From Polytrichum commune (Eukaryota > Streptophyta > Polytrichopsida > Polytrichales > Polytrichaceae): 64,000 nucleotides of DNA. Numbering within the stretch: the first letter of the stretch is position 1; each line of letters begins with the position of its first letter. Where the stretch lies: NCBI GenBank assembly GCA_950295325.1, contig OX485803.1:74043554-74107553 (forward strand). The letters are read 5' to 3'. Of the stretch, positions 1 through 64,000 are shown one piece after another. The notes under the pieces were generated by a model. That model searched no databases. It was given only the letters and a program-made list of their open reading frames with translations, and was not told where the DNA came from. The position numbers were made by a program, and so were the translations under genes.

Positions 1-99
1 ATAAAATTGAACATTATATTACACAATTCTTATGAACACAATTCTTGTTGAAATCTTTTGATACAATGTGAATGTAGAGAATTATGGTTTTTTATCACA

Positions 100-306
100 A
101 AAAATCTTCACCATTAGGTGAACTTCTCTTCTCCGCTAAACTTCTCCTCTAGGTGTTTAGACTTCAACCGGTCAAGACTCCTTAAGAAATATTTTATTGC
201 CTTTAATTCTTCTCCGGCACATCCACCATTTGCCTCATATAACCATGTCTTGGCCAAGCATTCTTGACCGACCGGAGGCCTTCTCCACTGTAGTGTAAAC
301 CGGCCC
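100..306. mobile_element. Harbinger-like MITE, 5'-rearranged copy
   Basis: The part from about 184 to 306 is nearly identical to the right half of the complete MITE at 54625-54998. It ends in the same terminus (RC: GGGCCGGTTTACACTAC) followed by TAA at 307-309. The left part (100-183) keeps only short pieces of the family's internal palindrome, such as an ACCGGTCAAGA block, and no left terminus is found. This is a truncated or rearranged non-autonomous copy with no coding capacity. Confidence 0.7.
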
Positions 307-309
307 TAA

Positions 310-1839
310 GTGTGTTAGTTTTACATTGCATAGACAAGGAAAAAACAAATCTTGCAAACCACACTTATGATTACTTTATTCGAATCATAGTTACCCGCCA
401 CAATGGCCATCAAACTAAGCAGCATATTGGTGCATACAAACCTCAAGGGTTGCGATCCTCACATGGCATCTTACTTGAATCGTTATACTTACCCAACCCA
501 AGCCTATGAGAAGCTCTTGAGGCAATTCTCGAGGCTTGAGCATCTCTCTTCACCTTGCAAACAACTTGTGTAATATTTCTATAGGTAGGTGGGCCGCGTC
601 GATAGGTGATGAGCCGAAGGCAAGAGAAATGGCAATGAAAAGCGATGAGGACACTAGCAAGAAGACGTTGGCCACATGGGGCAAAGGCCACTGCCATCAA
701 GACATAAATGATGGCAACCAAGGCGATAAAGATAGTGGCGAGCAAGTTGTAGTGGTGACGGCGAGCATAGAAGATTGCAACACCTAAGAAAATGGTGACT
801 TCATATACAAGAACTTGGGGGTTCACGGAAAACACAAAGAGGGCTAATAGAAGAGGTTGATCACGAGTTCCACCTAAACTAGTAGCATCAAACACAAGAG
901 AGTGATGAACATATGAGGGCAACGTACACAAAAGCTTGTGGACTTCAAATCCCAAGAGGATGTTCCAAACATGTATACAACTCTTCACAACCTTTAAATT
1001 GCACCCTAACTAACCAAGGGCAATGAACTCCAAAACCTTGATGAAAGAGAACTGAAATCCAAACTTAACAAAGTGTAACAAACTTTGCCATCCATGAGAC
1101 CTTGGCGCAACAAGATCAAGCCTCAACCTCCATTGTCCTCTACAAGCCACCTTTAATCCCCATCAGCCAATACTACTCTTCTTTTTAAAAGTAAAAATTA
1201 GTAGGTTTAGTTACATTTTTTGGTTTAAAAGTAGTTAAGATGGCAAATTTGACATTTTTGTGGAGTTTAGGGTGGCTGCATTTTGATGAATTAAAGGGTG
1301 TACTTGACAAATGCATAGAACATGTGTGTCAATTTGGGTGGTGACTTTAATTATACTTGGAAGAAATCCAAGTCTAAATGTAAGCTTTGATAAGGTGAAC
1401 AATGGCCCCACGTAGAAAATAGTAAGCGGCTAATATATTCGCTTTCTAGATGTGGCCACACACCACAAACTAAGGAGAAAGTTGGCTACATATTAAAATT
1501 TAACAAGCCCATTGAAGTTAGCTATCCAAAAAGAGTAAACCAACCGTTTAGACCTCTAGAGGCTTCCAAGATCAACTAGTTTGCACACATATCAAAGGCT
1601 CAATGTAAAAACATCATGCACTTGGAGTACCTAGTACATTTCTACACCCAAAAAAGTTGTACCAACCCATTTAAACACGATAATACACTCTAAAATGAAC
1701 ATCATTGCTTATGTATAAAGATTGTTCATACAATCACGCATACAAGTACAAATAGATAGGGAGGGAGGTTTGCACTTGCATTAACAAAATTGCATCAAAA
1801 TGTCCAATTGTGGTTACAAAATGTGATGCTACTAGGAGG
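310..1839. other. AT-rich stretch without recognisable gene
   Basis: Short open frames exist on both strands (for example 443-988 minus), but none shows a recognisable domain, a splice-consistent exon structure or a known repeat terminus. I see nothing I can name here. Confidence 0.4.
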
Positions 1840-2480
1840 TATTAGAATCTCCTACTATTCAAACTTAACTCTCAATTCCGTACCATCGGAATTCCACTCC
1901 TCCCATCCATTAATCAAAAACCTCAACATGAGAAAAATTGACAAGGCTGAATTGCCTTTGGGAATACATTACCACTACAAGCCCCAAATGAAAATCTAAT
2001 GCATTTCTCAATCTTAACTTCAAAAAATTCAAAGACAAGAAGCCATGCAAGAAGCATTGCTCATCACTACTAATCACCACCCATGTAGGAAGGAGGCAAT
2101 AAAGTACAAGTAGAGAGTGCAAGAAAGTGATGCCCAAAGGGGTGCTGGGGAATGGAGGAGAAAATGGCGACATAACACTCACCCCACCCAACTAAACCCT
2201 AGGCTACATGACCCTTGGAAGGGAGGATGGACTCCATCCATAGCTTACAATGGAGCTGATAATAGAGCTTAGTGGTAGGTCAAGGTTTTGAGGTGACTCC
2301 ACTCCACCCATGTGAAGCTAGTTGGCGCCATCTCTTAACCACAAAGAGTGAAGGTAGCACTTTACACGCCAATCTCTTTTCTTTCAAAACATGTGTTTAT
2401 AAATCAATTCATCTCATTGTAGCAAAGTAGCCACTACCCTTAATATTTTACTTAGTGTCATTTACTATTTGGAGTTACAA
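1840..2480. repeat. Dispersed repeat R1, copy 1
   Basis: Blocks of this segment recur in the same order at 52660-52826, 54420-54525 and 55700-55810. Shared landmarks are CGGAATTCCACTCCTCC, TTTGGGAATACATT, AATGGAGCT, GACTCCACTCCACCCATGTG and ATTGTAGCAAAGTAG. The second copy is split by a GC-rich block and by nested MITEs. No coding function is seen. Confidence 0.6.
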
Positions 2481-2499
2481 AATGCTAAATCTTTTTACT

Positions 2500-2790
2500 A
2501 TTAAATTTACTTGGTATAAATACATGTATGCTTGGTATTTATACTAATAAAAGCATTTTGTATACATTTTATTATTTTGTATACATTTTATTATTTTGTA
2601 TACATTTTATTAGTAAATTGGTATACATTTGGTATACATTTTATTAGTATAAATACATGTATGCTTGGTATTTATACTAATTTTCATTTACCAAGTATTT
2701 ATACCAAGTAAAGATGTATAAATACAAAATGCTAAATCTTTTTACTATTAAATTTAGTCTATTTATACCAAGTAAAGATGATAATGTTCT
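2500..2790. repeat. AT-rich direct and inverted short repeats
   Basis: A unit containing GTATACATTTTATTA is repeated four to five times at about 2565-2645. It is flanked by two copies of AATGCTAAATCTTTTTACTA (2487 and 2728) and by inverted copies of TTGGTATAAATAC. This looks like decayed repeat DNA or a small foldback element. No terminus or target-site duplication was identified. Confidence 0.5.
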
Positions 2791-3951
2791 ATAATGTCCA
2801 ATTTACAACCAATTTGACCTTTGTTGACAAAAAGAGAGAGTTATATAGTAAATATTTATAGCATTGCGTAATTCAAATTGGTAAGTTTCACTAAATAAAA
2901 TATTTAGTGTAGTAGTCAAGGGATTTTCTAATCTAAAAGACAAGTTGTATCCAACACTGCAAGAATTACATAATAAACTAGGCTTGCGTGCGGCTTGTGA
3001 GGTACATGCCTCAACTTAAGAAGCTCATGTAAGGTAGAGGGTGCTAAAACCAACACCCCAAACATTATATTAGGTAATTTGAGACTTTCCATTGTCTCAA
3101 AATAATATATGGATTACAACAACATGAAGTCGCCCTAAACATATGCTATAGTATATCGGCAAGAATTATTTATTAGTAAGTTAATGATTGGCCAATATAA
3201 GCACACTAGGTAGAGCACTTGAAACATATTGCAACATAAAATCAAAGGAATACATGTATATTGAATGTAAAATAAACCCCCCAAAACTAGAGTTTAATAA
3301 ATGCATATTAATTGATAGATATGAGTTTTTCCCAAAAATAGAAATAGAAATAGAAATATTGGATATTATTTATGAATATTCATCCAAACCCAAACATAAT
3401 AGGATTTGTAAGTACCCCAAAATCTACTAGCCCACTTGTATTCAACGTACAATGCACACAGACTTACAAGTAGTCTATAATAATTTTAAACATACTTAAT
3501 TTATAATAATAGATTAAGTATAAAAATGTTGGATATTATTGGTGGTTGTTCACAACCAAACAACTTGACTTCTACCAACTTCTCATTAGCTTGATTCACC
3601 TGCAAGGTGACCAAAGTTGTCTTTTGCAAATGTTATGTACTTTTGAGCGATGAATTGTGACCCTCTATGATTCTTCCGTGGTTTCCATGCTAGAAATATG
3701 GAATTTGTGTCTATCTAGCTTGGACCATGCTCAAAATCCACCCTCCAACACAAATTATGATTTGTTGATGGATCACATCTTCATGACGTGTTGTTGGTCG
3801 GTAGTACTCCACTTGAATCTAGCGGAAATGAGGACTAGAAATTATAAATTTTGGTTGAGACAAAGCTCTTGCCACCCAAACTGGTTTAGCATATGTCTAT
3901 CTCCAAGATGCAATATGAACATATGACCTTCATGACAATTTACTGCAAAGA

Positions 3952-3970
3952 GGGGGGGGGGGGGGGGGGG
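3952..3970 (+). repeat. Poly(G) run
   Basis: An uninterrupted run of about 19 G. Similar G runs occur near 6175 and 14286, and C runs near 51397 and 51609. The exact length may be a sequencing artefact. Confidence 0.9.
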
Positions 3971-4743
3971 AGACAATTGCTAGCAAGTCCAATGTAATGG
4001 TTGTCCTCATTCAATTCTTCACAAATCTCCCCATTGTCCAAAAGCCTAGCCTCCAATGTAGGAACATTCACATGGCTTTATGGCCAAAAATCATGCCTCA
4101 AAGTAAGGGGGCTATCTTGATGAAGGTTTGTCAAAGTTGAACAAACACGTATCCAATAACCTATCCAAATTCCATATCAATGATGAAATGATCCACCAAC
4201 ACTTGCAGACGATCCCAATATTGTATAAAGCCCGGTATGCCCTTTATAATATCCTCCACACTCTTCATGGGTATTGGTTTACAAGGTTTGGGCTCCCCAT
4301 GTGGTGACATCATTTTACCCTCCTTGTCATCACGCCAAACAAGAAGCCCCTCCGGTGGGCTCCAATTTTAGGTTGTGCATAATAGTTTGTATTGCATGGC
4401 CGAATTACCAAAATTATCATCACACATATAAAACCAAAATTGTTGGATCTTCATGTGTCCAATTAGACAATGAACTTGTAATTCATTTAATGGATAGTAA
4501 TTTGGTGGAAGTTAGTTTCAGTGAGTCGGCTGGAATTGTCCCTAGAATGTCAACAATTTGAGATGGCTCCCAATGTCAAACTTTGGGTATGTGAATCGAG
4601 AGTATCATCATACCAAAAAAAAATAACATTGCAAATAAGTTCATTTTTCATGTCATTTATGTGGACAGTTTTCATTGACCCACGGATCCTAGCACTTGGT
4701 TTTGGCTAACCAACTAAAACAATTCCTAGGAAGGCACTCCAAG

Positions 4744-5372
4744 CTCAGGGAGGTCACTGGCAAAAATCATAGAAACAACGTGCGATAAAAAAATAAGGTA
4801 TAATATAATCATTGTACATAAATTTTGCAAATAACATACATATAATATAGGGGGGTTTTGAAATAATGAAACATGTTTACATGTAAAATACCATCACATA
4901 CAATGGCCTCTTTTATCTAGTCAGTACATGTAAAAATAATGTGGAAACAATTACTAGGGGTAGCGGGTCTAGGTTAGGGTTTGTGCTAGTGGATGAAAAG
5001 AGGTAATTTTTTTGTTGAAAAAACTTGGATGGATGACTTTGCATGTTGGTTGGCTTGAACGTTACTGAACCAACATATCCAACGTGGAGTTAATGTTCTC
5101 TAACTACGTGTTGGGAGGGAAAATTACAACGCATTGTTTGAATTGCAATCTTCTTTCAAATTTTCTTTGGCAGTATAAATAAAATAGGGTATTTTAAATT
5201 AGTCCCTCAAAAACTTAAAATTACTAATAAGGTGTATTAGAATACAAGCATCTACCTTTATTTTGAAAAATACCATACCTTATAATATTTTTTGCAAGGT
5301 AAATAGCCCCCCGATAAATAGGTCTTGAGTGCACGTGTACACATTAATATAAGAGGGAGTGACCTCCTTGAG
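4744..5372. mobile_element. hAT-like non-autonomous element, copy 1
   Basis: The ends are inverted repeats (CTCAGGGAGGTCACT on the left; AGTGACCTCCTTGAG on the right). They are flanked by an imperfect 8-bp target duplication (ACTCCAAG at 4736-4743, ATTCCAAG at 5373-5380; 7 of 8 match). The 629-bp body is AT-rich and non-coding. It is closely similar over its whole length to 15090-15714 and shares terminal and subterminal sequence with 49511-50856. The 8-bp duplication points to the hAT superfamily (family knowledge). The transposase source is not in the window. Confidence 0.8.
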
Positions 5373-5489
5373 ATTCCAAGGCAATTCAATAACAATGTTA
5401 AATTAAGAGTTTTCCGATCAATCTAAAGGTTCGATCACTAAGACCCACTATTGATTGGTTCATCTTGTCTTGCTTTCTGCAATTTGTTT

Positions 5490-5850
5490 TGGTCGGTCGG
5501 CTGAATCAACACTAGGTTTTGATGGGTTGCCCGAATCTTTGCCCTATGATGGCAACATAAACGGAACAATTCATAATGACAAACTTTCTGCATGTCCCTC
5601 CAAGGGATCCACATACATAAACTTTGCTATTGTGATATGATTCATTAGTAAATTATGAAGGACAAATTCGGATTATGCTGCTGGTTTCAATCAGTCGAGC
5701 AAAATAATAATGGGTTAAAATGGCTTGCCCAAATTTGTGCCCCATGATGGAAACATGATGGAACATTTCACAATGACAAACTTTGTGTATGTCGCTCCAA
5801 GATATCTGCATACTTGAACTTTATCATTTTGAAATGATTAATTATCCAAA
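5490..5850. repeat. Degenerate tandem duplication, about 200-bp unit
   Basis: The unit at about 5515-5650 (TTGCCCGAATCTTTGCCC, AATGACAAACTTTCTG, CTCCAAGGGATCC) recurs at about 5715-5850 in the same order with many substitutions. Both units are non-coding. Confidence 0.6.
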
Positions 5851-6422
5851 TATGCAAGGCAAAAATTCTTTCCAAATTCTTTTCAGGTGCAACCACCTTA
5901 GCATTGATAATGACTCAAATGAATATAGGCGGCCATGGTTTCAATTGGCCGCCCGAAACATCTTTTGCGCTTACCTAACATTGAGTGTGCCTTTGCAGAT
6001 GGCATAGAAGAAGCAGTTAAATGAGAGGTGGTTCAAGTTAGTGCCTGACCATATCCTAGAGGATCATGAGACTCTCAAGGATGATACTCATTTGTCCAAG
6101 GACGGCAACGTCATGAGTTGGTCTATTCAAGTAACGAGGGCCCAACAATATAAAACCCTTATTGTCTTGAAGGTGGGGGGGGGGGGGACTCACGAAAATT
6201 TCACATGGTTGACACTAACATCTTGGGAGATTGCATTGGTCTAGGCAATGGGGGAGTTCATTGATGTCAGTCTCAAGAACTCCGCCTTGAGAATGCCCAC
6301 ATCTTCATGCACTAAATCACCTAGGCGTTTGATAGCGCTTACGCAAGGGCGAGTTGTGTAGACCATGACATTACTAAACTAGAGAAATTTTTCATAGACG
6401 ACATTGTTACCATTACTCAAGG

Positions 6423-8640
6423 GTGGCTAGCAAGTTTCAAATATTGAAACTTGCCATTAACGCCCTCAATAATACAAAGTTGGGCAAAACCAATACCCAA
6501 CTAACCGAACGTAAGCATGCCACGAAGCATGTTGGCATAGGATCTTCAAGAAATCAAACCCAAAACAAATCAAAAGTTGTCCTTGCGGAGTCAAGAAGAA
6601 CGTTGGCAACGGAGGCAATGAAGGGTCTCGCTGAAATTGACATGGTCACGCCTTCCAATAATAGGCAAATTACATCCTCGAAGAAGACAAGGGAAAATTC
6701 ACGCATAATTGACGCAGATGTCTTTCCAGAGTACATCATGTGGTTAGACATATTCAAATACTTCAACATAGGGAGCAAAAAAAGGGCGTACTAGTCCTGA
6801 TGGATCGGGAATATCATGGCATCTTGAAAGGTGTGAGATTTCTACAATAGACCTCCCAAGAAGAGAGAGAATGCCAAGGACAAAAACCCCAAGTGGAAGG
6901 TACACATAGTTATGGGCGACTACCTAAAACCTCATCCTTGGCTTTTGCTTCATTTTTGTTGGTTTTCAAGTTTTCTCACCATCAAAACTGACCATGTAAA
7001 GGATATAAGTTTCATGGGCAATCCATTGTATTTTTCTATGTAGGATTTCAAGTACCAGATGATCAACAAGGTCAGCTCCATTTACAACACTTGCCATAGG
7101 CAAAAAAAATTAATTGACCTTGCTGGAGAAATATATTTGATTACATCCTCCAATGCTATTGGAACAAATAATATTTCGAACAAATAGAGGGAGGTGTTTG
7201 AGAAATATGAAATGGAGGAGCTCACCGACCCTGTCACGAGGAAGGCAATCTAGTCAATGTCAACATTCCAACACATGAAACCCTTGGTTAGGGAGTTCTT
7301 TTGAAACTTGCAAGATCTCAATGAGACGGAGATGGAAATAGTGGCAACATACATCCTCCAAGCTCCACCAATAATGAAAAGCTCTTGGAATCATCTCAAG
7401 ATTGTCTCTGCAAAACCATAAATGTTATGTCCATCTTGTTGCACGATGAAGGAGAGGTCGAACAACAAGAAAAATGAAACGACCATAGTGTAGGAGATTA
7501 ACAAGCTTGTGCCCTATATGAACTTCATCATAAACAAGGAGGTCAATTAGGCGAACAAAAGGGCTTTGAAAAAGGATTACAAGTTCACGAGCACCTCCAT
7601 GATGGTTCTTATGAGGCAAGGGAGGACTTCTTGAAATCCAAGATGGTGAAGGGGGGCACAAACCTTTGCTTTCCGAGTACACTCAACAAGTTTTCTCCAA
7701 CTTCATCAAGGAGAAGAAGATTGTGTGCTTCAAGGGGGAAGCACACTTTGGTGCAATGGTCATGGAGCCCCCAAAGATCATTGGTTGGCATGGTGATAAT
7801 GGGCGGGCTGAGATATACTAGGTGAAGGCAAAGGATTGCATTTCCTTTGCGGTCTTGGACTTTAGAAACATCCCGGGGAGTACATTCGAGGGGACCATGC
7901 GCACACCATTCTAGGATCCCTTCCTTACAAAGTTTATGGAATACACATGTCCCAGGATCAAGGAGCCCAATGTGTGGTCGTGGATTGTGGAGGACAGAAG
8001 GGCAAAGCAAATATATGGAATAATGGTACAAAAAGTGCATTATGTTGTGTCAAAATGCCACTATATTGTTGCCTCTGCAAAAGGATCGAACTCGACCTTG
8101 AAGGACAAGAAGACCAAGGTTGCAAACACAATATGCCTTTACTTTGTGTATAAAGCAACGTTCACAGTTAATGGAGACAACCCAATCATTGACATGGACA
8201 AGGTCTTCCAGGTCCCCGAAGGGTAGGGCAACCTCAAGTCCCCATATGATGAGCCCAAATACGCCAACTACACTGGGGACAAGTTGAGGACAAACATCTA
8301 CCTACAAGTTTTGAGGTCCTTGACATGCATGGGAGATAAAATTTTCAACGTCTTTGGGGGAACAAACCTATGCACGTCATGCTGGTAAGTATTAGGCGAC
8401 CGCTTGAAACCTTATGTTTAAATTTCATGTTTAAATTTCATGTTTTGTTCTTTTTGTTTTGGACTTGAATGATGGCTACAGTTTTGGGTGGTTGGCCCAA
8501 ACTATTAGCTCAAGGCTCTTCACCTCTAGCCCTTTGTGTTTGTAGATCATAGGCTTGAATATTTATTCATACATTGAAGAAGCATACATCTTGTTCTACA
8601 AATCCCAAAGAAGTGTGGCGAGGAAGATGGACGTCTTCGA
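6423..8640 (+). pseudogene. Broken plus-strand gene; possible DNA-methylase-like remnant
   Basis: Coding-like segments follow one another on the plus strand. 6423-6794 is a 123-codon frame rich in K, T and N. About 7690-8400 is interrupted by stops and is followed by 8548-8644 after what may be an intron. The downstream part reads DKIFNVFGGTNL, then a gap with a GGTAAGTATTAG donor-like site at 8384, then IGLNIYSYIEEAYILF. This order (an FxGGT glycine motif, then I-G-L-N-x-Y and an A/I-rich helix) recalls the end of N6/N4-type DNA methylases, but no intact catalytic PPY/PPW motif is visible (an EPPK occurs near 7771). Frames are broken by several stops, so it is a pseudogene in any case. The family assignment is a guess; a decayed transposon protein is the main alternative. 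Confidence 0.3.
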
Positions 8641-8794
8641 CTAAATCCTTGGAAGCTACTAGCAAGGATAAAGTGTTGGTTTTGGGTGGAAACACTACAT
8701 TATGTAGTTTGAGACATTTCTAGCATTTTGAAACATTTACATATATAAGAACATAGAATTTTTTTTTGTGAAACTCAAACATGCAAACATTTAA

Positions 8795-9767
8795 TGTCGC
8801 AACCCTTGCTAACCCCCCTTGATAATCTTGCCAATTTTCAATTCTAGCAAAGGTTACGAGCGCTAACCATTCGCATTCCGCCATGCTAATGGTTAGCTCC
8901 TCCTACCCCGGACCTTATAGTTCATAGGAGGGAACCAACCCTCCTACTTTGCTTTCGGGACTCACCCCTTAATCGGTAACCCATTCCTAGATATGGACTT
9001 CCGTCCATGGTAGTCCAATCCCATGTTGATCATCGCGTTGCCCGAGCAACACTACAACAACCCGAACCATACTAGGCAACTATGGCCTCACAATGGGCCA
9101 AAGCCCATGGAGGCCGTGCCGTTCGGCCTCGGGTGGGTGAGGCCACACCACCTCACCCATATAAGCCTCTAGGACTCTACACGGGGCCCCTACCCCACCG
9201 TCAACCAACCTCTTGTCTCTCCACCAAGAGTTGGGGCCAAGTAGACATTTTCCCTTAGCCGCTGGGCCTAGAAGCCCCCAGCAGCTTCAGACCATCATAA
9301 CTTCCTTGTATGATGTCTGATTCCACCAACCAACCCCTTTATCTTCATCTACGCTTCACGTAGATACCGATGGACTCCTCACTTGCCCCATTCGGGCAAG
9401 TCTTGGGGAAGTTATGCCTGTTTGAACCTTGGCAGTCCCGGGAATCACTCCCAGGCACTGCTGTACCAGGGCGCTGTCCCGGGACAGCGCCCCACTCGAA
9501 TGGCCATAACTCCTACCTCACACCTCCGATTGAGGTGTTCTTGAGCATTCTAGAATCACCACGCCATGAGCTATGCATAGCTCATGGCCTTACCCTCGTG
9601 CCTCCTAGTCTCCGTGGGTGGGAGGCGTTCCCAACGCCCGGGGCCCTCACTCACACTAGGATCACTTGGGCCCTCTCACCAACGGCGCCACAAGTCCCGG
9701 GTGTCACTCCGGGGTCCCCCTTGTGCCCATGGTGTTTTAGGCTCTCCTCATGGAGAGGTGCGCGACA
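8795..9767. mobile_element. Solo LTR of a retrotransposon
   Basis: The 973-bp segment begins TGTCGC and ends GCGACA, the classical TG...CA with short terminal inverted repeats. It is flanked by a perfect 5-bp target duplication TTTAA (8790-8794 and 9768-9772). It is much more GC-rich than its surroundings and contains a TATA-like ATATAAGCC at about 9160 that would read rightward. No primer-binding site, gag-pol or second LTR follows, so it is a solo LTR left by LTR-LTR recombination. The superfamily (Gypsy or Copia) cannot be told from the LTR alone. Confidence 0.88.
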
Positions 9768-9772
9768 TTTAA

Positions 9773-11012
9773 GAGTGGTGATCTACATTAATCCATGCAC
9801 AAATGAAGGCATAACTCAATCAAGAACTTATATTAGGATGGTTTCGGTAGGACAACCCAAACATGAGACAATATTGGAAGAGCAAGAAGATATTCATGTT
9901 ACGGGAAATAAAAAATATAGGTTATGGTCAGAGAACTTAAGTAGCAACCAAGCGCCACATAATCATTATTGGATAATGCAACCTAAACTAAGCTTACTTA
10001 TGGACAATGTCTATGCTAACAGTGGCATTTTTGGCTTTGGTTGCCGCATCTTTTTCTTTCACCGCCACTTTTTTTGCTCGCATGGCCTTCATGTTCCGGA
10101 AAATTTGTGCTATGTAGCTATAGCCAAGGTCGGGACAAGGGTCCACCATGATACTAAGGAGGCCGATGAAAGCCTGAATTATAGGATGATGCACCCAAAT
10201 GGGATGTCATTTGGGACAAAGATTGTCTTGCACTTCTACAAAGGGTGTAGAAACCAAAGTGTAAATTAACAACAACACTTGTACAAAGTTGATATTCTTG
10301 GTATCCATCTCCAGTCATGTATTGATATCATCACATTCAAATGGGGGATTTCCATTTTAAAGCCATCATGTCCATTGAGCATCTTTAATATGCAGCCAAC
10401 CCCATCCCCTTGGGCCTTGACCCCTATACTACATGGAGTTTCATTTTACAACCTGTGCACACCATTCTATGACCCCTAAGCTTATCACATATCAATCTCA
10501 TTTTCTTTTCGGCTGTAAAAATGTCAACCTATGTACCAATGAGGATCAAATATATCAAGTATGTACTCGATCTTAAGTTTTTCGTTATGTACATATGTAT
10601 ATGTCCGAAACAAATGAATGCAATGAGTATCAATTATATGACCATTTGTAACATGGCCAGCTCAATATAGAGACGTCTAATTCATCACATGCACATTCTC
10701 CTGCATCAAGAGGCCTAAACTAGACTTCGATGACCTTTAGGGATTGAAAAAAATATAAGACCAACAGAGCATTAGAACAGTATGGTATGCAAAACCTACT
10801 ATACAATGAATGCCAGAGTGACAGTAATTATCCACACATTCAGCTACTCCATCTGACTTGAAGACCCCAGCAGGTTCAATTTGAAGCAGGTTCAGAATAA
10901 TATGTTGACAACATGACGATTTGAATACTCAATCCATCTGAATGTAGTCGCCAGATGCTGATATCTTGAGATCATCACACCACGAATTAGTAGTCAACAA
11001 TATTCAACTTTA
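9773..11012. other. Intergenic DNA, nothing recognised
   Basis: AT-rich sequence without repeat termini or a convincing exon. The open frame running from the solo LTR into this segment is accidental. The right part may hold the 3' untranslated region of the minus-strand gene ending at 11013. Confidence 0.4.
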
Positions 11013-11371
11013 TCATGAACGTTGATTAAACCATTGCCTCAACCCCCATGATTGCTTCATTTTCGGGTTGTTCTGCTTCGACGTCTCGGGCCGGGGATAT
11101 TTTTTAATTTTTAGATCACTTTGAATGTCGATACTCTCACTGGCTGCACAGTCATCTGAGGAAATGGTGACAACCATTCCCCTGGAATTTGTGCCAACCC
11201 AATATTCTCGGTATGTAGCATTTGGATCGAATTTGACGTCATAATGCTCATTATTACCAACAGTAGCCAGTTTTGAGTAGATCCCTGCATTGCCCTCTTT
11301 AAGGTCGAATTCCGCACCCGTCTTGTTGTTAAACCTTGTGGATAACATTTTTCCGGAACTCCTCAATTCAA
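11013..11371 (-). CDS. Last exon of a small plant protein of unknown function
   Basis: A minus-strand frame of about 118 codons ends at a stop at 11013. Its upstream edge is a good splice acceptor (pyrimidine-rich tract, TTTGCAG) at 11372, with two bases completing a split codon. An internal ATG at 11346-11348 could also start a 111-residue protein. The reading includes NNKTGAEFDLKEGNAGIYS, then DPNATYREYW and ISSDDCAASESI. This regular hydrophilic beta-type pattern with a conserved-looking N-A-T-Y-R-E-Y-W block resembles small uncharacterised plant proteins I have seen. I cannot give a family with certainty. The tail (KYPRPETSKQNNPKMKQ) is lysine-rich and low-complexity. The upstream exon was not located; 12.7-14.1 kb is the likeliest place. 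Confidence 0.5.
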
Positions 11372-11587
11372 CTGCAAATAAAACTATAATCTTAGATGAG
11401 TCAATCTGAGACTTGATATATGCATTCCATCTTCATATATTTTCTACACATAAAGCATATATTAGACATAAAGTCCTTGTGACTGCACATCACAAAGACA
11501 TTAACTACATGCAGAGACCATACTAAGCCATTTTGTTGACATGTCTATTCTTGATTGGGTACAAGGAGGCGCATGATCACCCATAAA

Positions 11588-11995
11588 AGGTGACCCTACC
11601 ATGGTTTGACCACTATGTTAGGTAATGGACATGTGACACTTTGCCATGGGCATGGTAGGCAGCCAACACTATCGCAACGTTAGTCTACTACAAGGTGTGC
11701 CAAGGGTCCTTGCATCCATTACCTAGTTTGTAGTGTGCGTTTCATATGTTTATCTACAACCATAGCCATAAAAATTGTTGTAAAGGATGACCCTACTATA
11801 ACTTGACCACTATGTTCGATAATAAACGTTTGTCTCTTTGAAGCGGACTTAGTAGGCACCCACCACCTACCTCGCCCCTGCTGCAACTCGGTAGATCGGG
11901 CATCTACTACATGCCGTGGTAGGGATCTTTGCATCCATTACCTAGTTCGTATCATGCATTTCAGAGGTTTACCACCAGCCATAGCCACAACATTT
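11588..11995. repeat. Tandem duplication, about 200-bp unit
   Basis: The first unit (about 11588-11780) and the second (about 11787-11995) share TTGACCACTATGTT, TTGCATCCATTACCTAGTT and an AACCATAGCCA / CAGCCATAGCCA block in the same order. They lie upstream of the minus-strand exon at 11371 and could be intronic. No function is visible. Confidence 0.6.
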
Positions 11996-11999
11996 GCTG

Positions 12000-14090
12000 C
12001 ATGGCATTTGGAGGTAGCCTCCTTATAACTAGTGTGAGGAAGAATCTCATTGATGTAGCACCTTATTAGTGACCATGAAGAGGATGGTTATAACCCATAG
12101 CAATCATTCCTCGCATTTGGTATACTTAAGACCATAAAATGCTATGACATCTCGGTTTCTTGTTTATTAGCTCAAATCCTCCTCAAAAATGTTAGGTATG
12201 TTAACGGTAGGTGCCCGACTGTAGATTGCAGCTGCTCCGGAAGTAAAACTGGCTATGGCCTACAACAGGGCTCCTTGTTTTGGTTACCATACTCACAATC
12301 ATGTGACAAGATCCGGTTTTAACATAAAAGCATCAAGACATATTTGATGAACATGAAGCCTATTCGTAACATGTTCCATTATAGTGTGAGTGTGCGTAAT
12401 TGATGTGAAGGGCACTTCCAACATCAACTCTCATTTGTTTTTGTGTCCATCATAGACCACTTCATTCATAAACTACGGTTTTTGTTCATGAACATACGAA
12501 TTTATGCCCCATAAACAACTTGATATTAGCAGCTCATCATCCACTCTCCTCTCACCGGTTATGTAGTCCAATTTATGTGTCTTCTAAGTTGCACATACTT
12601 CTTGAGCATCATAAATTTCCCTGGCAAAGTTACTTGCTTCAAGGAGTCTGAAAGAATACTAATTCCTTACAAGTATGATTAACTTCAATTTCATCTATAC
12701 ACAACTTGTTTTGAATAATCACAACCGAGGACACGCAGGTGCGACGAACGCCATACCTTCCGATCCTGTCGGGGTTCAAGACTCTCGGCCAGCCCCAGAA
12801 AACGATTCTCTGTTAGTCTCTTACGAAAGCCTCCCGGGAAACTCTTTCTACGATATTTTGCGCTCACGACATGTAAAGGGAAACATGTCTAGTTCGACCA
12901 GGTGCGGTTCTAGATATCCTCTGAACAAATCTCCAACATCTCTGGCTCCACAATCGCCCTTGCAAGACCTAACAAAACCTAAGTCAAACATGGTCCAAAC
13001 ATTGAGAGTTGTCCACATATCCCACGTACCAAAGAACACCGCCCAAAATCCTCAGAACTGCAGCTGCAGCTAAAACATAACCTCACAGCAGTCCAGCTCC
13101 TCTCCTCTCCTGTCGATCGTCTCCTCGCCTCCTGCTGTCTGCACACAACCAATTTCGTGTCTGCACACAACCAAAGTGGGCTCATGCCCTTATGACACCA
13201 ATGGTTCGCGTTTCATTCACGTTCCAGATCACACCAACTTCGTCCGATTCCAGCCGTGAAATTGCTGGGATGCTGGCCCACCACTCTTCACACTATTACA
13301 GCCGGAGATGCCGAACGGATGGTGCCAGAACAAGGCACCGCTACCTCCTTTGTACGCTAAGGGAACTCGCCCTTTCCCAGAACTCGCCCTTTCCCAAGCT
13401 CCCTCCAATTAGCTTGGTCCACTTGCGTGAAAATCCTGGGACTATTTTTATACCCAACCTTTGCAGAATATTAGTGAATATATGACCGGCGAACGATTAG
13501 CAAACTTCAAGCCCCGAGATTCATCAGAACATGCATTAAAGACTGGACTGCGGCTGCAGACTGCGCACAGTGACCACTGTGCCAAATCTGCTATCTAGCT
13601 GAGTCACTGACTCGCCGCGTGTCTAATAAGAAACTAAATTTTGTTTCCGTAGGTGTCACTGGGTAGTCTTGATGACGTTTGTTGAAGGAAGCAAGACAAT
13701 GTAACAACTTGCCATTTGTTCTGTAAAATACCTTCCACTGTGTACTGTACCCATGAGGTGGGGTGTGGCGTAGGCTCACCGCATTCCTGCAGTCAGTCAG
13801 TCAGTCGGGAGTTGGTTAGTTCCCGACTGACGATGATCAGGTACATCTGCATTATAACTGAGCTTCCGTGATTCCAGCGCTGCAACGGGACTCATGAATC
13901 CCATCCCGACTGACCGGTTCGCACTCCTTCCCTCCCTCCTTCGCCGAAGGTAGCCTGTGAGGAGCAGGCTTGGGAGGGAGGCTGCGTGGATGACTGTGGA
14001 CACGTCTTCATCCACGTCGGTCACGGCGTGGATGACGCCATTCCATTCATCTATAAACAACTATTGCGGATTTGACTACTATAACACGTG
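12000..14090. other. GC-enriched block, possible 5' end of a minus-strand gene
   Basis: From about 12730 to 14060 the sequence is richer in G, C and CpG than its flanks, as around a promoter or first exon. Open frames occur on both strands (12675-13073 plus; 13797-14060 minus), but none has a recognisable domain. The block lies upstream of the minus-strand exon ending at 11371 and is a plausible site for its promoter. This is inference from composition and position only. Confidence 0.3.
13800..13831. repeat. Short perfect inverted repeat
   Basis: GTCAGTCGGGA (13800-13810) and its complement TCCCGACTGAC (13821-13831) surround a 10-base loop. They are preceded by four CAGT units. It could form a small hairpin. 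Nearby 13905-13915 carries another TCCCGACTGAC, so the motif may be a repeat end. Confidence 0.7.
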
Positions 14091-15081
14091 AGGGTGGGCC
14101 ATGGAAAGTCGACTAAGTTCATTCTACCTCAATGTGATCATTGATTCATTGTGATGATCTTGGTCTAAAGTTAGATTAATATCCTTTAATGACCCTTATC
14201 GGAGTATAAATTTTGGAAGGTTGGATGTGGATGCAAATGAATGCCATTTTTTTAAAAATAGTATTGATTGTGGTAATAGAATAAGGGGGTGGGGGGGGGG
14301 GGATGGATAAAAATTCCCATAAGCAGATTTTCCTCTGTGTTTTTTAATTAGAATTTTGAAAATTTGTGTGCAACTGATCAATGAAAACAAAAATATTGAT
14401 CTAAAAGAACTTTAAATTGATACAAACAAGTTTTCTTCACAAAGTTCTTACATCATGGGCTTTGCAAATTTCTTTTAACAAAGGATGAGTATTGTATGTT
14501 ATTATGTGAAAAATGCTTGGGCCTTTAGAGGTAATTCAACTCTATAAGATGAAATGTAAAAAAAATACATAGATATAGGGACTGCTATTCTGGAGTGTCC
14601 ATAGAATATGTTAGAGTCCATGAATGGGCCCTTGATGTAGCTCCATTTCATTTAAGTTACACTAATCCTGAGGGCCTATCAATTGAAAAATTGGATTTCT
14701 ATTTCCCATGGTACGGCCTTTGGACAACTTTCAAGGGCCCTTATAAATTTATGGTCACGGATCTTTGTCATGTGTGAAGTGACCCTAAAGCATGAACCAC
14801 CTTTCCATGGGATATTGGAGAATGGTGGAATGATTACGGGGATGCTTGTCAACACTGCGTCCTCCCCACCATTCACAAATGACATCATTATTTAGAACCA
14901 TTCGGATCACCATTACCTCGGACTTGAGACTACATTGTTTTGTCTAATTAGTGTGGGTTACAATTCATAGTTATGTGTTGTTATAAATTTCTACTGACAT
15001 AATCATTGTTTTACCAACTAAGTTATATCATATTCTTTGGTGTGCACACTAAGTGTTTATTCTATGTGGGTAAGAAATGAT
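14091..15081. other. AT-rich intergenic DNA with a Harbinger-like end
   Basis: Mostly unassigned. At 14772-14785 the sequence TGTGAAGTGACCC followed by TAA matches the right terminus of the TAA-flanked MITE family seen at 54526, 61991 and 62919. No left partner was found, so only a remnant is claimed. Confidence 0.4.
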
Positions 15082-15089
15082 ACTCTTAG

Positions 15090-15714
15090 CTCAGGGAAGT
15101 CACTAGTGAAAATCGTAGAAACAATGTGCGATAAAAAATAAGGTCTAATATATTCATTGTAGATCAATTTTGCAAAAAATGTACATATAATATAGGGGGT
15201 TTTAAAATAATGAAACATGTCTACATGTAAAATACCATCACATATTATGGCCTCTTTTATTTAGACAGTTTATGTAAAATAGCGTGGAAACAATTACTAA
15301 GGGTAGCGGGTCTAGGGTAGGGTTTGTGCTAGTGGATGAAAAGATGTAATTTCTTGTCGAAAAAGCTTGGATGGATGACTTTGCAGGTTGGTTGGCTTGA
15401 ATGTTACTGAACCAACGCATCCAATGTGGAGTTAATGTTCTCTACGTACGTGTTGGGAGGGAAATTTCAACGTGTTGTTTGAATTGCAATCTTCTTTCCA
15501 ATTTTCTTTCATAGTATAAGTAAAATAAGGTATATTTAAATGATTCCCCCAAAAAATTATAATTATTGATAAGGTGTATCAAAATACAAGCATTTACCTT
15601 TATTTTGAAAAATACCATACCTTATAATATTTTATGCAAGGTAAATAGGCTCCTAATAAATAAGTCTTGAGCGCACGTGTATGCATTAATATAAGAGGGA
15701 GTGACCTCCCCGAG
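15090..15714. mobile_element. hAT-like non-autonomous element, copy 2
   Basis: This 625-bp copy is closely similar to 4744-5372 in the same orientation. The left end is CTCAGGGAAGTCACT and the right end AGTGACCTCCCCGAG. It is flanked by an 8-bp duplication matching at 7 of 8 positions (ACTCTTAG at 15082-15089, GCTCTTAG at 15715-15722). The insertion site differs from copy 1, which shows independent transposition and not segmental duplication. No coding capacity. Confidence 0.82.
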
Positions 15715-15898
15715 GCTCTTAGTAGAATGTTAAAGCATTTCATAACTCCAAATGGTAACACACACTAATTAAACAAAATGGTGTACCTAGCACTACATTT
15801 TGAAATAGAAAAGAAAGCCTTTCTCAAATGGACTTGTAGACATGACACTCTAATAGAAAGAGTGGTTCATTTTCAACTATATTGTTAGGTCAAAATTG

Positions 15899-15919
15899 GT
15901 AGATAGATAGATAGATAGA
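15899..15919 (+). repeat. (GATA)n microsatellite
   Basis: Five tetranucleotide units of AGAT/GATA. Nothing suggests a function. Confidence 0.85.
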
Positions 15920-16771
15920 AATGGCAACGTCCTGGGAAGCAAGCCTAAAGGAAGAATCACATTTGCATGTAGGCAAAAGTGGTTAAGTGTAATATCTATA
16001 GTGATTGGGATAATTGGCCAACGATTAGGAGATAATAGTTTTGCCTTGGAGTGATGATGGTTCACATTCATATTTGAGATAGTCCTTGAGGTGAAGGTAT
16101 TTTAGTTTCTTTTCCATGAGGTGGAAGTAGTACTATTCTTGAGCTAGAAAGGCTTGCTTGAGAACACTGATCAAATATGATTTTTGGTGGCATTGGGATG
16201 TCATGCGACCTTTCCCAATGTGATAGATCCCATGATGCCTTCCAATCGGTTCTCATTTTGTGGCAAGATTCAAATCCTTGTTCAACCAACATTTCAATGT
16301 CGAGAAAGTGAAGATGCTCGACTAACTAACCAAGAGGAGGATAGTGAGCTACACTTTATGGGGAAGAGCATATAATTTCATAGAAATAATGCCAACGATA
16401 TATGGTGGGATGTCAAAGAGCATCAAAATGCATCGGCCTCATGTTTATCCCGCCCAAAACAAAAACCCCAACCTCACCTAGAAATACTAGATATGGGGAA
16501 GAATAGAAATTGGAAGACGTAAGTGTTTCCATTGGACACATTACTTTGACATGTCATCATGGCCATATGGTAACAACCTTAGGCCTTCATTCACACAACT
16601 AGAAATCTTCCTTTGTGGCAAATAAATACAAAAGTTTAGTGGTTCTAGGATGCATGGTCTGAATGACCCTAAACTACCGGGTGATAGTGGAGAGGTACTC
16701 ATTTTCGAATGAAGTGGTTGGCAGTTCAACTCATGCAATGAAATCTTCTCTCTCCTTGACAGAAAGAACTA

Positions 16772-17109
16772 CACTAAATAGGTAGATTAGTGTTGGAAAC
16801 GCTAATAGTCGACGAAAACGCTAAATGTAAATTGTCTCTATAGTGTTAGAACACTAAATGTCAACTCTAACACTATTTGTACCAAGTAGTAACTTTAAAT
16901 ATTTACATGAGCGCATTTAGTGTTAGATGATATTTTGTAAATCTTGGAATGAAGAATTGAAGGAAGAAGAATATGAGAACCTCGTAAAAGGTATAATTTG
17001 TTCAAACCCTATTCAAACGCTAATTGTAATATCAGTTGAAAATTAGTGTTTTAGGTAACTATTGCATCTAACACTAATCTTCATCTGACACTAATCTACC
17101 TATTTAGTG
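16772..17109. mobile_element. Stowaway-like MITE, copy 1
   Basis: The terminal inverted repeats begin CACTAAATAGG and extend with further inverted similarity (ATTAGTGTTGG near the left end, CTAACACTAATC near the right). The element is flanked by TA on both sides (16770-16771 and 17110-17111). It is 338 bp and non-coding. TA duplication with a small AT-rich body fits Tc1/mariner-derived Stowaway MITEs. Relatives with the same ends lie at 54520-55693 and 55814-56159. CACTAAA ends also resemble CACTA termini, but no 3-bp direct duplication is found. Confidence 0.7.
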
Positions 17110-17688
17110 TAGCTAGGTAGGTAGGAAGTCAAGGGCCCACTCACCGCAAGGTAGGCAGTAAACCCCGCCCTACACCAAGAAGATTCTTGAGCAAGGTAGG
17201 GCCAACGAGCTCGAATTCACATCGGATTGCCCGATGTTGGTTATTTCTTCATTTATTTATAGGATGCAACCATAGGTTATAGCATGACAAGAAAACAAAG
17301 GGATATCAACGATGAGTCATACAAACCATTTCACTTTGGGTTTAGATGTGGAATTTGTGTGACACATAATGTGTTAGACATGGCAAGAAGGAGCCAACCT
17401 AACTTAGTGCTTTTGGGCCGAAAGTCCTCAAATTTGGCAACGGGAGAAGAATCCTATTGGCAATGGTTACTTTTCCATGCCACCTTGTGGAAGTTCTTGG
17501 CCCAGAACTTTCGATCACCTATTGGATGTAGAAAAGGTCCTTAGCACGGCATCGAAAATTGACATCCCATGTTAATTAAAGTGGCCTCCGTGTCATGTTG
17601 CAGGAAGCTACTGCCATAGGCTGATACCAGGTTGGGCGGAAAGTAATGCAAAATAATTGAGCCTAAATTTTTGGTAATTATTAGGTTA

Positions 17689-17796
17689 GGGCCATTTACA
17701 CACAAGTCTAAAGGCCCATGACCATTGCGAAGTAAGAGCTCTCATTGGTCAAAAAAGAGGAAACCGTCCAAGTTCACTTTACACTAGGAGGTGAAG
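17689..17796. mobile_element. Left end of a Harbinger-like MITE cut by the element at 17797
   Basis: After TTA (17686-17688) the sequence GGGCCATTTACACACAAG, followed by GGCCCATGACCATTGC, matches the terminus of the element ending at 63420 (RC: GGGCCACTTCACAGACGAG, then GGGCCCGTGACCATTGC). The element is interrupted by the Mutator-like insertion at 17797. A right end beyond 20022 could not be recognised. Confidence 0.5.
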
Positions 17797-20013
17797 TCAA
17801 GTCCCTGGTTGAGGCATAAAGCCGGCAAGGGATGGAGGGCAACGAATATGAGTCGTCCTCTCTCTACGCATAGGATTCAAACCACATTTCCACTTTTTGG
17901 GTCGCCTGAACGCCTGCCCGGCTTGTTGCCCGATTGTATATAAGACCAATGATCGGGGAGATTTTTGGGCATAACCGGTTGAGATCTTAGTGTTTGCAAG
18001 TCCAAGGGGTGGCATGTTGACATCTTCTGGTTTTCATTTCTTAAATTGGGATATATTTTGTAAATCGGTAATTTCTAAAATGATCGGTAATTTCCTTGTA
18101 GTCTTGAACTTCAACCGGTTATTTCTCAAATTCAACCGGTTCATCTATAACTAATTGTTGGTTCTCCTCGACCATAGTATAAGACGGGTATGTGGTCACA
18201 CTAGGGGAACTTGCAGCTCCACAAGACAAGGTGGACGGGTCTTAAATGGTTACTTCTTCTCCAACTAGCATGCGTCTCCTAGGGTATGGAACACGCGACT
18301 AGCACGAGATGGTTAGCAAATCTAAATCAAAGTTGCATCCACTTTCCTCTTAATTTTGGAGCTCGTATGAACAAAGATATCATTATCAAATAAAACTTTT
18401 TCCGCACTCATTATATGGTCATCCCCCTCACCCATACACACACAAAGACAACCATGTTGACTATTGCGCTTACAATGGTTATTCAATTGTATTGGACACA
18501 TGTCTTCTTGGTATCCATTTTTCAGGCCTCATCACACCACTCCGCACCGCATACCATTCAAATATAGGTGTCCAGTTAAGATAAGTAACCAAATTAGGCA
18601 CGGAAAATGTTTTTCTCTGGTTAACTATCGTGAGTCATAAAGGTTGTCACTTTGATTCTCAACATCGGATTTGACATGCAAAAACTATAAAATCTCAAGT
18701 GAAAGTACACTTGTCTTTAATCTTAGGAACTATGCATTGCCAAAGTTTAGTTCACCTCGAGACATGAATTTTCTCTCATTTGTAGGGTTATTTTGACAAT
18801 GTTCTTTTCATTCTTTTGAAATTTTGCCTTTCTTGTGCATTATAGTGTACTCCCAAATGAAGAAAAATATGTAATTTATTATCTTCATTGATAAAATAAG
18901 CAAAATTTTTTCAATGCTACAAAGTAGGTCGTCAAAAAGTGCTCCTGATACCATTGTTTGGCTCTTTTTCAATTTGGACAAATCTATGAACTTACATTAG
19001 GAATTTCAAGGACCAACACAAAGAAATATCCCAATGGAAAATTTCAGGAAGAAATTACATGATTGGACAACACTTTACGGAATAATGCATCAACAAAGAG
19101 TTTATTTGAACTCAAGATATGGATTTTTCCCCCTTTTGGAGGATCATTATCACAATGATCCATATATCCTTTTGAGAGATTCATTTTTGTATATTATACT
19201 GTACTCCAAAATGAAGCAGAATATGTAATTTATTACTGTGATTGATCATATTAGAAATTTGTTCTTAGTGTTACGAAGTAAGTCATCAAAAGTTGCTCCC
19301 GCGACCAACTCCTTGGCTATTCCTCAATTTGGACAATTGTATGAACCTAAAATGAGGAATTTGAAATACCAACACAAACAAATATTCATATGACACACTT
19401 TCAAATAAGTTAAAATAAAATCATTGGCAACCACCTCAAGCAACAATGCATCATCAAGGTTTAGTCGACCACAATGAAAGATAACTTTATGGATCATCCA
19501 GACATTATAATTCAATTGAGATTAGGTGACATCTATTGAACTAGTTGGAGAAGAAGTAACCATTTAAGACCCATCCACCTTGTCTTGTGGAGTTGCAAGT
19601 TTCCCTAGTGTGACCACATACCCATCTTATACTATGATCGAGGAGAACCAACATTTAGTTATAGATAAACCGGTTGAATTTGAGAAATAACCAGTTGAAG
19701 TTCAAGACTGCAAGGAAATTATTGATCATTTTAGAAATTACTGATTTGCAAAATATACCCCAATTTAAGAAAAGAAAACCAGAAGATGTCAACATGCCAC
19801 CCCTTGGACTTGCAAACACTAAGATCTCAAATGGTTATGCCCAAAAATCTCCCCGATCATTGGTCTTATATACAATCAGGCAGCAAGCCGGGCAAGTGTT
19901 CGGGCGACCCAAAAAGTGAAAATGTGATTTGAATCCTACGCGTGGAGAGAGGACGACTCGGATTCGCTTGCCCTCCATCCTTGGCCGGCTTTATGCCTCA
20001 ACCAGGGACTTGG
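17797..20013. mobile_element. Mutator-like element with ~450-bp terminal inverted repeats
   Basis: The arms 17797-18245 and about 19560-20013 are inverted copies of one another, starting TCAAGTCCCTGGTTGAGG on the left and CCAAGTCCCTGGTTGAGG (RC) on the right. The flanks carry a 9-bp target duplication with one mismatch (GAGGTGAAG at 17788-17796, GAGGTGATG at 20014-20022). Long arms and a 9-bp duplication are typical of Mutator-like elements (family knowledge). The 1.3-kb middle has no transposase. It contains a direct duplication of about 270 bp (about 18760-19025 and 19110-19385). Translations of the two arms look alike only because of the inverted repeat; they are not genes. Confidence 0.8.
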
Positions 20014-20389
20014 GAGGTGATGGCCTAAAGGCCCAATGAAAAGTTTGTGGATGAAAAGTCTACATGGAGCCCTACATGGCACGTTGTGGATTAAGGTGCA
20101 TGATCTGTCGGAATTTGCATCAAGCCAACCTTCAAGAGGTAATGCTTGATGCAAATTCCGGCAAACCCTAGCGGTGAAACATGTGTCGGTGGTTGCCATG
20201 GTAATTTTAATTTTTTTTCCAACATTAATTTTTTCAAGACATAGTAGTTAAAAGAGAGGCAGAGGATTGTCTCTTTCAATTGCCCACAAATCATAGTGTT
20301 TGAAGCTTGTTGTATGTGTGATTGTAGTAGAGTTTTTTTTATTCAATTTTTTTTTGAATAATTTTTCCGTTAATGACGAGTTTTTTGTG

Positions 20390-22090
20390 AATTGGGAATG
20401 ATTGTAAAACCCAACAATGAAGCCAAAATTCTCTTTGGATGTCATACAATCAACCACAATTTGGGTTGCACGGTCCCTCATTAGGAAGTCAAAATTTCAA
20501 TAATTCTCACATGTTTAATGATGTAGATGTAGAAATGATTGGATCGCAAATGATACACAATATAGAAGGTAGTAGAAATATAAGCATGAGAGGAGAGGCA
20601 GAAGAATCTACTAGGAAAGAAGATTATCTAGGCAAGAAAAAGAGAGGTAGGCCATCGGTTTAGAAATCAAAAGGAGCACCGAAGAAGGCCAAATTTGAGG
20701 AAATCAAATTGGGAGATTCAGAAGGTGATGAGTAGGCCCCTATTAAATGCCCAAATTATGAGATTGAAACCCTCATAACCATTCGTAGTGAGATAGAAGA
20801 AAAATTTACAGAATCAGAAGAAAATAGAAAGAAAAAAAATGTATGAAGTAATATAATTGATGTTGATTAAAAAAATTGATTGAATCATTGAAAATGCAAA
20901 AAATAAATTAAAAATATATATTGGACCAATTAGGCCTCAACATAACAGTCACATATTCGGAATCGAATTTTTTACTTCTTGGTTATGGTCCAACTCCTTA
21001 GAGGTGCTTTAAACCACATAGTTTCTTCCATCAAGTTGACAAGATTTATGTTATATTCTACTTAATCCAATTGTCCTTTATTCTAAATTTCAATGGTTGT
21101 ATGTGGACATGAATAAATGTGTGGATCAAACTTCATACTTATATGGTTTCTATTTTGTACAATTATAGAAGAACTTAGTTGACATGTAAGAACACATACA
21201 AGAAATATGTTGATGTAATATAAAATTCACAAATATATGAATAAAATTTCATATCATGATAGATGTGAATGCCAATTTCATGGGCAGAAGAATAGGTGGA
21301 ATGACCAATGTACAAATATTATCAATCAAATGTCAATAAGTGCTCAATAAAATGATGAACACTATAGTATTGAAGAAATATAACAAAATTCACCTCCAAA
21401 TACTATGAAAGGAAAGAAAACTTCAAAACAAGATCAAAGATTTTTGGAATAAGTAGTTAACAATTCATCTCTTTTGATTGCATCTTTTAAAGCTACAACA
21501 GGTTTACTAAAAAATATGGATGGTCATATAACAATCTTAGTCTATAAATTGTAATCATACACCTCAGAATTCAGTATAAAATTTAGAATTTATAAAATTC
21601 AATATCTATATCCTAGAATTTAAAGTTGAAATCTTTCTAAAACTTCATCTACTACATTGATTTGACTATTGCTTCATGTATTTTTGTAGCCTCCAATAGT
21701 AAATCTTTATTTTTTTCCATTTTTTTTATCAAAAAAAATTTCAGTGTTGTTGTCGACCTCTTTTGTTCTTTATGCATTAATTTTTGTAATACCAATTTTT
21801 TTTAATTTCATCTATAGCTACTATTACAACCCTCATTTTTTCTTCAGCTCTCGATGATCTATTTTCTATTCGTCTTTCTAAGAGTATTTTTGTTTCTTCT
21901 ATCTATTTCATATCAAATTTATCCATGTTAATTGTACACATATTGTGTAGTACAATATTTATAGCAACAATTTATTTTCTAACCCTTCAAATTCTCTGCA
22001 TAAACTTTGAATGGGTTGTAAATACATAGTCACACTGGATATGCACAATATTTAATTATAAAATAAAATCATTTTTAATGCAATATCTCC
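20390..22090 (+). pseudogene. Remnant of a transposase-associated gene with AT-hook-like motif
   Basis: A plus-strand frame (20439-20663, continuing with stops to about 20850) encodes an N/S-rich stretch, then KKKRGRPSV, an AT-hook-like core, followed by charged, coiled-coil-like sequence. A minus-strand stretch near 21800-21950 also reads as a charged helix but is broken by stops. The rest is very AT-rich. This was the target region into which element A inserted. The original gene is not recognised; a decayed transposon accessory protein is my best guess. Confidence 0.3.
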
Positions 22091-22097
22091 CAACTTT

Positions 22098-22540
22098 CAC
22101 TAGAAGAATTCTAGCTATCAACGACTATGCTTATGACTCTAATACCAATCGTAAAGGACCACAATGACTATATATGTTTTAGTTATTATGGACGAGTTGT
22201 AACGGATACATAGTTGTTCCGGACATGACGTGGATGCCACGTCAACTTCATCCAAATCTGACCATCGTGAGGTGTCATTGCCATGTGGCTCCGACATGGC
22301 TGACATCGTTGACTAGGCAGCCATGTCACTACGCTATGTGGCAAGGGATACAATGATATGGCGTCCACATCATGAAGTAATATAATCTTACGTGGACAAT
22401 ATACTAGTGCCAGGTCACCAATAGAATTACTCATTTCCTATTTTAAAGCGCATTTTTGCAACAACTGTCATTAACTCATTTGTACACGTGGTGGTGCCCA
22501 TCCATTTAAATAATGCCACGTGTGAGACTTTTTAGTTGTT
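22098..22540 (+). repeat. Type-1 terminal region of element A
   Basis: The first ~340 bp align with the reverse complement of 43130-43468. Landmarks are CACTAGAAGAAT, TCGTAAAGGAC (22150), TTAGTTATTATGGAC, AGTTGTAACGGA and CTTCATCCAAAT. The region carries many short motifs, including several CCACGTGTCG-like blocks (ACACGTG, GCCACGT). In CACTA elements such subterminal motifs bind TnpA (family knowledge); binding here is inferred. Confidence 0.85.
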
Positions 22541-23260
22541 CTATAGTCGAGGGTGGACACTTGTTGGCCACGTACAAAACATGTGGCATTCATGTTGTGT
22601 ACTCCGATGCCAATTCATTTTGCATAAGAGTCCACGTGTCTATTGCTTGGTCTGACACGTGTATTGAGGGTGTACCATACCGTGCCATGTTGGCATCATT
22701 TGAGTCATATGTTGCTCATTGATTATATTGGCTACATATGACATGTCGGCACATTATTCGACAACTAGAGTTCAGAGTCGACACGCTCACTAGTCGAGTA
22801 GGGTTTGGTGTAGTTGACACATGTACACGAGGTGTGTTGATGTGACAAATCGACGACTCGAAATATATTTAATTATGACTACGAGTATTTTCATGGAAAG
22901 CATATATTTGTTATAATCTGGTTGGCAGGTAGTCCTTACTACATCATTCAACAATTTATGTATCAACTTAACGGGTGATACACATATGTTTGCCCTAATT
23001 CGAAATGACACAACTCATTCAAACACCCACATTACTGCAATCCTTGGAGGGTACATGCACTGTGTGAGGAAAGTGTGTTCAATACATACAATCAACGCCA
23101 CATGACTCATTCAAAATGCCTTGGAAATGTGCACTTCTACATTCGAATAATCCTTTAAGTTGAATCTGCCAATCCCTACCTCGTCCAATGGTATGTTCAT
23201 GTAGCTTTACCCTACACCCCACTCATGTATATAAAACCTGTAAACTATGCCTATCTACCC

Positions 23261-24376
23261 CTAAGCTTTCATATGCTTTTGGCTCCATAACACACTACCA
23301 CCTATCACATCTTTTACCAAAAATCGATCCCCTCCTGCATGTGGATGCATGAGAGGTGCATCATCTATTTGAGCATGTGTAACATCAACCTTGTAGAAAA
23401 ATTGGGGAATTGGTTTAAAATGAAATTTATCAACCCCCCAAACACCACTTATCTTGCCTGATGCTACTATCTGCCGCGGATTCTTAAAATCCATCAACTG
23501 CACAACATGTTCAAAGTAAAACTGCCCCAACCCAAAATCCACAACATACACTTCAACATATATTCTTCACATACAACAAACACATGGCACCACCACCCAA
23601 TGCTTAACATGTCTACCAACATAGACATCATGCACCTAAACAAATTACAAACTTCAAATGCTAAGGAGTCAATTTGGAGTCAAGGATTTACCCTTTGCAC
23701 ATTGGGCCCTTCAATGATTGTGTTGTCCACTGCTTTCACTGTCCTCGTTCGTAGTTCGATCCCTTGACTTATATGCACACAAACCCATATACACCAATAA
23801 GTCAACTTCAATCTAACATATGTGAGGGGACATTCCACAATGTGAAGTAGTAGCTCACAAGTCCCCTCACTTGACAACTTAGGATGTCCTGACATGTTTG
23901 AGTTTGAAAGTTTGATCTTTGAGCTTTGGATCGTCCTTCCAGCCGCATCTACATTTGGAACATCTTCAACTCCATGTTTCGTATCCAGTAACACCCTACG
24001 AAAATGTTGAACATCAGGACTACCAACTAGGCTCTCTAGAAGAGGCCACAAATGTTCAAGCCAATGTTTGCAGATGAAATACAACCACTAAACTGCACCA
24101 TTGGCACCAAGGGAATGAACCAGAAATTAATTAGTTGAAGTGTAAAATAGGTACACACACTGTACAAGTGGACTTCAATCCCAATATAACAACCATGTAT
24201 CATCAGCCCACAAATAAGATATCTTCTTCCATATCACCCCCACGGCATCATCATATTTCATATATGACTCAATATTCAAGTAAGAACAATTCAAACTTAC
24301 AATTTTTTCTGGTGTCTTCAATATCTGCCTTGCTCGATTTCTTTTTGTAGCAATGTATCCAAGGTCCTCAACGCTA
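23261..24376 (-). pseudogene. Truncated tnpA-FCP1 gene of element A
   Basis: Three homologous pieces of the element B gene remain on the minus strand. 24301-24376 matches the basic exon (ATKRNRARQILKTPEK, ending at a GTAAGT donor). 23680-24084 matches the end of the FCP1-like domain and its tail (LWPLLESLVGSPDVQHF, then SSKIKLSNSNMSGHP). 23261-23551 matches the final module (GLGQFYFEHVVQL, then SGVWGVDKFHFKPIPQFFY). The DNA-binding exons and the first two thirds of the FCP1-like domain are deleted. The tail frames are open where B has two TAG stops. A start and a coherent spliced frame are lacking, so I call it a pseudogene. Confidence 0.75.
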
Positions 24377-24699
24377 TCTACAATAGGAAACCATTAAGCA
24401 ACAATAAGCTAGACCAGGAGTACCAGAAGGGTGAAACACATCACTGACTTAGGTTGAGAAATGATTATGCACACTACATCCACAAAAAAGGAGCAGATTC
24501 ACTTGAATCACATACACACCAACGCATTATAATTTGATCTAAACCCTAAACCAACACCCTAAACATCCCTACCACAAGGCGGCCCCTAAATTTGATGATG
24601 TTTAAGTAAATTTGATGCGAAGGGATGCATATTACGTCTTTTTTAGTCAATTTCTGTACAACACATTTTGAAACATAGAAAAACAGTCATTTAGGAAGA

Positions 24700-25090
24700 T
24701 GCCCTCAAACCGATTAAAGTGAAATCTGCTCCTTTTTTGTGAAATTTGAAATTTGAAATAACCGATTCAAGTGAATCTGCTCCTTTGGTTCAATGTGAAT
24801 CAGATGCCCTCAAACCAATTCTGAAATTTGAATCAGATTCACATTGATTCTGAATCTGAAATCTGTGAATCTGAAACTTGAAATCTGAATCTGTGAATCT
24901 GAAATTTGTGATTCACAGATTCACAGATTCACAGAATCTAAAACTTGAAATCAGATTCACAGATTCACAGAATCTAAAACTTGAAATCGGATTCACAGAT
25001 TCAAACATTGAAATTTGAATCAGATTCACATTGAATAACCGATTCAAGTGAATCTGAAATTTGTGAAATCTGAAATTTGAAATAACAATC
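24700..25090. repeat. Cluster of short GAATCTGAAATTTG-type repeats in element A
   Basis: AATCTGAAATTTG, AACCGATTCAAGTGAATC and CAGATTCACAGATTCAC recur many times in direct and inverted orientation. The segment can fold on itself. It has no counterpart that I can see in element B, so it probably arose after the two copies separated. Confidence 0.75.
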
Positions 25091-25384
25091 TACAGAATTC
25101 ACAATTGCAAACCAGATGGGACAAGTCAAGGTGATTCCCCATCCAGTCGATTGTGGAGTTGGAAGTGCCCAAAGAACTCACCAGACATAATCCTTGTTGT
25201 ACACTAATTTCATACAAGCACCTAACTCGCTCTATAATCTGTAACCATTCTTTGAGTATGATAATTTAAGCCTGAAGGAAATGTCACTGTACAACTCTAT
25301 GCATGAGCTCTCAAATTCATACGAGGCCAAACTCACTGGTAGTTTGATGCCAAGATTTTACAAAAGTCTTTTATACCCATGTGC

Positions 25385-26255
25385 AAGGACCAGCAAGTTC
25401 ATAAATGCATACATCCACACAAAAAAAACCCTGACTTAGCCTCAACTCACATTGGACAACCCTATCACACATACTTAAACACCCAAAACCCTACACCACC
25501 TACATCTTACACAAACCCCAACACCCTAAGCATTTCTATCACAAGGTTGCCCCTAAATACAACACACAAAAGCAAGGACCAGCAAGTTCATAAATGCATA
25601 CATCCACACAAAAAAAAACCCTGACTTAGCCTCAACTCACATTGGACAACCCTATCACACATACTTAAACACCCAAAAACCTACATCACCTACATCTTAC
25701 ACAAACCCCAACACCCTAAGCATTTCTATCACAAGGTTGCCCCTAAACACAACACACAAAAGCAAGGACTAGCAAGTTCATAAATGCATACATCCACAAA
25801 CAAAAAAACCTTGACTTAGCCTCAACTCACATTGGACAACCCTATCACTCCAACCTAAACACCCAACACCCAACACCCTACACCACTTACAACTTACACA
25901 AACACCCGAAGCATTTCCATCACAAGGCTGCCCCTAAACACAACACACACAAAAAAAAAGGACCAACAAATGCATACATGCACACATGCACACAAACTAG
26001 ACCCTGATTTGCCTCAACTCACATTGGACAACCCTATCACTCCAACCTAAACACCCAACACCCTACACCACTTACAACTTACACAAACACCAACATCCTA
26101 AGCATTTCCATCGCAAGGTTGCCCTTAAACACAACACACAAAAAAAGGACCAGCAAGTGCATACATGCACACAAATTAAACCCTGACATACCCTCAACTC
26201 ACATTCATAAACCCTATCACAAAAACCTAAACACCCAACCCCCTACAAATGTCAC
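25385..26255 (+). repeat. Tandem repeat, five ~189-bp units, inside element A
   Basis: Units start with AAGGACCAGCAAGTTC-like sequence at 25385, 25574, 25764, about 25958 and about 26145 (spacings 189, 190, about 194 and 187). Each unit runs through CTCAACTCACATTGGACAAC and CACAAGGTTGCCCCTAAA. The first two are nearly identical and the last two are more diverged. A partial unit lies at about 24540-24595. Non-coding on both strands. Confidence 0.9.
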
Positions 26256-27239
26256 GCCTGGCAACCATGCACGGCGTCCTTCAAGGTATGAGATCTGAAC
26301 CCTCTACAAAACTTACCTATCTGAACTCTCACACACAAGGGTCTTCCATTGCCGCACTTGTAGAGACCAGAAAATGATAGGGTTAGAAGGGAAGTGGGTT
26401 TAGGGTGCCCTCAAGGGTGAAGGAGAGAGACGAAATCTCCACCATCCACGTATGATCTCTATGTACGTCACTTGCCAACATGGCAAGCCACGTCATCGTT
26501 CACAAGTATGTTGGTTAGCAACCAGCACACGTGGCCAAAATAAACGACTAAGCTATGTCTTTGTTGCCACGTATCGGTCCACGTGCACAAACAATGACTG
26601 ACTTATAGTCGTATGCAAGTATAGGTTTTTATGACTAAATTGCAACTATGACCTTATCTAAGGTGACGCAAAAAATGAGAAGCTCTCAATAAACGCCAGA
26701 ACAATGTTCGCCCTGAACGCGCGGTTCATTACAAACATACCACTTTGCTTGAGCTTTAGAGAGTTCAACAGAGAAGACTACAGAAGGGTATCAAATGTAG
26801 TTAGAGGAATATGTATAGAATGTAGCTAAACCTTGCGAAGAAAAAATCCTCTAATATCAGTGTTGAACCGGATAGATTCCTCACCCTCGCACTCTGACCA
26901 ACTATGCTAAAAAATGGTAGACATACAGGTTTATGAACATCTTGATTCTTGCACTACATGCCAGTCAACGAAAGCAACAAGAGGGGAGAAGAGTTTAGGG
27001 GAGGACTAACAATGTTTTGGCTCATTCTTGCAGTGGCATAAACACTTCCTGCAGATGATTCGCCCGCCTCACAAGGGAACGAGAAGGTGATTTTCTTATA
27101 ACACATCCGCACGGAAGCTAGTAAGATGCCCAAGAATTTTTGTCTCATTTGGAGATCATCAACATAGTCGCAAGGGCTTGACCACAAAATACAAATATTA
27201 TGCCATAATGTAGCATGACTTGTCATAGTGTTAGAAAAT

Positions 27240-27784
27240 TTTATGCCACGTTAGCAAAGGCAATACTATAATGACTCTAAAATAACTAGCATAAGGTGTA
27301 GGGTAAAGGGGGTATTATGCCACCTAAACCCTAAGCCTCATAGAGTCATTGAGGTTGGAAGACGTAGTCATTCTTTTGGCACGTCAGCATTATCGAGAAT
27401 AATGTTCACTTAATACATACCTATTTTCCACATCATTGGAGGGACGTAAGTGCCACATCGCATATTTGTGTTATTACTGAGTAATAGTATACACGTAGTC
27501 GTTAAATGACAACCACATAATGACTAATAATTAGCCAGGTCATGATATTCTATCCACGTTATACACGAATAGATGTAGTGGATGATACATGGTAGACAGA
27601 AAAATGGTATGTTATACGGCCTTCAATAGAGTTCATCATAAGTCATTTAAATGACTAAATAATGACTCACATGTTGGCCACGTCACACAAGGTGAGCTGA
27701 GTAGGCGTCACATTCGTTTAATGAGTTGTTTAGGACAGTGAGTCATTGATACCATGGTTGGAATGGACAAGGATTCTTCTAGTG
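27240..27784 (-). repeat. Type-2 terminal region of element A
   Basis: The reverse complement of this region aligns with 28360-28920 of element B. The first ~35 bp are nearly identical (CACTAGAAGAATCCTTGTCC) and similarity continues in islands (CGTGTATAACGTGGATA, GATGTGGAAAATAGG). Frequent AGTCATT and ATGACTA motifs mark it as a subterminal region. Confidence 0.85.
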
Positions 27785-28359
27785 TTTTGTTAGTTGGAAC
27801 CAAAGTTCGGGAAGTTTTTGAAGCCTTAGTGGCTAATTGCCGGTAGTTGCTACGAAGGGTCGGATTTTTTCCAATTTACATCGGCAAGAGCCGGTCTTTT
27901 GTAAAATCAATCGGCCAATTGCCTATATTTTCATATTTTCATTGGCCAATATCCGATTAAATGGAATTCATATCGGCACTAATTGTTTAAAAAATGTATG
28001 AAAACTTATTAGAAATCATTTCTTAGTACAAAATCTTGAATAAGTGAAAAGAAAGGCATGTTCAAAACTTTAAATTCGAAGATTTAATATCCTTGGCAGG
28101 AATTGAACCTAGCAATGCCTTCACCGCTTGAAGGCCAAGGGTCCCCCAATTCTTCATAGAAGCAATTGGATTTGGTCATGGAAAGGTTGCATAATTCAAA
28201 AAGTTTAAGGTTTAGGGTACTTCCTCAAGTGCATCATCAGATGCCCCAGACAAATAGCGCTCTGGATGCTTCCGGCTGAAATCCAATAACTCACAAGAAG
28301 AATCGGCTACATTTTCGGGACATTTTCTGGTCCATCAGCTAATTGCCGGAGGATTAAAA
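27785..28359. other. 575-bp host spacer between the two CACTA elements
   Basis: This is the DNA left between elements A and B after removing both target duplications. It is rich in TCGGC/GCCGA words (ATCGGCAAGAGCCGG, AATCGGCCAATTGCC), a pattern that also appears just right of B at 43480-43560. That supports both sides having been one locus. No coding sequence is seen. A possible SINE head lies inside. Confidence 0.6.
28090..28145 (-). mobile_element. Possible tRNA-derived SINE head (Pol III A and B boxes)
   Basis: On the minus strand, TGGCCTTCAAGCGG (about 28124-28137) resembles an A box. GGTTCAATTCC (28099-28109) matches the B-box consensus GGTTCRANTCC. The spacing is close to that in tRNA-derived SINEs. 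No cloverleaf with a good anticodon arm can be drawn, so it is not an intact tRNA. The 3' end and poly(A) tail were not identified. Confidence 0.35.
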
Positions 28360-28920
28360 CACTAGAAGAATCCTTGTCCATTCCGACCATGGTATCAATG
28401 ACTACTTGTCCTAAACCACTTGTTAAACGACTACGGCGCATATCTGGTTCACCTGTGGTGACGTGTCTAGCATGGTTGTCATTTTGAAGTCATTCAACTG
28501 ACTCAACGACGAACTCTGTTGAAGACCTCACAACATAGTCATTTTCTGTCCACCGTATATCATCCACTCCATCCACTCGTGTATGACGTGGATATGGGAT
28601 CATGACCTAGTTATTCATAAGTCATTCTTTTGTAGTCATTCACCGACGAGGATGCACTATAACTTTGTATTAACATTCTTATCTGACGTGGCATTTAGGG
28701 CTATAGAATGATGTGGAAAATAGGGAAATTTCATAGGAGCAACAATGACAGTAATAATGACGTGTCATATTAATGACTACCTTGGTAACGTCAATGACTT
28801 GGGGTGTGCAGTAAGTTGAGGTGGCATACACCCCTGCACTCTATACCCAATACTAGTTGTTTCCGTCTCGTTTTCATGTTATTCTTGTACATGTGGCATG
28901 GAATTTGTGCATACTATGAC
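28360..28920 (+). repeat. Type-2 terminal region of element B
   Basis: The left subterminal region is homologous to the right end of element A. AGTCATT/AATGACTA-type words occur repeatedly (for example 28406, 28491, 28539, 28619 and 28636). They are probable binding sites for the element's TnpA-like protein, by analogy with En/Spm. Confidence 0.8.
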
Positions 28921-29514
28921 AAGTCATTATTAAACATGCTACCAGATTGCAAAATACTTTTATTTTAACTGTGGTTTAATCCCTTCCTTCTATGCCAACG
29001 ACCTCCAAATGGCACGAAACTTTTTGAGAGTGATACTAGTAAAAATATGAATGTGCTATAATTAAATAATATTTAACATGTCTAATTAATTGGGCTAGTC
29101 TTGAAATAGGATTCTAGGTCGTATTAATTAAAGTTTAGGGAGGACTTATGGAGGGTGTGAATATCATTTGTAGCATTTGAGATCCTGTTTGTCATAATCG
29201 TTCATACATACATGACTATTGTGTACCTCATCAATAACCTTGCCACGTCAACAATGAGCGTAAACATTGCATCTACACAACAATTTGCTATCCCAACCGA
29301 AGTGAAAATTTAGTCATTATTCAGTGCTTGTACATTCTTATATGCCATGTCACGTAATCAAGGTTAGCATTAGCAATAGTGTTGTCGGAATGACGTCATA
29401 GTTTGGACATATTGGACTCATAGTGTAGTCATACTTGCCTACTGTAAATTCTAAGTCATTGTTGAGAATTAGAATACAGAAACTATATTTTCTCATACAA
29501 AATATAATGTCAAC

Positions 29515-32500
29515 TTAAAACTTGGCGACTGCCAACAAATTATCTTTGTCTGATAATTCAATGGCCCCTACTAGAGAGACAATTCTTGGAGGTGGGGGGA
29601 CATGCTCTAGAGCACTCATGCCTTGATATTCTAAGCTAGTTGTTATGAAAACATCCGATGTGTCTTGTTCTTCCCTCCTTGACCGTGCTTCCTTTCGCAA
29701 TACTACCTTCCACCCGGGTTTTCTGAAATCATTGGAGAAAAATACTTGTGTAGCTTGACTTGGGAAAATGAACGGGTCCAACATCTTGGGTACTTTGTGC
29801 CGAGAATTCACCACCATAAACCCGGCATCGTCCCGTACATAAGTTGGATTCCCACGATTATCTTCTCTTTTCAACCACTCGCACCGAAAAAGAATTACCG
29901 GAGTTCGCAATGGACCATAATCCAACTTCAATATATCTTGGAGCACTCCCACATAGTTTAGGGATACTTCAGATTGAGAATCAACAGTGGGTACTTCAAA
30001 TATAGAAGCAATTCCACTGTCGTATGTTTGCAACAATGCTGATTGTGAATCTTCCACTCGAAAGTGGTTCCCAAATGCACGCATCCTCGTGTACCGTGTT
30101 GCTTTTTGGGATGGCCTGCTACACAACAAAATCCTGTCCATGTCGTCCCCGTTGTTGGGATCGTGTGGATGGATGTGCACTGCTTTTTTAACCCAAACAT
30201 CAAATGGTTCGATGTTGCCATTTGCATCATGTGCATCCCTCCATTGCCTGAACACAGCATGGATACATTAGTATGTGACTCACAGGTGTCATATACTTGT
30301 CATATTACAGTCATTGAACCTCCAATAATGAATGAGGATGATGATGAAGTCCTGCTACAGTCATGATTCACTGAAAAATAACTACACAGCGACTATTGAA
30401 CAGTCTGCTCACCGATGCCAGGGTTCCAAGAGTGATATGTTTGTTAAAACATATTGATGAGCAAGTTCTCTCAATGGAGGAGTCATGACATAACTTGAGC
30501 CTGACCCCTCCAGAACCTCCTCTGCATCTCCGTATTCTTCATCTGCGTCCCACACTCGTCGGTCGACAACCTCAAACCTCTGCAGGTATTTGGTGATGAA
30601 CCCAAGGCATTCATCCTTCACATATCCCTCTGCCATGGAGGCCTCTGGTCTTGCCATGTTCCGCACATAGTGTTTCAATGTTTTCATGTACCTCTCAACA
30701 GGGTACATCCATCTTGTAGAAACAGGTCCACACAAATCCAGTTCCTCCACAAGGTGATACACCAAGTGAGTCATAATATCAAAAAACGACGGAGGGAAAT
30801 GCATATCTAAGAGTGCCATGCTCCGAGCAACGTCAAGTCGAAGCCCCTGAAACTCAATGGGATTCCACACTTTGCTACAAATTCTCCGAAATACCTTCGA
30901 CATCCTCATCACTGCCATTCTTGGTCCTGGTGACAACAAACCCCTTAAGCCTAACGGTAAGATTTGATGCATGAGTACATGGTAATCATGCGACTTCAGT
31001 CCCCCAAAGTTCTTCTTCCGTATGTATTGAGCCATGTTGGATATGTGGCCTGAAGGTGCTTTCAGAGACTCAATAGTGTTGGCAAATATGTCAAACTCCT
31101 CGCTAGTCAGTACATAAGGGGCTGCAGGTTTTAACATTTTTCCAGTTTTTTTTGGGTTGTTGGTTAGCCAAAGGTGTTTCCTGATTCCCCTACGTTGCAG
31201 ATCGCGTCTAACTTTCACAGTGTCCTTATGCCTGGTAACAGTCTTCAGTATGTTCTTCGACAGATTTTGTTCGCAATGCATAACATCTAGTGTGTATCGA
31301 ATAAGGAGGTCCTGGTTCAGATAAACACCACAAACATTTAAGTTTAAGAGATTGAAATTGCAGTCAAAACATACACTCCTCAGTTGTAGTTGAAGTTTTG
31401 TCATTCTGTTGACAACGTGCACAAAAAGGTAGTCGTTTCTTAGTCGTTTAAGGGTCCAGCTGGACATAAATACAGTCACTCCATAGTCATTTTCAAGATC
31501 CTAACATTACATCATTGCAGAGTACAGCGTAAACATCAATGGATGTAGGTGGACTCTGAACCGGGAACATTCTGCGACAATATGGATTCAAGTGCGTCTC
31601 TGGGCTTGCATTGCAATACTTGCTGGTTTAGGGTGCTGATAATTAAAAAAAAAATGCGTCAGGCAATACCTTCCAGTATGGCAAATCGTTCAGAATGCTT
31701 CTCCTCTTCACTCCATGTATTTTTGATGGATCTCCGTCACTGCCTTCTCTGTTCGCCTTTCTGAGCCAATCCTGGTATTGCAAACCCCTTAGTTCTTGCT
31801 CTTCTGCTGTGACGACTCTAGGAGGTCCTCGTTCTTCCGCGCGACCGTTAAAGTGATCCTTCATTCTACTAGATCTCCATGGGTCATCAGGTGGAAGCCA
31901 TCTTCTTGTGTCCGTGTAAGTTTGTTTCCCAAGCTCAATGGAATGTTCCCCCCTAAAATCTGGCCCACAAACTGGGCATGCAACATAGCCTTGGTGTGCA
32001 ACGCCTGCTACTGTTCCATACCCTGGAAAATCATGGATTGTCCACAAAAGTATTGCCCTCAAATTGAAAGTCCGAAACCCAACCTCTTTCGAGATGTCAT
32101 AAGCTAACACCCCTCTCCATAACTGTTGCAATTCTTCAACTAGAGGGGCCAAATACACGTCAAAAAATTGGCCAGTAACAGATTGTTTTCCAGGAATAAG
32201 CAAGGCTAGCATGATAAAAAATTTCTTGGTTGTCAGCCACGGTGGAATGTTATAGTTAAGCAACATCACTGGCCATGTTGACCAAGTGGAGCGTTGAAGC
32301 TTGAAAGGATTAACACCATCAGCTGCAAGTCCCATGTGTACATTTCGGGAGTCCTGTCCAAATGTGGCATCCACATTGTCATGCACATGGTTCCATGCCT
32401 TGGAATCACATGGATGTCTAACCATCCCATCCGAGCTCCTGTTTTTTGAATGCCATGTCATGAGTTCCGATATGACTGGTGTTCGAAACATGCGTTTTAG

Positions 32501-33442
32501 TCTAGGAATCAAGGGGAAATGTCTAAGGACTTTCCAAGGTCTTTTATGTTGGCCCTCATCTTTATACCGTGGAGCATTGCACTTAGGACAACGGACAACA
32601 TTTTCAAGAGGTCCTCTATACAACACACAACCGCCCACACATGCGTGAATAGTCTTGTAATTTAGCCCCAACCGTCGAATCAATGATTTTGCCGCATGGT
32701 AATTCTTGGGTAGTCTGTTCTCCCCAGGAAGAAGGTGTAGGCGGAAAAGAGCGAATACTTGATCGGCGAATTTGTTGCTGACTCCATGGATTGTGCACAA
32801 TGTCATGATCAAAATCGTGGCAGCTAAAACTGAGGACTTAGCTCCATCGTATAGTTCCTGGATTGCCTCCTCCAAATCATGTGGTGCATCCTCTTTGTCA
32901 TCCTCATTGCCTAGGTCTCCCATGGGTTCCTCATCGTCTGAATCACCCGAGTCACATGCACCCTCTTGTAGGCCATCAACCACAGTAAATGCGTCCATTA
33001 CGATGTCCTCCATTGTTTCTTCCAGAGGACGTTGTGGCTGGTCATTTTCCTGGAATACATCCTCCACCATTGAACGCACTTCGATGCCAGCGTCCATTCT
33101 CCCATCTTCATGTGTCATGCGCGGTGTCTTCAGCTCTTCCTCCCATTCCTCATCAGACGAATCCCTGTCACCTGGGCCTCTCCATAGTCTAAAAGTGGGT
33201 TCTCTGCCATATTGGATGAGGTGCTCCTTCACCTTTTCCAGTGAGCACTGCACACGGCCCTTGCACTTGGAGCATGGACAACGTATGCGTTTCAGGTTGT
33301 AGAATATTGCCCTCTGCTGCTCCCTCTTCCATAGCCTATCGTCTCGCAATTGTTGCCTCCTCTTGTCGCTAACAGGTAGTCTCCTTTGCTCCATTCTAAG
33401 TTCCGGAGCACATACATAATTTCCATTGCCAGCCATCAACAC
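29515..33442 (-). CDS. tnpD: CACTA transposase, TnpD/Transposase_21 type
   Basis: Three exons: 33442-31670, 31311-30413 and 30247-29515. The introns (31312-31669, 358 bp; 30248-30412, 165 bp) have GT-AG ends and agreeing phases. The joined frame is 1134 codons with no stop, a usual length for this family. The N-terminus has a Transpos_assoc-like CPCSKC (55-60) and VKEHLIQYGR. A zinc-ribbon-like CVGGC...RCPKC is at 268-288. The Transposase_21 core runs from about 340 to 500 (LAADGVNPF, LLNYNIPP, CPVCGPDF). Exon 2 supplies LDVMHCEQNLSKNIL and the LVYHLVEELDLCGPV/MYPVERYMK region (DUF4218-like). Exon 3 carries the YGPLRTPVILFRCEWL region (DUF4216-like). It should cut and join element ends in the nucleus. 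The start could also be the ATG at 33436. Open over 3.4 kb, it looks recently functional. Confidence 0.93.
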
Positions 33443-33889
33443 TGAGTGTTAGGCATGTGTACGTGATTGAAAATTGACCAAATGCATGATAGTCCAAATT
33501 CATACCTACCTAAGTGCACTGAAGGTTTCACTTATTACACATGTAGGAGGATTCCGCATGTGTTTACAGTGCTATGTGTGTGGAGTGTTTACAGTGACCC
33601 GTATGTGTTCTCACATCCTAAATAAGGGCCACAGAAATAATGTAGTTGCAATATACTCCTTCCTCTCTTGACATATAGTTGTTGTTTACTCTTTTTGTGT
33701 CCCACGTGGACAACCATAAAGTAATTCCTAAGTCATTTTAGGATTTATGCGTGAACAAAATATAGTCATTCACTGAATTTAAAAATCATTCACTGTTTGT
33801 TTGAAGCATCACTATGAAGTTAACCTTACACACTACCCCCAACAAATACAATAAAGAAATGTGGTCTTTTCATAAAGGAGCTTGAAGAG

Positions 33890-34520
33890 GTGCTAATGGG
33901 TTACTAAGTTGCCTTGAACCCAAGGGCCACTTAGTGGTCTCATGGGACAATAGGAGTTAGATTGTTTGAATGTCTAGCTCCAAACCTATTTCAGACATGC
34001 ATGTTACCATTAGTGAGCAACTAGGACGGTTGTTCCCTTCCCTTACGCACTTTTAAGGGAACAGGTTGAAGACAAGATAAGGGCCGCGACCAACCAATGA
34101 ATCTGGAGAATTGGATGCTAGTTTCAATTACAACCGGTTCAGTTTGAGAAATAACCATTTGAAGTTCAAGACTTCAAGAAAACTACTGAGGACTTTTAGA
34201 GGAATCTATAGAAGACACCTCGAATTAGTAAAGAAAGCCCGAAAGATGTGAAAAGATATTCAATTGGACTTAGAAATGCCCATGTTGAATACAATATTAA
34301 ATGTTTCCCTTGTTTGTAAGGAAGAGCCCACTGAAGCCTTAAAAGGCATAGGGTCTCAATATACAGCCATATACACGATATACACATGTCTACGCAAGTT
34401 CAAATTTCAGAATTTATTTATATTGTGCAAGAAAATATTCAACAACACTAGGATGTTCTGGGGGGGCCGCCGAACCAAAACTCAAGATTCAGGAACTCAT
34501 ACCTGGGATGCTAATACTTT
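33890..34520. mobile_element. Diverged Mutator-like fragment inside element B
   Basis: The segment 34130-34270 (AACCGGTTCAGTTTGAGAAA, then TGAAGTTCAAGACTTCAAG) is related to the arm of the 17797-20013 element (AACCGGTTGAATTTGAGAAA, then TGAAGTTCAAGACTGCAAG). A possible imperfect duplication (GTGCTAATG near 33891, ATGCTAATA near 34507) brackets about 610 bp. Termini are weak, so limits are approximate. It is nested in element B and therefore younger than B's arrival, or was carried with it. Confidence 0.5.
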
Positions 34521-35224
34521 GTGAACTTCAACATGAAGTTCAATAAATGAACAATCAACCCAACATGTTGTATAACTCGCATTATCTAATTTGGTCTTCA
34601 CCAACCATTTTGGTCCTTTTATTTTTATATACTTTGATATGATTCTCACAAAAGTTGTCCTTTAAGTCAAATTTAACAAGATGTGCACTGCATATAATAT
34701 GGAAATTTCATACTTGTGGCTACTCTCTTTCTAAAAATAAGAGGCTAAAGAGTGTTTACAGTGCTCTATATGTGTTCTCACATCCTAATTAAGTTTCAGA
34801 GTAATAATGTAGTTGCAATATACTCCTTCCTCTCTTCACATATAGTTGTTGTTTACTCTTTTTGTGTCCCACGTGTACAACCATAAAGTAATCCCTAAGT
34901 CATTTTAGGGTTTAGGGTGCCCAAAATATAGTCATTCCACAGTCAATTTTTGGAACACGTGGACATGAATATAGTAATTCCTAAGTCTTTTTCGTATATG
35001 CTAGGCTTTTTGGTGCCGTTGAAATCTACCCTAATCCCTAATGCTACAACATCGTTTAGGTATGCCTCAGATTGAAACGGGATAAACTACGACTCTGAAC
35101 CCCTGACCACTCGGCGATCAAATAAGCAAGTATTGTGTATGTAGGAGGTTTAGGAAAGTGGGGTCTTAGGCACAGAAGCGTGAGATGGTAGTGGAGAGGA
35201 GAGTGGGGAGGTAAAAAACGGGAG

Positions 35225-35400
35225 AAATCCGAGGTGAAAATCTTGCTAGTACCGAGGTGAAAATCAAGTGAGTGCCGAGGTGATCACTCGTGTGAGTGCC
35301 GTGGGTAAAACTTGTGTGAGTGCAGAGGGTAAAACTTGTGTGGTAGATTGAGGTGAAAATTGTGTGAGTGCCGAGGGTAAAATCGTGTGAGTGCTGCGGT
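35225..35400 (+). repeat. Short tandem repeats upstream of the tnpA-FCP1 gene
   Basis: About five units of ~30 bp built on GTGTGAGTGCCGAGGGTAAAA lie within 250 bp upstream of the proposed start codon at 35471. Position and regularity suggest promoter or protein-binding repeats; this is inference. Confidence 0.6.
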
Positions 35401-35470
35401 AAAAAGGTTGCGAGGGCCCAGGTTTAGGATTGAGGGTAGTGAAAGGTGGGGTTTGCATTCACAGATCTCC

Positions 35471-38400
35471 ATGGATGGTAGCACAAATCTTCCTGAGCAC
35501 AGCTTAAATTATGTGCAATCCCCTTTAAAGCCTAAGCACAATGAAGCTGCAAAAAAGGGAGAGTGTAGTCATACCTTTGGCGTAGATGTAGATGAGGCCG
35601 CACTCAAGGGAGAATACGAGCTTGCCCGCGACAAGCGTGTAGCCGCACTACAGCAGTTCTTGAAGCCTGTGCAGACTGCAGCCACAGCACTGTAAGTCCT
35701 GTAGCAGTTTTTTTGTATTTCTTGACGTATGCAGGTTGAGCAAGTTTACTATTGCGACAGAGCGGGATTAGTAGCACTAGGGCGAGGTTACTTTTTGGGC
35801 AGAGTCGGCCATCACTTGTAGTATAATCACTTCACACATACAGTAAATACTTGCTCACATCTTCATACATCAGCTGCTATCTGCCAACACCCTCTGAGCT
35901 TAGGGTTTAGGTTTATTCATTTGACTAATACTCACTAATGTGGCATTGTGAAGGCATCCTGCATAACCAGGCTCACTGATGGTAAAATCTTCTATCTCCC
36001 TCTGAGGTTTGCCATTGCCGCTATACACTGAGTATTCCTTCCTCTTGCATCCGTAACCCCTGTTCTCTTGGACGCTTGCAGTAACTAGGTTAGGTATTCA
36101 AATTTCCGCCATCAGTTTCGTGGAGTACATAGAAGCACTGTGGTCATGCCAGCACTACCTTCCAGCTGACATTGTAGGAGTAATTTTTAAGTGATTTTTT
36201 GAGTTTAGATGATGTTGAGTAATTTGGTTGAGCCACGTATGATGGGCTCCATGGTCTCACACGTGGACGGTGGGGATTGCGCGCCATGTAGACCAGCATC
36301 CTCGAGGGCCGCGAACCCACGTCACTCTCTAACCCTACCACCTCTCTCCGTGCACTTGCTCGCTGTGACTCTGTCAACTCTGAAGTGCCATGTGTAGATC
36401 CGTGTAGATGCTTTGGATGTGTGTGTACTCAGGAGATTTTGTTGGGGTGGCAGGCGTGACATGGTGAATTCAGAGAACCCAAGAGTACGCCGCGAACCCG
36501 CACCAAACCCCTTCAAGCCCCCGCGCAGGAGCAACAGGGAGTGTGTTCTGAAGAACTCGCAGGTGGGAGCCCACAACGACATGGTAATCATAGCCGAGGA
36601 TTCGGACGAGACACTGCCCGAGGACGAGTGGGAACCAGGTAAGTCTCTCACTCGCAGATTGATTGCTTGCGGATTTCAGAACCCTAGGGAATCTTTCAAC
36701 CTACTTGCTTCATTGCTTGTGTCTTGGTTGCATGCAGGTGGGTTGCTTGGTGTTTAGAATTGGCTTTCGAGGTTGTATGTACTCTGATCCAGAAGGCAAT
36801 GTGATGTGTGGGTTTTTTAGATCTGGGGTTTTAGTGGAATTTGGACTACTCACTTGAAATAATGCAACTCTGTATGTACTCTGGTCCATAAAGCAATGGG
36901 GTTTTAGATTTGGGCCTTGAAGAATTTGGATTGCTCACTTGAAACTGGTTTAGGGTACATTGAGATGGTGGGTTGGTGTTTAGAATTGACTTTTCAGCAA
37001 TGTATGTACTCTGGTCCATAAGGCATAGTGATGTGTGGGTTTTTAGATATGGGGTTTTAGTGGAATTTGGATTACTCACTTGAAACTGGTTTAGGGTACA
37101 TTGAGATTGTGGGATGGTGTTTTCCACAGTCATTTCGAGGTTGTATGTACTCTGGTCCATAAAGCAATGGGGTTTTAGATCTGGGCCTTGAAGAATTTGG
37201 ATTGCTCACTTGAAACTTGTTTAGGGTACATTGAGATTGTGGGTTGGTGTTTGCCAGAATCTTTCGAGGTTGTATGTACTCTGGTCCATAAAACAATGTG
37301 ATGTGTGGGGATTTTAGATATGGGCTTTGGCAATTTGGATTACTCACTTGAAGCTGGTTTAGGGTACATTGAGAAAAATCATTTTTCAGAAAGAAAAGAA
37401 AGAAGTCATTTTCCAGTAGCCACAAGTATGACTAAGCACATCTACCTGTCTCTTATTCTCAAGAGTGTTAGGAGTGATCAAAACATGAAACCCCACTTTC
37501 TAAAAATCTGGATGAATCTTTGGAGCTAGATGGAGGCTAGTTGGAGTGCAAGAACTAATGCTTCAGCAGTCCAGGCCATGATAGAATTAGTTCCCCTTAT
37601 TACTTTTGTCCCATGCTGGAGCTACTAGGACCTTTGGCTCAAGAAAGGGTTACCTTCAGAAATACCTAGGTGAGTCTTCTCGCAAATACTGGTCTATTGC
37701 TTTACATGTATCCCTTTCCCCAATGCCTTGAAAAAAAGATTGAGAAACATCTCTGCCTGCAAATAGATTTCCAAGTCCGAGAGATTTTTATGTATATTTT
37801 TCGAACTTATACCTGTAGATCTTTAAATGATACAACCACTGGGCTTCCATTTCCATCTCCTTTCCTGCTTCCGTTGCCTCTTCCTCTTCTTCATCAGCAA
37901 CTGCCTTACTCCCTCCTAATAACTCCCTCAACAGTCATAGGTTGGGGCAATTCCTCGTCTTCCTCTTCAGCAAATTCAATCGTCTCAACTACAACAAAAT
38001 CATGCCAATCAATCAATGTCTTTTGCTGACTAGTTGACTTTTCTTTTTCTGATGTAACAGGCGTTGAATTACTTGATACAAGATGAGGGCAAGCCTCCTC
38101 AGATTAGTTCACATGTTGCTTCCGTGTTTGCTTAAGTGCTTAATTGCTTGCTTACTTGTTAAGTCAACTCCTTCGTGGGCGTAGTGGTCTAGGGTTTTAT
38201 GGTTTTTAAGATACGCCTTGAGACTGAAATATATTAAACTTGCCCCCAACCTTTTTATCCATGCTGCAGACTGCTCTACAGACTCGGAGTCGCTACATGA
38301 AGGCACTCATGTTGTGGCTGGCTCCAGTGCTACAAAGAGAAAACGAGCTAGAAATTTTTTGAAGACTCCAGAGAAAAAGGTACGTGTTAAGGCTCTCCTC

Positions 38401-41400
38401 CCATCTGCAGTAATTTTCCAATCCATTTGGAGTAAGCTTGCAGTAAGTTTGAAGTAAGCTTACAGTAAGTTCACAGTAAGCTTTTAGTATTGGATTACTA
38501 TTGTGTTCTGCCACAGTATTTTTTCACTACTTCTACAGTACTTACGCAGTATTGTGTGTCAAGAGCTACCTGCCTAACCATACATGCTTCTTTCAACCAG
38601 TATACACGTCATTGTATACCCTAAACTGTCTATATGTTGTGGTGAGGGTTAGGTTGCAGCAAACCAAGGGGACAACTCCACACCTGGATTACCTCAGAGC
38701 CAATGGCCTTGGATGCAACCACCGTGGATGCAACAGCCATCTGGGGCCATGGGGCAATCCATGCAACCAGGACCTGGAATGATGCCGCAACAAGCCCCGT
38801 GGATGATGGGACAAGGAATGCCATGGATGATGGGCCATCCATACACTAACCAATGGATTCCTCCGCCAGCACCTGCCACACAACATGTTCAAGACCAATT
38901 TAAGGTAAAGGCGGATAGTGAAGCAAGAGCGACACGGAGAGCCACTAGGAAGGAGGCAGAAACAAATGTGGAATTGCGGCGCTCTGGAGGCCAGAAACCT
39001 CATACACTGAGAGTGAAAGCGGGCGGTGGCATAGATGGCAGATGTGAAGGCAAGAATGCCTTTGATGAGGCGCTCCGCAGCCTGGTTCCTCGCATTTTGG
39101 ATGTAAGCGTGCTAAAGTGGAAGTTCCAGCCTCCAGGCTCTGTGGAGAAGCTGAGGTCTGCCATAGACAATGAATTTGAGTACTTGGGACATAGTCTTTC
39201 AGACCTTGGCTTCAAAACTGCAGTCAAGCGTCAAATGAAAACAGAGAGGGCCAAAATGAAAGGTTGGTTTATGTCTGGCAAAAAACAATGCCCTGTTTTC
39301 ATTGAACCTGATCAATGGGCACGATTATGTGAATATTGGTCGGCGCCCGAGACAGAACAAAAGGCGCAGTTGATGGCGAAAGCAAGGCAGCAAGTGAAGA
39401 ACATGTCGAATGTTGGGAGGGGAGGAAAGGCTGGAAAAGAGGCTCAATTGGTAAGTAGCCCTAAAACTTGATAGTTTGTAAGTCACTTCACATGTTTATT
39501 ATATCAAATTTGATCTAATGAGGCTAAAGTGCATTTGTATGACAGCGGAAAAAGAGGCAGAGGAGCCCAGGGATTACTGAGATTGTGGAAGAGTTCCAAG
39601 AGTCTGAGCAGACTGGAGCTTGTACATCTGTAAGTATGGAGGCTCTATTCAACTAATCTTATTGTCTTGGGTTTATGTAGCTCAGTTGCAAAGGTAATAT
39701 AGTAACTTCAGAGTACTGTGAACTGCCGCAATGAAGTTGGGTGTAGGCTGGGCTTAGTCCTGGGTATATGCTGTAATTTTGCATTCAGTCTGATTAAAGT
39801 AGTTGTTGGGTCCTTATTGAGTCATAGTTCTGTCATTATGTAGTGAGTTCACAGTTATATTGCTGGGTTTTTGTAGTAATTCCTAAGTCATAGTTCCAGA
39901 AGTTCAAGTAATTCTTCTGAAAGTTTTTACAAGCAGGTTCCAATTGGTTAGTGTCAAGCTCCGCTGCAATTGACTTAATTCCACTTGAGCTGCTCTTATA
40001 CTAGATCACATGATAGGTTTATGTCCTAACAGATTGCCAACTCCTTGCAATCAATGGCTGTCATCATGGTGTTTCAATGTAGCCCTAGCAATCCATGGAT
40101 GTGTTCACAATGGATTATGTAGCAATCGCAATTGCATATTGTGTGTATGCTGGAACCATGAGGTCATAATGTGGTCATCTTCTACATCCAGTCTGTTGTG
40201 GCTAAACCATAATAATTTTGTACCTCGTTTGTGCACAGCAAGGAGTTTCTGGGAGGATGGCATCACGGATGACAACAGTTGAGAGCCAGCAAAATGAGCT
40301 CAAGCAGCAGTTATCCGAAGTTTTGCAGAGTTCACAACAAAACACCCTGGTTCTAAATAACCTTTCGTCCATGTTCTCCATCATGATGGAGAAATGGGGT
40401 AACCCAGTGACTGTATGCGAGCCCAAGTCGACTACACCCCAAAACACTAACTCCCATATGCCTAGTTCAGATCCCATGTTCAATTCATGCGATGGTGGTG
40501 CAGGTGACACCGCCCTTAAACCAGTTTCCAAGGTGTTGGAATTTGGAGCTCCCAACAATGTGGCTAAGGTGAATGGGGAGGGTGTGATGGGGGGTGGTAA
40601 GAGTCCAGAGGGTGCTAGCGAGGTAGGCGCTAGCAAGGTAGGTGGAACAGAGGCACTTCACACACTTGCAGGTGGACTTTTGGAAGCTGAAGCAGCCGCG
40701 GTTGGGGAGCACACTCCTCGCGAAGGTGGGAATGGGAAGGATGGGCTCGATTTGTGTGCAAAGGGTGCAAGAAGTGGGACCTTGAGAGAGGGAAGTGGTG
40801 ACGGTGGGACTGTGGTTGCTTTGGCCGTGGAGGGTGGGATTGCAGGGTCTGGCAATGGAGAAGGTAGGTCCCATCGAAGTGGGAATGGGGACGTGGCTCC
40901 GCCATCGTCACCAGGGAAGAAAGTACCTCCCACTAAACCAAGGAGGAAAAATAAGCACCATTCCCCTAACAGAGTAGGTGGTAGTGGCAGTCAAGAGGCT
41001 CATCCAAATGACCAGGTGAGCAGCGACATCGAGAGAATTGGTGCCCTAAACCCAGTTAAATTATTGATTTTTGATGTCCATGGCACGCTTTTAGATTGCA
41101 GTCTATTGTCGGAGCCAAATCCTAACACCTCTATCCGTGTGACTACGCGGTCTTCGACACGACGGATAGTGTTTAGGCCATGGCTTAGTGAATTCATAGA
41201 CAAGTGCTTTAGAAATTTCAGAGTTGCATTTTGGGGTATCAAGAGCACATCAAACATGGAAGATGTTTTGGCATCGATGATGCGGAGGTTTAATGGATTG
41301 GGTAGCCACAAACCTGTGTTCATATGGTCAACCAAGGAATGTGAGGAGTATAGTGAGAACATTGGGGTGTCAAAGTGGAAAAAACCATTGGCCAAAGTGT

Positions 41401-41750
41401 GGGCGACGTGGCCAGAATGGAATGAGGGGAATACAATCATCATTGACCACCACCGAGCTATGGTGGACTGCAACCCAGCTGCGAACATCATTATCCCGCC
41501 CGCATTCTATGTGGAGGACATCACCAAGCTTGCAAATGATAACAATTACCTGAGATTTGGTTTGTGGCCTATTCTCAAAGGCCTACTTGGTAGTGTTGAT
41601 GTTCACCAACATGGTAGTGTGTTGCCTAACACCAAGCAGGCAATTGGGGATACTTCGCGAAATGTACAGGTTGGTGGGAGGACAACGAGGAGCTCGAAGA
41701 TGAAACTTCCAGACACATCCTTGTCGGGACATCCTCCGTTGTCAGGTTAG
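35471..41750 (+). CDS. TnpA-like protein fused to a plant FCP1-type HAD phosphatase-like domain
   Basis: Six exons with matching phases: 35471-35691, 36454-36638, 38270-38379, 38653-39450, 39546-39629 and 40239-41750 (969 codons). All introns are GT-AG, mostly with GTAAGT-type donors. Residues ~137-172 hold a basic patch (TKRKRARNF). ~189-250 is M/Q/P-rich (repeated PWMQ and PWMMG). ~300-430 resembles the Transposase_24/PttA family (GWFMSGKKQCPVFI, QWARLCEYWSAPETEQKAQ). After a coiled-coil-like segment (~478-515) and a Gly-rich linker comes an FCP1/NIF-like HAD domain (~740-920): LLIFDVHGTLLD (742-753), RPWLSEFIDKC, KPLAKVW and NTIIIDHHRAMVDCNP (864-879). The HAD DxD is DVH and the usual DD pair is DH, so catalysis is doubtful. 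It likely binds element ends in the nucleus. An extra 5' exon cannot be excluded. Confidence 0.8.
36770..37380 (+). repeat. Tandem repeat in intron 2 of the tnpA-FCP1 gene
   Basis: Five diverged units, about 97-141 bp apart, each begin near TGTATGTACTCTGGTCC (36774, 36871, 37001, 37142 and 37270). They run through TTTGGATTGCTCACTTGAAA and TTTAGGGTACATTGAGA. They lie wholly inside the 1.6-kb intron. Apparent proteins read from them on the minus strand are repetitive by-products. Confidence 0.85.
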
Positions 41751-42282
41751 GGGAGCTGTGAACTACTGGTTCACACTTTGCAATGTCCCCTTGCCTATGT
41801 TACATTGAACTCACTAATGGGCTTCATATGTTGGATTTGTGCGCAGGCAAATCAAGGGAAGGAGCTTCGAAGAAGGACGGTGAAAGCACTTGACAACGCA
41901 TTGAATGAAGGACCCAATGTGCACCGGGTATATAGCTAAGTACAGTAGCATTTGATTTATAGGTTCCGAAGTTTTAATTTGGTGTTGTTGCATAATTTCT
42001 ATGTCCCTTGACATGTTGCGTGTTGCGGATGTTGGGCTGGGGCAGTTTGCTATTGGCCAAGTTGTGCAGTTATTGAATTTCAAGAGTCCGCGGCAGATTG
42101 TGGCATGCGGAACTGTTAGTGGTGTGTGGGGGGTAGATAAATTTCATTTCAAACCAATTCCCCACTCGTTCTACAAGGTTGATGTTACACAAGTACAAGT
42201 GGGTGATGCCCCTCTCATGCATCCACATCCAGAAGGGGATCAATTAGTTGTGGCTGATGTGATAGGAGGCAGTGCGTTATAG
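41751..42282 (+). pseudogene. C-terminal continuation of the tnpA-FCP1 frame, cut off by a TAG
   Basis: The frame of the last exon continues after a single TAG (41748-41750) through 41751-41930, with QGKELRRRTVKALDNALN. A further module follows at about 42010-42282 (GLGQFAIGQVVQLLNF, SGVWGVDKFHFKPIPHSFY). Element A has homologous, uninterrupted sequence at both places. Where B has TAG (41748, 42280), A has a sense codon (GAG, TGG). The final module resembles nothing I can name; its W-G-V-D-K-F-H-F-K core is conserved between copies. Either B has lost its tail by mutation or the tail is spliced differently. Confidence 0.65.
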
Positions 42283-42599
42283 AGCCAGAAGCATTTGAAG
42301 GCTTAGGAAATTTTGAGCATAGCAAACATGTTTAGAAGATTGAAGGGTTAGGACACTGAAGGGGCTAGGACTCCCAGTTGATGCGGAATGGAGCAGTACA
42401 GTGTAAAAATGCACATTCCCAAGGCAATTTTGATAAGTTAGGTGGCACTTGTTGTATGTGTGGAACCACACTTATTTTCAATATGACATCGAAAGCGGAT
42501 TAATGAATGTATGACTCGAATTTGGACTCATAGTGTAGTCACACATGAAATGCTTGAGTTGTTGTTGTTGTAATTGATTAGTTGACATTTCAAATGCAA

Positions 42600-42960
42600 C
42601 CAATAATAGATTATAATGAATGACTACTCTATGACCGCAATCAATGACCACTCTATGACAGTATTGAATGTCCACCCCATGTCTACTCTATGTAGCCACT
42701 CTCTCTACTCTATGACTACTTTATGTCTACTCTATGACTACCATATGACTACTGCATGACTATAATCAATGAGTAACATATGACTACTGCATGACTATAA
42801 TCAATGAGTAACATATGACTATAATGACTATAATCAAACATATGACTATAATGACTATAATCAAACATATGACTACAATGACTATAATCAATGAGTAACA
42901 TATGACTATAATGAATGAGTACTATATGACTATAATGAAGTCCACATGGCACTATCGGCA
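42600..42960 (+). repeat. Subterminal TATGACTA repeat array of element B
   Basis: More than fifteen copies of a TATGACTAY word occur in 360 bp, including near-perfect repeats of TAATCAATGAGTAACATATG. The array lies 500-870 bp inside the right terminus. In CACTA elements clustered short subterminal motifs are TnpA-binding sites required for transposition (established for En/Spm). The same ATGACTA/TAGTCAT word recurs at the left end. Confidence 0.85.
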
Positions 42961-43039
42961 TATACGTGGCAGTTCATCCAAGCGGGACATGGCCATATCA
43001 ACACCGATGATGTGGCAGCTCAAATCACGGCATGATCGC

Positions 43040-43468
43040 CACGCGTATGTTACCTAGCAAACAAACACATACATTCAACTAGAGAATGACTACGCATTTT
43101 AACACGTGGCATTATGCGATTGGAATGGTTTCGCCACATGTAAATATGAAATTATGGCACGTGGCACAAACTCACATTGCAAAAGAGAAATGCTACATCC
43201 TCGAAGACCCTGCCACATAGATGGTGACGAGGATGCCATGATGTATGCCTAGTCAGCAGCTGGCCACCACGTCGGAGCCACGGGGCAAAAGAGACTCACG
43301 TGTGACCTATTTGGATGAAGCTGACATGGAATCCATGTCATGTCCACAATAACTATATGTCCGTTACAACTTGTCCATAATAACTAAAAAAATTATAGTT
43401 ATTCTTGTCCTTTACGACATGTTTTAGAGTTTTAAATACAGTTGTTGATTGATGAAATTCTTCTAGTG
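43040..43468 (-). repeat. Type-1 terminal region of element B
   Basis: This is the reverse complement partner of 22098-22540. The outermost 13 bp repeat the CACTAGAAGAAT terminus, and inner blocks GTCGTAAAGGAC, TTAGTTATTATGGACA and AGTTGTAACGGAC are conserved. ACGTGGC words are frequent. Confidence 0.85.
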
Positions 43469-43471
43469 AAA

Positions 43472-46400
43472 TTACAGTCGGATTGCCATCCGATGGTTGG
43501 AAATTTGAACCGGCCATGAGGGGAAATCCATCGGCTGATAATGAACTAGTCATCGGTTTTCCCCAAACATAGGTTGGAACAATGTCCAATCGTGCATACT
43601 TCTTATCCATTCAGATTCATAAACCTAAAATACACATTTTGTATCCATTATATCTTGTAATAAAGTTGAATAAAATGACATTCTATAATAATATTCTTCT
43701 CATCCAATCATAAGTGCGAGAATTGGAATGTGAGATCCATCAATTGCCCCTATAATATTAAAAAATCCCATGAATGGCCTCAAATTCTTGTGCTAGAACC
43801 CTAAACTGAGCTGGACTTAGAAATTGCAAAAAAAATCCTTGCAATCGAACTCTTACCAATCCACAAAACTTTCTCACTATTTTTGAAATTATACTTCTAG
43901 CCACCCATATACTTCTCGTATGTTACATAAGGTATATCCTGTCCTAAGCTTTTATAATAACATTATAACCATACTCTTAACTAAAATTGTCTCTCTCATG
44001 TGTACTCTTTCTCTACAAATACAAACCTAACCTCTAAAAAAAACTTAAATATATTATGACATACACGAGTTCTTTGTTTGAACACTTATTTTGTGAAAGA
44101 ACCCAATAATAACCTATAGGTGAACCCTACATTTCTCTCAAATGCCCGCACTATAATTGATGATCTTCATACTCTCAAAGAAAATGCTCAAAATCAAGGC
44201 ATTTTCTCATTCTTCATTAAGTGCCAATGCTTGCATGTCAAGCACATATTACACAATCATGTGCCAACATCAATATAAAGCCAATGCAACAATAATCCTC
44301 CCTCTTCTTTCAAGATGATTCATCATGCTCTCATTTCCTTCCTCACCAATGTAAAACTAAAAAAAAAAGTGCAAACGAGAGAAAGATATATAACTAATAA
44401 GATAGGGTTGCCCCTCTTTTCCCATTAATTAAATATGGAGCAGTCCCTCAACATGGTCCACGTTCACTTCACATGATGTTTGAGGGCCTGTCAGTACACA
44501 AAATGGCTTTCCCAACATTCATTGTCCAAAATTCCTCACCATTTCATGGTCATAGCCCTTGGCTCGTGTGTGAAGCGACCCTTAGATGGCCCAAATGAAA
44601 AAAAAACTTAATCATCAAAATGCCTAAATTTTAGGAAATTTGATACATTGGAACAACTCAATGCAAAATCAACACCTCACAACTGACAACACATCATGTC
44701 ATATGGAGTCAACTTCACACTCATGCATTAGGTACTGAACCTCTCGAATTGAAATCAATAAAATGCTCAAGAACATGCAAAATTTGCTTGAGAACGTGTG
44801 AGTAAGAAAACCTAAGGTGAGGTGTTGCCGTGTGAATGTCTATGAGAGTGTTTGGATGGTGTTTGAGGAAGTGAGTGATGGGTCCGTAGTGAGGAAAAGA
44901 GTTGTTTGCATGTTGGGACGAAGTGTGGCGATGAAGCTTTGCCACAGGAGATCCAAACTCTAAACTGGTAGATGCGAACTCAACTATTATGTCCAAACTC
45001 TGATCTCTAGATCTAGTGCAGCTTGATTGAAACTGTGAACTTTGATCTTAGATCTGAACTTGAAATCTTGCTCTAGTGTAGCTTGGTTGAAGAGTCTGCC
45101 TGCAAATGTACTAAACTTCTTGCAATCAAAGTACATACTACAGTTGAAATGACACCACATCTTGCTCCAACATTGCTTGGAGATCTATGCAGCATTAAAC
45201 AAGACTCTGAGCTTAGATCCGAACTTTGAACTCTAGTGCAGCTAGCTTTTGCAAAGGTGAAGGCAAACTTGGTCGAAAAGTATGTCTGTGAGGGTGAAGG
45301 GTGGCGGTTAGTGCAGCGAGCGAAGATTGACTCTAATGCAACTTCGAAACTCTGGTGTGCTCCGGCGAAGGTAGAAGTCTGTCTGCAAAGAGGGAGGCAG
45401 GGGAAGAGGGAAGCAGGTTGTGGGAGGAGAAGGAGTCCGCCAAGGGAGAGAAGATTATGTTTCTTCGGAGGAGGGGAGGAAGACTTTGTTGGCCCGAGGA
45501 CAACTTTCCACACAACCTCTCCTGAACATGAGCACAAAACGACACAATAATTGTTCACAATCCTACTTGATATTTTAAGACAACTTAACTTCAACCTTCA
45601 AGGCTAACATCATGTACTTAGCAGCCATGAATGAATTTAATACATGGATTCATTATAGAATATGTTATGTGTCTAAATGAATAAATTTACATGTACATAT
45701 TTTTCTAATTTTTCATAATGGTTTAACAAACTGTCTAAGCATTATTTTTGAAGATAATTAATTATCGGGCAAAATCTCCTCAACTTGTTATCAACCTATG
45801 GTATGTCACTAGTAGGAACTATGCCATTTTTAAGACTACAAATGACTATAGTGAAGCCCTCTTGGTCGTCACTCCAAACGGAGTCATTTATGTGTCACAG
45901 ATGTGTCAAAAGGGCATGTGCCACAAGAAGCCATGCCCCTTCTAAGGGCACGCTTTTCATGTGTTGCATGTGTTGGTCATTCCAACAAAACAAACTAAAC
46001 TTTATGTGATGTCGGAGATGCTTTTGTCAGTTTATACAAACATCTTTAAGTTGGCCGAGCACTTCCATGTAAAGTAAGGGGACCCACATATGAGAGGGTA
46101 CATTTGCCTTGCATCAAACAAGCAAGTTGGAACATGGTCATCAATGCATTTTGAATGTTACACGACTAGACTTATTGAACTTCATATCTTGATTTTCAAG
46201 AAAAATGAAAAAAAAACGAAAAAAAAATATATATATACACTCACTCACATACACACTTCATGCAATGATTGAAGACAAGAACACACCACCATGAAAAATC
46301 TAGCAAAAAATAGGACAATTACTTTTCCAAACGACCATGTTTATATACTTAAATGGTTTTTCAACTCAAATGAAAGTTACTGTCAAGTTCCTAGAGAGGT

Positions 46401-49400
46401 GGTATAGTCCCATTGTTAACAGTAAAAGCATTCACCCTTTACCGGAGGTAGGCGGCATTAGAAAGTAAGGAGGGAATGCATAGATATTAGAATAATAAGG
46501 GCACAAGATATGTGATAAGGTAGAAGGTTCTATTGAAGAGAAACCAATGTTTGAAGAAGTGGTTAGGAGACAAGGATAGAATTAGAGATAGGGATATTCA
46601 AGAGGAGAGGAAAAATGTTTTTGGTGTGACCATTTTTTATGAAGTATTACATCGTGAAGGTTACATCGTGTAGAGGGTTAATAGTTAGATTTGTTGTTGT
46701 TTTGACTAAAAACATGAAGCAATATAGGATAAGTCAGTCTTCTGGTAGAAAGGGGGAGATCTATAATGCAACCAAGTAATATTCCCTCATAGTAGTCAGC
46801 AGACATAAGAGGTCGGGAATTTGTGGCACTTGTGTATTCTCATTAGTGAAAGTTATTTCATCTTTGTGGATGAGATGAACCACCTTAGGCACTACCTTAC
46901 ATCATCGGTTCCTTGTCTCAAGGGTTTTGAAAATACCAAGCTTTAGTAGTTCTAAATAATTCTAGTCTCATCTAATACTTAAGGCAATAATACAAAGAAG
47001 GTTAGACATAAAAACCAATGCCTCATATGGACGTAAATGGATGCATTATGGATTGCCAACCCATCATTACTAGTCTGATTATTTTTAAGAGATTAGCATT
47101 GGCGGACGTTAAACGACCCCTCACGAACTTTCCAGGATGTCAGATCTAAACTAGGACAACCCTATAGAGAAATTTATGAATTCGGCCACAAACTGCTATT
47201 CAACCCGCCAAACTTCAAAAAAAACATTGCCCTTCTATTCTTGAAGGTCGCTTCGCTACAAATCTCATATTGAGTGCATTTCATCTTCAAGGTCTAAAAT
47301 CCAAAATATATGTGCACTTCCAATTAGTAAATAAGCAAATAATTGGGATTTCATCTGGAAGTGTAACCATCAATTAAGCATGTATTTAACTTGGAGGTCA
47401 AAAAAATTACAAAATCCTCATTAACATTAAGGTTATAATTTTTGAGACTTGTCATTTTAATGATAAATTACTGCAAGTGTTCATAAAATAATCAAAGTGA
47501 AATAATGAAGATAAAAAATAAAAACATATATACAAGTATAATATGAAGTATAAATAAATGATATGTTATTTGGAATTGGATTTGTGGTACAACGTTATAG
47601 ATTAATTATATTTAGAATATCATAAATATAGCCTATCTGAGTTATTATGATATTTTATCATCATCACATATTGTATTATCTTTAAAACCACATGATGCAT
47701 ATTAATTATTTTCAATTAAATTAAATATATATATATATATATAACAAAATCATAATAATAATCATCATTATATTGAATTGATTTTTTGGGTTCACCAATT
47801 TATCATAAGGTGATACATATTATTTTGATATATTACAAATGTTTGAACAATCACACCCGTGTAAAATAAATAATTGTGAACAATAAAAATAACTATGATG
47901 ACACGTCATAACCACATGTTGCACACATTGACAACTTACAATATTTATCAAAATAATTATGTAAAATCCAAAGCCACGTCATGGCCTTGGAAACAATGCA
48001 TGGAAGGTTAGAAAATAGACTTAGAGCATCCAAAGTCACATCATGATATTTTGTTCAACAATTGATATCTACAAAATAACGAGTATTTTACAATAATTAT
48101 AAAGGAGGAAGAGGGTCTTATATGCCAACTCAGAGGCATTTCACTAAAGTAAGCTTCATCCAAGTTTCTTGATGGACTTATCTGATTTTTGTTACCGGAT
48201 GATTTTTACTTGAGTGTTACAAATCTTTGGCCTTTGGATTTTCAAGCCAAATATGTTTTAATATTTACTTTTGAATCACAAATAAACTAGAATGAATGTT
48301 CAGAAGTCTTGGTGAGCAAAATGGATCTAAATAATCTTACCAAACATCTTAAAGTCCAATCCAAGTTTAGTTGTTATAGAATGAGCAACTTAGATCTCTC
48401 TAATACATTTTAGATACTATAATTTAAATTAATATGGTCTAAACCTATTATGATCGTTTATAAATCTAAAAATATTTTATAAATAAATAAGGTTTTAGAG
48501 TTGCCTCACAAAACGCCTATATCTTAATACTAAAATGTTAGGAATGAAGTGAAATTACTTAGACTAGTAAAAAAAGCTTCAAGGCCTATTTGTACATATA
48601 AGATTAAAATAAAATGACAACTTTCAAATAACATAGCAAACTTAAAAGTCAGATGTTCCTAGATAGGTAACTTTCTAAATAGTCTCACGGAAACCTCTAT
48701 AACTTCAGGACCAAATTCCAGATTATTTTTACAAAGTTGGGTTTTAAAGAAGACTTAAAGACCTATTTGTAAAATATTTTTTAATAAAAATTATATTTTT
48801 GAAGGAATATATACTAAATCATGATAAAAATCCGACTATATCTGTTAAAGTCAATTTGCTACCCATTTTAACCGATCGTTGTAGATACCTCCCCTTGGAT
48901 CCTCTTGAGATGGCCTTTAGATTTACAAGGGTTATCTGTTGATCCAATAATTATCCAAGTGAACTAAGTCTTTTTTGTTTAATAATCTAATTTAGCTTAG
49001 CACCTTAAATAATTTGTTAATAAATCGTTAAAGTCCGTTATTTAGGCCCTCTTCTCTCTAAACCAAATCCTATCACTAAAACCTCATATTTTAGCATACC
49101 ATTCTTTTAATAACCCATATAGAGATAATGCAAATATTATTTGATAAAAACAAATTGAATCAACCCTTCACCACTATACATAATTACCATTACAAAATAA
49201 AGATGACAATGGCTACATGATAGATTTAACAATAATTGCATCAACACACAACTAACCATACTCTACCTCTGCCACAAACTTCACCATGGAAAAATCTAAC
49301 CAATAAACATATTCATTACAATCTTATCCCAAAAGGAGCTCAACAAAATGCCCCCAATCAATGAGCACTATCTCCTAAATCAATTAATTATAACACTACT

Positions 49401-49502
49401 AATCAACACATTTTTAGTTACACATTCTTACTTCTTGTTGCCACTCACATGTCCACCTTAATAACAAAAAACCAACCCACCACATGGATATTATATTTGG
49501 TT
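43472..49502. other. AT-rich intergenic DNA, decayed repeats
   Basis: No convincing gene. 43480-43600 continues the TCGG-rich host locus left of element B. 44556-44581 ends in a Harbinger-like terminus (GTGTGTGAAGCGACCC, then TTA) without a clear left partner. 44730-45540 is less AT-rich and contains loose repeats of a TCTAGTGCAGCTTG-type word; the frames there (45073-45594 minus, 45236-45550 plus) have no recognisable domain. 47400-49100 is extremely AT-rich with a (TA)n run near 47728. Confidence 0.4.
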
Positions 49503-49510
49503 CACAAGGC

Positions 49511-50856
49511 CACGGGGGGGTGACTATCAAAATTTTAGAAACCACGTGAGATAAAAAATAGGGTCAATTTAATTCGTTGAGGGTAAAATTTGTAACTTCG
49601 TTAGATCTACCATAGCTTTGGAAATATGTCCCATACATGATTATATATAAAATAGGGCGGTGAATAATTCCTCCATTTTAGTAATCAATAGAAAAAAAAT
49701 AGGATTATAGATATTGGATCCCCCCAAATGTGTGTAGTAGAATCAATAGAATAATTATGGGTTTGACTACTTGGATGAAGAATTGTGTAAATTTTGTCCA
49801 AATTTGAATGAAAAGTGTTAGTATGGAGGGAAAATGTTGTGGATTTTTTGGGGGGAAGGAACATTGTGACTTCTCAACGGCCCTTGGGTTGGCTTAGGGT
49901 TTGGACAAGCATAGTGGCGTGAAGGCGGTGAAGCGTTTGGGTAGGAGGTCTTGCGTTGGTGAAGCGTGAAGGGGTGAAGCACTGAAGTGTGGCACAAAGA
50001 CGGTAGGTAAGACACATTTTTTGGAACTTTCTTCGTTGCTCCATAGCATTCACAGCATTCACACAGGTGTTTCACAAGCGCCAAAGATTCGGCTTGCTCC
50101 TCTTGCGGTAAGAGTCAATTTCGAACTCCAACTTCTTGATTTTTCTTGATTGGAAGTTAAACCTCTCCAAAAAAACTTGTCTTATCATGACATTGTAGAG
50201 GATATCGATATGTACCTTGACATGTATTGGAGGGTGCATAGTTATATCCTAACCCTTCACATTGTAAATATTTGGTACAAGGTTGAATGTGTTTGTGAAC
50301 ACAATTAAAGTAAATGTTTTTAATTTTTGTATTTGGTTTTTTCAATTGAATGCAATCTTTTGTTTTGGAGTAGATAATTATGCAAAATTTCATGTTTTAT
50401 GACAATTGATTATAATTCTTGTTTTGTTCTATCCGTGTTTACAACTTGTCTATGTTATCTTCATGTTATTGGTAATCTTTTAACTAAACTCCAAGTGTTA
50501 TTGGTTGTGTTTTGAATGGCATTTTGAATGCTTTAGCATTGGTATAACTAATTGAAACCAATTAAATGATAAGATGGATGGTGTGGAACGTTTGTTGCTC
50601 ACATAGTTGATTTTGCAATGCTATAGTATTCCGTTCACTATTTGGTACTTGTATGATTTATAAAAAAAATATGATGCCAAAAATTGGTCTCTCTAAAAAA
50701 TACAAATTAATATAGGGTGCTTAAAAATATGTCAAAGCAACTTTATATCTACAAATAGGGAGGGAAAAAATACCGAGAGGTGCATAAATACCCCCCCATT
50801 AAATACCCCATTATCGCACGTGGTTACAAACTGTAAGGGGGTGTGACCCCCCCGTG
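49511..50856. mobile_element. hAT-like non-autonomous element, copy 3
   Basis: The termini are CACGGGGGGGTGACT and GTGTGACCCCCCCGTG, flanked by a perfect 8-bp duplication CACAAGGC (49503-49510 and 50857-50864). Its subterminal sequence (TTTTAGAAACCACGTGAGAT) corresponds to that of copies 1 and 2 (CATAGAAACAACGTGCGAT). At 1346 bp it is twice as long. It has no transposase. The perfect duplication suggests the most recent of the three insertions. Confidence 0.88.
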
Positions 50857-50864
50857 CACAAGGC

Positions 50865-52440
50865 CCAACCCTATAATTTCACTGGCAAGGCATAGGCTTA
50901 GCAAACTCCACCAAGTACTAAAACACCAATCAAGCAAATTATTAGGCCAAAGTAGATTCCAGAACAAACCCCAACAATATTACCATCATAATCCTCATTT
51001 ACAAGATTGGTCACCTCAAAATCTGTCACTAACAAAACGAAGTATCCACACTTTAACAACCATCCCACCCAATATTTTTCATTATACAATTGAACCACAA
51101 TGGCCACCCTACTAGAGCCACGTTGAACCATCACTTACAACCATTATATGCATTCATAGCCGCAACCCATCACCCATAGAGCACACATTTGCAACACAAC
51201 TACAATAATTCATACAAAAAATTACAACCTCAACATCCCCACGCATAATCCCACAACCACCCTAAATCCATACAAAGTAAAACCATTAGAAAATGGATGA
51301 AGGCCCTCAACACAACATCCATAACCTACACCCCCCTCCTTCAAACACCACCCATACTGCAATAATTCTACACCACACAACCACTAAAATACACCCCCAC
51401 CCCCCCCCCCCCCCAAAAAAAAGGGTACATATACATACAACTAGATCATGGGTTTACAACCTCATCAACATGCACATAGCAGAATGACGACCATGGGTCC
51501 ATAACATACAACACTCCCCCATAACATCCACATATTCACCGCCAACCTAAACAACCACATAACCACCCATACTGCAAGAATTCTACACCACACAACCACT
51601 AAAATACACCCCCCCCCCACCCCCCCCACCCCAAAAAAAAGGTACATATACATATAGCTAGATCAGGGGTTTACAACCTCATCAACAACATGCACATAGC
51701 AGAATGACTACCATGGGTCCATAACATACAACACTCCCCCATAACATCCATATATTCACCGCCAACCTAAACAATATCTACCTACTAAACAACCACATAA
51801 CCACCCCAACAAACTGCTTATCAACTCCATAGTACATTTCAACACATGGTTTCCACAAAAAGTCACAATTTAAAAAGTTAGGGTCCACACATGTGTATAT
51901 GGAATAGCCAAGCAAGCACCCTAGCTACAAACATCACAACCAAACTCGCGGGGAACGAAGAGGAATGCCCACAAGAAAAAATCATGCCTCCATTGGTACT
52001 ACAATGTTCATGCTCATTAGCAAAATGTACGTGCATGGCCAGACCCTGCCCCGACATTGTATGTGTCCAAGGTGCACCCCATAAACAATTAGGCCTATTT
52101 ATATCAACCCCCAAACTAGCCATCCAAATAATAAAATTCACTTTCACACACGATAGACACACGAACCAAACCATCTCAACAAAGAAGGACAAACATAATC
52201 CTCTTATTGACGCAATCAAAGCATAAAAGTGGAAAAATCAATCCACTTCTAGTAATCACTACATGCATCTGCAGCTCCATACACAAAAGGAACATTGAAC
52301 AACTTGAAAATCTCCATATACCCCCTAACGTTACCAAAAAAAAACAATGAAGATCATACACCATATTGTGATTAAAAAACCTCACATAGTCCTCAACAAG
52401 CAGAAACTAGATAACAAACAAGAACCCATACAACTACCCA
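50865..52440. repeat. AC-rich block with a 215-bp tandem duplication
   Basis: The unit 51348-51562 is repeated at 51563-51777 with about 95% visual identity. It starts CCACCCATACTGCAA and includes a C-run followed by an A-run, then ACCATGGGTCCATAACATAC. The surrounding sequence is strongly biased to A and C on the plus strand. Open frames here are low-complexity and unlikely to be genes. Confidence 0.7.
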
Positions 52441-52830
52441 CATAAGAAATTACTCATAAAGCTTCATAACTACCCAATATGAGCCCACCTACCACAAGGA
52501 TAGGCAATAAACCCTACTTCTACAATATGGGAACTCTTGAACATAATAGGGCGAGGGGGCTCAAATTCATATCGGTGGCAACGCCAATGTTTATTTTACT
52601 CTCTTTTTTCTCATACATTTCAAGCACTTAGCACTTAGCCACCAAACCCTCTAAAACATCGATGTGCATCCAAATTGAACCAATTTACACACATATAAAA
52701 CTCTCGATTTCATACCTTCGGAATTCCACTCCTCCACCCATGAATCAAAAACCTCATCATAAGGGAAATCAACAAGATTGAATTGCTTTTGGGAATACAT
52801 TCCAACTACAAAACCCCATTATGAGATGTA
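52441..52830. repeat. Dispersed repeat R1, copy 2, left part
   Basis: 52700-52826 matches 1870-1990 (CTTCGGAATTCCACTCC, TTGAATTGCTTTTGGGAAT). The copy resumes at about 54420 after a GC-rich block. Confidence 0.55.
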
Positions 52831-53485
52831 TTGCCCCTATTCAGACCCAGACGCAGAATCAAATCCGATCACCGCCCTGGGATCCCTCAAAAGTCACTCT
52901 CAACGCCCGTTACGTACTACCCCCTCACATGAATTCGACTCCCCCGTCATCCTCATCTGTCACTTCCCCCTTCCCGGACCGAGTCACCCTCCTATCCCGG
53001 GATCTCCCTTTTCAAAAGCCATTAAGCCACCGCGCTTCCATACTCAATCCATACATATTTACCCAATAAAAAACTTGGCCTTTCGGAAACGGTCTTTGAG
53101 GAGAATGTCACTCATGAGATCGATGAATTGCTCAAGGAAATTGAAGTCACCAGGAGACAGGACTCACTGCCCACGAGGGAAGCCCCGCCCCTCCCCGCCC
53201 CTCCCGCCCAAACGTGTTCTCTCTAAAGAGGGCTGCCTCCGATTGTTTTGTGACACGGGCATCCCCACTTCTGGGGCCCTCCTGGGTGTCTACAGATGGG
53301 CCGCCGACCTTGGTGCTGCGCGCTTCAATTTCGACATCGATTTCGATCGCCAGAGCATCAACTTGTTGGATGCTTATGATTGAAATTCTCGGTGCGCCTT
53401 CTTTGGGACTCATCGATGTTGGTGGTCCATGGGACGCCAGTTGAGGATTCAGCCAGCGATCTCGGCGCTCCGGATACGTATTAGG

Positions 53486-53594
53486 TAATCGTTTTATTGG
53501 AAAGGTTATCGGTGCAGAACCGGTTCTGTCAAGGCGGCGAGCCAGCTGGACAGAACCTGTTCTGCACTGATGACCGGTTCCAATAAAACAATTA
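53486..53594. repeat. 46-bp inverted repeat (hairpin)
   Basis: The arms 53486-53530 and 53549-53594 are complementary with only a few mismatches and an 18-base loop. The left arm starts TAATCGTTTTATTGGAA and ends GCAGAACCGGTTCTGTC; the right arm mirrors it. A transcript would form a long stem. Confidence 0.88.
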
Positions 53595-53599
53595 CCGGA

Positions 53600-53872
53600 C
53601 GTAACCGGTTGGCCGCTTTGTTGAGCCGCGCAGGTGACCTAAACAGTGGGTCACCTGTTGAAATTTGAGCATCCTTAAAATGCCACGTGTCGGAATAGTT
53701 CTCATATTCGTTTCAAATTGCTTATAACCGGCTTTAAGTGATTATGTAATCTGTCTATATCCGATTTAGATCATAACCGGCTGGGATGTCGAGGTTATCG
53801 TCTGCAAACCTGTGTGCTCAGAGCCAATCGTGTAGTGCCACCTCGGCGAAACAAAGCGGCCAACCGGTTACG
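53600..53872. repeat. Second inverted repeat beside the hairpin
   Basis: CGTAACCGGTTGGCCGCTTT at 53600 is repeated in reverse complement at about 53853-53872 (AAAGCGGCCAACCGGTTACG), with ~27-bp arms and a ~215-bp interior. The ACCGGTT word is shared with the hairpin just to the left. It may be one foldback element. Confidence 0.8.
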
Positions 53873-54525
53873 ATCCCAAGGGCTCCCTCGGTAACTGTCT
53901 TCTCGGCTTGCTTCCTACAGGCGAGGCGAGGGTTGAGGGTGACCTCAATGCTCCCTCCCTCGTCCCTCTCCGACTTGCCCTGCGGCTTGTGAACTTCCTT
54001 GCATCGGAGTGAATTCTGCGCCGGAATTCCTTCGCGTTGGCCGTCCCGCCACATTTCCCGTCGCTTGCTCCCCATGACTGGCTCCCTGTTGCTGAGGAGG
54101 GCCCGACTGGGTGCCCGGCTTGTCTCCCCCATGCCGGCTAGTTCCCGTGCCCGGGGACCCGCGTTTGGCTTCCAGGGTCCCTTCCGCAGCTTGTGGTTTT
54201 GTTGTTGCCGTTTTGTTTCCCTGTTGTTTTTTTAGGCAGGCTCTTCCTGCCACTCCCTCTACTTTATGCCGGTATGTTTGGACTATCAGAGGGATGCCGT
54301 TCCCGGCGCCCTCCTGCCATGTCTCGGCTTTTTGGTTTTGGCCTCTAGTTTGCCAGTGACCGGCACCCCTCCCCTTCGCAGGTCTTTGTATTTGGTTACC
54401 TCTCATTAAACCTCAGTGAGATCTTCACAGCTCATAATGGAGCTCATTGGCTAATCCCAATAATGGAGCTTAGTGATTGGTCCCCAAATTTTAGGCAACT
54501 CCACTCCACCCATGTGCTACACTAA

Positions 54526-55387
54526 GGGGTGCTTCACACTATGCCCAAAGGTCAAGAGGCTGTCGATTTCCACTAATCCTATTGCAAGAAACCAAGAGTT
54601 CGGCCTCTCGAGCCTTCACACTAAGGGCCGGTTTACACTACGGTGGAGAAGTCCACCGGTCATGAAAAAAATGGCGTTTCTCAATTGTGATTGGTCGAAA
54701 ATGCAACTCTTGACCGGTGGGTGTTTACACTAGGTGAAGAAAACAATGGTGGTGAACTTTTCTCATGGATGATAAAATGGCATGGCCGCCTACATGGCGG
54801 CACTTTTTGGAGTTGGGCTTCTCCGGCCTCTTGAGGCCGGACAAGAAACTCCTCCTCCGGAGAAGCCCACCTCAATAAAAATATTTTATTGCCTTTAATT
54901 CTTCTCCGGCACATCCACCATTTGCCTCATATAACCATGTCTTGGCCAAGCATTCTTGACCGACCGGAGGCCTTCTCCACCGTAGTGTAAACCGGCCCTA
55001 AGGCCAAAGTCCAAAGGCCCTCGCAATTTAAAATGCTTACTTTTTTACGAAGGCAATGGACTCTCGAAGGAAGTTTGGGTTGGACAGGAATGGAAACCCA
55101 AACTATAGTTGAGAGGCCGTCGGTTTTTTTTCATTAGGAAATCAATCATTGGCAAGATCTTGGCCATTAGATTGGAGGGGTTGTTTTGGGCAAGGAATAA
55201 AGTGGGATGTTCCTTTGGGTTTGGACTTTGGGCTTGGCCTTTGGAGGCTTCACACTATGCCCGGCCGAAGGCTCCACTTACTATTTTTTATTGGTTTTTT
55301 TCAGCCCATTTCTTTGGACTCTCAACAAAGTTTGGCCACTCAATTCCATGGCCTCTGAACTTGGATGGCCATAGTGTGAAGCGGCCC
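54526..55387. mobile_element. Harbinger-like MITE nested in the Stowaway-like MITE
   Basis: Termini GGGGTGCTTCACACTATG and CATAGTGTGAAGCGGCCC are flanked by the 3-bp duplication TAA (54523-54525 and 55388-55390). TAA duplication and GGGCC-type ends are typical of PIF/Harbinger-derived Tourist MITEs. It is itself interrupted by 54625-54998. The 109-1 stretch of open frames inside (for example 55109-55390 plus) is not a gene. Confidence 0.85.
54625..54998. mobile_element. Innermost Harbinger-like MITE (374 bp)
   Basis: Near-perfect inverted ends (GGGCCGGTTTACACTACGG on the left, CCGTAGTGTAAACCGGCCC on the right) are flanked by TAA at 54622-54624 and 54999-55001. The right half is almost identical to 184-306. 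Being innermost and with intact ends, it is the youngest of the three nested insertions. Confidence 0.92.
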
Positions 55388-55813
55388 TAAATAATCCTAT
55401 TAATGTGGGTGAAAAATTAACATGAGAATAATTAACTTGGGCCACATTAATTTTCTAGTCAAAAGTGAAATTAACATGGGTCCAAGACATCGGGTCTTCC
55501 CCTAAGTCTGCATGAAGAATTCTGACCAACATATTGAATGTTAGTTATGAGACAAAAGAAGCACAAAAGAAAATAATCCGTCGCATCAATTTTACAGGCA
55601 GAAAATTAATGTGGCCCACATGAATTCTCAAATTGAGAATTAGCATGGGCTCTAGAAAATTACTGTGGCCCATAGCAATAAGACTATCTAGTGTAGTTGG
55701 TGCTACCACTTACCCATGAAGAGTGGAGGTGGCACCTTCTAAAATGCAAGAGTCCAATTTTTTTAACAAGTGCGTATAAATCAATACACTTCACTGTAGC
55801 AAAGTGGCTACTA

Positions 55814-56159
55814 CACTAAATAGTCCTATTAGTGTAAATGAAAAATTAACATAGAGCACACTAATTTTCTAGTTAAGGTGGAATTAACATGAGTCCAAGA
55901 CCTAGGGTCTTCCCCTAAGTCTTCATGAAGACTTCCAACCAACACATTGAACATTATTTATAGGACAGAAGTAGCACAAAACAAAACAATCACCCGCTTT
56001 AATTTTCTAGGAAAAAAAAAATTAATGTTACCCGCACTTGATTTCTACTAGAAATTTAGAATAGGTTAAAAATTAATGTGGCCCACATGAATTCTCATTA
56101 TGAGAATTGGCGTAGGCTCTGAAAACTACTGCGGCCCACAGTCATAGGACTATTTAGTG
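55814..56159. mobile_element. Stowaway-like MITE, copy 3
   Basis: 346 bp from CACTAAATAGTCC to GGACTATTTAGTG, flanked by TA (55812-55813 and 56160-56161). It shares long blocks in the same order with copy 2 (GGGTCTTCCCCTAAGTCT, TGGCCCACATGAATTCTCA), so the two were placed 120 bp apart in tandem orientation. Confidence 0.8.
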
Positions 56160-56504
56160 TAGTCGCAGGCAAAGGAGAAAAAAAAGTTCTAATTAGGAAC
56201 ATCTTCTATACGAAGGTGTAGAAACTGCCCACCATGCAAAATTTGGGCACCAAACAAATGTATGACAGAACTTATCCCACCCTGAACACAAGTGCATCCA
56301 ATTCTCAAGATCTTTGCAAAACACAAGAAGCACTGAACATCTCACAAATGCTTTGAATTCCCCCAGAGTGCTTCCTGATTTGATTTCTAATAAATGATTA
56401 ATTACTCTTGAAGCTTCTGCCACATGGCAGTCTAACAATACTAGAGAACACTCGAATATCCGCATGGGAATTGCAATACAGCTCTGGGGGTTGAGCACAT
56501 TCAG

Positions 56505-56988
56505 TTGAAAGATTTTCTACAGACATCCTACATCCAGCAATGTAAAGCAGAGAATCACAGAGCTCTCAATAGAAATATGGCTAAGAATACATTGAAGCTG
56601 ATCCCACGTGTGAAATTGAACATGAAAATGGTGAGCTTTCATATCCAGGTTTCAAAATGTACACTGACCACACCTTGCAGCTATAAATTAATTGTATGGT
56701 TTTTATCATCAGTGTTGACAGGAACCTCTTTTGCAGGTTTCCGTCACTAGCAAGCTGCACATGAAATCTCATGCCCGTTCAACTAACAAATCCCACCCTG
56801 ATACTAAAGATTCAGTAAACACATTGCCCACAGACTCTAAATCTGAAACTAATCAAACGCACTTTACCTTCAAAGTACACAAAAGGATCTCACTGCATAA
56901 AAGAAAGATCCTCTACAAATTGTTGCCATCAACAAAGGAGCCTTGCCCTATTAACCTTACTCTGAGTGCAAACTACTTACTGAAGTGA
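56505..56988 (+). CDS. Two-exon hypothetical protein, possibly the 3' end of a larger gene
   Basis: Exon 1 ends at 56630 (AAAATG, then GTGAGC donor). The intron 56631-56736 ends TTTTGCAG. Exon 2 is 56737-56988 and continues in phase. An ATG at 56577 (MAKNTLKLIPRVKLNMKM) or at 56505 could start it. The product is basic (VTSKLHMKSHARSTNKSH, KVHKRISLHKRKILYKL) and resembles no family I know. It converges on the CrRLK1L gene, whose stop is 235 bp away. It could also be untranslated or 3' sequence of another gene. Confidence 0.35.
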
Positions 56989-57147
56989 AGCAGTTTCCAC
57001 TAGAATGAATTTTGCTTCATCAGCCAAATGCGACTCCCCAGTGCACAGGTCCCAATAGAATCAGATTGGGAGCACTCCCTGCCGTCTTGCGGTCAAAGTT
57101 GTCTCAGTTGTAAATCATTTTCCAAGTGAATGCTTTGAACGATGTAT

Positions 57148-57150
<3 letters not shown>

Positions 57151-57182
<32 letters not shown>
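57151..57182 (+). repeat. (GA)n microsatellite
   Basis: Sixteen GA units, 42 bp beyond the stop codon of the minus-strand kinase gene, in its likely 3' untranslated region (CT repeat in the transcript). Confidence 0.92.
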
Positions 57183-57186
<4 letters not shown>

Positions 57187-57223
57187 ACTGAATTGGTTGC
57201 ATAGGCGTCTCAAATGGGGCAAG

Positions 57224-60005
57224 TTACCTGCCCTGGGGATTGATCAACTGTGAAAAGATGGCACTTGCGGACTGGTCCTCTGAAGAATTCTCGTCCATAC
57301 TCCTCGGGTCTGTGCAATCCACCAAAGATGCATCGAGAAGATTTGGCACAACCAAAGGCATTGCCATCTTGTTAGGTGTATCATCAAAGTCTTCTTCATC
57401 AAAGGTCTTTTGCGGAATTTGTAAGAGAGAACCCTCCGCTGAAGCTTCTTGAAGCTGCAGGGCATACTCCAAGTTCCAGAGAACATCACCCATGGCTGGC
57501 CGATCAATGCCCTGCTCTTCCAGACACTTCTCAGCCGTGTCACCAAACTTCTTGAGAGAGTCTGCACTTATAGCCCCATGGAGACGGGGGTCAATAATCT
57601 GATGCAGGTTGCCACACTTCTGAAACTTGATTGCCCACTCCGCCATGTTAACTTGTTCCCGAGGTAGGGCAGGATTGATTGCTGGCCTAGCACAAAGAAC
57701 TTCCATAAGGACAACACCAAACGAGTACACATCAGATTTTTCAGTGAGCTGCTGTCTTCGGAAGTATTCGGGATCCAAATACCCAAAGCTTCCCTTCACT
57801 GCTGTACTGACATGTGTTTGCTCCATGGCAGGTCCAATCTTTGATAAACCAAAATCTGCCACCTTGGCAACCAAGTTCTCATCAAGTAGAATGTTAGTTG
57901 TCTTGACGTCCCTGTGAATAATGCCTTGTGCAGCACCAGTGTGAAGATAATGTAGCCCGCGAGCAGCACCAATGCAAATTTCAAGCCTTTGCTTCCAAGA
58001 AAGCGCTGGTAAATCCGTACCATAGAGATGGCCTCTTAATGGTCCATTGGCCATATAGTCATACACCAAAATCATTTCACCATGTTCCTCACAGTAACCA
58101 ATCAATGACACCAAGTGCCGATGTCGCAGCTTCGAGAGAAGCTCAATTTCTGTTTGGAACTCATTGAGTCCTTGCTCAGAGCGAGGGTTGCCTCTCTTCA
58201 CAGCCACTTTTGAGCCATCATCAATCTCTCCTTTGTAAACCTTGCCAAAACCACCAACTCCAAGAACCAAAGTCTCGTCAAAGTTGTTCGTTGCATCTTG
58301 GAGTTCTGCAAAGGTAAAATAGCGTCCTAGATTTGAAGGGACAGAGGACACATAGCTTCCAGCACCACTCTTCCCACTCTTTGCCGAGCTGGTTGATACT
58401 TTACTATGATCTGTGCTGCCTCCATGAAGAGGGAGTGGAAGCCACATGGGTGTCGCTGGTTTTGATGGTTTCGCCTTACAGAAACAACAGTAACAAACCA
58501 AGGCAACCAGAACAAGTACCACAGCTACACCTCCCACTACAGCACCAATAATTGCTCCTGTATTACTTTTCGAGCTGGTCGTTGTTGTTGTGGGAGCAGC
58601 AGCTGGAGCAGCAGTAACGGTTGGAGTAGGATTGGGTCCTGCAAGACTGCTTGCAGTATTGTTTACCTTAAACACCTCCAGACCATTTAATATTGCATCC
58701 TTGGCATTTAATGCAGCTGTGCTCGTCCCGATCTGAATCCACATACTGGTTACATCTTTCTTGAACATGGACACAACAAAGTCTGTTGACATGGGAGTTA
58801 GATATACTGCTCCTGGTAAACCAAGGAGATCGTAGTCAGCCAAGGCAGTCTGATTGTTGATGTAGACATTGAATACCCTCTCACTGACCTTTGTGTAAAG
58901 AAGTTCACAGAAGTGCAGGCGAACAAAATATGAATAGCCCGTATCGATTGGAAGGATCCATGTAATGTTGAAATTGGCGTTGATTGTGTTGGAGTCTCCA
59001 AGAGTCCTTGCTGTTGAATAAACACCACCAGGCGCAATATAACTACACACAACCAAAAGAGTGAGAGCAGTGCATAACATTCCTTATGCCAAGAACCAGA
59101 TGAAAGAAATCAATTGACACCAACTTGTTTCTAGAGGAACGGTAGAAAAAATATTCAAAAATTTGCACCCTACCAGAGGGAGAAAATCTGCAAACTTCTA
59201 GGTTTTGTATAACTGGGTACCTTGGTTGGGTGCCGTTATTAAGCTTGGAAGGATCAACAGAACTAGTTTGCCCAGTTGCTGCAGAGAAAATATATTCATC
59301 ATCTGGTTTCCAAGTTCTGTCAATCCCCTGTGAGTCATTCAATGGGAGGATGGTAGAGCCACCAACATTGAGCCGATACATGGACTGCAGAGCTGCACTG
59401 CCGAGACCCAGGGTAACCGGTGCACCTGACCCCAGTAACAGCCCATCATCTTGTACCAGAAGATCTGGCACAGACTGAACTTCTATGGCATTCACAAATG
59501 CATATGATTGTGGCTCAGGGACAAATGTGAGGACAAGGGTTTTAGATGTTGTATTCACAAGGTATTCACGCATAAGGTCTGGTCTTGTTGGCGTCGTAAA
59601 AGCCACGGAGCTGAAGTTGTCCATCAGGGTGAAGCCATTGGCTAGAACACTGAAACGAGAGTTATTTGGTGAGAATGTAGAAGAGGCAAAAGGGTAAAAA
59701 TATAGGCGAACCCAGTGGCGACCTCCTGATGATACATTGAAATTATATGAAGCATTTGCTGGAAAAAATCTCGCAGAAGTCAAGAGTGCTGGATAGCTTA
59801 AATATGCATTATTTTGAGCAGTTGAGCCTACTACCCCCCCGGTGGCTAGTGAAGTAGGATTGTCAGCTGAAAAAACACGGCTGCCAACAGTGACATCAGT
59901 GGCTTGACCACAGGCGATAAGATAGTGATCAGGAGGAGAGTACTGAGCCCAAGCCAGCCCACACTGGAGAACTAGTAAGATCTGAATACACCCCCAGTAA
60001 TTCAT
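57224..60005 (-). CDS. CrRLK1L receptor-like kinase (malectin-like, THESEUS/HERK/FERONIA family)
   Basis: Two exons, 60005-59221 and 59042-57224, are joined across a 178-bp GT-AG intron with a split Ser codon (residue 262). The protein is 867 residues, the usual family length. A signal peptide (1-20) precedes an extracellular malectin-like region (about 25-400) with many N-glycosylation sites, then a Pro/Thr-rich stalk, one membrane helix (423-447) and a cytoplasmic Ser/Thr kinase (about 515-790). The kinase has GVGGFGKVY (523-531), VAVK (Lys544), HRDVKTTN (638-645) and DFGLSK (658-663), so all catalytic residues are present and it is an RD kinase. Family members sense cell-wall state or RALF peptides at the plasma membrane; the ligand here is unknown. 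Many flowering-plant members lack introns, so the ectodomain intron is notable. I cannot choose among THE1, HERK and FER. Confidence 0.95.
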
Positions 60006-60175
60006 TTTGATTTAGAAGCACATTCACGTTCTTCCAAATATGTGCCTCACACTCCTTGGCCACAATTCGTTGCTTCTTTGCTTCAGTGTCCTTAAAACTG
60101 AAGATGGAAGATATAATAAGGCTTCCTGGCAAGCAACTCCTACAGCTGGCCTCTATTTAGATTCCCCATTATCGC
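60006..60175 (-). promoter_or_regulatory. Likely 5' leader and TATA-like box of the CrRLK1L gene
   Basis: About 150 bp upstream of the start codon the minus strand reads TCTAAATAGAGGCC (plus 60153-60166), a plausible TATA element. The sequence between it and the start codon has no upstream ATG in a strong context that I can single out. Promoter role is inferred from position and motif. Confidence 0.4.
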
Positions 60176-61425
60176 GCCTGGATGCACAAACACACGAAAC
60201 GTAATGATGTCAGAAGAGCAGCCAAGCAGATAGAGACTCTAAACCAAGGGAATGGTGATCACCCACAGAGAGGTTGTGACCTCAAACACTGGATGTAAAT
60301 AACTCATGACTCATGGACCCATCAACTTAGTTACTCACGAGAACATGAGTCTCCTGAGGCTCTTTCGAATGTGTAGAGATAGAAAGGTACAGTAGAAGAA
60401 AAAAACCAAGAGACCCTGGAAAAGGGGCAACACAGAAATTTAAAAATAAACCTCGTATCACATAGTTTAAAAGAGGAATAAAGACCAGTATATTTTCAAG
60501 ATCCACAAAATCTGGAAAACTAAAGCCTCGTGCAAAACAAAACACATCCTAAGCAACATACATAGCTGACCATTTGAGGCAGACATACGAAACATCTACA
60601 CGGCCACGGCCCACGATAACATCATCCGCTTGCATGACAAATGCAGTGCAATTCTTAGCTAAATTGTCTTCTAGGACTCCCAAAAACAACGGGGGGGGCT
60701 GCAAATCCCACGTGAACAATACACCCCGGGCACGAATACAAGCATTTTCATTTATGGAACTGCCAATGTCAACTACACTAATTTCCAAGGGCCTTAGAAC
60801 AGAAATGCAAGTGCCCCACAAAACCTCACCATGTCCATGTCTTCCAACAGAAACTCTCCAGCGCTTCAAGAAGACAAAAGGCTCAGAAAGATGGAACAAC
60901 AATCCTAACCCAGTCCACTTGATCTACAATGCAGGGGAGCTTCGCCATAACCTAATGACTACAGTCCCCAAGCTGAGTGAAGAGAGGCGGATTCAAAATG
61001 TGGTAAAGAAGAAGGACATTATCTTATGTGGATCCCTTGGTGACGTCGCATTAGTCACAAAACATATCTAGATTCGCATGTTGAGAACTCAACTCTCCTC
61101 ATCACCACTACTGCATATCTAGCATTTCTTTTCCTGGTGCCACATTGAACTAAACTCACCCAATGGACACCCCACTACCTACCCCAAGATCGAGATACAC
61201 AAAAAGAGAGCCAAATCCCTAACCTTCGCAGATTAAGCTTCCTAAGGATAACTACCCTACCCTAAACGGAGCCGCCACTAACCCAAAACCTACATAGATG
61301 TAAAATGCAGACCTTGGAAAGCTTTAAGGCCACTCATCAGAAACTCGTTCATATTACCCTCTGCTTCCAGGACAAACTTAGCCCCAAGCTCACATATCCC
61401 CATCTTAAAACAATGCTTGCCGCAC
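60176..61425. other. Upstream DNA of the kinase gene with an unassigned two-strand open frame
   Basis: 60549-61071 is open on both strands (117 codons minus, 165 codons plus). Neither reading shows a known domain; the minus frame has a run of alternating hydrophobic residues. It may be a decayed exon or part of a long promoter. No repeat terminus was found. Confidence 0.3.
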
Positions 61426-61471
61426 AGACAGACATACACACACACATACACACACACACACACACACACCT
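61426..61471 (+). repeat. (CA)n microsatellite
   Basis: About twenty CA units with two ATA interruptions. Confidence 0.9.
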
Positions 61472-61987
61472 GAGCAATGTAATGTACTGTGACTCCACTC
61501 AAATCTTAGCACACTCTCCTAACAAACCCCTTAAGAGGTTTCAGGTTATTGAATGGGGCAGGGATGGCTTACAGATCTGTGCGCCTGGAGGGCCGTCCAC
61601 ACTGCTGCTGCACCGCCCTGCGGCACATCCTTGGGCAAGATGCAACCCAGGTTGTTCGCATCCCGCACGCCGAGCTGAGTTTCAGGTCCCGATGGTTTGG
61701 TCAGTGTTTCTTCATCAGCCTGGTCAGTTACACACCAGAGTCGAGCCTGCGAGCTGCTTGGAAGCAGGGCGGCAGATCGCGATGGGGTGGGGTGATGATC
61801 GCCATGGACAAAACAAGTGGGCGAGGCGGTGCGAAAGGCTCGCTAAACTCCCTGGCTCCGCGGAGAGCGTCAGACACTCCCTTACTGCACATTCACTGGC
61901 CCTCCACTGACAGCCATGCATGATGTATGTCGTATGTATGCCCATGCCATGGTCATGGGGATGGTGGGATGGGATGGGATACGCCTA
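61472..61987. other. GC-enriched segment without a named gene
   Basis: 61540-61920 is more GC-rich than its surroundings and open on the plus strand in two frames. No domain is recognised. GGGATGGGATGGGAT-type repeats mark its right edge. Confidence 0.3.
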
Positions 61988-61990
61988 TAA

Positions 61991-62796
61991 GGGCCGCTTC
62001 ACATGGGGTCCCCAAGTCCTACTTATGTTAACAAGTCCCAACATGGAGGTAAAGTCCCAACTTTTTGAGTCTCAAACAAGAAAACGGTAGAACCGTGAGG
62101 CTCTATCCTTTCTTATGAAAGACTACAAGTGTAGTTGTATACTTTGCTCATGCCAGTCCATGGCTATTTACTATACCTATAACAAACTATAACCAATCAT
62201 ATTTTTTTCAATACATTTTAGGGAACAACTATAATAAACTAGATGTATATAACTATAGTTAACTACATTTTTTGGCAGTTCAAATCGTGAACAACTATAG
62301 TTACGAAAGGCAACTAGTTAACTAATAGGTGAAGTAGTTGGTTAGTTGTCCAAGGTATGCAAACTTTCATCATCCACCTTAAATAGACTGGACCAAAAAT
62401 AATAGGAACATGTAACGTCCAAGTGTGAACGCAAAGTGGTTAGGAAATTTGCTCTTGAAACATAAAACTTGATGCATAGTCTCCGTCCTACAGACAGAGC
62501 CAACAAAAAACCATTGAAACATGGTTAATTATCCTTAAAGTTTGATCTTGATTGTGTTATGCAAACATTCGCGGGACTTGCGTTGGGAGTTGGGTCTGGT
62601 GTTTTGATTGACCAACTCTCAACACAGTGCCCAAGCCTCACCTCCAAAAAGTGTTGCCATGTAGGCATTCATGTCATGCTTGGGACTTAAGACTTGGGAA
62701 CCCGTGTGAAGTGGTATGTCCCACCTTCCATGCTCTCAACGGTTGAGATTGCACAGATTGAGCTCAAGTGACTCAGGACCTCGTGTGAACTAGCCC
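61991..62796. mobile_element. Harbinger-like MITE (806 bp)
   Basis: Left terminus GGGCCGCTTCACATGGGGTC and right terminus (RC) GGGCTAGTTCACACGAGGTC, flanked by TAA (61988-61990 and 62797-62799). It is the same terminal family as 54526-55387. Non-coding. Confidence 0.82.
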
Positions 62797-62918
62797 TAAG
62801 AGCAAGCATTGGTTAACATACGTAGGTAAGTAGGTGGCCTCCTTAGCTTTATGTGGGTAGTGGAGATGGTCACGATGTACCTATATTGAGCATCTCCGCA
62901 AGGACATGTGTTGAGTAA

Positions 62919-63420
62919 GGGCAACTTCGTACACGAGCCAAGAGCCGGGACCGTGAAGTTGTGAGAGACCAAAAGAAGTGTTCAAAGGTTGTCCCAAGAC
63001 ACTTCCAAAATCATGTAGTGTTGTCATATGCCCTCAAGTATAGTGTGAAGTCATTTGTGACCGGGCCCTCAACCATATGTTGTTTCAATGAATTTCTATT
63101 CATGCAGGGTCCTCACACATGATAATATACAATAAATCAATGGTTGTGAGATTTTGGAATACCATGGTCTCCTTGTTCTATGCTAAGCCTACCTTCAAGA
63201 GGTGGTTTATGAAAATAGTCCAAGTGACCATGAAACATGATCCATTTGATGCCATGTAGGAATCCATGTAGATTGGGTTTACATCTTGCATACAATACTC
63301 CATTGGTCCCTCAAGCATACCAAGTGTGAAGTGAACTTGGACCACCTCCGCCTTTTCCACCAATGAGAGTGCTTGAAGTGCAATGGTCACGGGCCCTCGG
63401 TCTCGTCTGTGAAGTGGCCC
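62919..63420. mobile_element. Harbinger-like MITE (502 bp)
   Basis: Left terminus GGGCAACTTCGTACACGAG and right terminus (RC) GGGCCACTTCACAGACGAG, flanked by TAA (62916-62918 and 63421-63423). The left end has diverged more than the right. A relative of its right end lies at 17689. Confidence 0.78.
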
Positions 63421-63646
63421 TAAGTTGTGTGGGTCTTAATGTGGTCACTCTTCTTACCTTAGGCCCCCTTTATGCAGCATAGTAAGGCTCAAAACCCACA
63501 CTATGTGTTATTTATGAAAAAAAATTATACTCAATTGATCACAACACTATGTACCGTTATTTGGGGCTTCCACTATATGACCCCATTATTGTCCCTCATG
63601 GGTGGCTTTTAATCTCGTTTGATTTATTTTTAAATTCAATAAAGGT

Positions 63647-63881
63647 GAACCTTATGGTGGGACACCGGTGTCCCAAATAAATCAAAGCTTCCTTGATGAT
63701 TGGTTTTGTAATTGTAAGTGATTAAAAATAAAAACCAACTTCAAACATCATAGCATGTCTGGGTTATCAAGAAAATCTCAACGCCGTTTTCATCGTCTTC
63801 AACTGAGCATTTTTGACGTCGACACAGGTTTTAGGGTTTAACCGGTGTATTATGGGACACCAGTATCCCGCCACAAGGTTC
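63647..63881. mobile_element. 235-bp MITE with 30-bp terminal inverted repeats
   Basis: Left GAACCTTATGGTGGGACACC and right (RC) GAACCTTGTGGCGGGATACT are inverted copies that continue to GGTGTCCCA. The flanks carry AGGT on both sides (63643-63646 and 63882-63885), a possible 4-bp duplication. The superfamily is not clear from this. Confidence 0.7.
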
Positions 63882-64000
63882 AGGTATTGCATTTTTTTTC
63901 CTACCCATATTACAATGTTGGGATATTGCCTTTATGTATCCCATGTGGGATAACTATGACAAGCTCTTAGTCATTTACTATACGTTCTCGCTCAAGATGG

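Follow-up and report, generated by a model that had tools for sequence, protein, structure and literature searches.

A NIF-type domain in the tnpA-like gene of a family of CACTA elements in Polytrichum commune

The stretch of Polytrichum commune DNA considered here (64,000 nucleotides of contig OX485803.1, referred to below as the window) raises the question of whether a CACTA transposon can include, as part of the gene for a TnpA-like protein, a domain of the type found in FCP1 phosphatases and, if so, what such a domain would do there. An initial annotation, made from the letters of the window, had joined six plus-strand exons into one reading frame leading from a Transposase_24-like region through a coiled-coil-like segment to an FCP1-type phosphatase domain, and had placed this gene inside a complete CACTA element. 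We examined the element, the gene and their relatives in the same genome (G000; 407.8 Mb in 64 contigs).

The element and its tnpA-like gene

The ends of the element were fixed from an alignment with a sibling on contig C7 that is 98.7 % identical to it across the same 15.1 kb. Both ends carry the CACTA-type TIR CACTAGAAGAAT, and a 3-bp TSD, AAA for the element in the window and AGA for the sibling, flanks each copy, which bears out the claim that the element is complete. The tnp2-type transposase gene and the tnpA-like gene are on opposite strands, minus and plus respectively (Table 1), and subterminal repeats are clear at the right end of the element and weak at the left end. The CACTA (En/Spm) features that were checked are all present, namely CACTA TIRs, a 3-bp TSD, a transposase of the tnp2 type and subterminal repeats. 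Next to the element, in the opposite orientation and with matching ends, lies an older member of the family that has undergone internal deletion. It retains exon 8 and the final residues of the NIF domain, and self-comparison revealed tandem repeats within it at positions 25383-26247 of the window.

Table 1. Location in the window of the CACTA element, its genes and an adjoining relative
Feature	Position	Strand	Evidence or remarks
Older internally deleted relative of the CACTA family	22098..27784 (ends approximate)	-	TIR CACTAGAAGAAT, AAA on both sides
Complete CACTA element, 15,109 bp	28360..43468	.	TIR CACTAGAAGAAT, TSD AAA
tnp2 gene continuation, PF13952 DUF4216	29515..30267	-	Pfam E 1.6e-12
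tnp2 gene continuation, PF13960 DUF4218	30409..31500	-	Pfam E 1.1e-32
tnp2-type transposase exon	31643..33448	-	PF13963 Transpos_assoc E 4e-8; PF02992 Transposase_21 E 4.7e-64
tnpA-like exon 1	35471..35691	+	44-74% aa identity in divergent copies L071-L073
tnpA-like exon 2	36454..36638	+	47-59% aa identity in L071-L073
tnpA-like exon 3, basic, KRKRAR	38270..38379	+	55-75% aa identity in L071-L073
Exon 4, TnpA-like region, PF03004-like	38653..39450	+	PF03004 E 0.007, under cut-off
Exon 5	39546..39629	+	75-93% aa identity in 15/16 other sequences searched
Exon 6a, coiled-coil-like segment and linker	40239..41015	+	Ends at phase-0 donor CAG/GTGAGC
Exon 6b, retained extension with NIF domain and short tail	41016..41745	+	NIF at about 41046-41621
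Exon 7, 81 nt	41847..41927	+	Frame 0 if NIF skipped; frame 1, stop 41891-41893, if kept
Exon 8, conserved C-terminal segment of NIF-skipping isoform	42046..42282	+	tblastn
Subterminal direct repeats, ATGACTAC-type units, right end	42596..42938	.	Clear here, weak at the left end
In donor sequences a slash marks the exon border.

The six-exon plus-strand model with its product of 969 aa was reproduced exactly, exons 1 to 5 being those listed in Table 1 and the sixth, which is divided there into exons 6a and 6b, running from 40239 to 41750. The parts of the gene that were found stand in one and the same order in 17 sequences, made up of the window copy, the sibling and 15 other copies, and the splice sites are largely invariant, with the GT of the exon 4 donor present at 15/15 loci, the AG of the exon 5 acceptor and the GT of the exon 5 donor each at 15/16, and the AG of the exon 6 acceptor at 13/14. 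Because these sites are kept across copies, the join between exons 5 and 6 is well supported at the level of the DNA sequence. Exon 5 had no match in one of the 16 other sequences searched, L035. An artefact of exon joining was also considered as the source of the fusion and rejected, as the coiled-coil-like segment and the NIF domain form one unbroken open frame in the window, share one frame in its relatives, and have their splice sites conserved.

The label Transposase_24-like stands as a weak resemblance. The PF03004 match of exon 4 scored 17.0 bits (E 0.007) against a cut-off of 28.7, and another copy, L029, scored 18.3 bits and likewise did not reach the cut-off of 28.7; the Pfam profile search found no PF03004 match in L035. 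The name TnpA-like used here rests on position and architecture and not on the PF03004 score.

The NIF domain in the element family

The last exon of the six-exon model matches PF03031 (NIF) with an E value of 9.1e-12 and a score of 45.4 bits (cut-off 21.8), a match on which the proposed fusion depended. When the genome was searched, the NIF domain of the window gave 75 matches and the TnpA-like exon 4 gave 144. The pairing count drew on 64 NIF rows out of 75 and on 82 exon-4 rows out of 144, after removal of the weak tail and of additional fragments belonging to one copy. At 45 of the 64 NIF places an exon-4 place on the same strand lay no more than 15 kb upstream, and at 19 there was none; in 43 of the 64 the TnpA-like exon was no more than 6 kb upstream, and the other two pairs were 12.7 and 11.2 kb apart. 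By our own arithmetic, about 0.04 pairs within 6 kb would be expected by chance (82 exon-4 places in 408 Mb). The possibility that the window holds a single odd copy was rejected on the basis of the 43 close pairs. Judged from the genome sequence, the TnpA-like/NIF fusion genuinely exists and recurs, and its presence in a complete CACTA element, as initially proposed, is supported as a conserved trait of many copies. The copies fetched for the comparisons that follow were picked for diversity and not at random. No description of a TnpA or CACTA transposase fused to a NIF, FCP1 or HAD phosphatase domain was found in the open-access literature, judged by titles and the opening parts of abstracts, and none of 37 pattern matches in viral contigs was confirmed as a relative.

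A second dispersed repeat, of about 2.3 kb (L019, 4318-6612; L020), has an open frame of 257-261 aa that also encodes a NIF domain, here containing DLNGVL and DDSP, and positions 15082-15709 of the window match part of this repeat at the DNA level. A first look at the genome for PF03031 yielded 965 candidates, and most of the matches listed have open frames of 257-283 aa. That these frames represent the same element was considered and rejected, as the two examined, L019 and L020, are the different, 2.3-kb repeat. Elsewhere in the genome, at C5:1751760-1846160, a cluster of fourteen equally scoring PF00504 light-harvesting matches spans about 95 kb. When a light-harvesting protein of the genome was compared with the PDB, its best matches, behind one long two-domain chain (9vfj_2), were chains 8htu_U and 7xqp_a, which come from the moss Physcomitrium patens and point to a moss as the probable host.

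The enzymes of the FCP1/SCP group are characterized by the motif DXDX(T/V), in which the first Asp is the nucleophile and the second assists (excerpts of PMC7281111; the motif is also defined in excerpts of PMC8346121). The motifs were surveyed in 28 NIF copies from the element family, three with internal stops and many closely related to one another, and the counts are not counts of independent events; an alignment (A1) takes in 22 of the 28. The catalytic motif DXDX(T/V) is absent from all 28. Motif I is NxHG in 25 copies, NVYG in one and DVHG in two, i.e. its first position is Asn in 26/28, Asp being confined to the window copy and the sibling, and its third position, that of the second Asp, is His in 27/28 and Tyr in 1/28. 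Gly replaces the Ser/Thr of motif II in 27/28 copies, motif IV is DH in 27/28 with one gap, and the Lys of motif III is kept in 28/28. With catalytic positions changed in 26 to 27 of 28 copies, the description of the domain as an FCP1-type phosphatase is not supported as regards its activity, and these replacements suggest that the domain is probably not a working phosphatase, i.e. it is probably a pseudophosphatase.

Single-sequence AlphaFold2 prediction of the window domain alone had a pLDDT of 34.7 and gave no usable model. A sequence comparison with the PDB, with E values up to 1 allowed, matched UBLCP1 alone (3shq; E 5.2e-8, profile positions 40-158), and this match leaves motif I uncovered; neither FCP1 nor SCP1 was matched. 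Outside the elements, the nearest relatives found in the genome are a pair of neighbouring NIF genes (C2:43149594 and C2:43151069), which share about 30-33% identity with the element domain, have DVNG or DVDG as motif I and DD as motif IV, and have no exon of the TnpA family of the element within 15 kb upstream. A five-row profile (A2), which is headed by one of these genes and also includes one SCP-like and one repeat-borne NIF sequence, matched the element family with an hhalign probability of 99.1%. We take the proteins of these two genes to be of the plant-specific NIF type.

The pattern of substitution differs between parts of the gene. For the NIF domain, Ka/Ks was 0.13-0.44 in 15/16 pairs, the pair of window copy and sibling having a Ks of 0; a set of nine pairs, delimited a little differently, gave 0.25-0.46. 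Values for the other conserved parts were 0.17-0.34 over eight pairs for the TnpA-like exon 4, 0.12-0.32 for the coil and 0.22-0.57 for exon 8. The linker, at 0.55-0.93 over eight pairs, is fast-evolving. The low values for the NIF domain next to those of the linker indicate that the domain is kept as a protein while the adjoining linker drifts, and the NIF protein appears to be under purifying selection, probably as a binding module. Since catalytic residues of its class are lost and purifying selection nonetheless stays, the domain most likely works by binding and not by dephosphorylation.

Two predicted isoforms and the history of the domain

The 3' end originally given to the gene, a stop at 41748-41750, is wrong. 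This TAG falls inside a conserved donor, CAG/GTKAGGGG, which reads CAG/GTTAGG in the window, and two conserved exons lie beyond it (exons 7 and 8). In the relatives L024-L027 the donor reads GTGAGG, with no stop, and a donor at this place, the 3' end of exon 6b, is present in 9/9 copies examined. A further donor of phase 0, CAG/GTGAG or GAG/GTGAG, is found 30-51 nt upstream of the NIF domain in 14/14 copies examined. As a control for conservation of this donor as codons, 28 other invariant and highly degenerate residues were inspected, and 3 were identical in codon across all copies; two of these three are Val GTG, out of 5 invariant Val codons. Among adjacent pairs of invariant residues, the first five bases were kept in 6/20. 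This control is mixed, and the support it gives the upstream donor is weak.

Two isoforms are predicted from the phase-0 donor upstream of the NIF domain together with the two conserved exons downstream. Isoform A would join 41015 to 41847 and 41927 to 42046, skipping the NIF domain, to give a protein of 830 aa ending in the conserved C-terminal segment. Isoform B would continue to 41745 before joining 41847 and reach the stop at 41891-41893, giving a protein of 983 aa that ends with the NIF domain and a short tail. Nine copies that allowed the exon borders to be placed were selected for examination; both frames are open in seven of them, including the window copy, and both break early in L027 and L030. 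A test of codon positions in exon 7, based on few sites, pointed to frame 1 (isoform B) for the first half of the exon and to frame 0 (isoform A) for the second.

The downstream exons also occur in copies that have no NIF domain. NIF-less L035 includes an exon with the length and phase of exon 7, and its linker, 81-nt exon and C-terminal exon join in phase 0 in an open frame. The C-terminal segment encoded by exon 8 was matched by tblastn in 14/17 sequences, three of them NIF-less. L023, L028 and L032 had no DNA match to positions 41600-43468 of the window when 1.4-1.5 kb past the NIF domain was searched; their 3' exons are either missing or too altered to be recognised, and they are probably cut copies. 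In the window, exon 8 ends 8 codons before that of the sibling. No Pfam match was obtained for the C-terminal exon in five sequences; it may resemble the TNP1/En/Spm family PF03017.

The history of the domain was assessed with a tree of 38 exon-4 rows, for which NIF status was mostly taken from the pairing and in which some of the single NIF-less rows are perhaps truncated. Two NIF-less clades, represented by L033 (5 rows, support 99/98) and L034 (4 rows, 100/100), each include several near-identical copies and are surrounded by NIF-bearing rows in moderately supported groups (90/95 and 91/91). The NIF label needs 8 changes on this tree, 2 of which are forced by well-supported branches. L035, L047 and L048, which are distant and NIF-less, are on long branches and their placement is unsure. 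As the copies examined share both the position of the domain and its donor, we read this distribution as one gain of the NIF domain followed by losses. The near-identical copies in the NIF-less clades indicate that the domain is dispensable for spread.

Possible roles and comparison with known systems

The reading that we consider reasonably probable is that the tnpA-like gene of a CACTA element gained a plant-type NIF domain in an intron, that splicing can skip or keep it, and that the domain, though non-catalytic, is under selection and probably makes a second, regulatory form of TnpA. The domain would have been acquired in the intron between the exon for the coiled coil and linker and the C-terminal exons, where it stays in frame with the upstream exon, and the gene could then yield two proteins. 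We infer that both are made. The form with the NIF domain would add a contact with a host protein to a coiled-coil protein that is presumed to sit on the subterminal repeats, and would be the second, probably regulatory, TnpA of the element. The regulatory role is suggested by two known cases. The TNPA protein of Spm binds the subterminal repeats, is needed for transposition and can act as both a positive and a negative regulator (excerpts of PMC2613891). In the P element, transposition is inhibited in somatic cells, where the third intron is retained (excerpts of PMC4158355).

Other explanations for the arrangement have to be set against this one. It is conceivable, albeit unlikely, that every form of the protein includes the NIF domain, that the upstream GTGAG simply encodes Val-Ser and that the C-terminal exons belong to another transcript. 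The single open reading frame shared by the coil and the NIF domain would fit, as would the codon-position signal for frame 1 early in exon 7 (its first half), in agreement with a NIF-retaining form, and the fixation of GTG at 2/5 other invariant Val codons. Against it stand a donor that is in phase 0 in 14/14 copies and the joining of exons 6a, 7 and 8 in phase 0 in an open frame in 7/9 copies, which is also seen with the linker, 81-nt and C-terminal exons of NIF-less L035. The suggestion of the initial annotation, that the domain is an active FCP1-type phosphatase working on RNA polymerase II or related targets, is very improbable. Though the PF03031 match is clear, the nucleophilic Asp is present in two copies (that of the window and the sibling) and the motif III Lys in 28/28, the second Asp of motif I has become His, the Ser/Thr of motif II has become Gly and motif IV is DH, each in 27/28, and the nucleophile is Asn in 26/28. 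The fusion may act as a decoy, an idea also raised in the initial annotation.

There is equally little likelihood that the NIF piece is a passive fragment of a host gene with no function, as in CACTA elements that capture genes. Mobilisation of gene fragments by a CACTA element has been recorded in soybean (a study cited in PMC4158355), and the NIF-less clades thrive. However, Ka/Ks for the NIF domain (0.13-0.46 over both sets of pairs) is near that for the TnpA-like exon, and copies with as little as about 50% protein identity still have the open frame and the upstream donor, and this explanation is disfavoured.

Returning to an intron-borne domain that can be skipped or kept, a more specific and distinctly tentative version would make it a regulatory switch. 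The NIF domain would have been captured into the intron and disabled, and splicing would pick between a TnpA with the C-terminal segment and a NIF-TnpA that contacts a host factor and restrains or redirects the element; as part of the same tentative proposal, candidates for the host factor are the RNA polymerase II tail, the proteasome or another phosphoprotein. If this is true, a transposon protein has recruited a host signalling fold whose catalytic function is gone but whose sequence is still under selection. As the domain sits where splicing can add or remove it, the tuning by a DNA transposon of its own activity becomes testable, and the elements offer, in one genome, a natural series in which a single domain was gained, decayed and was lost more than once.

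The domain has in common with the NIF/FCP1/SCP phosphatases and UBLCP1 the match to PF03031, but it differs from them in its changed DXDX(T/V) motif and in its location in a transposon protein. A parallel is fungal Tim50, likewise with a NIF-type domain that has neither a perfect DXDX(T/V) motif nor phosphatase activity and acts as a receptor (excerpts of PMC8346121). Tim50 differs in that it serves mitochondrial import and has no link to transposons.

The retained intron of the Drosophila P element is not known to add a folded domain. It can nonetheless be likened to the retention of the NIF domain described here, as an intron retained within a transposon (excerpts of PMC4158355). Among CACTA elements, En/Spm of maize, Tam1 of Antirrhinum and Tgmt of soybean have the same CACTA ends, a 3-bp TSD, a tnp2-type transposase and a second product that is presumed to bind DNA, and alternatively spliced products have been described for them (excerpts of PMC2613891 and PMC4158355). 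The element in P. commune differs from these in that its second gene has a NIF domain at an alternative 3' part, and its two genes are on opposite strands, unlike the single precursor described for En/Spm and Tgmt.
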